Of a DNA stretch of 64,000 bases, positions 1 to 64,000 are shown in pieces. Origin of the DNA: Pantoea ananatis LMG 2665 (GTDB taxonomy: Bacteria; Pseudomonadota; Gammaproteobacteria; Enterobacterales; Enterobacteriaceae); the NCBI RefSeq assembly GCF_000710035.2, contig NZ_JMJJ01000010.1:310001-374000 (forward strand), read 5' to 3'. Every line of letters begins with the position of its first letter. Position 1 is the first letter of the stretch. The position numbers and the translations under genes were made by a program. The notes beneath the pieces are model-generated. The model was given only the letters and a program-made list of their open reading frames with translations. It did no database searches and was not told the origin of the DNA.

Positions 1-100
1 CTGTCGCAAACAGGGTAAAATCAGACGGTTGGTGATGCCTTCTGTTCAGGTTGCGGCCCATGCTATGCTGCTGATCCCAACACCTGCCATAGCGATGACC

Positions 101-2374
101 ATGAAAATTAAAGTGCCACATCTGGCGCACTGGGGCGCCTTTACCGCGGTAAGCGAAAACGATCGTCTTATCGGCTGCGAACCTTTTTTTGCCGACGCCG
201 ATCCCTCGCCGATGCTCAACACCATCCCGGAACTGGTTTACTCAGACAAACGTATTCGCCAGCCCATGGTGCGCCGCTCATGGCTGAAATCGCGCGAAAA
301 CAGTGACCGCACGCTGCGCGGACGCGAAGATTTTGTTGCCGTTGACTGGGAGACGGCGCTGGATCTGGTGGCCGAGGAAAATCGCCGTATTCGCGAACGC
401 TACGGTGCATCCGGCATTTTTAATGGCTCTTACGGCTGGTCATCGGCAGGGCGCGTCAACCATGCGCGTACCCTGGTGCGCCGCTTCTATTTCCAGGGCG
501 GCGGTGGCGTCGATCAGCAAGGCAACTACAGCTGGGGCGCCGCGCAGTTTTTCCTGCCTTACGTGATGGGCACCTACATGCCGCTGACCGGGCGCGTCAC
601 CGACTGGCCGCAGGTGGTGGAACATGCGGAGGTGTTTGTCGCCTTCGGTGGGCTGGCGTTAAAAAATGCCCAGGTGGCATCCGGCGGCGCAGGCCAGCAC
701 AGCCTGAAACCGGCGCTGGAGCAGCTGGCGGCAAAAGGCACGCCGGTGATTAACATCAGCCCGATGCGCGATGACTGCCCAGAGTTTGTTAACGCGGAGT
801 GGATCCCGATCCGGCCGAATACCGACGTGGCGCTGATGCTGGCGCTCGGTTACGAAATTTGTCAGCGTGGTGCGACCGACGAGGCGTTTCTGGCCCGTCA
901 CTGCACCGGTTGGCCACAGCTACGTGCCTATCTGCTGGGTGAAAGCGACGGCATCGCCAAAACGCCCGGCTGGGCCAGCAAGATCACCGATATCCCGGCG
1001 GATCGCATTGTACATCTGGCCCGACAGCTGATCGGCAAACGCAGTTTTATCACCTGCTCCTATTCGGTCCAGCGCGCCCACCGTGGCGAACAGCCTTACT
1101 GGATGATGATCGCGCTCTCTTCCATGCTCGGGCAGCCGGGCTTGCCGGGTGCGGGCTTCTCGTTTGGACACGGCTCGATGAACAGCGTGGGCAATCCGCG
1201 TCAGGAAGGCCCCGCGCCGATGATGAGCACCGGACCGAACCCTTCAGGCCTGTCCATTCCGGTTGCCCGCATCAGTGACATGCTGCTCAATCCCGGCCAG
1301 CCTTATGGTTTCCAGGGCGAAACTCTGCACTATCCGGACATTCATATGGTGCACTGGGCGGGCGGCAATCCGTTTCACCATCACCAGCAGCTTAACCGGC
1401 TGGTGGAAGGCTGGCAGAAGCCGGATACCGTGGTGGTCCAGGATATCGTCTGGACACCTGCGGCGCAGATGGCCGATATCGTGCTGCCCGCCACCAGCAC
1501 GCTGGAGCGTAATGACATCGGCGGTTCATCACGTGACCGTTTTGTACTGGCAATGCACCAGGCGATTAAGCCGCAACATCAGGCACGGAACGATTTTGAT
1601 ATTTTTGCCGATCTCGCCGAGCGCTTAGGCTATCGCGATACCTTCACCGAAGGGCGCAACGAGATGCAGTGGATAGAACATCTCTACCAGCAATGTGCGG
1701 TGGCGCATGGCCGTCGTGGCATTCCTTTCCCTGAGTTCGGTGAGTTCTGGCAGCGTGGCTTTGTGGAGATCCCCGAAGGCGGTAAGCCTTATATCTTTAT
1801 GGAAGACTTCCGCGCCGATCCCGAGGCCAACCCGATACAGACTGCCAGCGGTAAGATTGAGCTGTTCTGCCAGACCATCGCCGACTACCACCTGGAGGAT
1901 ATGGCCGGGCATCCGGAATGGCGTGAGCCTCAGGAATGGCTGGGCGCGGCAGCCAGCCGTGATTATCCGCTACACATGATCTCCATTCAGCCATCGGACC
2001 GGTTACACAGCCAGTTAGATGCGACGGCTACCGTTCAGGGTAACAAAACCGCCGGGCATGAAACCCTGTATATGCATCCGCAGGATGCGGCGGTGCGGGA
2101 TATCGGAGACGGTGACGAAATTGAGGTCAGCAATGCGCGCGGCAGAATACTGGCCGGCGTGCGTCTGACCGAGGGGCTGAAGCAGGGCGTGGTGATCATT
2201 TCCACCGGCGCCTGGTTTGATCCCGGTTTTGGCAAAGCGTGGCAGCCGTTTGACCGGGCGGGCAACCCCAATGTGTTAACCCTGGATATCGGCACGTCAT
2301 CCCTGACGCAGGGACCCAACGCCATGAGTTGCCTGGTTGACATTAAAAAACATGTCGTTTGCACAAAAGCCTAA
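101..2374 (+). CDS. Molybdopterin-dependent S-/N-oxide reductase, BisC/TorZ/TorA family
   Basis: Member of the DMSO-reductase family that binds bis-MGD molybdenum and reduces S- or N-oxides such as biotin sulfoxide, methionine sulfoxide or TMAO. The N-terminal AHWG motif, the SYGWSSAG segment with the expected serine Mo ligand (the second Ser), the WAGGNPFHHHQQLNR block, the ADIVLPATSTLERND block and the C-terminal NPNVLTLDIGT block are all seen. From the ATG at 101 it is 757 residues, normal for BisC. ATG 95 and TTG 29 are in frame and no stop occurs back to base 2, so an upstream start, possibly with an export signal, cannot be excluded. No good Shine-Dalgarno is visible. The substrate cannot be assigned: the C-terminus resembles TorA, the overall length BisC/TorZ. 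Confidence 0.85.
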   Translation: MKIKVPHLAHWGAFTAVSENDRLIGCEPFFADADPSPMLNTIPELVYSDKRIRQPMVRRSWLKSRENSDRTLRGREDFVAVDWETALDLVAEENRRIRERYGASGIFNGSYGWSSAGRVNHARTLVRRFYFQGGGGVDQQGNYSWGAAQFFLPYVMGTYMPLTGRVTDWPQVVEHAEVFVAFGGLALKNAQVASGGAGQHSLKPALEQLAAKGTPVINISPMRDDCPEFVNAEWIPIRPNTDVALMLALGYEICQRGATDEAFLARHCTGWPQLRAYLLGESDGIAKTPGWASKITDIPADRIVHLARQLIGKRSFITCSYSVQRAHRGEQPYWMMIALSSMLGQPGLPGAGFSFGHGSMNSVGNPRQEGPAPMMSTGPNPSGLSIPVARISDMLLNPGQPYGFQGETLHYPDIHMVHWAGGNPFHHHQQLNRLVEGWQKPDTVVVQDIVWTPAAQMADIVLPATSTLERNDIGGSSRDRFVLAMHQAIKPQHQARNDFDIFADLAERLGYRDTFTEGRNEMQWIEHLYQQCAVAHGRRGIPFPEFGEFWQRGFVEIPEGGKPYIFMEDFRADPEANPIQTASGKIELFCQTIADYHLEDMAGHPEWREPQEWLGAAASRDYPLHMISIQPSDRLHSQLDATATVQGNKTAGHETLYMHPQDAAVRDIGDGDEIEVSNARGRILAGVRLTEGLKQGVVIISTGAWFDPGFGKAWQPFDRAGNPNVLTLDIGTSSLTQGPNAMSCLVDIKKHVVCTKA

Positions 2375-2459
2375 GGTTCACACGGCTGGTTACATTTTGC
2401 AGGCATCTGTTGCGTTTCAGTCGTGGCGAAAAAGCCGTTTCGCTTGCTACATTCAGGAT

Positions 2460-2537
2460 CCCAGAGGTATTGATGGGTGAACATCAACTGATTTTTTCTT
2501 GATTACACCGACCTGCGTAGATACGCAGGTTTTTTTT
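2460..2537 (+). ncRNA. OmrA/OmrB-family small RNA, copy 1
   Basis: The 5' end CCCAGAGGTATTGATGGGTG is nearly identical to the conserved first 20 nt of E. coli OmrA/OmrB, the seed that pairs with mRNAs of outer-membrane proteins and regulators. The 3' end carries TTACACC, then an intrinsic terminator with arms CCTGCGTA/TACGCAGG and eight T. About 78 nt. A possible -10 (TACATT, 2448-2453) lies at the right distance from C2460. OmpR activates these genes in E. coli; the upstream stretch 2384-2420 could hold OmpR sites but I cannot prove it. In E. coli omrA and omrB are adjacent and next to aas; here they are separated by a penicillin-binding protein gene and lie upstream of mdtABC-aas. Confidence 0.9.
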
Positions 2538-2650
2538 GCCCGAAATAAACTGAACGATAACGAACTGATACACAGTTTTCCTGTGTTTTTACCCGTGCTT
2601 TGATTATAACTGCGGGATTGACCTCTTTTTTTTAAGCGCAGCGGATTGCC

Positions 2651-4390
2651 ATGCCCCGGATTAAAAAATTACTGGGTAAAGACCAGATAAAAGCCCCGTT
2701 TAACCCTTTCCGTTTTCGCCTGATCTGCCTGGGCGTATTTACCTGCATGGCTGTTCTGCTGGTGCGCGTCGCCGATTTGCAGTTTCTTAATCAGCCCATG
2801 CTGGAACACGAGGCCGATCAGCGCTCGCTGCGTACCGTTACGCTTCCCACCAGCCGTGGCACCTTACTGGATCGCAACGGCGAAGCGCTGGCGCTCAGCG
2901 TACCGTCGCGGGATGTCATCGCCGATCCGCAGCGCGTGCTGGAGAGCAACCCTGATTTTACCAGCGCCAAGTGGGCCTATCTGGCGGCGGCATTAAGTAT
3001 GCGACCAGAAGAGGTCGCGGCGCAGATCACCGCTAACCCCAAACGTCGTTTTCTCTATCTCGGGCGCAAAGTCGAACTGGGGATCGCCAAAGATATTAAA
3101 GATCTGAAGCTTAAAGGCATCAGTGAAGTCTACGACGACAGTCGCTTTTATCCGATGAGCGAAGCCTCCGCGCCGCTGATTGGTATTGTGGGGGCCGATA
3201 ACACCGGCCTCAACGGACTGGAAAAGGGCTTTGATAAAGTCCTGCAGGGCCAGCCGGGCAAAGAAGTCTACCGGCAGGATGCGGCAGGGAATATTATCGC
3301 GATGATTAGCTATCAGCCGCCCACTCAGCCGCCGACGGTGCAGCTCAGCATTGATAAATTCAGCCAGTACACGCTCTACAGTAAGCTGCGCGATGGCGTA
3401 CTGTTAAACAAGGCGGATTCGGGCGCGGCGGTGCTGGTTAAAATTGATACGGGCGAGATTCTGGCGATGGCCTCTTATCCCTCGTTCAACCCCAACAACT
3501 ATCAGGGGGCAACCCCGGCGCAGATGCGCAATACCGCCATTAATGACAGCTACGAGCCGGGTTCAACGGTAAAACCCCTTGTGGTGATGGAAGGGCTGGA
3601 ACGTCACCTCGTCCGGCCGGATTCCGTGCTGGATACCACGCCTTACCGGGTTAACGGCCACCTGATCCGCGACGTCGGTCACTGGCCGCGCCTGACCATG
3701 ACCGGCATTCTGCAAAAATCGAGCGACATCGGCGTTTCTCATATCGCCCTGGCGATGCCGGCGGAAGCCCTGGTGAACACCTACTACGCATTTGGCCTGG
3801 GTAAACCCACCGGGCTGGGGCTGACCGGCGAAAGCGTGGGGTATTTCCCGCTGCACCGCACGCGCTGGGCCGATATCGAACGCGCGACCTTCTCCTTCGG
3901 CTACGGTTTGCGCGTCACGCCGCTGCAAATTGCCCGTGAATACGCCACGCTGGGTTCCTATGGCGTTTATCGTCCGCTGTCGATCACCAAAGTGACGCCG
4001 CCGGTGCTGGGCAAGCAGGTCGCTAACCCGGAAACGGTCAAGGAAGTGGTGCACATGCTGGAAAGTGACGTCCTGCCGGGCGGTACCGGACTGAAAGCGG
4101 CGGTACCGGGCTATCGACTGGCCACCAAAACCGGTACGGCTGAAAAGATGGGCAGCAGCGGGAAGTATGACGGCGGTTATGTGAACTACACCGCAGGTAT
4201 TGCCCCGGCCAGCCATCCTGAGGTGGCGCTGGTGGTAATGATTAACCATCCTACCGCGGGCGATCACTTCGGTGGCTCCGTAGCCGCGCCGGTGTTCGGT
4301 AACATCATGGGGCCGGTGCTCAAGCACATGAATATTGCCCCGGATGCCATCTACAGCAAGCCTGTGGATAGCGGTTCAGATAAATCCTAA
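2651..4390 (+). CDS. Class B penicillin-binding protein, FtsI (PBP3) paralogue
   Basis: Septal-type peptidoglycan transpeptidase of 579 residues, close to the 588 of E. coli FtsI. It has a short cytoplasmic N-terminus, one membrane anchor (about residues 24-44), a dimerisation domain with the SRGTLLDRNG motif, and a penicillin-binding domain with Ser305-T-V-Lys308, Ser357-S-D359 and K493-T-G-T. All catalytic motifs are intact. It stands alone, not in the mraZ-ftsL-ftsI division cluster, so it is probably a second copy like the Salmonella PBP3SAL used under special conditions such as low pH; that role is inference. It is bracketed by two Omr sRNAs. The start has a weak Shine-Dalgarno. A TATAAC -10-like element lies near 2605. 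Confidence 0.85.
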   Translation: MPRIKKLLGKDQIKAPFNPFRFRLICLGVFTCMAVLLVRVADLQFLNQPMLEHEADQRSLRTVTLPTSRGTLLDRNGEALALSVPSRDVIADPQRVLESNPDFTSAKWAYLAAALSMRPEEVAAQITANPKRRFLYLGRKVELGIAKDIKDLKLKGISEVYDDSRFYPMSEASAPLIGIVGADNTGLNGLEKGFDKVLQGQPGKEVYRQDAAGNIIAMISYQPPTQPPTVQLSIDKFSQYTLYSKLRDGVLLNKADSGAAVLVKIDTGEILAMASYPSFNPNNYQGATPAQMRNTAINDSYEPGSTVKPLVVMEGLERHLVRPDSVLDTTPYRVNGHLIRDVGHWPRLTMTGILQKSSDIGVSHIALAMPAEALVNTYYAFGLGKPTGLGLTGESVGYFPLHRTRWADIERATFSFGYGLRVTPLQIAREYATLGSYGVYRPLSITKVTPPVLGKQVANPETVKEVVHMLESDVLPGGTGLKAAVPGYRLATKTGTAEKMGSSGKYDGGYVNYTAGIAPASHPEVALVVMINHPTAGDHFGGSVAAPVFGNIMGPVLKHMNIAPDAIYSKPVDSGSDKS

Positions 4391-4408
4391 CCAAATCAAA
4401 CTGTAAGT

Positions 4409-4440
4409 GAGGTGTGGATGTTTTTACACCTCGTTTCATT
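4409..4440 (+). terminator. Terminator after the PBP3-like gene
   Basis: Inverted repeat GAGGTGT (4409-4415) / ACACCTC (4426-4432) with a T-rich loop and T-rich tail, 19 bp after the stop codon. The tail is not a pure T run, so strength is uncertain. Confidence 0.6.
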
Positions 4441-4502
4441 TCGCCGAATTCATTTTCCTTTTTCACCTGTCACTGACTCCTGCAGGGTGAGAGTATGGAC
4501 AT

Positions 4503-4593
4503 CCCAGAGGTATTGATGGGTGTGAAAACGGGCACTGCTCCGGCAAGGCCAATCGTTATTACACCAACCCACGCAGATGCGTGGGTTTTTTTT
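4503..4593 (+). ncRNA. OmrA/OmrB-family small RNA, copy 2
   Basis: Starts with the same CCCAGAGGTATTGATGGGTG seed as the copy at 2460, has a different central region (to about 4556), then TTACACCAACCC and a terminator stem CCCACGCA/TGCGTGGG followed by eight T. About 91 nt. A -10-like GAGTAT (4491-4496) precedes it. In E. coli OmrA and OmrB share the 5' and 3' ends but differ in the middle, exactly the pattern seen here. An open frame running through this RNA from about 4495 is rejected as coding. Confidence 0.9.
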
Positions 4594-4795
4594 GCCCACT
4601 ATTCCGGCCGCCAGCCCCTGTTATCCGTGCGGGTCCACCCCGTGGACAGGGGACTGGTAAGGTTTCTTAACGCAACCCTTACGGTTTGGCGATGGAAAGT
4701 CGTAACACAAGTAGCCGATAATCTTTGCAGATGCCGTTTCGACGATGCCTCCCATCCGGAGGATTTCTTTTATCCCTGTTTACCTGAAGAGTTCG

Positions 4796-6019
4796 ATGAC
4801 TACTCACGCTCCCCGTACCCGTGGTTCCCGCTGGCTGAAATGGCTGCTTCTGCTCATTGCGCTGTTAATCGTTGCCGCCGTGGCATGGCGACTGATGGGC
4901 CATAAAGGCGCAGGTGGCACCCTGCCCGCGCGCGGTCATGCCGGACGCCATGGCGGCCCTGGTATGCTGAAAGGCGGCACGACGCTGGTTCACAGCGGCA
5001 CCGCCAGCACCGCCGATGTGCCGGTCTATCTCTACGCGCTGGGTACGGTGATCCCCAATGCCAGCGTAACGGTCACCAGCCGGGTAGACGGTCAACTGGA
5101 GAAGGTTTACTTCACCGAAGGGCAGAAGGTTGAAGCGGGCCAGCTGCTGGCGCAGATCGATCCCCGCAGCTACGAGGCCACGCTGAATCAGTATCAGGGG
5201 GAGCTCAGCGAAAATATGGCGTTGCTGAAAAGTGCCGAACTGACGCTGGCACGCTACCGTAAACTGGCGGCCCAGGACTCGCTGTCCCGCCAGGATTTAG
5301 ATACGCAAATCGCGACCGTGGGACAGTATCGCGGCGCAGTGGCTGCCGATCAGGCCCAGATTGCCAGCGCCAGGCTGAATATTGGCTATGCGCGCATCAC
5401 CGCACCCGTCAGTGGTCGGGTAGGGCTGCGTCAGGTCGATCCGGGCAATATGATTCAGAGTGCCTCCACGACCGGGCTGGTGACCATTACCCAGATGCAG
5501 CCTGCCGCCGTTACCTTTAGCGTGCCCCAAAGTCATATCCCGACGCTGGTAAAAGCCCTTCATCACGATCGGACATTGCCCGCCACCGCCTTCGATCAGG
5601 ATAACCAGCATGCCCTGAGTCAGGGGCAGGTGAAATTTATCAGCAACGAGATCGACACGGCGACCGGCACCATTACGCTGAAAGCCATGTTCGCTAACGA
5701 CGACGAGGCGCTGTACGCCAACCAGTTTGTGAACCTACGCCTGCAAACCAGCGTGCTGAAAGGCGCCACCATTATTCCGGCGCAGGCGTTACAGTTGAGC
5801 AGCGACGGCAGCTTTGTTTTTATCATCAATAAAGACAACACCGTGACGCGCCAGCCGGTTACGGCAGGTCCGGCTTACGGTGAGACGTGGCAGGCTATTC
5901 TGCAGGGCGTGAAGCCTGGCGACCGTCTGGTCACGGAAGGGATCGATCGCCTGACCAACGGCAGTAAAGTTTCGGTCGCGGACAGCACCCAACCGACTCC
6001 ACCGGCTGAGGCACAATGA
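4796..6019 (+). CDS. mdtA: RND efflux periplasmic adaptor MdtA
   Basis: Membrane-fusion protein that links the MdtB/MdtC inner-membrane pump to an outer-membrane channel. An N-terminal membrane anchor (about residues 12-32) is followed by a His/Gly/Arg-rich linker, the lipoyl halves ([14 protein letters not shown] and [20 protein letters not shown]), a coiled-coil hairpin and a beta-barrel domain. The ATG at 4796 follows a GAAGAG ribosome site; an in-frame ATG at 4745 would add 17 residues unlike the family. The stop overlaps the mdtB start (ATGA). First gene of a four-gene operon mdtABC plus an outer-membrane lipoprotein. In E. coli MdtABC exports novobiocin and bile salts under BaeSR control; no baeSR genes are present here. 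Confidence 0.92.
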
Positions 6020-9000
6020 ACCCGTCACGCCTCTTTATTCTGCGTCCGGTCGCCACCATCCTGCTGATGGCGGGCGTGCTGATCGCTGGCCTGTTTGCTT
6101 ACCGGTTTCTCTCAACGTCGGCGCTGCCGCAGGTCGATTACCCAACCATTCAGGTGACAACGCTCTATCCCGGTGCCAGCCCGGACGTAATGGCATCGAC
6201 GATAACTTCACCGCTGGAGCGCCAGCTGGGGCAGATGTCAGGCCTGAGCCAGATGAGCTCGACCAGCTCAGGCGGATCGTCGATCATCACCCTGACGTTC
6301 AGCCTGGATCTGTCGCTGGATGTGGCCGAGCAGGAGGTGCAGGCCGCCATCAACGCCGCCAATAATTTGCTGCCGACCGATCTGCCCACGCCGCCCACCT
6401 ATAAAAAGGTCAATCCGGCCGACAGTGCGGTCATCACCTTAGCTGCCAGCTCGGATACTCTGCCGCTGACGCAGGTTCAGGACCTGGTGAATACCCGCGT
6501 TGCGCTCAAGCTCTCGCAAATTTCCGGCGTGGGCATGGTAACGCTCGCGGGCGGTCACCAACCGGCAATTCGCGTGCAGATGAACCCTCAGGCGCTGGCG
6601 GCCCATGGCCTGACGCTGGAAGACGTGAATACGCTTATCGGCAACAGCAACGTCAAAGGCTCCAAGGGCGGATTTGATGGCCGCTATCACTCCGTCACCA
6701 TTGACGCCAACGACCAGCTGCGCACCGCCGCCGAATACGGCAACCTGATTCTGACCTACCAGAACGGCGCCGCCCTGAGGCTGAAGGACATCGCCCATAT
6801 TGAGCAGGGACCGGAAAACAGCTTTCAGTCTGCCTGGGCCAACAACCACCCGGCCATCGTGATCGGCGTGCAGCGCCAGCCGGGGGCGAATGTCATCCAG
6901 GTGGTGGACAGCATCAAGGCGCAGTTGCCCACGCTGCAGGCCGCGCTGCCCGACGGCGTGAAAATGACCATCCTGTCCGATCGTACCCAAACCATTCGCG
7001 CCTCCATCCGCGATGTCCAGTTTGAGCTGATGCTTTCCATTGCGCTGGTGGTGATGGTGACCTTTCTGTTCCTGCGTAACGTGGCGGCCACGCTGATCCC
7101 CAGCGTGGCGGTACCGCTTTCGCTGGTGGGAACCTTTGGCGTGATGTATCTCGCCGGCTTCAGCCTCAATAACCTGTCGTTGATGGCGCTGACGATTGCC
7201 ACCGGTTTTGTGATCGACGACGCGATCGTGGTGGTCGAGAATATTTCCCGGCGGCTGGAAGCAGGGGAGCCACCGCTGGAGGCGGCGTTAAAGGGATCGC
7301 AGCAGATTGGCTTTACCATCATCTCTCTGACCTTTTCCCTGATTGCGGTGCTGATTCCGCTGTTGTTTATGGGCGATGTGGTGGGGCGCCTGTTTCGCGA
7401 GTTTGCCATCACGCTGGCGGTATCCATTCTGGTTTCAATGCTGGTCTCGCTGACCTTAACGCCGATGCTATGTGCTTACCTGCTGCACTTTGTTCCGCCC
7501 GAGAAGCAGTCCCGTTTCGCGCGCAAAGGCGGCGAGGTTTTTGATTGGCTGATTCGCGGATACGATCGCCTGCTGACCCGGGTGCTGGATCATCAGAAAC
7601 TGACGCTGCTGGCGGCGCTGGCGACCTTTGCTCTCACCGCGCTGCTGTATATCCTTGTCCCCAAAGGCTTCTTCCCAACTCAGGATACCGGGTTGATTCA
7701 GGGCGTGACCGTGGCCACGCAGGACGTCTCTTTTACCGAGATGGCGAAGCGCCAGCAGGCGCTGTCTGCGGTGATCATGCAAAATCCGGCGGTTGAGAGC
7801 GTCTCTTCGACCATCGGTATTGACGGCAACAACACCAGCCTGAACAGCGGTCGGTTGCAGATCAACCTGAAGCCCTTTGGTCAACGCGACGACAAAGCCG
7901 GTGCAATCATCAAACAGCTGCAGCAGGCGGCAACGCGCGTGGTCGGCATTCAGCTTTATCTGCAACCAGCACAGGATCTGACGGTTAACGATCAGGTCAC
8001 GCCGAGCCAGTATCAGTTCACCCTTGACGATGCCAACAGCGAAGACCTGGTGACCTGGTCGCCGAAACTGGTGGCGGCCTTGCAGAAACGGCCAGAGTTC
8101 AACGGCGTGGTAAGTAACCTACAGGATCAGGGCCAGGTGGCTTATGTCGAGCTGAACCGGGACAAAGCCGCGCGGTTGGGCGTGACCGCAGCGGACGTTG
8201 ATACCGCGCTCTACAGCGCGTTTGGACAGCGGCTGGTCTCGACGATCTTTACCCAGTCGAATCAGTATCGCGTGGTGCTGGAAGTCGCTCCGCAATACCA
8301 GCAAAGCCCGGCCGCTTTCGACGATGTGTATCTGAAACCCTCTGCCGGCACGTCCAGCACCGCATCAGACAGCACCTCTGCCAGCAGCAGCCCGGATACC
8401 TCATCAGCCTCAACCGCCACCAGCACGGCCACAACCACCAGCAGCGGCATGGTCAGGCTGACCGCCATCGCCACGATCCACCAGCGGACCGGGTCGCTGA
8501 TGCACATGCGGCTGAATCAGTTTCCGGCGGTGATGATCTCCTTCAATCTCAATGACGGCTATTCGCTGGAAGATGCGCAGAACGCCATTACCAAAGTGAC
8601 TGCGCAGCTGCAGCTGCCCTCGGCGATTACGCTGCGCTATCAGGGAGAAACCTCGGCGTTTCAGAGCGCCACAGGTAACACGCTGTGGCTGATACTGGCG
8701 GCCCTGCTGACGATGTATGTGGTATTGGGCATTCTGTATGAAAGCTTTATCCATCCGGTGACGATCCTCTCGACACTGCCCTCCGCGGCGGTCGGGGCGC
8801 TGTTAACCCTGTTGCTGGCGAATACGGCGTTCAGCCTGATTGCGCTGATCGGGGTGATTCTGCTCATCGGCATCGTGAAGAAGAACGCCATCATGATGAT
8901 CGATTTTGCGCTGGAGGCCGAAAACAAGCAGCATCTCTCCCCCCGGGAAGCCATTCATCAGGCCTGTCTGCTGCGTTTCCGCCCGATACTGATGACCACC

Positions 9001-9219
9001 ATGGCGGCGCTGCTGGGCGCACTGCCGCTGATGCTCGCGTCCGGATCGGGCGCCGAGTTGCGGCAGCCGCTGGGGCTGGTGATTGTCGGCGGATTGATCG
9101 TCAGCCAGGTACTGACGCTGTTCTCCACGCCGGTGATCTATCTGTGGTTTGATGGGATTGCCCAGCGCGGCAATGCCTGGGTGAAACGCCGTCAGCAACA
9201 GGCGCGGAGCGGGCAATGA
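6016..9219 (+). CDS. mdtB: RND efflux pump subunit MdtB
   Basis: Inner-membrane proton-driven drug transporter of the AcrB/HAE1 family, 1067 residues, about 25 more than E. coli MdtB. The TM4 proton-relay DD pair is seen in [13 protein letters not shown], and the C-terminal [25 protein letters not shown]-type helix is present. It works as a B2C heterotrimer with MdtC. Odd feature: residues about 776-811 (8341-8448) are an almost pure Ser/Thr/Ala tract inside the second large periplasmic loop, which explains the extra length. Start and stop codons overlap mdtA and mdtC by 4 bp each, indicating translational coupling. Confidence 0.95.
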
Positions 9220-12200
9220 ACCTGACCCGGCTGTTTATCTTCCGCCCGGTCGCCACGCTGCTGCTGACGATGGCGATTCTGCTGCTTGGCGTGCTGGGCT
9301 ACCGCCTGTTGCCGGTGGCCCCGCTGCCGCAGGTGGATTTCCCGACTATTATGGTTAATGCCAGCCTGGCCGGTGCCAGCCCGGAAACCATGGCGGCAAC
9401 GGTTGCCACGCCGCTGGAACGCTCGCTGGGGCAGATTGCCGGTATCACCGAGATGACCTCAAACAGCTCGCAGGGCTCCAGCACCATCATTTTACAATTC
9501 GAACTTAACCGGGATATCAACGGCGCGGCACGCGACGTGCAGGCGGCGATCAACGCGGCACGCAGCCTGCTGCCAAGCGCGATGGCATCGCTGCCGACCT
9601 ACCACAAAGCCAACCCCTCGGATGCGCCGATTGTCATGCTGGCGCTGACCTCCGCCACCCGCTCGCCGGGTGAGCTCTACGATCTGGCCGAAAGTAAAAT
9701 CGAACAGGCGATGGGGCAGATCAAGGGCGTGGGCGACGTGTCATTAATGGGAAGCTCGCTGCCTGCGGTCCGCATCGATCTGCAGCCGCTTAAGCTCATC
9801 CATGCGGGTATTTCGCTGGATACGGTGCGCAGCGCGGTGGCCAACAGCACCACCACGCTGCCTAAAGGCTCGCTGCAGGGCAGCAGCCAGTCGTGGATGG
9901 TGGACGGCAATGGCCAACTGGACAAAGCCGCCAGCTATCGCAACCTGATTATCAGCAACAAAGACGGCAATGTCGTGCGCCTGGGCGACGTCGCCAGCGT
10001 GTACGATTCAGTGGAGGATCGCTATCAGGCCGGCTTCCTCAATGCCCAACCGGCGGTCATGGTGGGCATCAAGCGCCAGGCGGGCGCCAACATGCTGGAC
10101 ACGATCGATGCCATCAAAGCCCGCCTGCCTGCCCTGGAAAAAGATCTGCCTGCCGATACTCAGCTTAAGGTGGTGGTGGACCGTTCGCCCGGCGTGCGCG
10201 CCTCGCTATACGATACCGAAGAAACGCTGCTGATTGCGGTGCTGCTGGTGATTGCGGTGGTGTTTGTCTTTTTACGCAACCTGCAGGCGGTGATTATTCC
10301 GGCCCTGGCGCTACCGGTCTCGCTGATCGGAACCTGTGCGGTAATGTACCTGCTGGGTTACAGCCTGGATAACCTGTCGCTGATGGCGCTGATCATCGCC
10401 ACGGGATTCGTGGTCGATGACGCCATCGTGGTGCTGGAAAATATCACCCGCCATATTGAAGCCGGCCAGCGCCCGCTGCGTGCGGCCATCCGCGGTGCGC
10501 GGGAGGTCAGCTTTACCGTGCTGTCGATGACGGTCTCGCTGATTGCCGTGTTTATTCCCATCCTGCTGATGGGCAGCCTGCTGGGGCGGCTGTTTCGCGA
10601 GTTTGCGATCACGCTAACCGTTTCCCTGGTGATTTCGATGTTTGTCTCGCTGAGCCTGACGCCGATGCTCTGCGCGCGGCTGCTGAAACCGAAACCCAAC
10701 GTGAGCAAGCGCCCGCATCCGCTCTATCAGTGGATTGAAAATCAGTTAAACCACGCGCTTGCGGCCTACTCGCGCGGTCTCAACTGGGTCATGCGCCATC
10801 AGAAACTGACCCTGTTCAGCCTGCTGCTCACCGTGCTGCTTAACCTGTTTCTCTATACGGTGGTGCAGAAAGGCTTTTTCCCCGAACAGGATACGGGCCT
10901 GCTGATGGGGGCCTTACGGGCGGATCAGAATATTTCGTTTCAGGCGATGAAGCCGAAGATGCTGCAGTTCACCAACATCATTCGGTCCGATCCTGCCGTT
11001 GAAAGCGTGATGTCATCCATGGGCAGCGGGATGTTTGGCTCGCGCAATAACGCCGACTTTTTTGTCCGGCTTAAAGCTTTTGACAAGCGTGATGCCACGG
11101 CCAGCCAGGTGGCTAACCGCTTAAGCCAGAAAACCAGTAAGATCCCCGGCGCGCAGCTGTTTCTGATGGCGGCGCAGGATCTGCACATCGGCGGGCGCAG
11201 TGCCAATGCCACCTATCAGTACAGCCTGCAGGCGGACGATCTGGCCCTGCTGCGCGAGTGGACGCCTAAAGTCCAGGCGGCACTGGCGGCGATTCCGCAG
11301 CTCAACAGCGTTGATTCCGATGCGCAAACCGGCGGTCAGGAAGTGATGCTGACGATCGACCGCGACCAGGCCACCCGGCTGGGGGTGAATGTGAAGATGC
11401 TGGACACGATGCTGAATAACGCGTTCAGCCAGCGCCAGATTGCCACGCTGTACCATACGCTCAATCAGTATCACGTGGTGATGTCGCTGCAGGACAGCGA
11501 TACCCGCGATCCGGCGATATTGCAGCAGCTGTACGTCATTAACGACAGCGGCGACCGCATTCCGCTGTCGGCCTTTGTCAGCTTCACGGGCGGCAATGCC
11601 CCGCTGACGGTGACGCATCAGGGGCAGTCAGCTACCAGCACCGTGGCCTTTAACCTGAATGACGGCGTCTCGCTGGAGCAGGCAGAGGCGCTGATCAAAC
11701 AGGCGATGGCCCAGATTGGCTTGCCCTCAACCATTCAGGCGGGCTATGCCGGCACAGCGGCCGAATTTAATCAACTGACCGCCACGATGCCGTGGCTGAT
11801 TGTGGCGGCGCTGGTGGCGGTCTATATCGTTCTTGGCGTGCTGTATGAGAGCTATATTCATCCGCTGACGATTCTGTCGACATTGCCCTCGGCGGGCGTG
11901 GGCGCGCTGCTGCTGCTGTTACTGACCAATACGCAGCTCACGGTGATCGCGCTGATCGGCATTATCCTGTTGATCGGTATCGTAAAAAAGAACGCGATTA
12001 TGATGATCGACTTTGCCATTGATGCCGAGCGGCGGCTTGGCCTGTCACCGCAGCAGGCGATTACCCAGGCCTGCCTGATGCGTTTTCGCCCCATTATGAT
12101 GACCACGCTGGCCGCGTTCTTCGGGGCGCTGCCGCTGGCGTTGGGCAGCGGCGGTGATGCCGACTTACGCAGCCCGCTCGGCATTGCCATCGCCGGGGGG

Positions 12201-12317
12201 TTAGCGCTGAGCCAGCTGCTGACGCTGTTTACCACACCGGTTATTTATCTGTGGCTCGATCGCCTGAGCCGTGCCACCCAACGTCAATGGCGTCGTCTGC
12301 GCCATGCGGGAACCTGA
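9216..12317 (+). CDS. mdtC: RND efflux pump subunit MdtC
   Basis: Second RND subunit, 1033 residues, paralogous to the preceding gene along its whole length ([16 protein letters not shown] start, [13 protein letters not shown] relay motif, [18 protein letters not shown] near the end). In the E. coli complex MdtC carries the drug-binding role and MdtB the proton translocation. It lacks the Ser/Thr-rich insertion seen in its partner. The gene overlaps mdtB by 4 bp and is followed after 3 bp by the outer-membrane factor gene. Confidence 0.95.
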
Positions 12318-12320
12318 ATC

Positions 12321-13706
12321 ATGAAATCACGTCTTCCGGCCGTGCTGGTGCTGCTGTTGAGCGGCTGTACTGTTGGCCCCGATTACCAACGCCCTTTGAT
12401 GGCGATGCCGGTTCACTACAAAGAGGCCAGAGGCTGGCAGCAGGCGACGCCCCAGGACGATCGGCACAAGGGCGAATGGTGGTCGGTGTACCAGGATGCC
12501 ACGCTAAACAGCCTGCTCAGTCAGGTCAGCCTCTCTAACCAGAATGTGGCTGAATACGCGGCGCAGTATCGCCAGGCGCAGGCGCTGGTGGCGCAGTCCC
12601 GGGCGGCGCTGTTTCCCACCCTGGATTATGACGCCAGTACGACGCGGAGCGGCAGCCACACTGACAGCACGCGCACCACCAGCAGCAGCCATCAGGCGGC
12701 GCTGAATGCCAGTTGGGAGCTGGATTTATGGGGCAAACTGCGTCGGACACGGGAAGAGGATCAGGCCAGCGCGCAGGCCAGCGCAGCGGAACTCGCCAAT
12801 ATCACCCTGAGCGCCCAGACCGAGCTGGCGGAAGACTACTTCCAGTTGCGCATCATGGACGAAAAAATTGGTTTGTATCAGCAGAGCATCGCCGCCTATC
12901 AGCGCTATCTGAGCGTGATACAGAACCAGTATCAGGCGGGAACGGAATCCCGTGCCACGGTGGCACAGGCGCAGCAACAGCTGGAGAGCGCCAGCGCCTC
13001 GGCCCAGGATTATCAGTGGCAGCGCGCCCAGATGGAACATGCGATCGCCCTGCTGGTGGGCAAAGCGCCTGCGGATTTCAGCCTGCCTGCCGCAACCCTG
13101 ACGGCAACCTTACCGGCGATCCCCGGCGGCTTACCGGCCGAACTGCTGCAGCGCCGTCCCGATATCGCCATGGCCGAGCGTAAAATGGCGGCAGCCAACG
13201 CGGCGATCGGGGTTGCCACCGCCGGGTACTATCCCGATCTCACCCTCAGCGCCAGCGGCGGCGTGAGCGCCTCTGCGCTGCATAACCTGTTCGCGTTACC
13301 TAACCGTGTCTGGTCGCTGGGACCCGAGCTGAGCGGCTCGCTGCTGGACTTTGGCGCCACCTCGGCCAGTGTGGATCAGGCCCGCGCTGCCTACGATGCC
13401 AGCGTGGCGAACTATCGACAGACGGTGCTGACGGCGATGCAGGATGTCGAAGACCGCCTGGTGGAACTGAACACGCTGCAGGGCGAAATCGCCGCACAGC
13501 AGCGCGCCACCGCCGCCGCGCAGACTTCGGCGCAGGTCACACGCAATCAGTATGAGGCCGGGATGATTGACTATCTGGATGTGGCGACAACCGAAAACAG
13601 CAGCCTGAGCGCGCAACAAAGTTTACTGACGCTGAAAAGCACACAGTGGGTCAGTAGCGTGGCGCTGATCGCGGCGCTGGGCGGCGGCTGGCATACCGCA
13701 CCATGA
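12321..13706 (+). CDS. Outer-membrane efflux lipoprotein, NodT/OprM family
   Basis: TolC-type channel component of 461 residues with a lipoprotein signal peptide and lipobox LLSGC near residue 15, the CTVGPDYQRP start typical of RND outer-membrane lipoproteins, and the two repeats with RRPDIAMAERKMAAANAAIGVA and the final VSSVALIAALGGGW motif. It lies 3 bp after mdtC, so it is co-transcribed and likely serves MdtABC. E. coli uses the unlinked TolC for this pump and has mdtD-baeSR in this position; the present operon has a built-in exit duct instead. Confidence 0.9.
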   Translation: MKSRLPAVLVLLLSGCTVGPDYQRPLMAMPVHYKEARGWQQATPQDDRHKGEWWSVYQDATLNSLLSQVSLSNQNVAEYAAQYRQAQALVAQSRAALFPTLDYDASTTRSGSHTDSTRTTSSSHQAALNASWELDLWGKLRRTREEDQASAQASAAELANITLSAQTELAEDYFQLRIMDEKIGLYQQSIAAYQRYLSVIQNQYQAGTESRATVAQAQQQLESASASAQDYQWQRAQMEHAIALLVGKAPADFSLPAATLTATLPAIPGGLPAELLQRRPDIAMAERKMAAANAAIGVATAGYYPDLTLSASGGVSASALHNLFALPNRVWSLGPELSGSLLDFGATSASVDQARAAYDASVANYRQTVLTAMQDVEDRLVELNTLQGEIAAQQRATAAAQTSAQVTRNQYEAGMIDYLDVATTENSSLSAQQSLLTLKSTQWVSSVALIAALGGGWHTAP

Positions 13707-13802
13707 AGGCGGCATAGCGCTGAAATCTGCCAATAATCAGTTGTCGATTACGGCTAAATCCTGCATCGTGAGTGGCTATTTTTAAGATGCTAAGGAGCCG
13801 GC

Positions 13803-15953
13803 ATGTTATTCACCTTTTTCCGCCTGGTATTCCGCCTGCTGTGGCGGGTTGAACTCCGGGGCGATCTCGCTGAACTGCATAAGCAGAAGGTGCTGATTAC
13901 CCCGAATCACACCTCGTTTCTGGATGGGGCGCTGCTGGCGCTGTTTCTGCCCATCAAACCGGTTTTTGCGATTTACTCATCGATCAGCGAGCACTGGTTT
14001 TTACGTCTCATCAAGCCGTACGTGGATTTTGTTCCGCTCGATCCCACTAAACCTTTGGGGCTGAAGCAGCTGGTGCGGCTGATCGACAGCGGGCGTCCGG
14101 TGGTCATTTTCCCGGAAGGCCGGATTACCGTCACCGGATCGCTGATGAAAATTTACAGCGGGGCCGGATTTGTCGCGGCAAAATCTGGTGCCACCGTGGT
14201 GCCGATGCGCATTGAAGGCGCCGAGTTTACGCCGTTTGGTCGCCTGGCGGGCGTCTTTAAGCGTCGTTTGTTTCCGCGCATCACACTCAGCATTTTACCC
14301 GGCACCCATATTCCGATGCCTGAAGCGAAACGCGCCCGTGATCGTCGCGTGCTGGCCGGTGAACACCTGCATCACATTATGATGGAAGCACGCATGGCCG
14401 TGCGCCCACGGGAAACCCTGTTTGAGGCTTTCCTCAATGCCCGCCAGCGCTACGGCGCGTTTAAACGCTGCATTGAAGATGTGAATTTCAAACCGGACAG
14501 CTATACCGGTTTACTGAAAAAAGCGTTGGGCGTCGGACGGATTCTGGAGCGTTACAGTCAGCCCAACGAGTACGTAGGGCTGCTGCTGCCTAACGCCACG
14601 GTCACCGCGGCGGCTATCCTGGGCGCTTCCCTGCGTGGGCGCGTGCCTGCGATGCTGAACTATACCGCTGGCGTAAGCGGCATGCGCGCGGCGCTGACCG
14701 CATCAAAAGTGAAAACCGTGTTTACGTCCCGCCAGTTTCTGGACAAGGGCAACCTGTGGCACCTGCCGCAGGGCCTGACAGAGGTACAGTGGATCTACCT
14801 GGAAGATCTGAAGGATACCGTCACGCTCAAAGACAAGCTCTGGATACTGGCGCATCTGATCGCGCCGCGCCAGGCCCAGGTGGCGCAGCAGCCGGAAGAG
14901 GCCGCGATGGTGCTGTTTACGTCGGGATCGGAAGGCCATCCCAAAGGCGTTGTGCACTCGCACAAAAGCCTGCTGGCCAACGTTGAACAGATCCGTACCG
15001 TGGCAGACTTTACGCCGCGCGACCGTTTTATGTCGGCCCTGCCGCTGTTTCATGCTTTTGGCCTGACCGTGGGGCTGTTTACACCGCTGATGACCGGGGC
15101 GCAGGTCTTTCTCTATCCCAGCCCGCTGCACTACCGGATCGTGCCGGAGCTGGTTTACGACCGTAACTGCACCGTTCTGTTTGGGACCTCCACCTTCCTG
15201 GGCAACTATGCCCGCTTTGCCCAGCCCTATGACTTTGCGCGACTGCGCTACGTGGTGGCCGGGGCAGAGAAGTTGCAGGAAACCACGCGCCAGCTGTATA
15301 TGGACAAGTACGGCATTCGTATTCTGGAAGGCTATGGCGTCACCGAATGCGCGCCGGTGGTGGCGATCAACGTGCCGATGGCCGCGAAAGCGCATACCGT
15401 GGGCCGTATCCTGCCGGGAATGGATTCTCGCCTGATGTCGGTGCCGGGCATCGAAAACGGCGGGCAGCTACAGCTGCGTGGCCCTAACATCATGAAGGGC
15501 TATCTGCGGGTCGAGAACCCCGGCGTGCTGGAAACCCCGGCCGCTGATAACGGCGAAGGCCAGAGTGAAGCGGGCTGGTACGATACCGGCGATATCGTCA
15601 GCTTTGATGAGGGCGGCTTCTGCCAGATTCAGGGGCGAGCCAAACGCTTTGCCAAAATAGCCGGTGAGATGGTGTCACTGGAGGTGGTCGAGCAGATTGC
15701 CCTGAAGGCCTCTTCGGATAAACAGCATGCGGCCTCGCTGCGCCCTGACGGTAATCGAGGTGAAGCATTGGTGCTGTTTACTACCGACAGCGAACTGGCA
15801 CGCGAGAGCCTGCAAAAAGCCGCGCGTGAGCTGGGGGCTGCCGAGCTGGCCGTACCACGCGACATTCGCGTGGTAAAAACGTTGCCCCTTCTGGGCAGTG
15901 GTAAACCTGACTATGTCACGCTGAAAAACATGGCGGAAGAGGAACAGGCATGA
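13803..15953 (+). CDS. aas: Bifunctional acyltransferase / acyl-ACP synthetase Aas
   Basis: Re-acylates 2-lysophosphatidylethanolamine at the inner membrane. The N-terminal PlsC-like domain shows NHTSFLDG (HX4D) and [10 protein letters not shown]; the C-terminal AMP-binding domain shows [24 protein letters not shown] and the YDTGDIV/GR(A)KRFAKIAGE motifs. 716 residues, as in E. coli (719). AAGGAG sits just upstream of the ATG. It overlaps lplT by 4 bp. In E. coli omrA/omrB lie next to this gene; here the efflux operon intervenes. Confidence 0.96.
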
Positions 15954-17143
15954 TCGTAGAACGTGATGCGCCGTTATTGTCGCGCGGCATGATAGCGGTA
16001 ATGGTGGCGCAGTTTTTCTCCGCGTTCGGCGATAATGCCCTGCTGTTTGCCACCCTGGCATTATTAAAAAACCAGTTCTATCCCGACTGGAGCCAGCCGA
16101 TCCTGCAGATGCTGTTTGTGGCAACCTATATCCTGCTGGCCCCGTTTGTGGGGCAGATGGCGGACAGCTTTGCCAAAGGGCGGGTCATGATGTTCGCCAA
16201 CAGCCTGAAGCTACTGGGTGCGATGATCATCTGCTTTGGCTTCAATCCCTTCCTGGGTTACACCCTGGTGGGGATCGGCGCGGCGGCGTATTCGCCCGCC
16301 AAATACGGCATTCTTGTGGAAATCGCCCATGACGAGAAGCTGGTCAAAGCCAACGGGCTGATGGAAGCTTCCACCATTGCGGCGATCTTACTGGGCTCGG
16401 TGGCGGGCGGCATCCTGGCTGACTGGAACCTGGTTGCCGCGCTGGCGGTCTGTGCCTTGACCTATGCCGTGGCGGTAACGGCGAACCTGTTTATCCCCAA
16501 ACTGCACGCCGCGCGTCCCGGCCAGAGCTGGAACTTCGCGGCCATGCTGCGCAGCTTTATTGCCGCAACGCGCGTACTGTGGAACAACGCTGAAACGCGT
16601 TTCTCCCTGCTCGGGACCAGCATGTTCTGGGGTGCAGGCGTCACGCTGCGTTTTCTGCTGGTGTTGTGGGTGCCGGTAGCGTTGGGGATCCAGGATAACA
16701 AAACCCCGACCACGCTGAATGCCATGGTGGCGGTCGGTATCGTCGTGGGCGCGGCGCTGGCGGCCAGGCTGGTTACGCTGGAGACTGTGCGCCGCTGTAT
16801 GCCTGCCGGTGTGCTGATTGGGATCGTGGTGGTAATTTTCTCGCTGCAACATACGCTGCTGAATGCTTACCTGCTGCTGTTAGTGATTGGCGTACTCGGC
16901 GGTTTCTTCGTGGTTCCGCTTAACGCGCTGCTGCAGGAGCGGGGCAAACAGAGCGTGGGATCCGGTAATGCCATCGCGGTACAGAACCTCGTTGAAAACA
17001 CCGCCATGCTGGTGATGCTTGGGCTGTATACCTTAGCCATTCGGGCTGGCGCGCCCGCGGTGGCGACCGGCATGGGCTTCGGCGCACTGTTTGCACTGGC
17101 GATTGCCGTGCTGTGGCTGTGGCGGCCGTCCTCCCGCCCTTGA
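15950..17143 (+). CDS. lplT: Lysophospholipid flippase LplT
   Basis: Major-facilitator protein of 397 residues with about 12 hydrophobic segments. It moves lysophosphatidylethanolamine from the outer to the inner leaflet so that Aas can re-acylate it. The start [33 protein letters not shown] matches the family in pieces (FSAFGDNA motif). The start codon overlaps the aas stop, so the two products are coupled. A strong terminator follows. Confidence 0.96.
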
Positions 17144-17150
17144 TGTCACC

Positions 17151-17185
17151 ACGGCGGGGCGCGCTGGCCCCGCCGTTTGGCTTTT
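17151..17185 (+). terminator. Terminator of aas-lplT
   Basis: Perfect 10-bp stem ACGGCGGGGC (17151-17160) / GCCCCGCCGT (17167-17176) with a 6-base loop and a T-rich tail, starting 7 bp after the lplT stop. Confidence 0.85.
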
Positions 17186-17378
17186 CCTTCCTGCCTCGAA
17201 ATCAACGTCTCTCCCTCTGTCACAATCCTTTAATTACCGATGCAGTATATTCAAAATAATATAGTTTGTTTGGTGATTGTTTTTGTTTGTTATTTTATTT
17301 TATTTTATTCACGATAATTTTTTACGATGCATAATTAATTTAAACTTGAAATCGAATTCAACGTTAAAAAATTTGAAA

Positions 17379-17405
17379 TAAATATTTATTTAATATTGCC
17401 GATTA
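17379..17405 (+). promoter_or_regulatory. Probable sigma-28 (FliA) flagellar promoter
   Basis: TAAA at 17379-17382, a 15-bp spacer, then GCCGATTA at 17398-17405. The FliA consensus is TAAA-N15-GCCGATAA, so there is one mismatch. It lies about 55 bp upstream of the chemoreceptor start codon, in a strongly AT-rich intergenic region (17186-17458). Confidence 0.75.
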
Positions 17406-17458
17406 ATTTCTGGCTTCCTTCGGGAATTAGCTCGGAGGAAAGAAAGGAGCTCGGTTTA

Positions 17459-19108
17459 ATGAATATGACGCAAAGACTCTCTCTGGCTTTTTCGCTTTTA
17501 GCAGGTTCGTTAATTATTCTAGGGATCGTAACTATCTCACTTCTCGCGGGTTTTCAGGCGCGATTTGAATATGTGCAGGTCAACACGATTGATTCGCTCA
17601 AGGTGCTGAACCGGTTGGTGGACGAAAGTAATCGCCTCTCCGTGGCGTTATATCGTCATCAGACCGAAGACGAGATCGGTAAACTGGCCAGCCTTGAAGC
17701 TGTGATCCAAAAACGCATTGAGGATATTTCGACATTAACAAAATATTATGTCGATAATGATATTACTAATGACGAGGATCGGGCGATGACGGATAAGTCA
17801 CTCCAGCTGATCGCGGCGGTAAAACAAAACCTTCCGGCGTTTCTTAACGCCTCCCGATCGCATCAGAACGCACTCAGCCTGGCGCTGTTAAGTGATGATG
17901 AAGGCATCGGCGGCGCCATCACCCAACTCAAAAGCAGTTATCGCAATCAGTTTGACTTTAACAGCAAAATTGGCGAAGCGTTGCGCCTGCAAAACCAACA
18001 TATCTACCTGCAGACCAAATGGGGCATGGCCGCCGGTATTGCCCTGACGATTATCGGGCTGGGCATGCTGACGATCTTCACCATCCTGCGCGTCCGCCGC
18101 AGCCTGAAGGCCATCGGTGATGTGATGGAGCGCGCCAGCACCCGTCTTGATCTCTCCCTAAAGGCGGATGACAGTCGCCGCGATGAAGTCGGCATCATGG
18201 CGCGGTCGTATAATCGCCTGATGGAAAGCATCTCTTCTGCCCTGCACGCGGTCAGCAGCGCCTCACAGTCGGTCAGCAGTGCATCGGCACAGATTGCGGC
18301 AGGCAATGAAGATTTGTCGGCCCGCACGGAAGAGCAGGCGGCCTCGCTGGAGCAAACCGCGGCCAGCATGACCCAAATCAGCGAAACCGTCAGGCAGACC
18401 GCAGACAACACGCGCCAGGCAAGTCACCTTGCAGAAAACACGCGCAATCTCTCTGACACCAGTTCTGCGGCACTCAATACCATGCTGAATACCATGGCCT
18501 CGATTCGCGACAGTTCGGGCAAGGTGGGCGACATCATCACCCTGATTGAAGGCATTGCGTTTCAGACCAACATTCTGGCGCTCAATGCGGCGGTTGAAGC
18601 GGCACGTGCCGGCGAACATGGGCGCGGCTTTGCCGTCGTAGCAGGCGAAGTGCGCAACCTGTCGCAGCGTTCCACCACCGCTGCCCGTGAAATCAAAGGG
18701 CTGATTCAGTCGTCGAACGCGTTGATCGAATCGGGAACCTCCCAGGCGGATAACGTGAACCACAATATGGAGACGATGCGCGGTGCGGTCAGTCAGGTCA
18801 CCGATCTGGTTAACGAAATCGCTGCGGCGGCCACCGAGCAGAGTCAGGGAATTTCGCAGGTCCATCAGGCGGTCAATCAGATGGACGATGTGACTCAGCA
18901 GAATGCGGCCCTGGTCGAAGAAGCCTCAGCCGCGTCGCTCTCTCTACAGGAACAGGCCGATACGCTTGCTGCGCTGGTGCGGAAGTTTACGCTTGCCGGT
19001 CCGTCGGCCTCAGGGGAGACGCCACAGCGCAACCCTGCAGCCGTCAGGGCACCTAAACCGGTGCTGGCACTGGCGACAAGTGGGCAGGATAACTGGCAGC
19101 GTTTTTAA
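17459..19108 (+). CDS. Methyl-accepting chemotaxis protein
   Basis: Transmembrane chemoreceptor, 549 residues from the ATG at 17459, chosen because AAAGGAG precedes it at 9 bp; an in-frame start 21 codons upstream has none and would overlap the sigma-28 promoter. It has TM1 (about residues 8-32), a periplasmic ligand domain of the four-helix type, TM2 (about 190-212), a HAMP domain, and the signalling hairpin tip NILALNAAVEAARAGEHGRG near residues 369-388. The protein ends in NWQRF, which resembles the NWETF tether for CheR/CheB. Ligand unknown. Confidence 0.92.
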   Translation: MNMTQRLSLAFSLLAGSLIILGIVTISLLAGFQARFEYVQVNTIDSLKVLNRLVDESNRLSVALYRHQTEDEIGKLASLEAVIQKRIEDISTLTKYYVDNDITNDEDRAMTDKSLQLIAAVKQNLPAFLNASRSHQNALSLALLSDDEGIGGAITQLKSSYRNQFDFNSKIGEALRLQNQHIYLQTKWGMAAGIALTIIGLGMLTIFTILRVRRSLKAIGDVMERASTRLDLSLKADDSRRDEVGIMARSYNRLMESISSALHAVSSASQSVSSASAQIAAGNEDLSARTEEQAASLEQTAASMTQISETVRQTADNTRQASHLAENTRNLSDTSSAALNTMLNTMASIRDSSGKVGDIITLIEGIAFQTNILALNAAVEAARAGEHGRGFAVVAGEVRNLSQRSTTAAREIKGLIQSSNALIESGTSQADNVNHNMETMRGAVSQVTDLVNEIAAAATEQSQGISQVHQAVNQMDDVTQQNAALVEEASAASLSLQEQADTLAALVRKFTLAGPSASGETPQRNPAAVRAPKPVLALATSGQDNWQRF

Positions 19109-19166
19109 GCGGACGGTTTGAAAATATAACGAAAGGTCGGCGGTCAGTTACGCCAGACTGAAAGCC

Positions 19167-19196
19167 GCGTGCGCACGCAGTGCGCACGCTTTTTTA
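19167..19196. terminator. Bidirectional terminator between chemoreceptor and ridA
   Basis: Perfect 10-bp stem GCGTGCGCAC / GTGCGCACGC with loop GCA, followed by TTTTTT. It sits between two convergent genes; the T run is best for the + strand transcript. Confidence 0.85.
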
Positions 19197-19583
19197 TCAG
19201 CGACGCAGCGCGATCGCTTCAATCTCAATCTTCACATCTTTGGGCAGACGGGCCACTTCCACGCAGGAGCGCGCCGGGAAGGGCGCATTGTGCTCGGTAA
19301 AGAAGGCTTCGTAGGTGGCGTTTACGGTCGCAAAGTCATTTAAATCTTTCACGAATACCGTGGTTTTCACGATATCGGCAACCTTCAGGCCCGCCGCTTC
19401 GACGATCGCCTTCACGTTTTCCAGCGACTGGCGCGCCTGTGCCGATACGTCTTCAGCAACGTCGCCCGTGGCCGGGTTCACCGGAATCTGACCCGAGGTG
19501 ATGATCATGCTGCCGAGATCAACGCCCTGCACGTAGGGGCCGATAGCCGCTGGGGCTTTTTCCGTACTGATTTCACGAGACAT
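19197..19583 (-). CDS. ridA: 2-iminobutanoate/2-iminopropanoate deaminase RidA
   Basis: Small YjgF/YER057c/UK114-family enzyme that hydrolyses reactive enamine/imine intermediates made by PLP enzymes. IGPYVQGVDLG at the start, the ITSGQIPVNP block, the SCVEVARLPKDVKIEIEAIA end and the substrate arginine (ARSCVEV) are seen. Start taken at the second of two Met codons, as in E. coli. It lies downstream of pyrBI on the same strand, as in E. coli. Confidence 0.96.
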   Translation of the reverse strand: MSREISTEKAPAAIGPYVQGVDLGSMIITSGQIPVNPATGDVAEDVSAQARQSLENVKAIVEAAGLKVADIVKTTVFVKDLNDFATVNATYEAFFTEHNAPFPARSCVEVARLPKDVKIEIEAIALRR

Positions 19584-19665
19584 CATTTCTCCTTAGAGTA
19601 AGGCCGGGGCAGCAAAGGCGCTGCCCGCCATAAAACGCGGTTCATTATAAGCGCGGCAGGGCCGA

Positions 19666-20130
19666 TTAAAAGTGACCCAATACCACATGACGGGCGAACT
19701 CTTTCTCACAGTATTTACACTTGAGGTGTACCTCATCGGCGCGGTGCTTAACGGCGAAGCTGGAGAACACCGGTTCGCTGCGGCTGATGCAGTTGCTGTT
19801 CGGGCAGGTCAGCACCCGATCGATGCGATCCGGTAGCGCAGGGGCGATCTTGGCCACCACTTCATAGTCATCAATGCGGTTGACGGTGGCGTGCGGCGCA
19901 TAAAACGCCAGCTGATTGATCTGATCTTCCGTGAGATAGGTGTTCTCGATCTTAATCAAATCTTTGCGGCCCATCTCCCCCGACGGCAGATTCAGGCCGA
20001 TGGTGATGCGCTGGTCGGTTTCGGTCAGGCGAAACAGCGACAGGAGCTTAAAGCCTACCTGCGCAGGGATGTGATCGATAACCGTGCCGTTTTTGATGGC
20101 TTCGACCTGCAGTTTGTTATCCTGGCTCAT
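19666..20130 (-). CDS. pyrI: Aspartate carbamoyltransferase regulatory chain
   Basis: 154-residue allosteric subunit that binds ATP/CTP and joins PyrB catalytic trimers through a zinc site. The nucleotide-binding N-terminus ([18 protein letters not shown]) and the four zinc cysteines (CPNSNC and CKYC) are present. It follows pyrB by 11 bp in one operon. Confidence 0.97.
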
Positions 20131-20141
20131 ACTGTCACTCC

Positions 20142-21077
20142 TTACAGGGCGGTGTCGCTGTTTAAAACCAGTGCCAGTAAAGCCTGGCGTGCGTAGATGC
20201 CGTTACCGGCCTGCTGGAAGTACCAGGCGTACGGCGTGCTGTCCACGTCGGTGGTGATTTCATCGATGCGCGGCAGCGGGTGCAGCACCTTCATGTTGTC
20301 GCGCGCACCGTTCAGGTCTGCGGCGCGTAAAATAAACTGCGCTTTGACGTTGGCATATTCTGAAGGGTCAAGCCGCTCTTTTTGCACCCGGGTCATGTAG
20401 AGAATATCCAGATCCGGCATTACCTCTTCAAAGCTGTCGTGACGTGACCAGGTGATATTCTGCTCGTCCAGCATATCGGTAATATACGCCGGCATCGCCA
20501 GCGCATCCGGGGCGATAAAGAAGAAGCGGTTGCCGTCAAACTTCGCCAGCGCCTGGGTCAGAGAGTGCACGGTGCGCCCATATTTCAGGTCACCCACCAT
20601 CGCCACGTTCAGGTTGCTGAGGCGCCCCTGGGTTTCACGAATGGTGAACAGGTCCAGCAGCGTTTGCGTTGGGTGCTGATTTGCGCCGTCTCCGGCATTC
20701 AGAATCGGGATGCCGTTGGAAAACTCAGTGGCCAGCCGCGCGGCGCCCTCCTGCGGATGACGCATCACGATGGCATCCACGTAGGTGCTGATAACCGAAA
20801 TGGTATCGGCCAGGGTTTCCCCTTTTTTACCCAGTGACGTATTGCTGCCATCGGCGAAGCCCACCGCAGAGGCGCCCAGGCGATGGATGGCGGTTTCAAA
20901 CGACAGCCGGGTGCGGGTCGAGGCCTCAAAGAAGCAGCTGGCGATCACATTATGTTTCAGCAGTTCCGGCTGGGGATGTGCTTTAAGCTGCGCAGCGGTG
21001 TGCAGGACCAGCTCCAGCTCGTCGCGGCTGAGATCGTTAATTGAAATGATATGCTTGCGATATAGCGGGTTAGCCAT
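20142..21077 (-). CDS. pyrB: Aspartate carbamoyltransferase catalytic chain
   Basis: First committed step of pyrimidine synthesis: carbamoyl phosphate plus aspartate to carbamoyl aspartate. 311 residues, with the carbamoyl-phosphate motif STRTRLSFE, the [13 protein letters not shown] block and HPLPR near the end. Expression is likely controlled by the upstream pyrL leader and attenuator (21113-21230). GAGGAGAG lies before the start. Confidence 0.97.
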
Positions 21078-21112
21078 AGCTCTCTCCTCTGCGGCGCGGC
21101 CGGATTGCGGAC

Positions 21113-21144
21113 AAAAAAAAGCCCCTTAGAAAGGGGCTTTTTTA
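21113..21144 (-). terminator. pyrBI attenuator
   Basis: On the - strand a GCCCCTT/AAGGGGC hairpin (21121-21137) is followed by eight T, ending about 35 bp before the pyrB start codon. This is the UTP-sensing attenuator position of E. coli pyrBI: when UTP is low, the translating ribosome catches up with stalled polymerase and prevents hairpin formation. Confidence 0.88.
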
Positions 21145-21230
21145 AGATCGGTTCGATGACGGAAAGAAACAGCGGTGCCGCCTGCGTTGAGGCGAGGTAG
21201 CGCGTCACATTGTGCACGATGCTGTTGCAT
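21126..21230 (-). CDS. pyrL: pyrBI leader peptide
   Basis: A 34-codon frame starting at ATG 21230, preceded by a strong GGAGG at 4-5 bp, and ending at a TAA inside the attenuator hairpin loop region. It contains LPRL as in the E. coli leader (VLPRLKKDAG) and a U-rich pause stretch (GTTTCTTTC). A second frame starting at 21256 runs through the attenuator and into pyrB without a stop; its middle resembles the C-terminal part of E. coli PyrL. The ribosome site favours the short frame. The presence of a leader is well supported, the exact frame less so. Confidence 0.6.
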   Translation of the reverse strand: MQQHRAQCDALPRLNAGGTAVSFRHRTDLKKAPF

Positions 21231-21322
21231 GTTTCCTCCGGCAAATTGTGGCGCATTATACGCCATCAGGCATGCGCATCAAGGAAAAATCGCGCCACAG
21301 GTAAACGTTTGCGGCAGCCCGA

Positions 21323-22330
21323 TTAGCGCTGTCCCAGCGTGGCCACCATCACCGCTTTAATGGTGTGCATCCGGTTTTCCGCCTGATCGAATACGATGCT
21401 GTGCGCCGACTCAAAGACGTCATTGCTGACCTCCATGCCATCCTGCAGGCCGTACTGTTCCGCCATCTGACGGCCCAGCGTGGTCTGATCGTCATGGAAG
21501 GCCGGTAAGCAGTGCAGGAATTTCACCTGCGGATTGCCGGTCAGCGCGAGCATCGCGTGATTGACCTGATAGCCGCGCAGCAGGGCAATACGTTCTTCCC
21601 ACACCGCTTTGGCTTCACCCATGGAAACCCAGACGTCGGTATAGATGAAATCGGCGCCTTTCACGCCCTCGGCAATATCTGCCGTCAGGGTGATTTTGCC
21701 GCCGGTCTGTTCGGCAACCTGACGGCACTGAGCCACCAGGTCGGCTTCCGGCCAGCAGCTTTGCGGCGCGACCATACGCAGATCTAAGCCAACCTGTGCC
21801 GCCGCTTCCAGCATGCTGTTACCCATATTGTTGCGAGCATCGCCCACGTACACCAGGGTCATCTCACTGAGCGGCTTGCCTGGCAGATGCTCCTGCATGG
21901 TCAGCAGATCGGCCAGCAGTTGCGTTGGGTGGAACTCGGTGGTCAGGCCGTTCCATACCGGCACGCCAGCATGTTCCGCCAGGGTTTCGACCAGTGCCTG
22001 ACCGTAACCCCGATACTGAATACCGTCATACATGCGGCCTAACACGCGCGCGGTGTCTTTCATCGACTCTTTATGGCCGATCTGGCTGCCGCTTGGGCCG
22101 AGGTAAGTGACGTTTGCCCCCTGATCGTAAGCGGCAACTTCGAAAGAGCATCGGGTACGGGTCGAGTCTTTTTCGAAGATGAGCGCGATGTTTTTGCCTT
22201 TCAGGTACTGGGTTTCACTGGCGGTTTTTTTTGCGCGTTTTAATTCGGCGGACAGGGTAAGCAAGTAGTCAATCTCAGCCGGGGTAAAATCCAGCAGCCT
22301 GAGGAAATGACGTTGATACAACTGACTCAT
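21323..22330 (-). CDS. argI: Ornithine carbamoyltransferase
   Basis: Converts ornithine and carbamoyl phosphate to citrulline in arginine synthesis. 335 residues with [19 protein letters not shown], the DARNNMGNS ornithine loop and HCLPAFHD. It stands alone next to pyrBI as argI does in E. coli, with ARG boxes just upstream of the start. Confidence 0.96.
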
Positions 22331-22354
22331 ACAGCACTCCGGTACGGGGTTTAT

Positions 22355-22393
22355 AATGAATTAAAATTCAATTTAACCGTATGAATATGCATT
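22355..22393 (-). promoter_or_regulatory. ArgR operator (ARG boxes) of argI
   Basis: The 18-bp site at 22355-22372 (AATGAATTAAAATTCAAT) is a perfect match to the palindromic ARG-box pattern TGAAT-N4-ATTCA. A second, weaker box fits at the usual 21-bp offset (22376-22393, seven of ten core bases). Together they lie 25-63 bp upstream of argI. Confidence 0.85.
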
Positions 22394-22493
22394 TTCAACC
22401 CTGGCGAGAATAATCTTTTCTGTTTTGTGTAGTGGCGCGACAGGCAGTATGGGAAAATAATCACTTATTGCCGAACTCAGAGAGGATATCGCC

Positions 22494-22916
22494 ATGGCAT
22501 TTGAAGCATTGTTGGAAGAGCAGCGTGAAGAGACGCGGCTGATCATCGAAGAACTGTTAGAGGATGGCAGCGATCCCGATGCGCTCTATACCATTGAGCA
22601 CCATCTCTCCTGTAACAACTTCGACTCGCTGGAAAAAGCGGCGGTGGACGCCTTTAAACTGGGCTATGAAGTCACCGAGCCAGAAGAGCTGGAGCTGGAA
22701 GACGGCACTACCGTGATGTGTGTGGACATCCTCAGCGAAGGCGCGCTGAAAGCGGAGCTGATTGATGCCCAGGTGGAGCAGCTGGTGAACCTGGTAGCTA
22801 AATACAACGTCGACTATGACGGCTGGGGTACCTACTTCGAAGACCCGAACGCCCAGGATGACGACGAAGACGACGGCGAGACTATCGACGAAGACGACAA
22901 CGGCATTCGTCACTAA
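22494..22916 (+). CDS. rraB: Ribonuclease E inhibitor RraB
   Basis: 140-residue acidic protein that binds RNase E and alters degradosome activity. It matches the family from [20 protein letters not shown] onward in segments, contains the [13 protein letters not shown] motif, and ends in a long Asp/Glu tail. Divergent from argI, as in E. coli. Confidence 0.95.
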
Positions 22917-22924
22917 TCAACACC

Positions 22925-22946
22925 GGCGGAGCCTGCTCCGCCTTTT
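22925..22946 (+). terminator. Terminator of rraB
   Basis: GGCGGAGC/GCTCCGCC stem with a 2-base loop region and TTTT, 8 bp after the rraB stop. Confidence 0.8.
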
Positions 22947-22972
22947 CTGTTCTCCGGCCCTGTCTGACATCC

Positions 22973-23734
22973 ATGAATTACGCACCTTTACTTGAACCGA
23001 TACATCAGTTTTTGCTCTGCCGCACGCCTCAGTCCTGGATCCTTGAGGCGCGTAAACCAGAAAACCTGATCCTGCTGCTCACCGACCATCTGGTATGCGA
23101 ACTGAAAGCGGCCCAGACCGCCGTGTGGCTGATCCGCAAATACGTTGCCGACAAACCCAGCGGTGACCGGATTCTGGCGTGGCTGAAGCCTTACGAGAAT
23201 TTTATCTTCCGCGAGGACGGCGACAGCGATTTTATCAACGCCCATAAAAATCTGACCAAAGCCATTATTGTGCGTAACGAGCTTCCCTGGGCGGACGATC
23301 TGGTTGAGAAAATGGTGCTGCTGATTAAAGAAGAGCTGCATCACTTTTATCAGGTGTGGGAAATTATGCAGGCGCGCGGGCTGGTCTATCAGAAAATCAC
23401 CTCAAGCCGTTACGCCAAAGGCCTGCTGCGTGAAGTGACCACCCACGAACCCGATACGCTGGTGGATAAGCTGATTTGCGGTGCCTATATTGAGGCGCGT
23501 TCCTGCGAACGCTTTGCCAGCCTGGCGCCTTATCTGGATAGCGAATTAGAGAAGTTTTATATCTCGCTGCTGCGTTCAGAAGCCCGGCATTACCAGGATT
23601 ACCTGGCGCTGGCCGCGCAGATCTCACCGAAAGACATTTCGGCGCGCGTGCGGGCGATTGGGGAAGCGGAGGCCAGGCTAATCAGTGAACCGGACACGGA
23701 GCTGCGCTTTCACAGCGGTGTTCCGGCGTTTTAA
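22973..23734 (+). CDS. miaE: tRNA 2-methylthio-N6-isopentenyladenosine-37 hydroxylase MiaE
   Basis: Non-haem diiron monooxygenase that hydroxylates ms2i6A37 in tRNA. 253 residues of a ferritin-like helical fold; the metal-ligand motifs EELHHF and SEARHYQDY, plus a conserved EARSCERF helix, are seen. Present in Salmonella and many enterobacteria but absent from E. coli K-12, where this slot is empty. No separate promoter is obvious behind the rraB terminator. Confidence 0.93.
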   Translation: MNYAPLLEPIHQFLLCRTPQSWILEARKPENLILLLTDHLVCELKAAQTAVWLIRKYVADKPSGDRILAWLKPYENFIFREDGDSDFINAHKNLTKAIIVRNELPWADDLVEKMVLLIKEELHHFYQVWEIMQARGLVYQKITSSRYAKGLLREVTTHEPDTLVDKLICGAYIEARSCERFASLAPYLDSELEKFYISLLRSEARHYQDYLALAAQISPKDISARVRAIGEAEARLISEPDTELRFHSGVPAF

Positions 23735-23739
23735 GCGCA

Positions 23740-24276
23740 TTACAGCGTTTTCAGCATCCTGAACTCGCAGTCACCATGTCCGGTACAGCCCAGCGCATGG
23801 TCGATGCGGGCAAAACCCAGCGATTCATAGAGCTTAATGGCGCGGGTTAAGCTGCCGGTGGTTTCCAGATAGCAGCGGCGAAAGCCCCGCTGACGCGCGT
23901 GCGCCATGGCTAAAAGCGCCAGTTCACGCGCCACGCCGAGGCCACGGATGCCCGGCAGGAAATACATCTTTTGCAGCTCACAGATATCCGGCGAGCTGCA
24001 GGCGAGGGGGGCAATGCCGCCGCCGCCCATCACTTTTCCCTGATGTTCCACAATCCAGTAGGCGCTGTGCCCGGCGCTGTAAAGTTCATAAAGCTGGTCC
24101 AGGTTGGGATCGGCCACGGTATAGCCTTTGTCAGCCGTCAGGCCAAATTCCGCAGAAACGTCGCGGATCACCCGGGCGATATGAGGATTGTCGTCGGCGA
24201 CGATAGGACGCAGCAAGGGTTGCGGCTGAGTATCAGGGATCATAACGGGGTAGCGTGACGGAATCAGGTTAGACAT
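23740..24276 (-). CDS. yjgM: GNAT-family N-acetyltransferase, YjgM-like
   Basis: 178 residues with the acetyl-CoA motif ([24 protein letters not shown]-x-G variant) and a C-terminal [10 protein letters not shown] block. Between miaE and the valS region, the position of E. coli yjgM. The E. coli protein has been linked to O-acetylserine acetylation; substrate here is not shown by the sequence. Convergent with miaE with 5 bp between stops. Confidence 0.85.
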
Positions 24277-24326
24277 GCGTCAGAAATAGCATTATCGTCG
24301 GGCAAAAGCAATAATGTTCACCGTGC

Positions 24327-25547
24327 ATGGAGGCGTATAACGTGTTTTCCCGTTTCAGTTTTAAAACCATTAAAGACCTTTTCCCTTTCTTTATTATTGT
24401 CGGCTTTATCAACGTCTGGGCATATTTTCAATGGATTGGCAGGCCGGATGTTTTTCCGCTGATAATAAATAATGTGACTGGCGTTATTGCTATTCTTATC
24501 ACCTCGATACTGTTTTTCAGCGTATTTTCGGTCACGTTACTTATTCCCTCCGGGTTCTGTTCAATATCCTCCGCGCAAAAGGGCAAAAAAGCTCGCCCGA
24601 TGCGGCGCTATAACGAAGGCTGCTGCGCGATCACCACCTTTAGCGCCTTCCTGACTATTTTCACATGGCTTTATTTTGGCAGCACTACACGCGCCTGGCT
24701 GATTCTCCCCGCGGCATTCGTTGTGGCTTTGTGCGTACACAGCCTGGTGAATCACCGGATTAATCGCCACCGGCAACAGCGCCAGCGCCAGCTGCTTGCC
24801 AGGCTCAAGCGCATTCGGTCGGCTGAGAACGGACTAACTGCAAAATGTAAAAGGCGTTTTTTGCTGGCAGAAATAAGCCTGAATGTCATTAGCATCAATC
24901 TCTCTTACACGCTTTTCTCTGTTGCTGTCTCTGTTCTCTCTTTTTTTCCTCTGTTGTTTCTATTGCCAGGTGATATCTATTTCTCAGCGAAAAATACCCT
25001 GCCGCAGTATTTTATTATTACCGGTTTATATCTGCTGCTCTTTATGCCGGCGCTGTTCTCACTCTTGACCAATAAAATAAAAGCGCATCATGGCTTCAAA
25101 CCCATTTTGGCGTTTTCACCTGGTCTGGTCATCGGCGTGTTTACGCTGTTTTCTGTTCAGCTGGTGCAGATTAATCAGCGTGCGATTGAAATCGTCGGCA
25201 TGGCGTCCTGGCACGAAAAGGTGTTTTCCGTGCCCTCGAAAGACTTCCCGGCCTATTACTTTCCCGCGTCGGTCTGGGGGCCCAGTAAAGCGACGGGCGA
25301 TGCACGTTTGATTACAGGCATCGAGGCATTTACCAACGGCGAAACCCACCTGATCTGCCCGGCACGTTTAAAGGCGCTCAGGCAAAGGGCGCTGAAAAGG
25401 AATGCCTTCCTATGGCAGGCAGATGAGAAAGCCAAAGCGGACCTGGTTGGCATGAGCCAGAACTGTCTCTTGATTAAGGGCGATAAGGTGACGACGGCGG
25501 CGGTCTTGAACGCGCTACTCCCCAATGCGCCGCAAATGAAGCCATAA
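24327..25547 (+). CDS. Unknown multi-pass membrane protein
   Basis: 406 residues not recognised. It has several hydrophobic segments: about 17-36, 46-72, 100-135, 190-220, 228-250 and 262-282, a basic cytoplasmic loop (RINRHRQQRQRQ) between them, and a C-terminal soluble domain of some 120 residues with two cysteines (LICP and QNCLL). It is more AT-rich than its neighbours in the first half. It occupies the place of E. coli yjgN but does not resemble that DUF898 protein. Start at 24327 has weak AT-rich context (GCATGG); a start at 24342 (GTG) is possible. Confidence 0.6.
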   Translation: MEAYNVFSRFSFKTIKDLFPFFIIVGFINVWAYFQWIGRPDVFPLIINNVTGVIAILITSILFFSVFSVTLLIPSGFCSISSAQKGKKARPMRRYNEGCCAITTFSAFLTIFTWLYFGSTTRAWLILPAAFVVALCVHSLVNHRINRHRQQRQRQLLARLKRIRSAENGLTAKCKRRFLLAEISLNVISINLSYTLFSVAVSVLSFFPLLFLLPGDIYFSAKNTLPQYFIITGLYLLLFMPALFSLLTNKIKAHHGFKPILAFSPGLVIGVFTLFSVQLVQINQRAIEIVGMASWHEKVFSVPSKDFPAYYFPASVWGPSKATGDARLITGIEAFTNGETHLICPARLKALRQRALKRNAFLWQADEKAKADLVGMSQNCLLIKGDKVTTAAVLNALLPNAPQMKP

Positions 25548-25548
25548 A

Positions 25549-25574
25549 AAAGCCCACGTCGGCGCGTGGGCTTT
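25549..25574 (-). terminator. Terminator of valS
   Basis: AAAGCCCACG / CGTGGGCTTT stem; on the - strand it is followed by a T run (25545-25551), 22 bp after the valS stop. It probably also stops the convergent membrane-protein gene. Confidence 0.85.
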
Positions 25575-25595
25575 AGCGAAAGCAAACCAGAACGA

Positions 25596-28451
25596 TTACA
25601 GCGCGGCAATCACCGCCTGCTGTTCAATCAGTTTTGCTTTTGACTGTTCCATCTCGGCGACGCGCTCGCGCTCTTTGGCAACGACCGCTTCCGGGGCACG
25701 GGACACAAAGCCTTCGTTAGCCAGCTTGGTCTGGATCTTCTCGATTTCCACATCCAGCTTCAGCAGCTCTTTGGCCAGGCGCTCCAGCTCGGCGGTTTTA
25801 TCCACCAGATCCGCCATCGGGATCAGCAGCTCGGCGCCTTCCACGATTTTGGTCACCGACACCGGGCCTTTCTCGCCCGCAGGCAGAATGGTCAGGCTTT
25901 CCAGTCGCGCCAGGCGTGACAGGAAGTTACGGTTGGCCTCAACGCGGCGCTGGGCCGCCTGGGAGCAGTCGCGCAGCAGCACATCCAGCAGCTTGCTGGG
26001 CGCGATGTTCATCTCCGCACGGATATTACGGACCGCGATGATCGCCTGCTTCATCCACTCGATGTCGGCTTTGGCTTCGGCATCTTCTTTCGCCGTATCA
26101 AACTGCGGGAACGGCTGCAGCATGATGGTGTCATCGCTGATGTTTTTCAGGCCTTTCACGCGCTGCCAGATAGTTTCCGTGATAAACGGAATGATCGGGT
26201 GCGCCAGGCGCAGCAGCGCTTCCAGTACGTGAACCAGCGTATGGCGCGTGCCGCGCAGCTCGGATTCACTGCCGCTGTTCATGACCGGCTTAGTCAGCTC
26301 CAGGTACCAGTCGCAGAACTGGTTCCAGGTGAAGTCATACAGGATGTTGGCAGCGATATCGAAACGATAGCTGTCCAGCGCCTCACGGTAGGCTTTTACC
26401 GTGTGGTTGAACTCGGTCAGAATCCAGCGATCCGCCAGCGACAGCGTCATCTCGCCGCCGTTCTGACCGCAGTCCTGGTCTTCGGTGTTCATCAGCACAA
26501 AGCGGCTGGCGTTCCACAGCTTGTTACAGAAGTTGCGATAACCTTCCAGGCGCTTCATGTCCCAGTTGATATCACGGCCGGTTGAGGCCAGCGCCGCCAG
26601 CGTAAAGCGCAGGGCATCGGTACCTGATGGCTCAATGCCGTTCGGGAACTGCTTCTCGGTACGCTTGCGGATTTTTTCCGCCAGCTGCGGCTGCATCATG
26701 TTGCCGGTGCGTTTTTCCAGCAGATCTTCCAGCGAAATGCCGTCAACCATATCCAGCGGGTCAATCACGTTACCCTTGGATTTCGACATCTTCTGGCCTT
26801 CTTCGTCGCGGATCAAACCGGTCATGTAGACGGTTTTAAACGGCACCTGCGGCTTGCCGTTTTCATCTTTGATGAAGTGCATGGTCAGCATGATCATGCG
26901 GGCAATCCAGAAGAAGATGATGTCGAAGCCACTCACCAGCACGCTGGTGGGGTGGAAGGTGCGCAGGGCTTCGGTATTTTCCGGCCAGCCCAGCGTCGAG
27001 AAGGTCCACAGGCCTGATGAGAACCAGGTGTCCAGCACGTCATCGTCCTGGCGCAGCGCCACATCGGCGCCCAGGTTGTTCTCAGCGCGAACCTCGTCTT
27101 CGGTACGACCCACATAAACGTTGCCGTCGTTGTCATACCAGGCCGGAATACGGTGGCCCCACCACAGCTGACGGGAAATACACCAGTCCTGAATATCACG
27201 CATCCAGGAGAAGTACATGTTCTCATACTGCTTCGGTACAAACTGAATATCGCCATTCTCAACCGCTTCAACCGCGACTTTTGCCAGCGGTGCCGTACGC
27301 ACGTACCACTGATCGGTCAGCATCGGCTCGATAACCACGCCGCCACGGTCGCCGTAAGGCACGGTGAGATCATGCGGTTTGATCTCTTCCAGCAGACCCA
27401 GCTCGTCTACTGCAGCCACGATGGCCTTACGGGCGGCAAAACGCTCCATCTTCTGGAAAGCAGCAGGAATCGCGTCGCTGTAAGCGGTGCTGGCTTCGCC
27501 GTTGGTGTCATAAACCTGGGCGCTTTCACGGATATCGCCGTCGAAGGTCAGGATGTTAATCATCGGCAGCTTATGACGACGGCCCACTTCGTAGTCGTTG
27601 AAGTCATGCGCCGGGGTGATTTTCACGCAGCCGGTGCCTTTTTCCATATCGGCGTGCTCATCGCCCACCACAGGAATCAGGCGGTTAACCAGCGGCAGCA
27701 TGATAAATTTACCGATCAGATCTTTGTAACGCGGATCTTCCGGGTTTACCGCCACGCCGGTATCACCCAACAGGGTTTCCGGACGGGTGGTCGCGACGAC
27801 CAGATAATCTTTACCGTCGGCAGTTTTCGCGCCATCGGCCAGCGGATAACGGATGTGCCACATCGAGCCTTTGCTCTCGCGGTTTTCCACTTCCAGGTCA
27901 GAGATTGCCGTACGCAGCTTCGGATCCCAGTTCACCAGGCGCTTGCCACGGTAAATCAGGTTTTCTTTGTACAGGCGCACAAACACTTCTTTCACCGCAT
28001 TAGACAGGCCATCGTCCATGGTGAAACGCTCGCGCTCCCAGTCAACCGAGTTGCCCAGGCGGCGCATCTGGCGGGTAATGGTGCCGCCCGATTCAGCTTT
28101 CCACTGCCAGATTTTGTCGATGAACGCATCGCGACCGTAATCCTGACGGGTTTTGCCTTCTTCTGCGGCGATCTTGCGCTCAACCACCATCTGGGTGGCG
28201 ATGCCTGCGTGATCGGTACCGGCCTGCCACAGGGTATTTTTGCCCTGCATGCGCTGGTAGCGGATCATGGTGTCCATGATGGTTTGCTGGAAGGCGTGAC
28301 CCATGTGCAAGCTACCGGTGACGTTCGGCGGCGGGATCATGATGCAAAAGCTTTCCTGGCTGGTGTCGCCATTCGGTTTGAAGTAGCCCTGCTTTTCCCA
28401 ATGCTCGTAAAGCGGCTGCTCGATATCTTGCGGGTTATATGTCTTATCCAT
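25596..28451 (-). CDS. valS: Valyl-tRNA synthetase
   Basis: Class I aminoacyl-tRNA synthetase, 951 residues as in E. coli. The HIGH motif ([13 protein letters not shown], near residue 40), the editing domain with [14 protein letters not shown], and [12 protein letters not shown] near residue 554 are present, as is the C-terminal coiled coil. It starts 5 bp after holC on the same strand; pepA-holC-valS is the usual gene order. Confidence 0.98.
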
Positions 28452-28456
28452 TTCTG

Positions 28457-28915
28457 CTATGTCGTTTGCGGCTGTGGCGGCGTTGCCGTATTCAATTGGA
28501 AGCCAACGCTGCGATACGCTTTGTAGCGATCGCGCGCCAGCTGTTTGAGAGCGTCTTCGTAAGGAACGAAGTCTATCACTTCATGGAAAGCAGTAGCAAA
28601 ATCTGCGAACTGCGGCAGCAGGCTGATCAGCAGGTCGCGTGGCGAATTGCCCCGACGCTGCGGCCATGCCAGCTCAACCGGTGCGCCGTAGCGCGGACCT
28701 TCCCCGGCGAGATTGTGCGGCACAAAGGCGTTGGCGGGGCGCTGCCACAGCGCCTCATCAAGCCGAATGGCTTGCTGCTCATCTTCACAGGCGATGAGCA
28801 CCCGCTTACCGGCCCGCCAGCGTGTTTCCGCCAGATCGCACACCAGCGCTTCAACGGCGCTTAAGCCATCGCTGGATGCATCGGTTTCCAACACGTAGAA
28901 GGTTGCGTTTTTCAT
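28457..28915 (-). CDS. holC: DNA polymerase III chi subunit
   Basis: 152-residue clamp-loader accessory protein that binds SSB. It begins [12 protein letters not shown] and contains [19 protein letters not shown] and the [11 protein letters not shown] motif. In the same orientation between pepA and valS. Confidence 0.95.
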
Positions 28916-28940
28916 CGAATTGCCTGTTTAAAGAAAAGAA

Positions 28941-28960
28941 GGGCGGAGTAAGCTCCGCCC
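28941..28960 (-). terminator. Hairpin after pepA
   Basis: GGGCGGAG / CTCCGCCC stem with a 4-base loop, followed on the - strand by a T-rich tail (CTTCTTTTCTTT), 24 bp after the pepA stop and 26 bp before holC. Likely a partial terminator within the pepA-holC-valS unit. Confidence 0.7.
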
Positions 28961-28984
28961 CGATGGGTTCGGTGGTCCGTACGA

Positions 28985-30496
28985 TCAATCGTCGCCGTTC
29001 AGGCCAGCACGATTCAACAGGAACTGCGACAGCATCGGCACCGGACGACCGGTGGCGCCTTTGGCCTTGCCTGAACGCCAGGCGGTACCGGCGATGTCCA
29101 GATGCGCCCAGTTATATTTGCGCGCAAAACGGGCCAGGAAGCAAGCGGCGGTAATCGCCCCACCCGGACGGCCGCCAATGTTCGCCATATCGGCGAAATT
29201 GGATTCCAGCTGTTCCTGATACTCATCGGCCATCGGTAAACGCCAGGCGCGGTCGCCAGACTGCTCCGAGGCACCAATCAGTTCATGCGCCAGCGGATTG
29301 TGGTTCGACAAGAGTCCGCTGACGTGATGACCCAGGGCAATAACGCAGGCGCCTGTCAGTGTGGCAACGTCAATCACCACTTCCGGATCGAAGCGTTCCA
29401 CGTAGGTCAGCGCATCACACAGCACCAGGCGGCCTTCAGCATCGGTATTTAACACTTCAACCGTCTGACCGGACATGGTGGTCAGCACGTCGCCTGGACG
29501 CATGGATTTGCCGTCCGGCATGTTCTCGCAGCCGACCAGCACGCCCACCACGTTCAGCGGCAGATTCAGTTCGGCGACCATGCGCATCACGCCATAAACC
29601 GAGGCCGCGCCGCACATGTCGTACTTCATCTCATCCATGCTGTCCGCAGGCTTGATGGAGATACCGCCGGAGTCAAACGTCAGCCCTTTGCCAACCAGCA
29701 CAATCGGGCGCGCGTCGGTATCCGGGTTGCCTTTGTACTCAATGACCGACATCAGGGATTCATTATGCGATCCCGCGCCCACCGCGAGGTAGGCGTTCAT
29801 GCCCAGCTCTTTCATCTGCTGCTCGCCAATCACGCGGGTCGTGATGTTCTTGCTGTAGGCATCCGCCAGCTGGCGCGCCTGAGATGCCAGGTACGCAGGA
29901 TTACAAATGTTAGGTGGCATGTTGCCCAAATCTTTTGCCGCTTTCACACCGGCGGCCACCGCCAGCCCGTGCTGAATGGCGCGCTCACCGCTGGTGAGTT
30001 CACGGCGCGTCGGCACGTTAAACACCAGCTTACGCAGGGGACGACGAGGCTCCGCTTTGTTGCTCTTCAACTGGTCGAAGTTATACAGCGCCTCTTTCGA
30101 GGTTTCGACGGCCTGACGCACTTTCCAGTAGGTATTACGCCCTTTGACGTGCAGTTCGGTCAGGAAGCACACGGCCTCCATCGAGCCGGTGTCATTCAGC
30201 GTGTTGATGGTTTTTTGGATCACCTGCTTGTACTGGCGCTCGTCCAGCTCACGCTCTTTACCGCAGCCAATCAGCAGAATACGCTCTGACAGGATATTCG
30301 GCACATGATGCAGCAGCAGCGTCTGGCCCACTTTGCCTTCCAGTTCACCGCGGCGCAGCAGGGCGCTGATATAGCCGTCGCTGATCTTATCCAGTTGCTC
30401 GGCAATCGGTGACAGACGACGCGGTTCGAAAACACCAACTACAATGCATGCACTGCGCTGTTTTTCCGGACTACCGCTTTTTACACTGAACTCCAT
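28985..30496 (-). CDS. pepA: Leucyl aminopeptidase A / XerC-D accessory protein
   Basis: M17 zinc/manganese aminopeptidase that in E. coli also binds DNA at cer recombination sites and the carAB promoter. 503 residues, with the metal/catalytic segments [21 protein letters not shown] and [10 protein letters not shown]. Divergent from lptF with a 267-bp shared upstream region. Confidence 0.97.
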
Positions 30497-30763
30497 GCAC
30501 TCTCCTGAATCTTAAAGACAACGGCCGCTGCTGCCGCTAGAATGTAGCGCATTCGTGACCCATTTATTAAGCGAAGCATTAAGACACATGCTGCTGGAGG
30601 TCATAATGGATCAGGGTGACAAGATGTTGTTTTTTCATCACCCAAACGCGATTACCATACATTTCTAGCGTCGACGACGGCCATTTATGAAGAAAAATGG
30701 CTAATAAGCGTTGAAATTAGCGATTTTCCTGCAAAAAGACAAGTTTTCACAGGCGTATTAAGC

Positions 30764-31864
30764 GTGATCATTATTAGATATCTGGTTCGGGAAACGCTCA
30801 AAAGCCAGCTGGCTATCCTGTTTATCCTGCTGTTGATCTTCTTCTGTCAGAAGTTGGTGAGGATTTTAGGGGCTGCGGTGGATGGCGAAGTGCCGACAAA
30901 CCTTGTTCTGACGTTGTTAGGACTCGGCGTGCCTGAAATGGCACAACTTATTTTGCCCCTAAGCCTGTTTCTGGCGATTTTAATGACGCTCGGGCGGCTG
31001 TATACGGAAAGTGAAATTACCGTTATGCATGCCTGCGGCCTGAGTAAGGCGGTGCTGGTCAAAGCGGCGATGGTGCTGATGCTGTTCACCTCGGTGGTGG
31101 CTGCGGTTAACGTCATCTGGCTTGGCCCCTGGTCGTCGCGCTATCAGGAACAGGTCACTCAAAACGCTAAAGCGAACCCTGGTGCGGCTGCTCTGGCTGC
31201 GGGACAGTTCCAGACCTCCAGCGACGGTAGCGCCGTGCTGTTCCTTGAGAACGTCAAAGGCAATCAGTTTGGTCACGTCTTCCTGGCCCAACTGCGGCCA
31301 AAAGGGAATGCGCGGCCTTCCGTGGTGCTGGCCGACAGCGGGCACATGGAACAGAAGAAAGACGGCTCACAGATTGTGACCCTGGATAAAGGGACCCGAT
31401 TTGAGGGAACGGCGTTGCTGCGTGATTTCCGCATCACCGACTTCACTAACTACCAGGCTTACGTAGGTTATAAGCAGGCTACGCTGGATCCTAACGATGT
31501 AGACCAGGCCACGTTTGCTACGCTGTTATCGAACAAAACGCCTGAATTCAGGGCTGAGCTTCACTGGCGTATTACGCTGGTCTTTGCCGTGCTGGTCATG
31601 GCCTTGATGGTGGTGCCGCTCAGCGTGGTCAACCCGCGTCAGGGACGCGTGCTCTCGATGCTGCCCGCGATGCTGCTGTACCTGATTTTCTTCCTGCTGC
31701 AGAGTTCGCTGCGCTCAAGCGGGGCGAAAGGCCGCCTCGATCCGGCTATCTGGATGTGGGTGGTGAATATTAGTTATCTGGCGTTAGCGATCGTGCTTAA
31801 CCTGTGGGATACCGTGCCGATGCGTCGAATTCGTGCGCGCTTTACACGCGGAGGATCGGTCTGA
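30764..31864 (+). CDS. lptF: LPS export ABC transporter permease LptF
   Basis: Inner-membrane permease of the LptB2FG complex that extracts lipopolysaccharide. 366 residues: N-terminal helices (residues about 13-33, 60-80, 100-120), a periplasmic beta-jellyroll domain and three C-terminal helices. The stop overlaps the lptG start by one base. Confidence 0.96.
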   Translation: MIIIRYLVRETLKSQLAILFILLLIFFCQKLVRILGAAVDGEVPTNLVLTLLGLGVPEMAQLILPLSLFLAILMTLGRLYTESEITVMHACGLSKAVLVKAAMVLMLFTSVVAAVNVIWLGPWSSRYQEQVTQNAKANPGAAALAAGQFQTSSDGSAVLFLENVKGNQFGHVFLAQLRPKGNARPSVVLADSGHMEQKKDGSQIVTLDKGTRFEGTALLRDFRITDFTNYQAYVGYKQATLDPNDVDQATFATLLSNKTPEFRAELHWRITLVFAVLVMALMVVPLSVVNPRQGRVLSMLPAMLLYLIFFLLQSSLRSSGAKGRLDPAIWMWVVNISYLALAIVLNLWDTVPMRRIRARFTRGGSV

Positions 31865-32940
31865 TGTTTCGCGTTCTCGATCGTTATATCGGTAAAACGA
31901 TATTTAATACCATCCTGATGACGCTGTTTATGCTGGTCTCGCTGTCCGGCATTATCAAGTTCGTCGATCAGCTGCGTAAAACCGGACAGGGTGCCTACAG
32001 CGCGCTGGATGCAGGTTATTACACCTTGCTGAGTGTGCCAAAAGACATCGAAATCTTCTTCCCAATGGCGGCCCTGTTAGGTGCATTGCTGGGGCTGGGA
32101 ACGCTGGCGCAGCGTAGTGAACTGGTGGTCATGCAGGCGGCGGGCTTTACCCGCATGCAGGTGGCCCTGTCGGTGATGAAAACGGCGATTCCGCTGGTGC
32201 TGCTGACCATGGCTATCGGCGAGTTTGTCGCCCCTCAGGGCGAGCAGATGGCGCGTAACTTCCGTGCGCAGCAGCTCTATGGTGGCGCGCTGGTGTCGAC
32301 GCAGAGCGGTTTGTGGGCCAAAGACGGCAACAATTTCATCTACATTGAACGTGTTAAAGGCGACGATGAAATTGACGGCGTCAGCATTTACAACTTCACT
32401 GACGATCGCCGTTTACAGAGCGTCCGCTATGCTGCAACGGCGAAATGGAATAAAGACAAGAAGTTGTGGGTGCTGTCTCAGGTGGACGAATCGAATCTGA
32501 CCGATCCGAAACAAATCACCGGCTCACAAAGCCTGACTGGCGAGTGGAAAACCAGCCTGACCCCAGACAAACTGGGCGTGGTGGCGCTGGATCCGGATGC
32601 GTTGTCGATTACCGGCCTCTACGATTACAGCAAATACCTGAAGCAGAGTGGTCAGGAGTCTGGCCGTTACCGGCTGAACATGTGGAGCAAAATCTTCCAG
32701 CCGCTGTCCGTAGCGGTCATGATGCTGATGGCGCTGTCGTTTATCTTTGGTCCGCTGCGTAGCGTATCCATGGGCGTGCGCGTGGTCACCGGGATCAGCT
32801 TCGGCTTCCTGTTCTACGTACTGGATCAGATTTTTGGCCCGCTCAGCCTGGTTTATGGTCTGCCGCCGATTTTCGGCGCGATACTGCCCAGCTTTGCCTT
32901 CTTTGCCATCAGTCTGTTTATGCTGATAAAACGGCGATAG
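31864..32940 (+). CDS. lptG: LPS export ABC transporter permease LptG
   Basis: Partner permease of LptF, 358 residues from the ATG at 31864 (MFRVLDRYIGKTIF), which fits the family and follows GGAGGATC; a longer in-frame form would overlap lptF by 60 bp. Same six-helix plus jellyroll layout, with the conserved PxDIEIFFPMAALLG region. Confidence 0.96.
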   Translation: MFRVLDRYIGKTIFNTILMTLFMLVSLSGIIKFVDQLRKTGQGAYSALDAGYYTLLSVPKDIEIFFPMAALLGALLGLGTLAQRSELVVMQAAGFTRMQVALSVMKTAIPLVLLTMAIGEFVAPQGEQMARNFRAQQLYGGALVSTQSGLWAKDGNNFIYIERVKGDDEIDGVSIYNFTDDRRLQSVRYAATAKWNKDKKLWVLSQVDESNLTDPKQITGSQSLTGEWKTSLTPDKLGVVALDPDALSITGLYDYSKYLKQSGQESGRYRLNMWSKIFQPLSVAVMMLMALSFIFGPLRSVSMGVRVVTGISFGFLFYVLDQIFGPLSLVYGLPPIFGAILPSFAFFAISLFMLIKRR

Positions 32941-32954
32941 ATGCTGACAGTCAG

Positions 32955-32981
32955 AAAGGCCGCGCGATGCGGCCTTTTTTT
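32955..32981 (+). terminator. Terminator of lptFG
   Basis: AAAGGCCGC / GCGGCCTTT stem (32955-32963, 32969-32977) with a T7 tail, 14 bp after the lptG stop. Confidence 0.9.
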
Positions 32982-33069
32982 ATGGGCGGGCAGACAATAA
33001 AACGTTATTTCAGGCTAAGGATGTCTGTCACAGACATAAGGTGCGGTGCCCTGTCGCCCTCAACCTGTT

Positions 33070-33699
33070 TTAGCGACGGGAAGTGCCTGCCAGCGCGGCC
33101 TTCAGTTGAGCGCGTGTCATGCGTACGCAATATACTGGCGTCCCGCGTTCGAAACGCCAGCCTTCAGCTAACGGCCCCACATCGACCGGATCGAAGCCAA
33201 ACGTGTCGTATAATGTAGCGACACGCTTTTTAGCCTGCTCATCATCCCCTGCCAACGGCAGTGCACGTCGGTTCGAATCGCCTGCAGGCAGCCCCTGAAC
33301 CTCCAGGTCGGTCATCTGAATGGCATTAAACGCTTTTACGACGGTCGCGTCAGGGAACTGCTGGGCCAGTCTTTCGCTAGTGGTTAGCGTACCGTTATCC
33401 AGTTCTGCAATCTGTCCATCGCGCTCGGGATAGTAGTTTACCGCATCAATTATTAGCTTATTTTTTAGTCGTGATGATGGAAGCTGTGCCACAGCGTTAA
33501 GTGGCACGGCAATCACCACCATGTCGCTAAAGTCCGCCGCTTCCTCTACGGTGCCAGCTTCGCAGCCAATCATAGGTTTCAGGCTAAATAACGTCTGCGG
33601 TCCGCGAGAGTTACTTAACATTACCTGATGGCCCGCCTGGGTTGCCAGTCTGGCGACCGCTCGTCCAACAAACCCTGCACCAATAATGCCGATTTTCAT
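33070..33699 (-). CDS. NADP-binding oxidoreductase, F420-dependent-reductase-like
   Basis: 209 residues from the ATG at 33699, preceded by AGGACGAC. It has an N-terminal Rossmann motif (IGIIGAGFVGRAVA), IAVPLNAV and VVKAFNAIQ segments typical of the NADP oxidoreductase coenzyme F420-dependent family (YffA/NpdG-like). Bacteria of this group lack F420, so NADPH is the likely cofactor; substrate unknown. It is divergent from a LysR gene, which probably controls it. Confidence 0.8.
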   Translation of the reverse strand: MKIGIIGAGFVGRAVARLATQAGHQVMLSNSRGPQTLFSLKPMIGCEAGTVEEAADFSDMVVIAVPLNAVAQLPSSRLKNKLIIDAVNYYPERDGQIAELDNGTLTTSERLAQQFPDATVVKAFNAIQMTDLEVQGLPAGDSNRRALPLAGDDEQAKKRVATLYDTFGFDPVDVGPLAEGWRFERGTPVYCVRMTRAQLKAALAGTSRR

Positions 33700-33802
33700 T
33701 ATGTCGTCCTCCAGTATTGTCGATAACAATCACGTTAATTAAAAATATTTGGTTGATAAATACGCAGTTAAGAGCAAGATAAACAACAAAAAGGAGGGAA
33801 TG

Positions 33803-34711
33803 ATGGACAGGCTTACCAGCATGAATGTTTTTGTCAAAGCCGCAGAGGTTGGCTCCTTTGCTGCGGCAGCCGAGCAGCTTCGACTCTCACCTCAAATGGT
33901 GGCAAAACATATCGCCAGCCTGGAAACGCGACTGGGCACGGTGCTGCTGAACCGCACGACGCGGCGGCAAAGTCTGACGGATGTTGGCCGTAATTACTAC
34001 GAACGCTGCAAGGTTGTTCTGGCAGAGGCGGAAGAGGCCGACGCGATTGCCATGGAGATGAAAAGCACACCTTCAGGCATACTAAAGGTGAGCGCGCCCC
34101 TGACCTTCGGTGCGTTCACTCTGGCACCTTTTATTACTCGTTATCTGGCACGCTATACGGAAATTCAGGTTGACCTGGAACTTAGCGACCGCTTAGTTGA
34201 GCCGTTTGAAGAAGGGTACGAAGTAGTGATTCGTATTGGTGAATTAACGGACAGTTCATTAGTTGCGTATCCGCTTAAGCCTTATCGGTTGATTGCCTGC
34301 GCTTCGCCCACCTATCTGGCACGAATGGGCATGCCCGCAACGCCCGCAGACCTGATGGATCACGTGTGTTTGGTGTATGGCATCTGGTCACCGTCCATGC
34401 CTTGTCGTTGGCATTTTCAACGCGCTGGCAGGGTTGAGGAAGTAAAACCACAGGGCCGCTTCCGTTCTAATGACTGGAAGGCGCTGTTGCACGCAGCACT
34501 GGAAGGACATGGTGTGACGCTCGGGCCGGCCGATGTGCTGAATGAAGAGATCGAAAAAGGCCGGCTTATACAGATTTTGCCGGAATACGATGGACCTGCG
34601 CGGCCAATGAATATGTTAATCCCCACAGGTCGACGTCAGACGGTGAAAATTCGCAGTTTTGTTGATGCCATTAATCAGACATTTGGTCTGCACCGCAGCA
34701 CAACGGACTGA
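33803..34711 (+). CDS. LysR-family transcriptional regulator
   Basis: 302 residues with an N-terminal winged helix (MNVFVKAAEVGSFAAAAEQL, then the recognition helix near SPQMVAKHIASLE) and a C-terminal periplasmic-binding-like effector domain (APLTFGAFTLAPFITRYL). The double ATG at 33800/33803 follows GGAGG; the second has the better spacing. Divergent from the oxidoreductase with 103 bp between start codons, the usual geometry for control of the neighbour. Confidence 0.88.
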   Translation: MDRLTSMNVFVKAAEVGSFAAAAEQLRLSPQMVAKHIASLETRLGTVLLNRTTRRQSLTDVGRNYYERCKVVLAEAEEADAIAMEMKSTPSGILKVSAPLTFGAFTLAPFITRYLARYTEIQVDLELSDRLVEPFEEGYEVVIRIGELTDSSLVAYPLKPYRLIACASPTYLARMGMPATPADLMDHVCLVYGIWSPSMPCRWHFQRAGRVEEVKPQGRFRSNDWKALLHAALEGHGVTLGPADVLNEEIEKGRLIQILPEYDGPARPMNMLIPTGRRQTVKIRSFVDAINQTFGLHRSTTD

Positions 34712-34720
34712 TTCCCGAGG

Positions 34721-35356
34721 CTACTTCTGGCACGCCAGCAGCGCCTCCACGTCTCCCGACACAATCTGCCCAAGGTGCGCAGTAATCCATGCCGGTGATT
34801 GGTCCCACCACGCCAGCGACTCCAGTTGGGCCACTACCTCTGGGGCAAAGCGGGCACGGACGGGCTTCGCGGGATTACCGCCGACGACCGTGTAGGCTGG
34901 CACGTCCGAGGTGACGACGGAACGGGAAGCGATAATCGCGCCGTTACCTACCTTAACGCCGGGCATGATCAGGGCCTCATAGCCTATCCACACATCGTTA
35001 CCGATCACCGTGTCGCCCTTGTAGGGCAGATCGCCTTCGCCCGGCATCACCTTTTCCCAGCCATTGCCAAAGATTTGAAACGGGTAGGTCGAGATGCCGG
35101 ACATTTTGTGATTGGCGCCGTTCATAATAAACTGCGCCCCTGTCGCAATGGCACAAAACTTACCAATAATCAGCTTATCGCCGATGAAGGGATAATGGTA
35201 AAGCACGTTACGCTCGAAGTTTTCCGCGTCCAGCGGGTCATCATAATAGGTGTAATCACCCACGATAATATTGGGATTGCGGACGGTGTTCTTGATAAAA
35301 CATACCTGCGGAAAGCCAGCCAGAGGATGGGGAGCGGTGGGATCGGGTCCGTTCAT
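34721..35356 (-). CDS. CatB/Vat-family xenobiotic O-acetyltransferase
   Basis: 211-residue left-handed beta-helix acetyltransferase. The NGANHKMSGISTYPF segment (catalytic His region), IGNDVWIGYEALIMPGVKVGNGAIIASRSVV hexapeptide repeats in pieces, and the VVGGNPAKPVRARF end are typical of the streptogramin A / chloramphenicol acetyltransferase (Vat/CatB) group. It may modify an antibiotic or a sugar; sequence alone does not decide. No operon partner. Confidence 0.82.
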   Translation of the reverse strand: MNGPDPTAPHPLAGFPQVCFIKNTVRNPNIIVGDYTYYDDPLDAENFERNVLYHYPFIGDKLIIGKFCAIATGAQFIMNGANHKMSGISTYPFQIFGNGWEKVMPGEGDLPYKGDTVIGNDVWIGYEALIMPGVKVGNGAIIASRSVVTSDVPAYTVVGGNPAKPVRARFAPEVVAQLESLAWWDQSPAWITAHLGQIVSGDVEALLACQK

Positions 35357-35476
35357 AATGGCGCCTTTTATCTGATATCAGGATGGGCGGCAGTGCGATG
35401 CCACGCCGATGCGCTTACCTCTGCCGCAGCGGCGCAATGAGCATACCATCCTTTCAGAAGAGCATCCGATCGTAGG

Positions 35477-36592
35477 TCATCGCACCCCGTCACAAATCAA
35501 CGCACCATAAAGCGTCTCCGCCTCGGCTAACCTACTCAGCAGGCAATATTCATCGGTCTGATGCGCCATCGACGGCTCGCCGGGGCCCAGAATTATGCAG
35601 GGCGGATTGCCCAGCGCGGGCAACAGCAGTGAAGCATCGGTGAAGTAGGGCACAATGCGCGGCACCAGGGGCGCATCATGTAATGGCTGGCATCGTTGAT
35701 AAACCGCCTGAATCCATGCGTGATCGCCTTCACTGAGTACCGCGGGCAGGTCCACCAGCGTAGATATCGTCACACCTTCGCCCAGTAAGGTGCTGAGCTG
35801 CTGACGGATGGTGGCGTGCTGAAGATTGGGCGCGCTACGAATATCCACGTCAAACTGCGTGCGGTCAGGCACGGAGTTAATGTTCAGGCCGCCTGTGATG
35901 CGCCCGACGTTGATCGTGGGCTGTTTCATCAGCGGATGCGGCGCGCCGGGGGAGAAATGCTGAATTTTACCCAGCGCATCGGCGGCCAGGTAGATCGCAT
36001 TGATGCCCAGCTCCGGCATCGCGCCGTGCGCGGTTTTACCGCGTGTTTCACAGCGCAGCCACAGTGCGCCTTTGTGGCCGATAACCGGATAGTTCGCGGT
36101 GGGTTCGCCAACGATCAGCGCGCCCACCTCGGGCAGGTCAGCGGTATCGATCAGCGCCCGCGCGCCGTCGCAGCCGGTTTCCTCACCGCCGGTAATCAGC
36201 AGCACCACGCCCGGCCCTTGGCGAATGGCCTGCTGGTGCGTGACGCAGGCCACGGCAAAGGCGGCAACGGCCGCTTTCATATCGCTCGATCCCCGGCCAT
36301 AGAGCCGATCGTCCACGATCTCGCCAAAGGGATCGTGTTGCCAGTCGGCGTTACCGAGCGGCACCGTATCCAGATGGCCGGTAAAGGCCAGCGCAGGTCC
36401 GGCCTGCTCGCCGCGCAGGCGGGCTATCAGGTTATGGCGTCCTTCGCCGAAGGATGACAGCGTGACCTCGAAGCCGTTTTCCTCCAGCCAGCCGGCAAAA
36501 AACATCATGCAGGCGGCTTCGTTACCCGGTGGATTGAGGGTATCAAAGCGGATCAGCTGTAACGCCAGATCCGCCGTGCGGGTAAGGGCCAT
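35477..36592 (-). CDS. M20-family peptidase/deacylase (ArgE/DapE-like)
   Basis: 371-residue metal-dependent amidohydrolase. Metal and catalytic motifs GHLDTVP, GRGSSDMKAAVAAF, GGEETGCDGA and a C-terminal HQTDEY are seen, with the dimerisation domain between. It is the last gene of the minus-strand transporter operon, overlapping the preceding gene by one base. ArgE/DapE relatives cleave N-acyl groups from amino acids; here the context suggests hydrolysis of an imported amide, which is inference. Confidence 0.85.
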   Translation of the reverse strand: MALTRTADLALQLIRFDTLNPPGNEAACMMFFAGWLEENGFEVTLSSFGEGRHNLIARLRGEQAGPALAFTGHLDTVPLGNADWQHDPFGEIVDDRLYGRGSSDMKAAVAAFAVACVTHQQAIRQGPGVVLLITGGEETGCDGARALIDTADLPEVGALIVGEPTANYPVIGHKGALWLRCETRGKTAHGAMPELGINAIYLAADALGKIQHFSPGAPHPLMKQPTINVGRITGGLNINSVPDRTQFDVDIRSAPNLQHATIRQQLSTLLGEGVTISTLVDLPAVLSEGDHAWIQAVYQRCQPLHDAPLVPRIVPYFTDASLLLPALGNPPCIILGPGEPSMAHQTDEYCLLSRLAEAETLYGALICDGVR

Positions 36593-37348
36593 CAGTGGCG
36601 AACCGTTAACCAGTCAAGACAGTTGATCCACAGCTGGCGATAACCCTGCCACTGGGCAAATTCCTGCGGCAACCAGTGGGCAGACATATCGCTGGTCCAC
36701 ACCAGCGAGCGGCCCTGCTGATATTCGCGCACCGCCAGCAACGGATGCGCGGTGCCGGCAATGGTTGCCAGCAGTTTGCCTTCAGGGTGCATTTCCACTT
36801 CGTTATAGCCCAGTAACCACGGCCATTCGTCGGGCATGTCGGTAAACAGCGCATGGGATTCGGTGACGCTCGGATAAGAGCCTTCGGGCGTTTCGATGCG
36901 GTCGTCCCAGGCCAGGCAGCGTACCGGCAGCACTTTCTCGACCGCCGTGTTGCGATAGCGCGCGCCGCCGTTGATGCCCTGAAAACTGAAGTAGCCGCCG
37001 ATCATCATCAAGGCACCGCCCGCCGCCACATAGTCGTGGATCAGCGTCAGACGGTTCGCCGTGCGCTGGCTCTTCAGCCAGGTATCCGGATGCAGCAGCA
37101 ACGTGTTCGCGCCGATATCCGACAGAATGATCGCGTCCCACGCTTGCAGCCCGGCCAGCGTCAGCGGAAATTCGGTCGCCGCCGCGTGCGCGGGCATATA
37201 GGTGATGGCATAGTCGCTGTCGGCCAGCGCCCGCCATAAAGTCGGTTGCACCATTGTGCCAGGTGGCGGTGGCAAACTGATCGAAGCCTTTAACGTGAAC
37301 GGACGTGCTGGTCCAGGATTCCCCGACCAGTAAAATTTTCTTCTGCAT
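36592..37348 (-). pseudogene. GATase1-like (ThuA/DUF1355-type) protein, frameshifted
   Basis: The first 33 residues (MQKKILLVGESWTSTSVHVK, then GFDQFATATWHNG) are in one frame, and the rest (ALADSDYAITYMPAH to the stop at 36592) in another. The two join naturally if one C is removed from the CCC at 37230-37232 (+ strand; GGG on the coding strand). Restored, the protein would be about 252 residues of the glutamine-amidotransferase-like family, with the MPAHAA, AWDAIILSDIGAN and LVWTSDMSAHW blocks. Either a recent single-base insertion has broken the gene or it is a sequencing error. Neighbours on both sides are intact and closely spaced. Confidence 0.8.
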
Positions 37349-37360
37349 TACGGTTCTCCC

Positions 37361-38440
37361 TTACCCACCAAAAACGCGCTGTGGGTTAGCAATCAGTAAG
37401 GTTTCAAGTTGTTCGCCGCTCACGCCGTGGCGTTTCAGGCGCGGAACAAAATGTTTAAGGATGTAGCCATAGCCGTGGCCGCCGTAGCGGGTCAGCATGG
37501 TTTTCAGGAACACGTCCTGGGACAGCAAAATCTGCTCAATAAAGCCGTCATCGATCAGTTCACGGATGGCGCGGGCGTTCTCTTCGTCGGACGGTGACTG
37601 CGCGGACTCGTCGGCGTAGTAATAGCTCATGCCGATCATGTCGTATTCCAGAAACGCACCGCGCTGGGCCAGCTCACGCTGATAGCGCTTGTCGGCAAAG
37701 CTGGGATTCATGTGGCACAGCACCACGTGGCGCAGATCGGCCCCTTCGTGTTCAAGAATATCCAGCACCTTGTGCCCCAGCCGCTCCCAGCCGGGCAGAT
37801 GCACCTCAATCGGCACCCGGGTTGCTGCACTGGCCCGGCCCGCCGCCCGCAGGGATTTTTCCTCGCTGGCGGTAAAGCGGCTGGACACGCCGATCTCACC
37901 GATCAACCCGGCGAGTACCTCGGGTTTTTCTTCCCGGCCGCCAAGGTCGTAAATCAGCTTGTCAGCTAACGCCTCGACGCTAATCGTTTTCACCCATTCC
38001 GGATGCGAAGGCTCCAGGTACAGGCCGGTGCTCATGATGATGTTCAGCCCGGTCAGGCGGGCGATGCGCTGCAATGCCTTGGGATCCCGACCGATGCCGA
38101 TATTGGTAGGATCGACAACCGTGTCACCGCCGAGAGCACGGAACTTCATCAGCTCCTCAATCGCCAGATCCACATCGAACAGCTGACAATTATCGCGGCT
38201 GATTAACGGGTTAAGCGACAGTTCGCCCAGGTTTTCCATACTCACCGGCATTTCCGCTAAATGGCGATCGCCACAGCAGCAGGGCGGCACCCACTTGCCG
38301 GACGCATCCAGCAGAATGTGTTCATGCATCAGCGTCACGCCCATCTCACTGACCGGCAGCGGCCCCAGCACCGTCATGACATAGCCGCTGTTGATGCCGA
38401 GCGGTAGGGGATCCGGATGCCGAAAAATAGAGTGTTTCAT
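37361..38440 (-). CDS. Phosphotriesterase-family metal-dependent hydrolase
   Basis: 359-residue TIM-barrel amidohydrolase-superfamily protein. The HEH metal motif (TLMHEHILLDA), the GLIGEIGVSS strand, EVHLPGW, LCHMNPSF and the SQD motif with catalytic Asp (ILLSQDVFLK) are present. Natural relatives act as lactonases or esterases, not on organophosphates. It follows the permease by 3 bp; transport followed by ring opening or ester cleavage is a reasonable inference. Confidence 0.88.
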   Translation of the reverse strand: MKHSIFRHPDPLPLGINSGYVMTVLGPLPVSEMGVTLMHEHILLDASGKWVPPCCCGDRHLAEMPVSMENLGELSLNPLISRDNCQLFDVDLAIEELMKFRALGGDTVVDPTNIGIGRDPKALQRIARLTGLNIIMSTGLYLEPSHPEWVKTISVEALADKLIYDLGGREEKPEVLAGLIGEIGVSSRFTASEEKSLRAAGRASAATRVPIEVHLPGWERLGHKVLDILEHEGADLRHVVLCHMNPSFADKRYQRELAQRGAFLEYDMIGMSYYYADESAQSPSDEENARAIRELIDDGFIEQILLSQDVFLKTMLTRYGGHGYGYILKHFVPRLKRHGVSGEQLETLLIANPQRVFGG

Positions 38441-38443
38441 TGG

Positions 38444-39454
38444 CTATCCTTTTGCCGCCGCGCGGGTCGGGTTGAGAATGCGGGTATTCAGCCAGATCGC
38501 CAGCAAAATAATCGTACCGGTCGCGATCTGCGTGTAAAAAGGAGAGATGTGCGACAAAATCAGGCCGTTCTGAATAATGGCAATCGACAGCGCGCCCAGC
38601 AATGTACCGATGATGGTGCCGAAGCCGCCAAACAGGCTGGTACTGCCCAGCACCACCGCCGCAATCACCTGTAACTCAAAGCCTTCGCCCTGGTTAGAGG
38701 AGCCGCTGCCCAGACGGGCGGTGATAATCATGCCCGCCAGCGCGGCAGCCATGCCGCTGATGATATAGACCTTCATGGTCACGGCTTTGGTGTTAATCCC
38801 GCTGCGGCGCGCGCCTTCGGCATTCGCGCCAATCGCGGTGACATAGCGACCAAAACGCATATGATTAAGCACGATATGGCCGACAATCAGCACCACAATG
38901 CCGATCAGCGCCGGCATCGGCACGCCCAGCACTTTCGCGCGCCCCATAAAGGCAAACAGGCTGTCGGCAGGAATGGGAATGGAATAGCCCTGGGTAATCA
39001 GCAGCGCGACCCCGCGCACCACGGCTAAGGTGGCAAGCGTGACGATAAAGGCCGGAATGCCCTCATAGGCGATAAAGAAGCCGTTGATAGCGCCCACCAG
39101 CGCGCCCAGCAGCAGGCCGCCCAGCAACACCACCGGCCAGGGCAGTCCCCAGTTGTTCAGCGCAATAGCCGACAGCGCACCGACCAGCGCCAGCGTCGAT
39201 CCCACCGAAAGATCGATCCCGCCCGTGGTGATCACCAGGGTCATCGCCGTGGCGACGATCAGCAGAGGCGCGCTCTGGCGAATGATATTGAGCCAGTTAG
39301 CACTGCTGAGAAAGTTGCCGGTGATCAACGAAAACACCACGCAACAGAACACAAAGAACAGCGCGATGCTGACCACGCCAGAGTGATTGTGCAGCAGGCG
39401 ACGCGGCAACGAGTGTTGGGCCATACGGGAACCGCTCAGATTCATAATAGTCAT
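38444..39454 (-). CDS. Sugar-type ABC transporter permease (RbsC family)
   Basis: 336 residues from the ATG at 39454, preceded by GAGGTAACAGG; a longer frame overlapping the ATPase gene is less likely. Eight or more hydrophobic helices, with the family motifs TTGGIDLSVGSTLALVGAL, SIPGVA-like EGIPAFIVTLATLAV and GFELQVIAAVVLGSTSLFGG. Partner of the ATPase 13 bp upstream. Confidence 0.92.
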   Translation of the reverse strand: MTIMNLSGSRMAQHSLPRRLLHNHSGVVSIALFFVFCCVVFSLITGNFLSSANWLNIIRQSAPLLIVATAMTLVITTGGIDLSVGSTLALVGALSAIALNNWGLPWPVVLLGGLLLGALVGAINGFFIAYEGIPAFIVTLATLAVVRGVALLITQGYSIPIPADSLFAFMGRAKVLGVPMPALIGIVVLIVGHIVLNHMRFGRYVTAIGANAEGARRSGINTKAVTMKVYIISGMAAALAGMIITARLGSGSSNQGEGFELQVIAAVVLGSTSLFGGFGTIIGTLLGALSIAIIQNGLILSHISPFYTQIATGTIILLAIWLNTRILNPTRAAAKG

Positions 39455-39467
39455 CCTGTTACCTCGC

Positions 39468-40250
39468 TCAGTGCGTCGCCGCAGAGCGGGCGACAAATTT
39501 TTCGCCCACGATCAAATTCACAATTTCGCCCAGATCGGTGTCCGCCACCCGGCGGTCTGCCACGTTGGTGCCTTCGTACATCACCATGATGCGATCGCAG
39601 ACCAGGAACAGATCCTGCAGGCGATGGGTAATCAGGATCACGCTGACGCCGCGCGCCGATACCCGACGAATCAGCTCCAGCACCGCTTCCACCTCGGCCA
39701 CGGCCAGCGCGGCGGTGGGCTCATCCATGATCAGCACTTTGGGATCGAAGGCGGCCGCGCGTGCAATGGCAATCGCCTGACGCTGTCCACCGGACAGATT
39801 GCGCACCAGCAAACGCGTATCAGGAATGGAAATGCCCAGGCCTTTCAGCATTTCGCGCGCATCAGCGTGCATTTTCTCTTCATCAAGAAACGGAATGCCG
39901 AGGATCGATTTCATCGGCTCGCGCCCCATAAACAGGTTGCCCGCCACATCCACGGTGTCGCACAGCGACAGGTCCTGATAAACCATTTCGATATGGCAGC
40001 GGCGAGAATCCGCCGGATTGTTGAACTGCTGCTCTTCACCGTCAATGCGGATCGTGCCGCTGGTGGGCACCACCGCGCCAGACAGCACTTTGGTCAGCGT
40101 GGACTTGCCCGCGCCGTTATCGCCCACCAGGCCCAGCACTTCGCCGGGCGCCAGCTGTAAGTTCACGCCGCGCAGGGAACGTATCGCGCCGTAGGTTTTG
40201 GTTATATTCACCATCTCTACCCGTGCCGGGGCAGTTTGTGATTGCTGCAT
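39468..40250 (-). CDS. Sugar-type ABC transporter ATP-binding protein
   Basis: 260 residues with Walker A GDNGAGKST, signature LSGGQRQAIAIARA, Walker B VLIMDEPTAAL and the H-loop LITHR. It has one ATPase domain, not the fused double domain of RbsA, like FrcA/XylG-short types. First gene of the operon ATPase, permease, phosphotriesterase, GATase-like, M20. A perfect LacI-type operator lies 78 bp upstream of the start. Confidence 0.93.
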   Translation of the reverse strand: MQQSQTAPARVEMVNITKTYGAIRSLRGVNLQLAPGEVLGLVGDNGAGKSTLTKVLSGAVVPTSGTIRIDGEEQQFNNPADSRRCHIEMVYQDLSLCDTVDVAGNLFMGREPMKSILGIPFLDEEKMHADAREMLKGLGISIPDTRLLVRNLSGGQRQAIAIARAAAFDPKVLIMDEPTAALAVAEVEAVLELIRRVSARGVSVILITHRLQDLFLVCDRIMVMYEGTNVADRRVADTDLGEIVNLIVGEKFVARSAATH

Positions 40251-40327
40251 TCGATAACTCCCATCACCACTAACGGGAAAAGCTGAACAGAGATAAAAAA
40301 ACTTTATCGTGCACGGTTTACGCCCTT

Positions 40328-40341
40328 GTAAACCGGTTTAC
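40328..40341 (-). promoter_or_regulatory. LacI-family operator upstream of the ABC operon
   Basis: Perfect 14-bp palindrome GTAAACCGGTTTAC. The same 14 bp recur at 40500-40513. The CG-centred palindrome is typical of LacI/GalR-family sites; the adjacent LacI gene is the obvious binder (inference). Confidence 0.8.
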
Positions 40342-40471
40342 CTGCCAGATAAAGCCCTCATACATAATCTCTGAACAACCGCTGTAACGATATTTGCTTG
40401 CCAGATACGTCATTGCAGCATCCGTGCCAGCCTGCAACACAGGCAGTACACATCCGGTTTAACACGTTGTT

Positions 40472-40513
40472 TTTAAACACGTTTAAATGTTAATTTTTGG
40501 TAAACCGGTTTAC
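40472..40513. promoter_or_regulatory. Second operator cluster near the lacI-type gene
   Basis: Second perfect GTAAACCGGTTTAC at 40500-40513 plus a related near-palindrome TTTAAACACGTTTAAA at 40472-40487 and a half-site CCGGTTTAAC near 40454. The 172-bp spacing between the two perfect sites would allow looping. The rest of 40251-40590 shows no gene. Confidence 0.75.
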
Positions 40514-40590
40514 TAACTATAACGCGAAGAAATTAAAAAGCGCGTTATTTGCGCTAAAGTTGTGCACTTTTGCGCCATTTTGGGACGCTG

Positions 40591-41613
40591 TTAACACATT
40601 CGTATCGAATCGCGCGCCACCCATTCCACCGCAAGGCGGGTTTCAGGGGGAATATCGGGCTCGTTATTCAGGATGCGCAGCATAATGTGAACCGCCGTGC
40701 GGCCCAGTTCCCGGGCGGGCTGGCGGATGGTGGAAATGCGGGGTTGGGTAAAATCGGCATAGGTGGCGTCGTCAAATCCCACCAGCGACAGCGCCTCGGG
40801 AGCCTGTAACCCGCGTGCGCGCAGGCCATCCAGCAAGCCCAGCACCAGATAGTCACTGGCGGCAAACACGGCGGTTGGGCGGTGCGGCCGGCTGAACAGG
40901 TGTTGAAGCGCCTGTTCGCCAAACTCACGCTGGTATTCGCCGTACATCACCCATTCAGGCGGCACGGTCAGGCCCGCCTGCGCCATGGCGGTGCAGAAGC
41001 CCTGATAGCGTTCGCGCACGCTCATCAGCTCATCCGGCCCGCCAACAAACGCGATATGACGATGACCGGCGGCGATCAGCTTTTCGGTAGCAATGCGCCC
41101 GCCCTGCACGTTATCGGCGAACACCTTTGGCACTCTGCTGCCGGGAATATCTTCATCCAGCAGCACAATACGCTGGTGACGGTTAATTTCCTTACGCAGC
41201 AGCCCGTTATCCGGGTGGTTGGTGGTAAACAGCAAACCATCCACCTGGCAGGTATCCAGCCAGCGGATAAACTGGCTTTCTTTGCCGGGATGGTTGCGGG
41301 TGATGCAGAGCACAAGGCTGTAGCCACAGGCCGAAGCGGCTTCTTCCGCCGCGTCCGCCAGTTCGGCGAAGAAAGGGTTAGTAATATCGGGCAGGACCAG
41401 CCCTAAGGTTTCACTGCCGCCTTTGCTCAGGCGGCGCGCCAGGCTGTTGCCGCGATAATCCAGCTGGCGAATGGCGGCTTCAATGCGGTCGATGGTGTCC
41501 TGCGGCAGCATAATGCTTTGATTCATATAGCGGGATACGGTCGCTTTTGACAGCCCGGCCAGCGTCGCTACGTCGGATAACAGCACCCGTTTTTTAATCA
41601 TATCCACAGCCAT
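40591..41613 (-). CDS. LacI-family transcriptional regulator
   Basis: 340 residues. N-terminal helix-turn-helix and hinge (VATLAGLSKATVSRYMNQS, RLSKGGSETLGLVLPDITNPFF), then a sugar-binding core. Likely represses the flanking transporter and catabolic genes through the GTAAACCGGTTTAC sites downstream of its own gene; the binding assignment is inference from position. Start taken at the GTG/ATG coding MAVDMIKKRVLL; a start at the second Met (MIKKR) is also possible. Confidence 0.9.
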   Translation of the reverse strand: MAVDMIKKRVLLSDVATLAGLSKATVSRYMNQSIMLPQDTIDRIEAAIRQLDYRGNSLARRLSKGGSETLGLVLPDITNPFFAELADAAEEAASACGYSLVLCITRNHPGKESQFIRWLDTCQVDGLLFTTNHPDNGLLRKEINRHQRIVLLDEDIPGSRVPKVFADNVQGGRIATEKLIAAGHRHIAFVGGPDELMSVRERYQGFCTAMAQAGLTVPPEWVMYGEYQREFGEQALQHLFSRPHRPTAVFAASDYLVLGLLDGLRARGLQAPEALSLVGFDDATYADFTQPRISTIRQPARELGRTAVHIMLRILNNEPDIPPETRLAVEWVARDSIRMC

Positions 41614-41938
41614 CTTGCCCAGAATCGGCTATCTGTAACACAGTTACGCGCGCCGGATACAGTATTTTTGCGCTGCCCCTGGCGATAAAATAATCGCTTG
41701 ACAAAATCTGAGCGGAAGAGAATGGTAGAGACAGTTTACCGCATTACCCGGGAGTCACTCCCACACCGGCTTAGCCCGTTTCAGGTGTTCACCATAATGG
41801 ACAGTGAGCAGAAACGCGGTTATTCAGGTTCAGGCTGAATAAGCCATTCACACGATATTTGCCCGCCAACAATAATCCCTCTGCATTTCGATGCGGAGAT
41901 CGACTGGTTATCGCACATTCCCGACGAGGAATTTTAAG
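41614..41938. other. Intergenic regulatory region between lacI-type and binding-protein genes
   Basis: 325 bp between divergently transcribed genes, without a convincing gene. A TTGACA (about 41698-41703) could be a -35 on the + strand. Degenerate operator-like stretches (GTTTAC near 41738 and AAACGCGGTTAT near 41813) are visible but far from the perfect operator. Confidence 0.4.
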
Positions 41939-42889
41939 ATGATGGCATTTAACACCAGAAAACTGCGTTCTGTTGCGCTGGCAACGGGCTTACTGGCAGC
42001 GGGTTCGTTTTTTACTTTGGCTCATGCAGCACCGACTTATGCGCTGGTACAGATCAACCAGCAGGCCTTGTTCTTTAATCAGATGAATCAGGGCGCACAG
42101 GAGGCAGCGAAAGCTAGCGGTAAAAATTTAGTGATCTTCAACGCCAACGATAATCCCGTGTCGCAAAACGACGCGATCGAAAATTATATTCAGCAGGGCG
42201 TGAAGGGCATTATGGTGGACGCGATTGACGTCAACGGCATTATGCCTGCGATTAAAGAAGCGGCTGCCGCTAAAATACCAGTGATTGCGATTGATGCGGT
42301 ATTACCGGCTGGCCCACAGGCGGCGCAGGTGGGCGTGGATAATCTGGAAGGCGGTAAGATTATCGGCAAATATTTTGTCGATTACGTGGCGAAAAATATG
42401 GGCGGCAAAGCGCGGCTGGGCATTGTGGGCGCGCTGAACTCAGCCGTGCAAAACCAGCGTCAGAAAGGCTTTGAAGAAACCATTAAGAGCAATCCTGGCA
42501 TTACCGTCGCGGACGTGGTGGATGGCCAGAACGTGCAGGACACCGCGATGACAGCAGCAGAGAACCTGATCACCGGCAACCCGGACCTGACGGCCATTTA
42601 TGCCACTGGTGAACCGGCGTTACTGGGCGCGATTGCGGCCGTAGAGAACCAGGGGCGGCAGAAAGACATCAAGGTGTTCGGCTGGGATCTGACGTCAAAG
42701 GCGATCACCGGTATCGATAACGGTTATGTCACTGCCGTTCTGCAGCAGGACCCGAAAAAAATGGGTGAAGAGGCGGTCAAAGCTCTGAACGCGGTGACGT
42801 CCGGCAAAACCGTGTCGAAAACCATTCTGGTACCGGCGACGGTCGTCACCAAAGCCAACGTGGACAGCTACCGCGCGATGTTTAAGTAA
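41939..42889 (+). CDS. Sugar-type ABC transporter substrate-binding protein
   Basis: 316 residues from the ATG at 41939, preceded by GAGGA; the upstream in-frame extension lacks a signal. Signal peptide with cleavage near AHAAP, then a RbsB/type-1 periplasmic-binding fold (NANDNPVSQNDAIENYIQQGVKG, FGWDLTSKAITGI). It is encoded apart from the ATPase and permease, on the other strand, across the LacI gene, but is their natural partner. The stop overlaps the convergent kinase gene by 8 bp. Confidence 0.92.
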   Translation: MMAFNTRKLRSVALATGLLAAGSFFTLAHAAPTYALVQINQQALFFNQMNQGAQEAAKASGKNLVIFNANDNPVSQNDAIENYIQQGVKGIMVDAIDVNGIMPAIKEAAAAKIPVIAIDAVLPAGPQAAQVGVDNLEGGKIIGKYFVDYVAKNMGGKARLGIVGALNSAVQNQRQKGFEETIKSNPGITVADVVDGQNVQDTAMTAAENLITGNPDLTAIYATGEPALLGAIAAVENQGRQKDIKVFGWDLTSKAITGIDNGYVTAVLQQDPKKMGEEAVKALNAVTSGKTVSKTILVPATVVTKANVDSYRAMFK

Positions 42890-43763
42890 CGCCTGACTCG
42901 CCGCCTGCACTCAGCAGTGCGGCGAGTTCGTTGACGGAGGGGAAGGCACTCAGCGTGCCGCGACGGCTCACCGTGATGGCGGCGGCCTGACTGGCGTGAG
43001 TAAGTGCTAACTTATCAATCTGAACCTGGCGCCTGAGTGCCGACGCCAGCATGACGGCAAGAAAGGTATCGCCCGCGCCGGTGGTATCCAGCGCCTCGAC
43101 GGGCGTGGCAGGGCAAAACTCGCGGCGGTCGCCCTGAATCAGCCAGGCACCCGCGCTACCGTGAGTAACCACTAACGTTTTAACCGCTTCAGGATGCAAC
43201 TGCCGGGCTTCGTGCTGATTCACCACGGCAATATCCACCAGCGGCCAGCAGGCACTGAACCCGGCATGGACCGGCGAAGGGTTAAAGACGGTGATCAGGC
43301 CACGCGACTTCGCCAACTGGAACAGCGCATGGGTTTTCTCCGGCGAGAAGTTGCCCTGCTGCACCAGGACATCGCCAGCGCGTGCCGCGGCCAGATGTGC
43401 ACTGATGATATCAATGCTCAACGCATCGGCTGCCCCGGTGCTGGTAATAATGGCGTTGTCGCCGTCGGCGCTGTTGAGAATAAGCGAGGTATCGCTAAAG
43501 GGATGAACCGGTTCAGCGGGCATAAAATAAAGCGGCTCCAGAGTGAGCTGCTGGCGAAGAGTTATTCCATTGCTGTCTTTGCCCGTCGCGGCAATTAAAT
43601 GGGTTTCTATGCCGCAGCGGGATAACAGAATCGCCTGATTCGCGCCTTTACCGCCGATATCCTGCGAAACTTTATTTCCATGAACCGATGCGCCTTTTAA
43701 AGGAATATCGGCAATGCTCCAGGTTTCATCGACAGTGATATTTCCGGCCACATAAACACGCAT
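42882..43763 (-). CDS. PfkB-family carbohydrate kinase (ribokinase-like)
   Basis: 293 residues with the ribokinase motifs GGKGANQA near residue 38 and DTTGAGDTFLAVMLA near residue 232. Phosphorylates a sugar or nucleoside; the substrate is presumably the compound released by the neighbouring hydrolases. Only 29 bp separate its start from that of the divergent BtpA-family gene, so their promoters must lie within or overlap coding sequence. Confidence 0.88.
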   Translation of the reverse strand: MRVYVAGNITVDETWSIADIPLKGASVHGNKVSQDIGGKGANQAILLSRCGIETHLIAATGKDSNGITLRQQLTLEPLYFMPAEPVHPFSDTSLILNSADGDNAIITSTGAADALSIDIISAHLAAARAGDVLVQQGNFSPEKTHALFQLAKSRGLITVFNPSPVHAGFSACWPLVDIAVVNQHEARQLHPEAVKTLVVTHGSAGAWLIQGDRREFCPATPVEALDTTGAGDTFLAVMLASALRRQVQIDKLALTHASQAAAITVSRRGTLSAFPSVNELAALLSAGGESGVT

Positions 43764-43792
43764 AGTGTTTCCCTGAACAGGATAAAGACAAG

Positions 43793-44638
43793 ATGGTTGC
43801 TATATCAGCAGAAAAAAATGATGCAATACAAGCGATATTTTCCCGCCCCAAAGCGGTCATTGGCGTGATTCACTGTGACCCGTTTCCCGGCTCGCCTAAA
43901 TACCGGGGGAAATCAGTCAAGGCGATAACAGAGCGTGCCCTGCGCGATGCGGAAAATTATATTTGCGGCGGCGTTCATGGCCTGATTATTGAAAACCACG
44001 GCGATATTCCGTTTTCAAAACCCGAGGATATTGGCCCGGAAACGTCGGCCCTGATGGCGGTTATCACGGAAAAAGTGCGCGAACGGTTTGGCGTGCCGCT
44101 GGGCATTAACGTGCTGGCGAACGCGGCGCTGCCGGCCTTTGCCACCGCGCTGGCGGGCGGGGCGGATTTTATCCGCGTCAACCAGTGGGCGAATGCTTAC
44201 ATCGCCAATGAAGGCTTTATTGAAGGGGCCGCCGCCAAAGCGTTGCGCTACCGCAGCCAGCTGCGTGCCGAACATATTCGGGTGTTTGCCGACAGCCATG
44301 TTAAACACGGCAGCCATGCGATAGTGGCCGACCGCTCCATTCAGGAACTGACGCGCGACGTTGACTTCTTTGACGCGGACGCCGTGATCGCCACCGGGCA
44401 GCGTACCGGCGACAGCGCCACCCTGGACGAAATCGACGAGATCCGCGCCGCCACCGCCTTACCGCTGCTGGTGGGGTCGGGCGTCACGCCTACCAATGTC
44501 TGCCAGATCCTGGGCCGCACCCAGGGCGTGATTGTCGCCAGCGCGCTCAAGGTGGACGGCGTCTGGTGGAACGATGTGGATCTGGAAAGGGTTAAACACT
44601 TTATGGCCGTGGCGCAGGCGGCGCTGGATAAGGCCTAG
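43793..44638 (+). CDS. BtpA/SgcQ-family TIM-barrel protein
   Basis: 281 residues. VIGVIHCDPFPGSP, GVHGLIIENHGDIPF, FIRVNQWANAYIANEGFIEG, FADSHVKHGSH and VIATGQRTGD match the BtpA family (E. coli SgcQ, photosystem I biogenesis BtpA). SgcQ-type genes occur in sugar operons and may be aldolase- or epimerase-like; the function is not established. Its place in this catabolic locus supports a metabolic role. Confidence 0.87.
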   Translation: MVAISAEKNDAIQAIFSRPKAVIGVIHCDPFPGSPKYRGKSVKAITERALRDAENYICGGVHGLIIENHGDIPFSKPEDIGPETSALMAVITEKVRERFGVPLGINVLANAALPAFATALAGGADFIRVNQWANAYIANEGFIEGAAAKALRYRSQLRAEHIRVFADSHVKHGSHAIVADRSIQELTRDVDFFDADAVIATGQRTGDSATLDEIDEIRAATALPLLVGSGVTPTNVCQILGRTQGVIVASALKVDGVWWNDVDLERVKHFMAVAQAALDKA

Positions 44639-44665
44639 CCGCTGTTTAGCGTCAGCCACAGGCAA

Positions 44666-44730
44666 CAAAAAACCCCGCGGGTGAGGCGAGGTTTTTTGTT
44701 TACGTAAGCACGGTTACGTGCGGTGCACAT
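44666..44730 (-). ncRNA. Candidate IstR-like antisense RNA to the TisB-type gene
   Basis: A - strand -10-like GATAAT (44736-44741) precedes a 65-nt stretch ending in a hairpin AACCTCGC/GCGGGGTT and T6 (44665-44693). The hairpin pairs fully on the - strand using a U-G wobble but has a C-A mismatch on the + strand, so it looks built for a leftward transcript. In E. coli the antitoxin RNA IstR-1 is transcribed divergently just upstream of tisB and pairs with its leader. No sequence match to IstR-1 is claimed. Confidence 0.35.
44671..44699. terminator. Bidirectional terminator after the BtpA-family gene
   Basis: AACCCCGC (44671-44678) / GCGAGGTT (44686-44693) stem, A-run on the left and T-run on the right. 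It can end the + strand BtpA transcript and a - strand RNA. Confidence 0.75.
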
Positions 44731-44790
44731 CCTGCATTATCAACCTAATCAGCCTGTTACAGGCAGCGGAAAGGGTCGCAGGCTGTAAGT

Positions 44791-44808
44791 GCTCCTGACC
44801 ACAGGAGC
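44791..44808 (+). promoter_or_regulatory. Hairpin sequestering the TisB ribosome site
   Basis: GCTCCTG (44791-44797) and CAGGAGC (44802-44808) form a perfect 7-bp stem with a 4-base loop; the right arm contains the AGGAG Shine-Dalgarno of the peptide gene starting at 44815. E. coli tisB is likewise translated only after ribosome standby because its initiation site is structured. Confidence 0.75.
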
Positions 44809-44814
44809 CAGCGT

Positions 44815-44904
44815 ATGAGATGGATAGAAATCGCTCGCGTATTTCTTAAGCTCATGGTTGCACTACTGCAACTGCTTGAAATTATCGTGAACTCCTTCAG
44901 GTAA
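44815..44904 (+). CDS. tisB: TisB-like small membrane toxin (29 residues)
   Basis: The 29-codon frame gives MRWIEIARVFLKLMVALLQL followed by LEIIVNSFR. E. coli TisB, also 29 residues, shares the IA-x3-LKL-x-VA-x-LQLL core, an amphipathic membrane helix with acidic residues at the same places. TisB inserts into the inner membrane, collapses the proton motive force under SOS and promotes persistence. AGGAG lies 7 bp upstream but inside a hairpin. A terminator follows. I found no convincing LexA box between 44638 and 44815, so SOS control is not shown. Confidence 0.75.
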   Translation: MRWIEIARVFLKLMVALLQLLEIIVNSFR

Positions 44905-44925
44905 ATCACGTTCAGGCCGCACCTG

Positions 44926-44951
44926 AGGGAGGTGATATTCACCTCCCTTTA
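44926..44951 (+). terminator. Terminator of the TisB-like gene
   Basis: Perfect AGGGAGGTGA / TCACCTCCCT stem with a 3-base loop and short T tail, 22 bp after the stop codon. Confidence 0.85.
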
Positions 44952-44983
44952 ATCACAGGGTTCGAAAAAGCAGAACGGTTACG

Positions 44984-46273
44984 TCAGGCCAGCCAGCCTT
45001 TCACCACCGGCAGCACCGCCGGAATCTGCGACAGCAGGTAGAGAATCAGGCCGATGGTGCCGCCCACCAGCGTGCCGTTGATGCGGATAAACTGCAGGTC
45101 CTTACCGATATTCAGCTCGATCTGCTGCGACATATCGCGCGCATCCCAGCTTTTCACCGTGTCGCTGATATGGCGCGTCAGGAACGCCGCGAATTCTGGC
45201 GCGACGCTGCGGGCGGCGTCTTCCAGATGCTGATTCATGGAGCTACGCAGTCCTTCATCGGCGGCCAGGGTTTCGCCCAGCCACAGGGCCGCCTGACGGA
45301 CCTTGTCCTGCACTTTTGACGCCTCGCTGTTGAGATCCGCTTTCAGCCAGTCGCGCAGATCGCCCCACAGCTCGCCAATATAGCGGTTCAGCGTGGGATC
45401 GTCTTTCAGCCAGCCTTTGATCACCTCGGCGCGCTCGGCCATCTCGGGATCGTTTTTCAGCTTTTCGATCAGGCGATCCACCGCGCGATTAAAGCCCAGC
45501 CGCAGCTCGTGGCCCTGATCCAGCGCCACGTCATCCAGCAGGGAATCCACCGCGTTGGCAACCAGCTCTGCGCTGTGCTCTCCCAGCCATTCTGTCGGCA
45601 ACATTTTGGCCTTGATGGGGTGCTCGCGCTTCAGCCAGCGCACCAGCTGGCTGGCGATAAATTCCCGGGTGCTGGGCTTATGCAGCAGCCGCAGCAACTG
45701 CTCGACCGCCGCATCCAGCAGTTCCTGATGTCGGTTATTTTTGGTCAGGCTTTCCAGCATCAGCGCGCCGCTCTGGCTGAGATCCACCTTGTCGATCGCC
45801 TTATGCACCGCGCGGCGCATGAAGTGCTGGATGCGCGCGTCATCGGTCAGATCGAGAAAGCCGCGCATGACCTGTAGCAGGTGGCGACCGATCCGATCGG
45901 CATTGCCGGGCGCGCTCAGCCAGGTGGCCAGCATCTGCGAGGGATCGTGACGGCGGATCAGATTCAGCATCGAATCGGTATCCAGAAACTTTTCCTGCAC
46001 AAAGCGGCCCAGATTCTCCCCGATGCGATCTTTATTGCGCGGGATGATCGCCGTATGACGGGCAATAAACGGCACCGGTACGCGGCGAAACAGCGCCACC
46101 ACCGCAAACCAGTCAGCCAGCGCGCCGACCATCGCGGCTTCGGCGATGGCTTTGATGCCGCTGACGTAAAAGTTGGGCGGCAGAAACAGGGTAACCACAA
46201 AGGTAGCGGCAGCCAGCAGCAGCAGCGACAGCGCCAGACGTTTGGTCCGTTTTAGTTCACGTTGTTTATCCAT
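44984..46273 (-). CDS. yjiN: DUF445 inner-membrane protein YjiN
   Basis: 429 residues. It begins with a basic stretch and a hydrophobic helix (about 12-32), has the [20 protein letters not shown] motif that defines DUF445, a long helical middle, and a C-terminal helix ([14 protein letters not shown]). E. coli YjiN is of the same length. Function unknown. Confidence 0.9.
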
Positions 46274-46588
46274 GTCCTGATCTTAGCAGCTTGCCTGATG
46301 ATTAAGTATAAAATGCCGGTTTGCGCCCGTGTTACCCCGATCAGAATGGGGCTTGTTTAACGCAGTAAATTTGCGACAAAGTAGATGAGTAGTGAGATGA
46401 ATCACACCAAAGTTTATCCCCAGGATAACGGCTTTCGTGAATCAGGTGCCCGGCATTAGAAACAGGATTCAATGCACGAAACGGATCAGGGTTAAATCAC
46501 GGGTTAACCGGCGGCGGGCAGCCGAAACGAATCAGGTCTCCAGCAGCGCACTGACGCTGGGAAGTGAGGTACATTGTCGACAAAAAAA
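46274..46588. other. Intergenic region upstream of yjiN, no gene seen
   Basis: About 315 bp. It contains GAATCAGGT twice (near 46439 and 46529) and should hold the yjiN promoter on the - strand, but I see no gene or strong signal. Confidence 0.4.
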
Positions 46589-46633
46589 AGGACTATAATC
46601 CCATTTATCGCTACCTAATAGGAATAAATTCCC
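46589..46633 (+). promoter_or_regulatory. Second HipB-type operator pair beyond hipA, inverted copy of the hipBA control region
   Basis: AGGACTATAATCCC (46589-46602) and AGGAATAAATTCCC (46620-46633) match the two sites before hipB and have the same 31-bp centre spacing, but are arranged as an inverted copy. The first contains a consensus -10 TATAAT with ACATTG 17 bp upstream, so it could start a + strand transcript antisense to the hipA 3' end. Confidence 0.7.
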
Positions 46634-46642
46634 ATTATGATG

Positions 46643-47893
46643 TCAGACGTTGAATGCCGATTCCTGTAGGGCTTGCTCGGCCCGGCCAATGCCTAAGCCC
46701 TTAGCAACATGTCGCCACGACTTCACCGCGCTCAGCACCTCATCGTAGATTTTCGTTGCGTCACTCTGTGACAGCCTGAAGAAATCTTTTACCTCAAAAG
46801 CGAGTCGGTAATCGAGCGCGTTGTCTGAATCATTAATATTGAGATGAAGCCCTTGCTTGCCGACAATCGGGTTTACGTCATAAGCCGGTGATAACGTCCA
46901 ACCCTGCCGTGTGAGCAAAAAACCGTGATTGCGCAGATGGTCGTCAGTATTCGATACGGCAATATTCAACACGATTCTGCGCCATAGCTGGGCTAAATCG
47001 GCTTTTGTTTGCGCGCCCTGAGTGGAGAGAAATTCGGCGATTTCTAAATAACTGGCCCCCTGCGACTGCTCACCATCATAGTAGTGAAGCTGTGTCATTG
47101 CCGATGAAAAATGAATCCGCTTTTCACCCTCGCGATCGAAGCGGCGAGTTAAAAAGGTATGGTGTGTTGATGAAAACCGCCTGATTTCGGCAGGAGACAT
47201 ATTAACGCCAGCCGCGATGGCCAACTGATGGCACACCATCTCCCATGCACCGATGTCACAGGTGTCTGTGGTATTGGGAAACTTGGCGATCCACAGCTGG
47301 TTATTCTCATCGGCCACACAGGCCTTTGGCCTTGCTCCGCCTAATGATGACCCCGGTGAAATCAGCATTTTCAACCAGGCGTAATATTCATCACTATCAA
47401 TATTTTCATCTTTTTCAATCTGTAGGGCGGCATACTCTAATTCTCGCAGCGCCGCGATTGGCGGGGCGGCAAAATCACTGTTGTTATCCAGAAAATCATC
47501 GCATCCTGATTTCCTGAATCGAATACCGCCCATTCGATAAGCATCATGTACGCCCAGAAGATAATCCAGCTCAGTCAGTCGACTATTCGCCCGCATGCCC
47601 TTACGCGCTTCAATCGCTGCGCGACGCTGCATCAAAATACGCCCCCAGCGATCGGGTGACGAATCGAGAAAAGCGCGGAAGTTTTTATTTGCTTCGTCGT
47701 TGTAGAGTTCCCCTGAGTGAAGCGTCAGCATAGGATCGATTTGCAAACGGTGGGGAGAGGTTAAAAATGTGTTGTCATATGAAAAGCTGAATACACCGCC
47801 ACGACTGGAATCACTGTAAGAAAGGTGGCCCAGCAATAAAGGTTTCTCTATGGGTTGCCAGTCTGCATAGACCTCAATGCTTTCACGACTCAT
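46643..47893 (-). CDS. hipA: HipA-family serine/threonine kinase toxin
   Basis: 416 residues. The DSSPDRWGR motif near residue 77, the glycine-rich loop GSSLGGARPKA (181-191), catalytic NTDDH (315-319) and the metal-binding AYDVNP (about 337-342) are all intact. HipA of E. coli phosphorylates glutamyl-tRNA synthetase and causes persistence; HipA relatives have other targets. The start overlaps the antitoxin stop by 4 bp. Confidence 0.92.
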   Translation of the reverse strand: MSRESIEVYADWQPIEKPLLLGHLSYSDSSRGGVFSFSYDNTFLTSPHRLQIDPMLTLHSGELYNDEANKNFRAFLDSSPDRWGRILMQRRAAIEARKGMRANSRLTELDYLLGVHDAYRMGGIRFRKSGCDDFLDNNSDFAAPPIAALRELEYAALQIEKDENIDSDEYYAWLKMLISPGSSLGGARPKACVADENNQLWIAKFPNTTDTCDIGAWEMVCHQLAIAAGVNMSPAEIRRFSSTHHTFLTRRFDREGEKRIHFSSAMTQLHYYDGEQSQGASYLEIAEFLSTQGAQTKADLAQLWRRIVLNIAVSNTDDHLRNHGFLLTRQGWTLSPAYDVNPIVGKQGLHLNINDSDNALDYRLAFEVKDFFRLSQSDATKIYDEVLSAVKSWRHVAKGLGIGRAEQALQESAFNV

Positions 47894-48195
47894 TTTGAAC
47901 CTTCCAGCAGTTTAATGTTTTGCAGCTTAATACCGACCTCATCGTGAGCCGCCATTTCTGCAAAATTGTTTTCCATTCCCAGCACGGCCATGATTTTTAA
48001 ATAGGTGCCAATGGCAACGCCCGGATCGCCTGCGAAGGCCTTGTTTATCGTCTTATGATCAAAACCGGTTCGCTCGCATAGCAATTTTTTAGTGAAGCCA
48101 CGGCGTTTCATCGCCAATAGCAAATCCTCACCAAAGTGCATGAGGATTTTGCGTTGCCTGGGAAACAACACATTGTGCAAATCTCGTTTTGCCAT
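47890..48195 (-). CDS. hipB: HipB-like XRE antitoxin/repressor
   Basis: 101 residues from the ATG at 48195. A helix-turn-helix occupies about residues 22-60 (GEDLLLAMKRRGFTKKLLCERTGFDHKTINKAF in two helices). It should neutralise the HipA-type kinase and repress the operon through the GGGA-N6-TCCC sites upstream. Longer than E. coli HipB (88) with a different C-terminal tail. Confidence 0.85.
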   Translation of the reverse strand: MAKRDLHNVLFPRQRKILMHFGEDLLLAMKRRGFTKKLLCERTGFDHKTINKAFAGDPGVAIGTYLKIMAVLGMENNFAEMAAHDEVGIKLQNIKLLEGSK

Positions 48196-48208
48196 CAACC
48201 TATCATCC

Positions 48209-48271
48209 GGGACTAAATTCCCAATTTTGGTTCAATGATGGGAATATAGTCCCTTTTTTGAAGTTGTACAA
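48209..48271 (-). promoter_or_regulatory. hipBA promoter and operator pair
   Basis: Operators GGGACTAAATTCCC (48209-48222) and GGGAATATAGTCCC (48240-48253) are near reverse complements, with centres 31 bp apart (three helical turns). The distal one covers a -10 TATATT on the - strand (48243-48248); TTGTAC (48266-48271) is the -35 with a 17-bp spacer. Repressor binding would therefore block RNA polymerase. Confidence 0.8.
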
Positions 48272-48377
48272 TCAATCTTCGTTTTGACCCTTTCAACGCG
48301 AATTCGCATAATTTATGCCTCTGAGCGGGTAGCGAGAACATCACCCCAACCTGATTTCTGTACGTAAAAGCGCAGAA

Positions 48378-48408
48378 CTGTCATAGAAATGTCAGTTCAG
48401 CGTATATC
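48378..48408 (+). promoter_or_regulatory. Possible PhoB box and promoter
   Basis: CTGTCATAGAAATGTCAG (48378-48395) has TGTCA twice at the 11-bp period and a close fit to the Pho box CTGTCAT-AWAW-CTGTCAY. A TATATC -10-like hexamer follows at 48403-48408. The next + strand gene starts about 390 bp on, so the target is uncertain. Confidence 0.45.
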
Positions 48409-48799
48409 GTTAAGCTCATTATCAATGCGGAGCGCAGGGGGAAAAAGCGAGCGTGGCAGTGGATAGCCTGGCCATTACCGTTTCATGATGGCGATAGCCA
48501 CGGGGATGCATGTCAGACATGGTGAAAGTATGCGACATTTCTGATCGTTAACGCCCTGCAAAATTGCTATTGGTTATCCTCGCAGCAGCGCACCCATAGC
48601 ACGCTTTATCCGGCGCTTGTCACTCAGATTTAGCGCACGACTGGCGCATGTCGTGGAAAATTTGTTAAGAAAGTGGATGTTCTTGAGTGGCTTATTTGCA
48701 TTAATTGTTCAATTTACTCTGGGCTCAACCGCAATGCACTGTGCGGTATCTCAATTTGTTGACGCACCCTATCCATGGAACCAGACCAGGAGAATTCAC
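48409..48799. other. Long leader region, no gene seen
   Basis: About 390 bp. Only very short frames without ribosome sites occur. An open frame extends upstream of 48800 to 48617 but lacks a start signal; it is read here as non-coding leader. Confidence 0.35.
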
Positions 48800-49294
48800 G
48801 TGAAAGCAATCGCAACGGCAACCGCAAGTCTGTTGATGTTAATGAGTGGCGTATCCGCGCAGGCGGAAGGGCTGACCACCTCGCAGGATGGTAAAAACCT
48901 GACCGTCAGCTTCGGCCAGCCCACCATTAAGCAGGTGCTGCATTACCGTAAAATGTACGACAAAAAACCCTTCCCCGATGCCGAAATTTATTACTACGAC
49001 AACGGCACCTATAAAATCATCTCGCAGGGGGAAAACCACTACGGCGTTTACGTGATGCAGGGTAAGTTTGATGATGAGACCTTCACGGTGCGCTTTATCT
49101 CGCTGCCTTCCACCGACTGGGGCAACAAAACCGCCTTCCATCAGCTGACCTTTGTGCGCGGCGACAAGCAGAACGTGTTTATTCAGAACGCGATTGTTGA
49201 TACCGGCGAGGCGATTGCCCAGCAGAACGGCACTTACACCCAGGAAAAGAACACCGTCACCAATCCGGTGTCCACCAGCTGGAAGCACAAGTAG
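48800..49294 (+). CDS. Secreted protein of unknown function
   Basis: 164 residues from a GTG at 48800, chosen because AGGAG lies 7 bp upstream and the frame then begins with a clean signal peptide (VKAIATATASLLMLMSGVSA, cut near AQAEG). The mature domain is about 140 residues, polar, rich in Tyr, Asn and Thr, without cysteine. Not recognised. Periplasmic location is inferred from the signal. Confidence 0.65.
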   Translation: MKAIATATASLLMLMSGVSAQAEGLTTSQDGKNLTVSFGQPTIKQVLHYRKMYDKKPFPDAEIYYYDNGTYKIISQGENHYGVYVMQGKFDDETFTVRFISLPSTDWGNKTAFHQLTFVRGDKQNVFIQNAIVDTGEAIAQQNGTYTQEKNTVTNPVSTSWKHK

Positions 49295-49326
49295 CGTTGA
49301 GGTGGCAGCCCGGCTGCCACCGTATT

Positions 49327-50829
49327 TTACCGACGACGTCCGCCAAACAGGCTGCCCAGCACGCCGCGAACGATCTGGTTAGTAATCTGACGTCCCGCGC
49401 TTTTTGCCATGGTTTGCACCACGCCATCCCGCTTGCCGCCGCGCGGACCGGTGCTGCCAAACAAAATGTCTTTTAATCCCCCCAGAATGCCGTTATCGAC
49501 CGCCACCGCGTTGCCTTTGGCTTCGGGCGCATTGGCCTTGTCACTGGCGGCCTGAACGCCCTGTTGCAGACGTTCGTAAGCCGATTCCCGATCGACTTCT
49601 GTGTCGTACTTGCCCGACAGCGGAGAATGGTTGATCAGCCCGTTGCGCTCGTCCGTGTTCACCGGCCCCATGCGCGAGCCGGGTGCGATCACCATCGCCC
49701 GCTCCACCACCGACGGGCTGCCTTTGGCATCCAGAAAGGAGATCAGCGCTTCGCCGGTGCCCAGCGCCTGTATCGCCTCCACGGTCGTAAACGCCGGATT
49801 GGCGCGCAGGGTTTCGGCGGCGGTTTTCACCGCTTTTTGATCGCGCGGGGTAAAGGCGCGCAGCGCATGTTGCACCCGGTTGCCTAGCTGGCCCAGCACG
49901 CTGTCGGGAATGTCCGCCGGATTCTGCGTCACAAACCAAATCCCCACGCCTTTGGAGCGGATCAGGCGGATTACCTGCTCAATCTTCTCCAGCAGCACCG
50001 GCGGCGCCTCGTTAAACAGCAGGTGCGCCTCATCAAAGAAGAACACCAGCTTCGGTTTATCCAGATCGCCCGCTTCCGGCAGGTGCTCATACAGCTCTGA
50101 CAGCATCCACAGCAGGCTGGTCGCGTAAAGTTTGGGCATCTGATACAGCTTCTCGGCCGACAGGATGTTAATAACGCCTTTGCCGTTGCTGTCAACGCGC
50201 ATCCAGTCGCTAATCTCCAGCATCGGCTCGCCAAAGAAGTGCTCTGCGCCTTGCTCCTCCAGCGCCAGCAGCCCGCGCTGGATCGCGCCCACTGAGGCGC
50301 TGTTAATGTTGCCGTACTGCGTCTGAAAGCTTTTCGCGTTATCGCCGATGTACTGTGTCATGGCGCGCAGATCTTTAAAATCCAACAGCAGCAGGCCCTG
50401 ATCGTCGGCAATGCGGAAGATGATTTGCAGCACGCCGCTCTGCACCTCGTTCAGGTTCAGCAGCCGCGCCAGCATCAGCGGCCCCAGATCCGACACCGTC
50501 GCACGCACCGGATGGCCTTTCTCACCGAAAATATCCCACAGCACCACCGGGCTGCTGGTTGGCTGCCAGTCGGTCACACCGATGTTGGCCAGCCGCGCCT
50601 GCAGCTTTTCGCTGCTCTGGCCTGCCATCGCCACGCCGGTTAAATCGCCTTTCACATCCGCCATAAACACCGGCACGCCGATGGCAGAGAAGGATTCCGC
50701 CAGCTTTTGCAGCGTCACGGTTTTGCCTGTGCCGGTGGCACCGGTGATCAGGCCGTGGCGGTTTGCCATCTGTGGCAGCAGGTGCAGTTGAACGTCAGGG
50801 GTTTGGGCGATAAGCAGGGGAGCGGTCAT
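49327..50829 (-). CDS. yjgR: HerA-like ATPase, DUF853 family
   Basis: 500 residues. It has Walker A near the start ([16 protein letters not shown]), Walker [12 protein letters not shown], and the basic C-terminal tail found in E. coli YjgR. The family contains HerA/FtsK-related helicases but the cellular role is unclear. In E. coli yjgR lies between lptG and leuX, consistent with this map. Confidence 0.92.
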
Positions 50830-50920
50830 AGCGCGGCACTCATAAACAGTCAGTCATGCGTTAAGCATAGCCAGCGGGGCGGCAGACGTGAGTAAAGATT
50901 ACGTGCTGCCGCCCTGAAAT

Positions 50921-52489
50921 TTACTTCTCCACCTCTTCAAAATTCAGCAGCGTGACGCCAATCCCCTGTTGCGCGTGCGTCACGTTCTTGCGCAGCGCCA
51001 CCTGCACCTCGCCCTGCAGCATCACCACGTAAGGCGAGTTCTGCTGAAGCTGCTGTTGCAGCGAGACGTAATCGGCCCGGCGTTTGGCGGCATCGCTTTC
51101 TCCGGCGGCTTTGCGCGTCAGGGCGCTCAGCTCCGGAATATCCCAGCCTACGCGCCAGGCCAGGGTTTTGCTGCCGTTCGGCACGTTATAGGCGAAGGTG
51201 CTGGCGTTGGTATTGGGATCGATGTAGTCCGCGCCCCAGTAGGTAAAGATGGATTCAAAGTTGCGGCTGCGCATCTTGCTCCACAGCTCGGATTCCGCCA
51301 CCGGCTGGATATCCAGATTCACATCCGCCTTCGCAAAGCTCGACTGCAGCGCCTGGGCAATATCGATATAAGGCGGCTGATTCACCACCGACAGCGCGAT
51401 ATGCGCGCCGGGCTTAATACCGCCTTTGGCTAATATCGCTTTGGCCTTCTCGACATCGTAGTGGAACGGTTTGGTCTCCAGCGCGCCGTCAAAGCCCTGG
51501 GGCAGGAAGCTCTGGTGTACGCGATATTGCCCCTTCAACAGCTGATTCGCCAGGCTATCGTAGTCCACCAGCCAGCGCGCGGCCTGCCATAAGGCCGGAT
51601 TGCTCAGCGCAGGCTGCTGCGTACTTTTGGTGTTAAAGCCCAGGTAGTAGATCAGGCTGGAGGGAAACGCGGCGATGTGCACGTTGGGATCGCTTTTCAA
51701 CGAGGCAAGCTGATCCGGCCCCAACTGGTACGCCGCATCCACATCGCCCTGCTGGATCAACAGCCGACGGGTGCCCGGATCGGCCACGCCTTTCAGCAGC
51801 ACCCGTTTCAGGTGCGCTTTCTGCGTGCTGTTGGGATTGGCCTCCAGCACCAGCGCCTGCAGGGGCACGAACTGCTTGATTGCGTAGGCCGCGCTGCCCG
51901 CCGAGTGGGTTTTCAGCCAGCCATTGCCGAAGTCGTTATTGGCGGCATGCGACTGCGCCAGCTTGCTGTCAACGATGGAGGAGACCGGGGCAGTCAACAG
52001 GCGCAGGGCCAGATCCTGCCCGATCTCTGCCGGCCAGCGCAGTTCAAGCTGATGATCGTTGATCACGGTGAACTGCTGATCGATGTTCTCCGGCGTCCAG
52101 CCAAATTCCCCGAGGATAAACGAGGGCGCTTTGTTCAGCTTTACCGCGCGGGTTAAGGAGAACACCACGTCCTGCGCCGTTAACGGATTGCCGCTGGCAA
52201 AACGCGCCTGCGGATTCAGGTCAAACACCAGGCTGTGCGGGTTTTTGCCCGCCTGCCAGCGCAGGGCCGCCAGCGGGGCCAGCTTCTGCGGATCTTTATG
52301 ATCCGGCTCCAGTAACGTCTGATAGATATTACGCAGGCTGCTGTTGCTGACGGTTTCAAAGCTTTCCGCCGGATCGAAACTGATAATGCCATCCAGCGGC
52401 ACGGCGACCACAAACGTATCTTTCGGCGTTGCCGCGTGGGCGGCAGAGGATAGAGCAAGGGCGGTAAGCAGGAGCAGCGGTTTGCGCAT
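50921..52489 (-). CDS. Family 5 ABC transporter substrate-binding protein
   Basis: 522 residues. Signal peptide to about residue 19 (SSAAHAATP), then the oligopeptide-type binding fold (FETVSNSSLRNIYQTLLEPD, NPLTAQDVVFSLTRAVKL, YWGADYIDPNTNASTFAY). It stands without permease or ATPase genes, so it may feed a transporter encoded elsewhere. Substrate, probably a peptide, is not shown. Confidence 0.88.
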   Translation of the reverse strand: MRKPLLLLTALALSSAAHAATPKDTFVVAVPLDGIISFDPAESFETVSNSSLRNIYQTLLEPDHKDPQKLAPLAALRWQAGKNPHSLVFDLNPQARFASGNPLTAQDVVFSLTRAVKLNKAPSFILGEFGWTPENIDQQFTVINDHQLELRWPAEIGQDLALRLLTAPVSSIVDSKLAQSHAANNDFGNGWLKTHSAGSAAYAIKQFVPLQALVLEANPNSTQKAHLKRVLLKGVADPGTRRLLIQQGDVDAAYQLGPDQLASLKSDPNVHIAAFPSSLIYYLGFNTKSTQQPALSNPALWQAARWLVDYDSLANQLLKGQYRVHQSFLPQGFDGALETKPFHYDVEKAKAILAKGGIKPGAHIALSVVNQPPYIDIAQALQSSFAKADVNLDIQPVAESELWSKMRSRNFESIFTYWGADYIDPNTNASTFAYNVPNGSKTLAWRVGWDIPELSALTRKAAGESDAAKRRADYVSLQQQLQQNSPYVVMLQGEVQVALRKNVTHAQQGIGVTLLNFEEVEK

Positions 52490-52633
52490 AGCGGTTATCC
52501 TTAATGATTGATAACCCTACTGTAACCCGCGCCAGAGCAGGTCAAAATGCCGGTTTGTTCTGAGCTATGCCAGTTTTGTCTTAGCCGATTTGCCTTAGGT
52601 GACAGGCCGCCCTGAGGCGGGCGGCTCAGGCCG

Positions 52634-53302
52634 TCAGTGAAAGTTATGAATGACTTCCAGCACGCCGTTGATAATGAACTGGACGCCCATGCAGACCAGC
52701 AAAAAGCCCATCAGGCGGGAGATAGCCTCGATGCCGCCTTTGCCCACCAGGCGCATGATCGCCCCCGAACTGCGCAGGGAAATCCATAAAATCACGCTCA
52801 CCACCAGGAACGTCAGCACCGGCGCAATGTTCAGTACCCAGGCAGGGAAATCCACCCCGCTGCGCACGGTAGAGGCCGAAGAGATGATCATCGCGATCGT
52901 CCCTGGTCCCGCCGTGCTCGGCATCGCCAGCGGCACAAAGGCGATGTTCACCGGCTCCTGTGCCGTTTCCAGCTCATCGTGCTTGTGCTTAGCTTCAACC
53001 GAATGGCCTACCGGTTTCGCCGGAAACAGCATCCGAAAACCAATAAACGCCACGATCAGCCCGCCCGCGATGCGCAGCCCCGGAATGGAGATGCCGAACG
53101 TGTGCAACACCGCGCTGCCCGCGTACCAGGCCACCATCATGATGGCGAACACATAGATGCTCGCCTGCAGGGCCTGACGGTTACGCTCCTGAAAATTCAT
53201 CTCACCGGCCAGGCCCAAAAACAGCGCCACGGTGGTGAGCGGGTTGGCGAGCGGCAGTATCACCACCAACCCCAACCCGATTGCTTTGATTAACTCCAGC
53301 AT
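52634..53302 (-). CDS. marC: MarC-family inner-membrane protein
   Basis: 222 residues with six hydrophobic segments and the family motifs [37 protein letters not shown] and [14 protein letters not shown]. Despite its name MarC is not shown to act in multidrug resistance; related proteins have been linked to amino acid export. It is 12 bp downstream of the next gene on the same strand. Confidence 0.88.
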
Positions 53303-53314
53303 GCCTTATCCCGC

Positions 53315-53950
53315 TTAGTGTTTAGGACGTTCCAGCGCTTCCAGCAGCTCCGGGAAGAAGTCTTGCAGGATCTCCGGCGTCATCAGCTCCGGGTACTGCA
53401 TCAGGTGCTCGCGGATACGTTCGTTTACGTCGGGGATCAGGCGCTGTGCCGCATCGCTGGCGCTGATTTTGTGCTTCTTCATGCTGCGCAGCAGGTCGGC
53501 GGGCAGGTTATCTTCGTCTTCGTTATCTTCCACCATCTCCAGCGCGTCCAGCTCGTCGAACATTTCCATCAACGCTTCGGTCTGCGGCGTGCGGGATTCA
53601 TATTCGCGCGGATGCTCTTCTGCCATATAGCGCAGCATCAGGCGCATCGGCGTGCCATCCGGGGACTTGGGCGGTTCGGCGGCGAACCAGGTCAGCAGCT
53701 GGTGGATGGTCACCTGATGGACGTGATAACCGTTATCCACCAGCTCGTCGGCCAGCAGCTCGGCGCTTTCGTTTTCAATCAGACAGATATGCGTGCGGTT
53801 GGGATCGTACTCTTCGAGCCACTGGTAGATCTCTTCGATCACCCCATCGTCGTACTCGAACTTTTTGTTTACATAGCTCCCTTCTGACGCATTTACGCAG
53901 GCTGTGATCAGGTCTGGATCGAAGTAAATTGCGATGTTGATACCTTTCAT
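53315..53950 (-). CDS. Acidic protein of unknown function
   Basis: 211 residues from the ATG at 53950, preceded by AGGACA; an upstream frame adds eight residues. It starts MKGINIAIYFDPDLITACVN, is rich in Glu and Asp (VEDNEDEDN), has no signal or membrane helix, and has the appearance of a cytosolic binding protein. Not recognised by name. Probably co-transcribed with marC (12 bp gap). Confidence 0.7.
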   Translation of the reverse strand: MKGINIAIYFDPDLITACVNASEGSYVNKKFEYDDGVIEEIYQWLEEYDPNRTHICLIENESAELLADELVDNGYHVHQVTIHQLLTWFAAEPPKSPDGTPMRLMLRYMAEEHPREYESRTPQTEALMEMFDELDALEMVEDNEDEDNLPADLLRSMKKHKISASDAAQRLIPDVNERIREHLMQYPELMTPEILQDFFPELLEALERPKH

Positions 53951-54132
53951 GCGTGCTGTCCTGTTCAAATCCAAAACATCACTATAGCGCCCAACGCATT
54001 AGGAAGGAAAACTTATGACTTAACGTGTTGCGATACAAGGTGATGCAGACAGCGGGCGGGGGACTGACTGGCGGTAAAAAAGCGGGTAAGAAGAGGCGAT
54101 AAACCTGCCAGCGCGGGGCTGGCAGGCGGCTG

Positions 54133-54624
54133 TCAGGAGATAAAGTTTTTACCCTGTTTCAACACCACGTCACAGGCTTTAGTTTTCAGCTTCTCGCCCA
54201 TCGGCGAGTTGCTGAGGCTTTGCAGGTTTAGCTGCTGGCCATTGCCGGTGTTCAGCAGCCCGGCCACACCCTGGGTGTAATCCGGTTTCTGCTCCTGTGC
54301 CGCCGTGGTATTCAGGCCCAGCTTGCTCAGCACCTGATCTTTTACCGACTGCACGTTGTTTTTCACCACGTTGTGCTCCACACAGTACTGCATTACGCCG
54401 GCGGCATTGGTCATGCTGTTGGCGCTCATGGCTTTGTCGTTGCTGTTCAGCAGGCTGGTAATGGAGGACATCGACAGCCCGCCGTTCTGCTGACCTGTTG
54501 CACCGTTGTTTTGCTGACTCAGCTGGTTGGCGGCGCTGCTCAGTTGATCCTGCCAGCTTGCAGCTGACGCATTACCCGCCAGCAGCAGGGCTGCCAGGGC
54601 GCAGGCGATATGGCGCTTTTTCAT
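54133..54624 (-). CDS. yjjA: DUF2501 periplasmic protein YjjA
   Basis: 163 residues. Signal peptide cut near NASAASW, then a Gln/Asn/Ser-rich segment and the C-terminal SPMGEKLKTKACDVVLKQGK block of DUF2501, with two cysteines. Function unknown. Confidence 0.85.
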   Translation of the reverse strand: MKKRHIACALAALLLAGNASAASWQDQLSSAANQLSQQNNGATGQQNGGLSMSSITSLLNSNDKAMSANSMTNAAGVMQYCVEHNVVKNNVQSVKDQVLSKLGLNTTAAQEQKPDYTQGVAGLLNTGNGQQLNLQSLSNSPMGEKLKTKACDVVLKQGKNFIS

Positions 54625-54799
54625 TTCGACCTCGGTTGGGTTTTATGCTTCGTGCTGTTAAGAGGCGGTGCGGATGAGAAAGTTCCGACGAGATCGTAAG
54701 GAGAAGGCGGTTTGGGAGGATTCTGGCAGCGGGACAGCGCGGGTTTACCGGGTTCCGTGTGTTTTTTCGCCGCTTAGCGCACATCACAGCGGAATTGGG

Positions 54800-54827
54800 T
54801 TGCTTGCTGGGCACGTAACGGTATAAT
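54800..54827 (+). promoter_or_regulatory. Promoter of leuX
   Basis: TTGCTT (54800-54805), 16-bp spacer, TATAAT (54822-54827), about 29 bp upstream of the tRNA. Confidence 0.75.
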
Positions 54828-54855
54828 CCCCAACGTTTTCCGCATCCTCTTCAGT

Positions 54856-54940
54856 GCCGAAGTGGCGAAATCGGTAGACGCAGTTGATTCAAAATCAACC
54901 ATCGAAAGATGTGCCGGTTCGAGTCCGGCCTTCGGCACCA
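54856..54940 (+). tRNA. leuX: tRNA-Leu (anticodon CAA)
   Basis: 85 nt with acceptor arms GCCGAAG/CTTCGGC, an encoded CCA end, GGTTCGAGTCC T-arm, a long variable arm and the anticodon loop TTCAAAA. The sequence matches leuX except in the variable arm. It is a common integration site; the integrase that follows uses this side, so the 3' end is the likely attachment site (attL). Confidence 0.97.
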
Positions 54941-55126
54941 TCGGAACATCAATAGACGTCAACGGACGTCTTTTTTTGTGCCTGAAATCCAGTATTTACC
55001 CATCATTCCCGTTATATTAACTCTCTCAAGGTCAACCGACTTCAACGTACATCTACCAACAGATGTTGGTATAGATGATGGTATTTCCGGTTCGATAATG
55101 CTTGTACCAACAGGGAGGGGATAAGC

Positions 55127-56371
55127 ATGGCGTTAACAGATATCAAAGTCAGAACAGCCAAGTCAACGGATAAGCAATACAAACTGACCGATGGCAATGG
55201 TATGCATCTTCTCGTCCACCCAAATGGTTCAAGATACTGGCGTCTGCAGTACCGCTATGGCGGAAAGCAAAAGATGCTGGCTTTAGGTGTTTACCCTGAC
55301 GTATCTCTTGCAGATGCTAGAACTCGTCGCGATGACGCTCGTAAGCTTTTAGCAAACGGCATCGATCCGGGAGATAAAAAGAAAAATGATAAGATTGAGC
55401 AGGAGGAAGCACGTACTTTTGAGCAGCTTGCTATTGAGTGGCATGCCACAAATAAAAAGTGGTCAGAAGAACATAGTCGACGAGTGCTTAAAAGCTTGGA
55501 GGACAATCTCTTCCCTGCCATAGGTAAGCGGAATATCGCTAATCTTAAAACTAGAGACCTGCTGGCCCCAATCAAAGCGGTAGAGTTGTCGGGGCGACTT
55601 GAGGTGGCATCCCGTCTACAGCAGCGCACTACTGCAATTATGAGATATGCCGTTCAGAGTGGTTTACTTGATTACAATCCCGCGCAAGAGATGGTTGGTG
55701 CTGTCGCTTCGAGTAACCGTCAGCATAGACCTGCGTTAGAGTTGAGACGTACTCCCGAACTGCTTCAGCGCATTGATAGCTATACCGGCAGGCCTTTGAC
55801 TCGTCTTGCCGTTGAGTTAACCCTCCTTGTCTTCATCCGCTCCAGCGAATTGCGTTTTGCTCGTTGGTCTGAGATCGATTTTGAAACATCTATGTGGACG
55901 ATACCTGCAGAGCGGGAAGCTATTGAAGGGGTAAAGCACTCACAGCGTGGCTCAAAAATGCGCACACCTCATCTGGTGCCACTTTCTCGTCAGGCGTTAG
56001 CAATCCTTAAACAGGTACATAAGCTTAGTGGCGATCGTGATTTTGTTTTCATTGGCGATCACGACCATCGCAAACCGATGAGCGAAAACACAGTGAACAA
56101 GGCGCTGCGCGTTATGGGTTATGACACGAAGGTTGAAGTTTGTGGGCACGGTTTCAGGACAATGGCTTGTAGTTCATTGATTGAGTCTGGATTGTGGTCG
56201 AGGGATGCAGTGGAACGGCAAATGAGCCATATGGAACGTAACTCAGTACGTGCAGCTTACATTCATAAGGCTGAGCATCTTGATGAGCGGCGACTAATGC
56301 TGCAGTGGTGGGCTGATTTTTTGGATGCGAATAGGGAAAGCGAAGTTAGTCCTTATGACTTTGGCAAGTAG
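55127..56371 (+). CDS. intB: P4-type tyrosine integrase
   Basis: 414 residues. N-terminal Arm-binding domain (LTDIKVRTAKSTDKQYKLTDGNG), then a core domain and catalytic residues: Arg in FIRSSELRFARW, His-x-x-Arg in GHGFRTMA, and Tyr in RAAYIHKAEH. GGGAGGGG precedes the ATG. It lies 186 bp after leuX and points away from it, the standard arrangement for islands of this type. It appears intact. Confidence 0.93.
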   Translation: MALTDIKVRTAKSTDKQYKLTDGNGMHLLVHPNGSRYWRLQYRYGGKQKMLALGVYPDVSLADARTRRDDARKLLANGIDPGDKKKNDKIEQEEARTFEQLAIEWHATNKKWSEEHSRRVLKSLEDNLFPAIGKRNIANLKTRDLLAPIKAVELSGRLEVASRLQQRTTAIMRYAVQSGLLDYNPAQEMVGAVASSNRQHRPALELRRTPELLQRIDSYTGRPLTRLAVELTLLVFIRSSELRFARWSEIDFETSMWTIPAEREAIEGVKHSQRGSKMRTPHLVPLSRQALAILKQVHKLSGDRDFVFIGDHDHRKPMSENTVNKALRVMGYDTKVEVCGHGFRTMACSSLIESGLWSRDAVERQMSHMERNSVRAAYIHKAEHLDERRLMLQWWADFLDANRESEVSPYDFGK

Positions 56372-56473
56372 TCTAATTCCTGATGCTTGCTATGTTTGAA
56401 TTCGAAAAACCGGCTTGAAGTATAATCCATACTTTTTTATAACTGTATTATTCAGGCGACTGTGAGGTGCACT

Positions 56474-56707
56474 ATGAAAACTTTCGATGCCCAACTTGCG
56501 ATGAGCATTGTATCGCACTCAACTGGAGGTTTTAGTTACGACACTCTTGCTAGGGCTATGATTTCTAAGGATAAAAATGAAAGCCCTGACGTGCTTCTTG
56601 AATCATGTCGAGACTTTTGTTTATCCCTTGAGGAAAAAGGCATTTTGAGACGATGCCAAAGATGTTCTCATTCTCAAGATGAGTATTTCGAGTACATTCT
56701 CCACTAA
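56474..56707 (+). CDS. Small protein of unknown function, island gene
   Basis: 77 residues from the ATG at 56474, which has GAGG 7 bp upstream; a GTG four codons earlier is possible. Two halves: a helical N-terminus (FDAQLAMSIVSHSTGGFSYDT) and a C-terminus with CRDFC and CQRCSHS cysteines that could bind zinc. It has its own terminator and a possible -10 (TATAAT near 56418). Between the integrase and the dpd genes. Not recognised; a regulator is possible but not shown. Confidence 0.55.
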   Translation: MKTFDAQLAMSIVSHSTGGFSYDTLARAMISKDKNESPDVLLESCRDFCLSLEEKGILRRCQRCSHSQDEYFEYILH

Positions 56708-56710
56708 CAT

Positions 56711-56742
56711 AAGACCCTAGGAAAAATTTCTAGGGTCTTTTA
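56711..56742 (+). terminator. Terminator before the dpd genes
   Basis: Perfect AAGACCCTAG / CTAGGGTCTT stem (56711-56720, 56730-56739) with a T tail, 3 bp after the small gene's stop. It works on both strands by symmetry. Confidence 0.85.
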
Positions 56743-56806
56743 ACTCCGTTCTTGTCATCCCCCTTTTTCTACTGTAGCTTGTGTAGCACGATTCGGGGGG
56801 GCGATT

Positions 56807-57763
56807 GTGAGCAACATCAATTTAATAACTACATGTACAAATGGAAAACACTGCGGTAGCGGAGATATATTGAGTCTGAGTCAATTTTCATCAGGTCTAA
56901 TCTCTTCAAGTGTGCTAGTGAATTCTTGGTGTAATGCTCTGAATGAAGCTATATCTACATCTGCAACTGTATGTGCAGAGGATCTTTATAAAGGTGGGCA
57001 CTGGGCGACAGCTAAAGCGATATTAAATGAATATCCTATTGATTTATGGGTGCTTTCTGCTGGATTGGGCCTCCTCCACCACAAAGACAATGTAGTACCG
57101 TATAAAGCGACATTTGCTGTTGGATATGACGAATCAATACCTTTGTATTCTCAAGAATATGTAGGGAAAAGTTTTCATAGAACATGGTGGAAAGAAATAA
57201 CTAATAGATCAATTTTTAGATCTAAGCATCCTACATCTATTTTAGAATTAATGAAAAAAAACAAAAAAGACTATTATATTATTTGCGGTTCCCCAGATTA
57301 TATTAATGCAATTGAATTGGATATTATTAATGGTATTGAGTATTTGATTGATGCAAAAAAACAACTGCTTATTGTAACTTCCAAAAAAATCAATGACAGG
57401 TTGACTGCATATCTTTTCAAAACCAACCAAAATATGGCTCTGTGGCTAGGATGCAATATGCTCATGCTTAATATCAGTGTGGCAAAATACATTGTTAAGG
57501 AATTTACGTCAAAACAACTCAATGATTTAAATGAGTTATCTCACAAGTTAATTGAAGAACTCAAGGAGTTACCTGAGCGTGAAGTGAAAAAAGGAATTCG
57601 TCGTACCCCGGAGGAAGTTAAGTTTTTCATTTTAAAGCTTATGGAACAAAATCCTAGTATCAGTGCAACACATGCGTTGCGTGAATTTCGTGACTCGGGA
57701 AATTCATTTGAGGAAAAACGTTTTCGGGCTGAGTTTAAGGTCCTGAGAGAGGCTAAACCTTAA
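56807..57763 (+). CDS. dpdC: Probable DpdC, YaaA/DUF328-like
   Basis: 318 residues from a GTG preceded by a run of seven G. Residues 81-106 (WVLSAGLGLLHHKDNVVPYK, then ATFAVG) match the DUF328/YaaA signature LSGLYGLLxPLDLIxPYRLEMG. In Salmonella Montevideo DpdC turns DNA preQ0 into the amide form (dADG) and is a DUF328 protein. A C-terminal helical segment (about 265-318) is extra. The gene is much more AT-rich (with AAAAAAC runs) than dpdA and dpdB, suggesting another origin. It precedes dpdA by 52 bp. Confidence 0.72.
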   Translation: MSNINLITTCTNGKHCGSGDILSLSQFSSGLISSSVLVNSWCNALNEAISTSATVCAEDLYKGGHWATAKAILNEYPIDLWVLSAGLGLLHHKDNVVPYKATFAVGYDESIPLYSQEYVGKSFHRTWWKEITNRSIFRSKHPTSILELMKKNKKDYYIICGSPDYINAIELDIINGIEYLIDAKKQLLIVTSKKINDRLTAYLFKTNQNMALWLGCNMLMLNISVAKYIVKEFTSKQLNDLNELSHKLIEELKELPEREVKKGIRRTPEEVKFFILKLMEQNPSISATHALREFRDSGNSFEEKRFRAEFKVLREAKP

Positions 57764-57815
57764 TGCTACTTGCTTGGGTTTCATGGTAGAATCCCCCGTT
57801 TTTTGAGGCTTTGCA

Positions 57816-59087
57816 GTGGTGTCACAGGAGAGTAAGTTGTCGAAGCTAAAGTATTTTTTCCCTGATAGTCAGGATTTTATCGATCCCAGTTTCGACTTCT
57901 TCCGCGAAACGCGAAACGAACATCGCGTGCGTCAACGTGACGATCATTATCCGCATGAGGTTTTTCCTCATCCTTACGATGGTATGCTGGTTTCTAAAGC
58001 CGTAGTAGATGGTCTTGGCGGTGGCGAGAGCAAATATACGCGTGCCCAACGTTTGCGTTACTTCCGTAATGGCATGAAGCACTTCTTCCGCTTGCCGGAA
58101 AATATGGAAACTATGGGGGATTGCGGAGCCTTCACTTATGTTAACCAAGACGTCCCGCCATACCGTGTGGAAGAGGTGATTGAATTCTACGAAACCTCCC
58201 GCTTTAACCATGGCGTTTCTCTCGATCATATCGTTTTTGGCTATGAGAAACCTGGTGAGGTATTCAGTGGCGAAGTGTTGGCTGAATGTCGCCGACGCCA
58301 GGATATTACGCTGACCTTGGCGCAAGAGTTTTTGAACAAGTCGCAAAAGTCCTGTTTCGCTGCCTTTGGCGTTGCACATGGATGGAGCAAAACCTCCTAC
58401 CGTCAATCTGTAGAGGCCCTGCTGGCCATGGGATACAAAAATATCACCATGGGAGGGATGGTGCCTTTGAAAACGGTGCAGATCCTTGAGACTCTCGAAG
58501 AGATTAAACCTCTGCTGAAAAGTGATACACGTGTTCACTTGCTTGGTATTGCCCGTCCAGAGAGTTTCGCCGACTTTATCAAGTTTGGTGTGACCAGTAT
58601 TGACTCGACTACACCGCTTCAGCAGGCCTTCAAAGATCGGAAAAACAACTATCATACGCCTGATGGCCCGGCCTATACCGCTGTGCGTGTCCCTCAGTTT
58701 GATGCGAATCCAAGTTTGAGTCGCAAAATTAAATCTGGCGTGATTGATCAGGATATTGCGCGGCATCTTGAAAAGGATGCCATGAATGCCCTGTTCGAAT
58801 ACGATAAAGGGGCTTTGTCCCTTGAGAAGACGCTGGAAATAGTACTGGCATATGAACGTCTTCATTCGGGCGAGAAAGAAGCCGAAAAAATCCGTGCTGA
58901 CTACGAACGTACGCTGGGTGATCGTCCATGGAAGCAATGCAAGTGCAATATCTGCAAGGCCATTGGCATCAACGTTATCATTTTCCGCGGCGCAGAACGC
59001 AACCGTCGCCGTGGTTTCCATAATATTCAGGTGTTGTACAACCGTTTACAGCACACATTGTCATTACGCTCAGAGGAACTGTCATGA
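57816..59087 (+). CDS. dpdA: DpdA, TGT-like DNA guanine transglycosylase
   Basis: 423 residues. It keeps the tRNA-guanine transglycosylase features: Asp102 in MGDCGAFTY (general acid/base), Asp263 in SIDSTTPL (nucleophile), and a zinc site C375-x-C377-x2-C380 with His402. DpdA exchanges guanine in DNA for preQ0. Two GTG codons at 57816/57819 follow TTTGAGG; a TTG at 57837 with a better AGGAGA site would drop seven residues. The stop overlaps the dpdB start (ATGA). The closest known system is the dpd cluster of Salmonella Montevideo. Confidence 0.9.
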   Translation: MVSQESKLSKLKYFFPDSQDFIDPSFDFFRETRNEHRVRQRDDHYPHEVFPHPYDGMLVSKAVVDGLGGGESKYTRAQRLRYFRNGMKHFFRLPENMETMGDCGAFTYVNQDVPPYRVEEVIEFYETSRFNHGVSLDHIVFGYEKPGEVFSGEVLAECRRRQDITLTLAQEFLNKSQKSCFAAFGVAHGWSKTSYRQSVEALLAMGYKNITMGGMVPLKTVQILETLEEIKPLLKSDTRVHLLGIARPESFADFIKFGVTSIDSTTPLQQAFKDRKNNYHTPDGPAYTAVRVPQFDANPSLSRKIKSGVIDQDIARHLEKDAMNALFEYDKGALSLEKTLEIVLAYERLHSGEKEAEKIRADYERTLGDRPWKQCKCNICKAIGINVIIFRGAERNRRRGFHNIQVLYNRLQHTLSLRSEELS

Positions 59088-60211
59088 GTGAGTATCGTGT
59101 TCCCGCCCTGCGAATCCGACAGGGTGAGGAGAGGCAACTCTACAGCCTTGCGATAGAAGGTAAACAAATCAGCAAGATTGCAGCGATTTCACGTATCCGT
59201 CGCGGCGAAGAGAGTTTGGTTGGTTATCAGCGTCCAGAAGTACGTAACCATATTCGCGAAATTCAGCGCTACATTGAGAGCGCAAATCCGATGATACCAA
59301 ACCCGGTGATTATCGCTTTTGATAAGCGTGTGCGTTTTGAACCGCTTACAGATAATGGCGATATGGGACATCTGGTAATACCTTTCTCCGAAGATAAGGA
59401 TTTTGAGAAGCCAGGTTTTATTGTGGATGGTCAACAACGTACCGCTGCTTTGCGGGATGCAGAAATCGACTCGTTCATGATGCCGGTCTCCGCTTTCATT
59501 GCTAATGACGCGGAAGAACAGCGTGAACAGTTCATGCTGGTTAACTCCACAAAACCGTTGCCCAAAACGTTGTTATACGAACTGGCACCGCATACCCACG
59601 GTCGTTTGCCATCCGATCTGCAAATGCGTAAGTTTCCTTCACTGCTGACTCAACGACTGAACTTCGGCGAAGGTCCACTTGCAGGGCGCATCAAAACGGC
59701 GACCAATCCTGATGGGGTTATTGCTGACAACTCGATGATCAAAATGATCGATGCCAGTCTTCGTGAGGGAGCATTGTATCGCTTCCGTGACCCCGCGACA
59801 GGGTTGGGGGATGAAGGGAAGATGGTGAAACTGCTGAATAACTTCTGGTCTGCTGTGGAAACTGTGTTTACTGATGACTGGGATAAAAAGCCGCGCTATT
59901 CCCGCTTGTTACATGGCGTTGGTATTCTTGCGCTTGGCAGCTTGATGGATGAAATCGATCAGGTTCATCAGGACTATAAAGGTGAACCAGGCTGGACTGA
60001 GATCCCTTCCTATACTCGTTTTGTCGAAGAGTTAAACCGTATTAAGCCGCTTTGTGCATGGAGTAGTGGCGTGTGGAACTTCGGCACAGATGTTGATGGT
60101 CAGCCTATTGTTCGTAAATGGAATGAACTGCAAAATCTCTCAAAAGATATATCTGTGGTTACTGATTATCTGGTAGCCAATTATATTAAAGTAGCTAATG
60201 CTGACATTTAA
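59084..60211 (+). CDS. dpdB: DpdB, DGQHR-domain protein
   Basis: 375 residues of the DndB/ParB-like DGQHR family: the motif FIVDGQQRTAAL with DGQQR at 115-119, followed by INST-like FMLVNSTKPLP. In Salmonella DpdB is needed with DpdA to insert preQ0 in DNA; its activity is probably nucleotide hydrolysis coupled to DpdA, which is not proven here. Translationally coupled to dpdA by a 4-bp overlap. A terminator follows. Confidence 0.88.
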   Translation: MSEYRVPALRIRQGEERQLYSLAIEGKQISKIAAISRIRRGEESLVGYQRPEVRNHIREIQRYIESANPMIPNPVIIAFDKRVRFEPLTDNGDMGHLVIPFSEDKDFEKPGFIVDGQQRTAALRDAEIDSFMMPVSAFIANDAEEQREQFMLVNSTKPLPKTLLYELAPHTHGRLPSDLQMRKFPSLLTQRLNFGEGPLAGRIKTATNPDGVIADNSMIKMIDASLREGALYRFRDPATGLGDEGKMVKLLNNFWSAVETVFTDDWDKKPRYSRLLHGVGILALGSLMDEIDQVHQDYKGEPGWTEIPSYTRFVEELNRIKPLCAWSSGVWNFGTDVDGQPIVRKWNELQNLSKDISVVTDYLVANYIKVANADI

Positions 60212-60226
60212 AATTTAAGTTTAATC

Positions 60227-60264
60227 TAAAGCCTCATATTGTTAAATGGAGGCTTTATTTTTAA
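60227..60264 (+). terminator. Terminator after dpdB
   Basis: TAAAGCCTC (60227-60235) / GAGGCTTTA (60249-60257) stem and T-rich tail, 15 bp after the dpdB stop. It divides dpdCAB from dpdE. The remaining 60265-60510 is AT-rich without a gene and probably carries the dpdE promoter. Confidence 0.85.
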
Positions 60265-60510
60265 TGAAATAATTTCACGGTGAAACTAGTGGGTATGTAG
60301 ACAAGGGGTGTTTAACTTTCTTTAATTTGACGGTATTAACTGATTGATTCAAATGTATAAATTTTGTGGCCGAGATCACCTACCATTTACGTAGTGGCCC
60401 GACCTCTCCCTCCTGCAGATTTGCTTCATTGGCCCATTCGCCGTATATTCATTCTAGATTTATTCGTTTATTGCGAATTACTTTCACTTCCTGACTGTTA
60501 AAAAATCATA

Positions 60511-63500
60511 ATGACTACACATACTGGCGTGTTTTCTGAAGGTGACCTGGTAATATCGCCATTATTTGACGGTATTGCTAAAATTGTGAGTATTCTCTCT
60601 ACTGAGCGTGCCGAGATTGCCTGGTTCTACTCTCCTTTAGAGGAGGAGATTAACCGTCAGGAGGTGGATATCCGCGCACTGACGGCAGCGACGCTCTATG
60701 AGGAAAGCACCGTTTATTTTCGCTCTCCTGATAGCGGCATCTGGTGCCGAGGCCGCTATGGCGGGCCCCGACCGGATAATAAGCACTTACTGATTATTCG
60801 CTCTGGCGATCACGCGGTCATTGATCTAGCAGAGATGTACTATCCCAACTATGGGCAGGGGCAGGCGATGAACCCGGCTCATTTTCTGGCGGCCCGTTCA
60901 AATGATGCTCCGTTTTTCTATCCACTACGTGAGCGGTTTGTCAGCGCGTGGATTAAGCAGCGTGCAGCATGCCGCTCTATGTCTTCATTAATCAGTAGTC
61001 GTGTCGAGGTAGAGCCTCATCAGATCGCTGTTGTACGCCGAATATTGCAGGACCAGAATCCCAAGTATTTATTGGCGGATGAAGTGGGGCTCGGCAAAAC
61101 CATTGAAGCTGGGTTAGTCATTCGAGAACATATTCTGGAATGCAAAAGAGAAGCCCGCGTATTAGTGGTGGTGCCGCCGGTATTGCAAGGGCAATGGACG
61201 CAGGAACTGGTTGATCGCTTTGCACTACAGGAAGTAATGAGCGGAGGACGGAACAACCAGATCCGTCTGTACTCTCCGGAAGAACTTTGTCAGCCAGAAC
61301 TGATCGGCTGGAAGCCCACAATGGTGGTAATCGACGAGGCCCATCAATTAGCCCGGCAGGCATGGGTCGATGATGAAGACGAACAGGCACAATATGTCGC
61401 GATGACTGAGTTGTGCCATCAGGCACGCATTGTGTTGCTCCTGTCTGGCACGCCGATGCATGGTAGCGAGCGTCACTTTCTGGCTATGCTGCACTGCATA
61501 AACCCACAGGCGTGGCCACTTAATGCAGTGGGAATCGAAAAATTTATGCGCCGCGTGGTAGAGCGCGAGCGTATTGGTGGAATTTACAGTTCCCTGACCC
61601 CTGAAACGCCAAATGGGGTACTGGAAGAGGTTGTCGAAGAGTTACGTCAGCTTTTTGCCGATGATGAGCAACTGCAGGCGCGGATTGATGTGCTGAGTCC
61701 TCTGGTCGACTTTTTTGCCCCTGATGAAAGCGAAGAGCGAACGGCGGCCATTCTGGCATTACGCCAGTGGATCGGCGAGCGCTACCGCCTTTTTCATCGC
61801 TTGCTACGTAACCGGCGTGAAGATCCCGCATTGGAATATCTCTTTCCTGGACTGGCTGGCCTGGAAAAATGTGTCTGGCCCGTCTCCTCGACCGAGATCA
61901 CGCTGGATGAAACCTTTGATGCCTGGCGTGCCGCCGCCTTGCGCAATCCCGTGCAGCACAAACATCTGGATGCCACGACGCTTGATGAATGGGTCGACGC
62001 TCTGTTTCTCAACCCGCTGGTGATGTCCCGCCAGGCTAAAAATGCACTGGCAAACGGGACTGTCAGCGAAGAAGAGTCCAATTTTCTTGAGCAGATTATT
62101 GAAACGTCTCAGCAAGAGCAGAAAGCCAAAGATGCGGCGCTAATGAAGGCGCTGACTGGCTGGTTTGAAAAATATCCTGATGGCAAAGCGGTCATCTTTT
62201 GCGGTGAAAGCTCTGAAGCTGCCTTCCTGTCTACCAAACTGCAAATTCAGGCCCCCTGGGCGGTGGTTCGTCATTCGCCGGACCTGCGTAAGCAGAGCGA
62301 ACTTCAGGATGACAGTTGGCAGGTACTGATCTGTGACAGACGCGGTGAAGACGGACTGAACCTGCACGGAAAAAATCGTCTTGCGGTCCACTATAGTCTG
62401 AGCCGCGACTTTAACCGTTTTGAACAGCGGTTGGGGCGCTTTAACCGCTATTCTGGAAATCTACGAGGCGTGAAGCCTGTGAAAAGCCTGATTTTGCTGC
62501 CGGAACGTGATGGGCTACGTGCGGACTGGGTGAAATTATTGGACGAAGGCACGGGGTTGTTTCATCGAAGCGTAGCCAGCCTGCAATTTGTTCTGTCTGA
62601 ACAATTAGAGATGGTATGGCGTGATTACGCCGGGCAGGGGCTTGCCGTCTTCCATGAGGCGCAACAGCGCCTTTCGGGGGAAAACGGCTTTATCGCCCAA
62701 GAGCGTAAGCGCGTTCTGGCTCAGGAAAACTTGTTATCTATGGAGCAGGAGGTCATTGCTGCACGCGAGTTTTCTGAGCAACTGGCCGAATCTGAAGATA
62801 AGGCTGAAGCGCAGGCAAAAGATATGCTGACCTGGATGCGTAAGGCATTAGGGTTTAAGCGGGAGCAATATCCTGAAGGAGGATTTCGTCTGCGCTTCGA
62901 GCGTGGCGAATATCAACGGCAAACGCTGGTGGACGTAGGAACGTTTATTGATAATTGCCTGCTTGGTCTCGATTTTTCAGAAGGATACCCCCCTTCCACA
63001 GCGTTGATGAGTTTGTCTCGAACGGAAGACGGTAACTACAAACACGTTTACCCCTTGCGCTATGGGCAGCCTTTCGCCGAAAACGTATGGCAACTGATGC
63101 AGAGCGATCCGCGAGGAGCCAGTATGGCGCTGCTTCGGGTTCTCTCCCCGGCTGTTTCGATGAAGCAACCGCGCACCTGGTTCCATTTCCAGTGGCTGAG
63201 TGAAGCTCAGGTTGAAGGTGAAAACCAGCTAGCCGCGCAGCGTCGTGGTGATGAGTGCTTCAGCCCGGAGGTTCACAATTTCTGGCTGGATGACGGTGGT
63301 AAAGAGGCGGATCCGCAGGTCGTTGTCTCCCTGCTGGATAAACCTTACGATGAAGAGGGCAACAGCTTGTTCCAAGATATCAATCTTCGGGAAGAGGTCT
63401 GGATGCGAATGCCGGATTGGTTTGAGCCGCATAACTGGAAAGAAACCGTACTCGCTGCTGAGGAGCAGGCCCGGCGAAACGTGGCTGCTCAATATGGAGA

Positions 63501-63567
63501 TCGTCCCGTCCGCCATCAATTGCTTGCAATGAAGGCGATTATTCTGTGTACCCGCGACATGCTGTAA
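60511..63567 (+). CDS. dpdE: DpdE, SNF2-like helicase
   Basis: 1018 residues. Helicase motif I GLGKT (193-197) in LLADEVGLGKTIEAGL, DEAH (275-278), motif III LLSGTPMHG, and C-terminal motif VI QRLGRFNRY near 638-646. The family matches SNF2/RapA-type ATPases, with a long C-terminal extension. In Salmonella dpdE is among the genes needed for restriction of unmodified DNA and not for modification. A separate transcription unit from dpdCAB is likely because a terminator and 300 bp intervene. Confidence 0.86.
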   Translation: MTTHTGVFSEGDLVISPLFDGIAKIVSILSTERAEIAWFYSPLEEEINRQEVDIRALTAATLYEESTVYFRSPDSGIWCRGRYGGPRPDNKHLLIIRSGDHAVIDLAEMYYPNYGQGQAMNPAHFLAARSNDAPFFYPLRERFVSAWIKQRAACRSMSSLISSRVEVEPHQIAVVRRILQDQNPKYLLADEVGLGKTIEAGLVIREHILECKREARVLVVVPPVLQGQWTQELVDRFALQEVMSGGRNNQIRLYSPEELCQPELIGWKPTMVVIDEAHQLARQAWVDDEDEQAQYVAMTELCHQARIVLLLSGTPMHGSERHFLAMLHCINPQAWPLNAVGIEKFMRRVVERERIGGIYSSLTPETPNGVLEEVVEELRQLFADDEQLQARIDVLSPLVDFFAPDESEERTAAILALRQWIGERYRLFHRLLRNRREDPALEYLFPGLAGLEKCVWPVSSTEITLDETFDAWRAAALRNPVQHKHLDATTLDEWVDALFLNPLVMSRQAKNALANGTVSEEESNFLEQIIETSQQEQKAKDAALMKALTGWFEKYPDGKAVIFCGESSEAAFLSTKLQIQAPWAVVRHSPDLRKQSELQDDSWQVLICDRRGEDGLNLHGKNRLAVHYSLSRDFNRFEQRLGRFNRYSGNLRGVKPVKSLILLPERDGLRADWVKLLDEGTGLFHRSVASLQFVLSEQLEMVWRDYAGQGLAVFHEAQQRLSGENGFIAQERKRVLAQENLLSMEQEVIAAREFSEQLAESEDKAEAQAKDMLTWMRKALGFKREQYPEGGFRLRFERGEYQRQTLVDVGTFIDNCLLGLDFSEGYPPSTALMSLSRTEDGNYKHVYPLRYGQPFAENVWQLMQSDPRGASMALLRVLSPAVSMKQPRTWFHFQWLSEAQVEGENQLAAQRRGDECFSPEVHNFWLDDGGKEADPQVVVSLLDKPYDEEGNSLFQDINLREEVWMRMPDWFEPHNWKETVLAAEEQARRNVAAQYGDRPVRHQLLAMKAIILCTRDML

Positions 63568-63579
63568 TCGGAAGCAACC

Positions 63580-64000
63580 ATGGAAAACCAGTGGCAACAA
63601 CTTCGCGCGACTCTGAACGGAGAACACAGCGAACGCGACGGGCTGAGAGGGCAGTTTTTTAACCGCCTGCTTTACTGTCTGGATGATGTGCAGGCGGGAG
63701 AATGCGACCGCCTCCACGCATTTTATGATGCTCTGCAATGCGCGCGGGCATTTGGGTTGACGCCGTTAAGGCTGCCGTATCGACACATTATCGAAGGCGT
63801 AATGCTCCAGCATTTTGGTTTGAGACGGGATCGTGACTACCCAGGTGAACTGCTCCTGACGCGCGAAGCGGAAGAGATTGATTCCTCTCTCTTACTCGTC
63901 TGGAAAGGCGAGCAGCGCCGTTTTCTGGAAACCCCACCGCTGGATGTCCTTTTGCCCACTGTGCTCAACGATCTGTGTTATACGCACTACACATCAGCAG
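63580..64000 (+). CDS. Dpd-cluster protein, 5' part only (possibly DpdF)
   Basis: An ATG at 63580, 12 bp after the dpdE stop (preceded by GGAAGCAACC), opens a frame that stays open for all 140 codons to the window edge. The N-terminus (MENQWQQLRATLNGEHSERD) is soluble, with FFNRLLYCLDDVQAGECDRL helices; no domain is recognised in this part. In the Salmonella cluster other restriction genes follow dpdE; dpdF is my guess from order only. Confidence 0.65.
   Translation, partial: MENQWQQLRATLNGEHSERDGLRGQFFNRLLYCLDDVQAGECDRLHAFYDALQCARAFGLTPLRLPYRHIIEGVMLQHFGLRRDRDYPGELLLTREAEEIDSSLLLVWKGEQRRFLETPPLDVLLPTVLNDLCYTHYTSA

Follow-up and report, generated by a model that had tools for sequence, protein, structure and literature searches.

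In the dpd systems of bacteria DpdA inserts preQ0 into DNA, DpdC converts it to ADG and the products of dpdD-K act in restriction (PMC6159554, PMC11888242), and it is from this literature, by homology, that functions are assigned to the genes considered here. Listings of dpd islands run to tens of thousands (PMC11888242), and the island of Salmonella enterica serovar Montevideo (S. Montevideo) 'integrates near tRNA-Leu' (PMC6159554).

The stretch of DNA analysed (the window) is 64,000 nucleotides long, positions 310001-374000 of contig C11 of the Pantoea ananatis LMG 2665 assembly, and the contig extends 14.7 kb past its end. Judged by its sequence, the region starting at leuX is a complete and intact dpd island with all frames open, and it belongs to a known class of bacterial defence system. 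The explanation that best fits the findings, and one that can be held with high confidence, is a complete dpd restriction-modification island at leuX of an Enterobacteriaceae host that is part of a modular family of islands and has a likely regulator in a small gene, orf77. Its features within the window are the following.

54856-54940, plus strand: leuX, tRNA-Leu(CAA), the integration site (ARAGORN; Rfam tRNA).
55127-56371, plus strand: tyrosine integrase of the island (Pfam Arm-DNA-bind_3, Phage_int_M and Phage_integrase; HxxR...Y motif).
56415-56443, plus strand: predicted sigma70-like promoter of orf77, TTGAAG, 17 nt, TATAAC (consensus match; conserved in a 15-island alignment).
56474-56707, plus strand: orf77, a 77-aa ORF between int and dpdC, candidate dpd regulator (predicted winged helix).
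56711-56739, plus strand: terminator-like hairpin past orf77 (alignment; stem retained in most islands, sequence varying).
56752-56780, plus strand: predicted sigma70-like promoter of dpdC, TTGTCA, 17 nt, TAGCTT (conserved in the 15-island alignment).
56807-57763, plus strand: dpdC (PADLOC DpdC, 512 bits; weak Pfam match to DUF6884), the preQ0-to-ADG step being assigned by homology.
57837-59087, plus strand: dpdA, DNA-guanine transglycosylase (NCBIfam, PADLOC, PDB 7ui4), with a TTG start; a longer GTG frame runs from 57816.
59084-60211, plus strand: dpdB, DGQHR/DndB-like (NCBIfam, 476 bits against a cut-off of 300; Pfam DndB).
60212-60510, plus strand: dpdB-dpdE spacer; homology to every other-class island stops at or before the dpdB stop.
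60511-63567, plus strand: dpdE, SNF2-like helicase, with which the restriction block begins (NCBIfam, 960 bits against a cut-off of 500).
63580-64000, plus strand: 5′ part of dpdF (NCBIfam), which continues on the contig.

The initial annotation had recognized the layout of a dpd cluster, with a DGQHR-domain gene and an SNF2-like helicase near dpdA, and these are DpdB and DpdE by the scores given above, though the DGQHR motif of DpdB reads DGQQR. Both DpdB and DpdC are adjacent to DpdA (PADLOC, NCBIfam). Absent from that annotation were dpdC (56807-57763), the start of dpdF (from 63580) and the 77-aa ORF (56474-56707). The DpdA-DpdK profile search that it proposed matched a family model to each of the 11 Dpd proteins: DpdC through PADLOC, the other ten with scores beyond the equivalog cut-offs of NCBIfam. 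The extension of the contig, proposed with it, recovered the rest of the cluster: the end of the window cuts inside dpdF, and the remainder of that gene is followed by dpdG, H, I, J, K and D and then by queD on the opposite strand. Window and extension together hold 11 of 11 dpd genes in full with open reading frames, including every one of the eight restriction genes dpdD-dpdK, all of which score over their NCBIfam cut-offs. Helicase motifs were found as well. That the cluster lies at leuX agrees with the published integration site (PMC6159554).

The DpdA product scores 576 bits with the NCBIfam DpdA model, for which the cut-off is 200, and 678 bits with that of PADLOC, and a near full-length, near-identical alignment of 900 bits makes it a close relative of PDB 7ui4, the solved DpdA of S. 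Montevideo, a DNA-guanine transglycosylase. Both TGT aspartates and the zinc site with which it was credited at the outset are present within this alignment, DCGAF and IDST holding the catalytic pair and CxCxxC...H the zinc ligands. The TGT fold is common to these proteins and to the tRNA enzymes of the queuosine or archaeosine type (Pfam TGT, 33.6 bits), and the gene might on that count be one of the latter. Grouping with the tRNA enzymes, the outcome that the initial annotation had set against its own proposal, is nevertheless not what was found: the equivalog cut-offs for tRNA TGT are missed widely (26.3 against 306.75 and 20.3 against 350) and that for DpdA is far exceeded, the nearest structure is the DNA enzyme 7ui4, and a separate tRNA TGT is encoded in the same genome (C5:93185). 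The scores and this separate host enzyme rule out a tRNA-type TGT, the probability of which is close to nil.

At the start of dpdA, over codons 1 to about 25 (57837-57915), synonymous variation among 14 islands is far below that in the rest of the gene, with the lowest 20-codon window at 0.10 against a mean of 0.32 and none of 5000 permutations as low; a translation-start signal or other nucleotide-level element may be responsible.

FolE, QueD (two copies), QueE and QueC are all encoded by the host genome, FolE, QueE and QueC outside the island and the second QueD on it, and together with the dpd genes found this means that a pathway to preQ0 and a complete dpd set are both present. In the mechanism proposed, preQ0 would be made by the host FolE-QueD-QueE-QueC pathway with the second QueD supplied by the island, DpdA with DpdB would exchange guanine in DNA for preQ0, and DpdC would hydrolyse the inserted preQ0 to ADG. 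Unmarked DNA would then be restricted by DpdE-K and DpdD, a set made up of four helicase/ATPase proteins and one of PLD type, together with accessory proteins. The presence of the Dpd enzymes and of a pathway to preQ0 suggests that host DNA carries 7-deazaguanines and resists some restriction enzymes; as the published density of modified bases in S. Montevideo DNA is reportedly low, the resistance expected is only partial. An island that is present yet silent or inactive in its Pantoea host is improbable, as it would have to be reconciled with intact frames in 11 of 11 dpd genes, a predicted dpdC promoter kept in 15 islands and a complete precursor pathway.

An integrase at leuX preceding the dpd genes had also been proposed, and the tRNA-Leu(CAA) and the tyrosine integrase listed above bear this out. 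The 3′ end of leuX contains TTCGAGTCCGGCCTTCG, which in reverse complement is the 17-bp repeat of SGI2, a clade II island of S. Montevideo (PMC6159554), and homology to the nearest relatives breaks off at the leuX end. No second leuX-end repeat was found in this assembly, in which the contig ends 198 bases past the queD ORF, and the right end of the island probably lies in the gap beyond. In genome G153 the leuX-end repeat recurs 23.2 kb from leuX, shortly past queD and just before another integrase, a spacing that suggests the size of the complete island unit. Neither G153 nor G235 has a relative of the Pantoea integrase between leuX and orf77; in G153 about 0.2 kb separate leuX from the orf77 that follows it, with an integrase relative just past the far repeat, and the islands of these two genomes may have moved in trans or in tandem. 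This genome lacks a locus that lies to the right of leuX in a congener. At leuX itself a congener carries different cargo (L098:1378-7438), which specifies a cytosine-methyltransferase-like and a GHKL-ATPase-like protein, as read from translations alone. A search of the island for riboswitches and other RNA returned only the tRNA plus one sub-threshold match.

Among 382 family genomes orf77 is present in seven, and these are exactly the ones with DpdA over its cut-off. Its dN/dS against relatives is about 0.07-0.2 (the E. coli 2273-PO3 pair was left out). The protein stays below the cut-offs of all Pfam, PADLOC and NCBIfam families, and a PDB profile search gave no useful match; its AlphaFold model (pLDDT 82) has the order helix-helix-helix-strand-strand, for which the best Foldseek matches are Fur/PerR winged helices, a weak resemblance (E 0.005, probability 1.0, TM about 0.7) to a very common fold. 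From this predicted fold, the company it keeps and its constant place beside dpdC, orf77 most likely encodes a DNA-binding regulator of the dpd locus. Excisionases, however, are likewise small winged-helix proteins, and orf77 adjoins the integrase, so a role in the integration module, as excisionase or otherwise, has to be weighed. Such a role is unlikely, though it keeps some weight. The gene is retained where no related integrase adjoins it, as on plasmid pPOL9A and in G153 and G235, and its divergence tracks that of dpdC: percent identities of orf77 and dpdC are 47 and 46 in G153, 69 and 69 in G235, and 67 and 65 in Serratia, where that of int is 42. Because orf77 follows dpdC rather than int and persists away from a related integrase, a dpd regulator is the likelier of the two.

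Across related islands the genes dpdA-dpdB and queD are nearly invariant, and the restriction block that they enclose (60,213 to 78,061 in extended coordinates) is replaced whole. In 13 related islands orf77-dpdC-dpdA-dpdB mostly show 87-98% protein identity, G153 and G235 diverging in orf77 and dpdC, and the genes from dpdE to dpdD sort into distinct blocks with about 21-63% identity, on the opposite strand in several islands. When 5426 complete E. coli genomes were searched, the modification module was matched in 161 and mostly present in 159, and searches with the dpdE alleles divide the latter into 46, 54, 58 and 1 genomes, which add up to exactly 159, one allele being inverted. Class B islands have, in the place of dpdI, a 263-aa protein (L052:15437-16228) with no detectable similarity to DpdI.

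Defence genes are often quick to diverge, and since nothing in the island has diverged more than the restriction proteins it could be argued that they merely evolve faster than dpdAB and that no cassette has been exchanged. Against this, nucleotide homology to other-class islands ends at the dpdB stop (60211-60213) and resumes at the queD 3′ end (78061-78066, extended coordinates), and incongruence runs both ways: the Pantoea locus and G235 share 99% identity in dpdA and 41% in dpdE, and E. coli 600468 and G153 share 98% in dpdE and 90% in dpdA. In AU tests on the dpdAB tree monophyly is rejected for the restriction classes A and C but not for class B (p 0.31), and on the dpdJ tree the grouping of the Pantoea locus with G235 is rejected. 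Rapid divergence in place of exchange is ruled out by these identities, breakpoints and tests, with very little probability remaining to it. The dpdAB tree is weakly resolved (one of nine branches starred), as is expected if the dpdAB core recombines too.

Further steps in homology lie within the island. Compared with G235, the island is 59-73% identical across dpdC and becomes 93-100% identical where dpdA begins. Another step is at dpdI|dpdJ: identity to E. coli 94-3024 is about 90-96% before this boundary and about 75% after it, and the E. coli strains 94-3024 and 2273-PO3 are about 55% identical to each other up to it and about 92% beyond. The steps thus put joints at the gene boundaries dpdC|dpdA, dpdB|restriction block, dpdI|dpdJ and dpdD|queD, and we infer that homologous recombination through the conserved flanks may be the mechanism of exchange. 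In this family of islands dpdA-dpdB, with queD, make up a near-constant core, and the block from the dpdB stop to the queD 3′ end is swapped as a cassette.

A broader reading, offered tentatively and with belief in it a little short of even, is that dpd is a cassette-exchange system in which one near-invariant mark-writing core serves at least four swappable restriction blocks, one of them reversed, with a joint at dpdI|dpdJ and with readers that diversify under a constant mark. As part of the same reading orf77 would be a twelfth, hitherto undescribed component that controls expression, as controller proteins do in classical restriction-modification systems. Phage countermeasures perhaps drive the diversification of the readers. 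Exchange of the restriction block was not described in the literature searched, keeping in mind that the primary dpd papers may have noted it.

The dpd system itself is described, and the possible importance of the present case lies in a conserved DNA mark combined with swappable restriction machines across relatives. The pattern of exchange predicts two protein units, dpdE-I and dpdJ-K-D, and natural pairs of islands are available for asking whether different restriction blocks recognize the same mark. From a regulatory perspective orf77 is a small conserved gene, a likely regulator that existing tools leave unnamed.

Among the closest known systems is the island at leuX in E. coli 94-3024 (NZ_CP009106.2, L015), which has the same order int-orf77-dpdC-A-B-E-F-G-H-I-J-K-D-queD. 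In the half of the island that is inside the window, the part that could be matched has 89.6% nucleotide identity; protein identity is 89-94% for dpdE-I but only 79, 82 and 70% for dpdJ, K and D. The system is therefore known, as the initial annotation had said of its class. As to its suggestion that this locus may be a variant, the gene content is standard and common to E. coli at the same site, and islands differ in which allelic restriction block they have. The inverted islands of Kluyvera georgiana, Cedecea, Enterobacter pulveris, E. coli SCU-109 and plasmid pPOL9A have 87-98% protein identity in orf77-dpdC-A-B, whereas their restriction genes lie on the opposite strand, with identities of 21-55%. 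The last of these, an IncY plasmid of Enterobacter cloacae (L016), carries its full dpd set between insertion sequences, without integrase or queD. The dpd island of E. coli EC812A1 has beside it a Qat anti-phage system (L055:29301-33647), whose QatC is QueC-like, so that two neighbouring defence systems both have queuosine-pathway proteins.

In phages the deazaguanine mark serves escape from restriction, and their DpdA systems are not known to have the bacterial restriction block. What they share with the Pantoea locus is a DpdA transglycosylase that puts 7-deazaguanines into DNA (PMC6884629). The S. Montevideo dpd island (Thiaville et al. 2016, in PMC6159554 and PMC11888242) has the same 11 dpd genes and the same tRNA-Leu site as the Pantoea island, and the near full-length match of DpdA to 7ui4 is to its enzyme; the host species differs.
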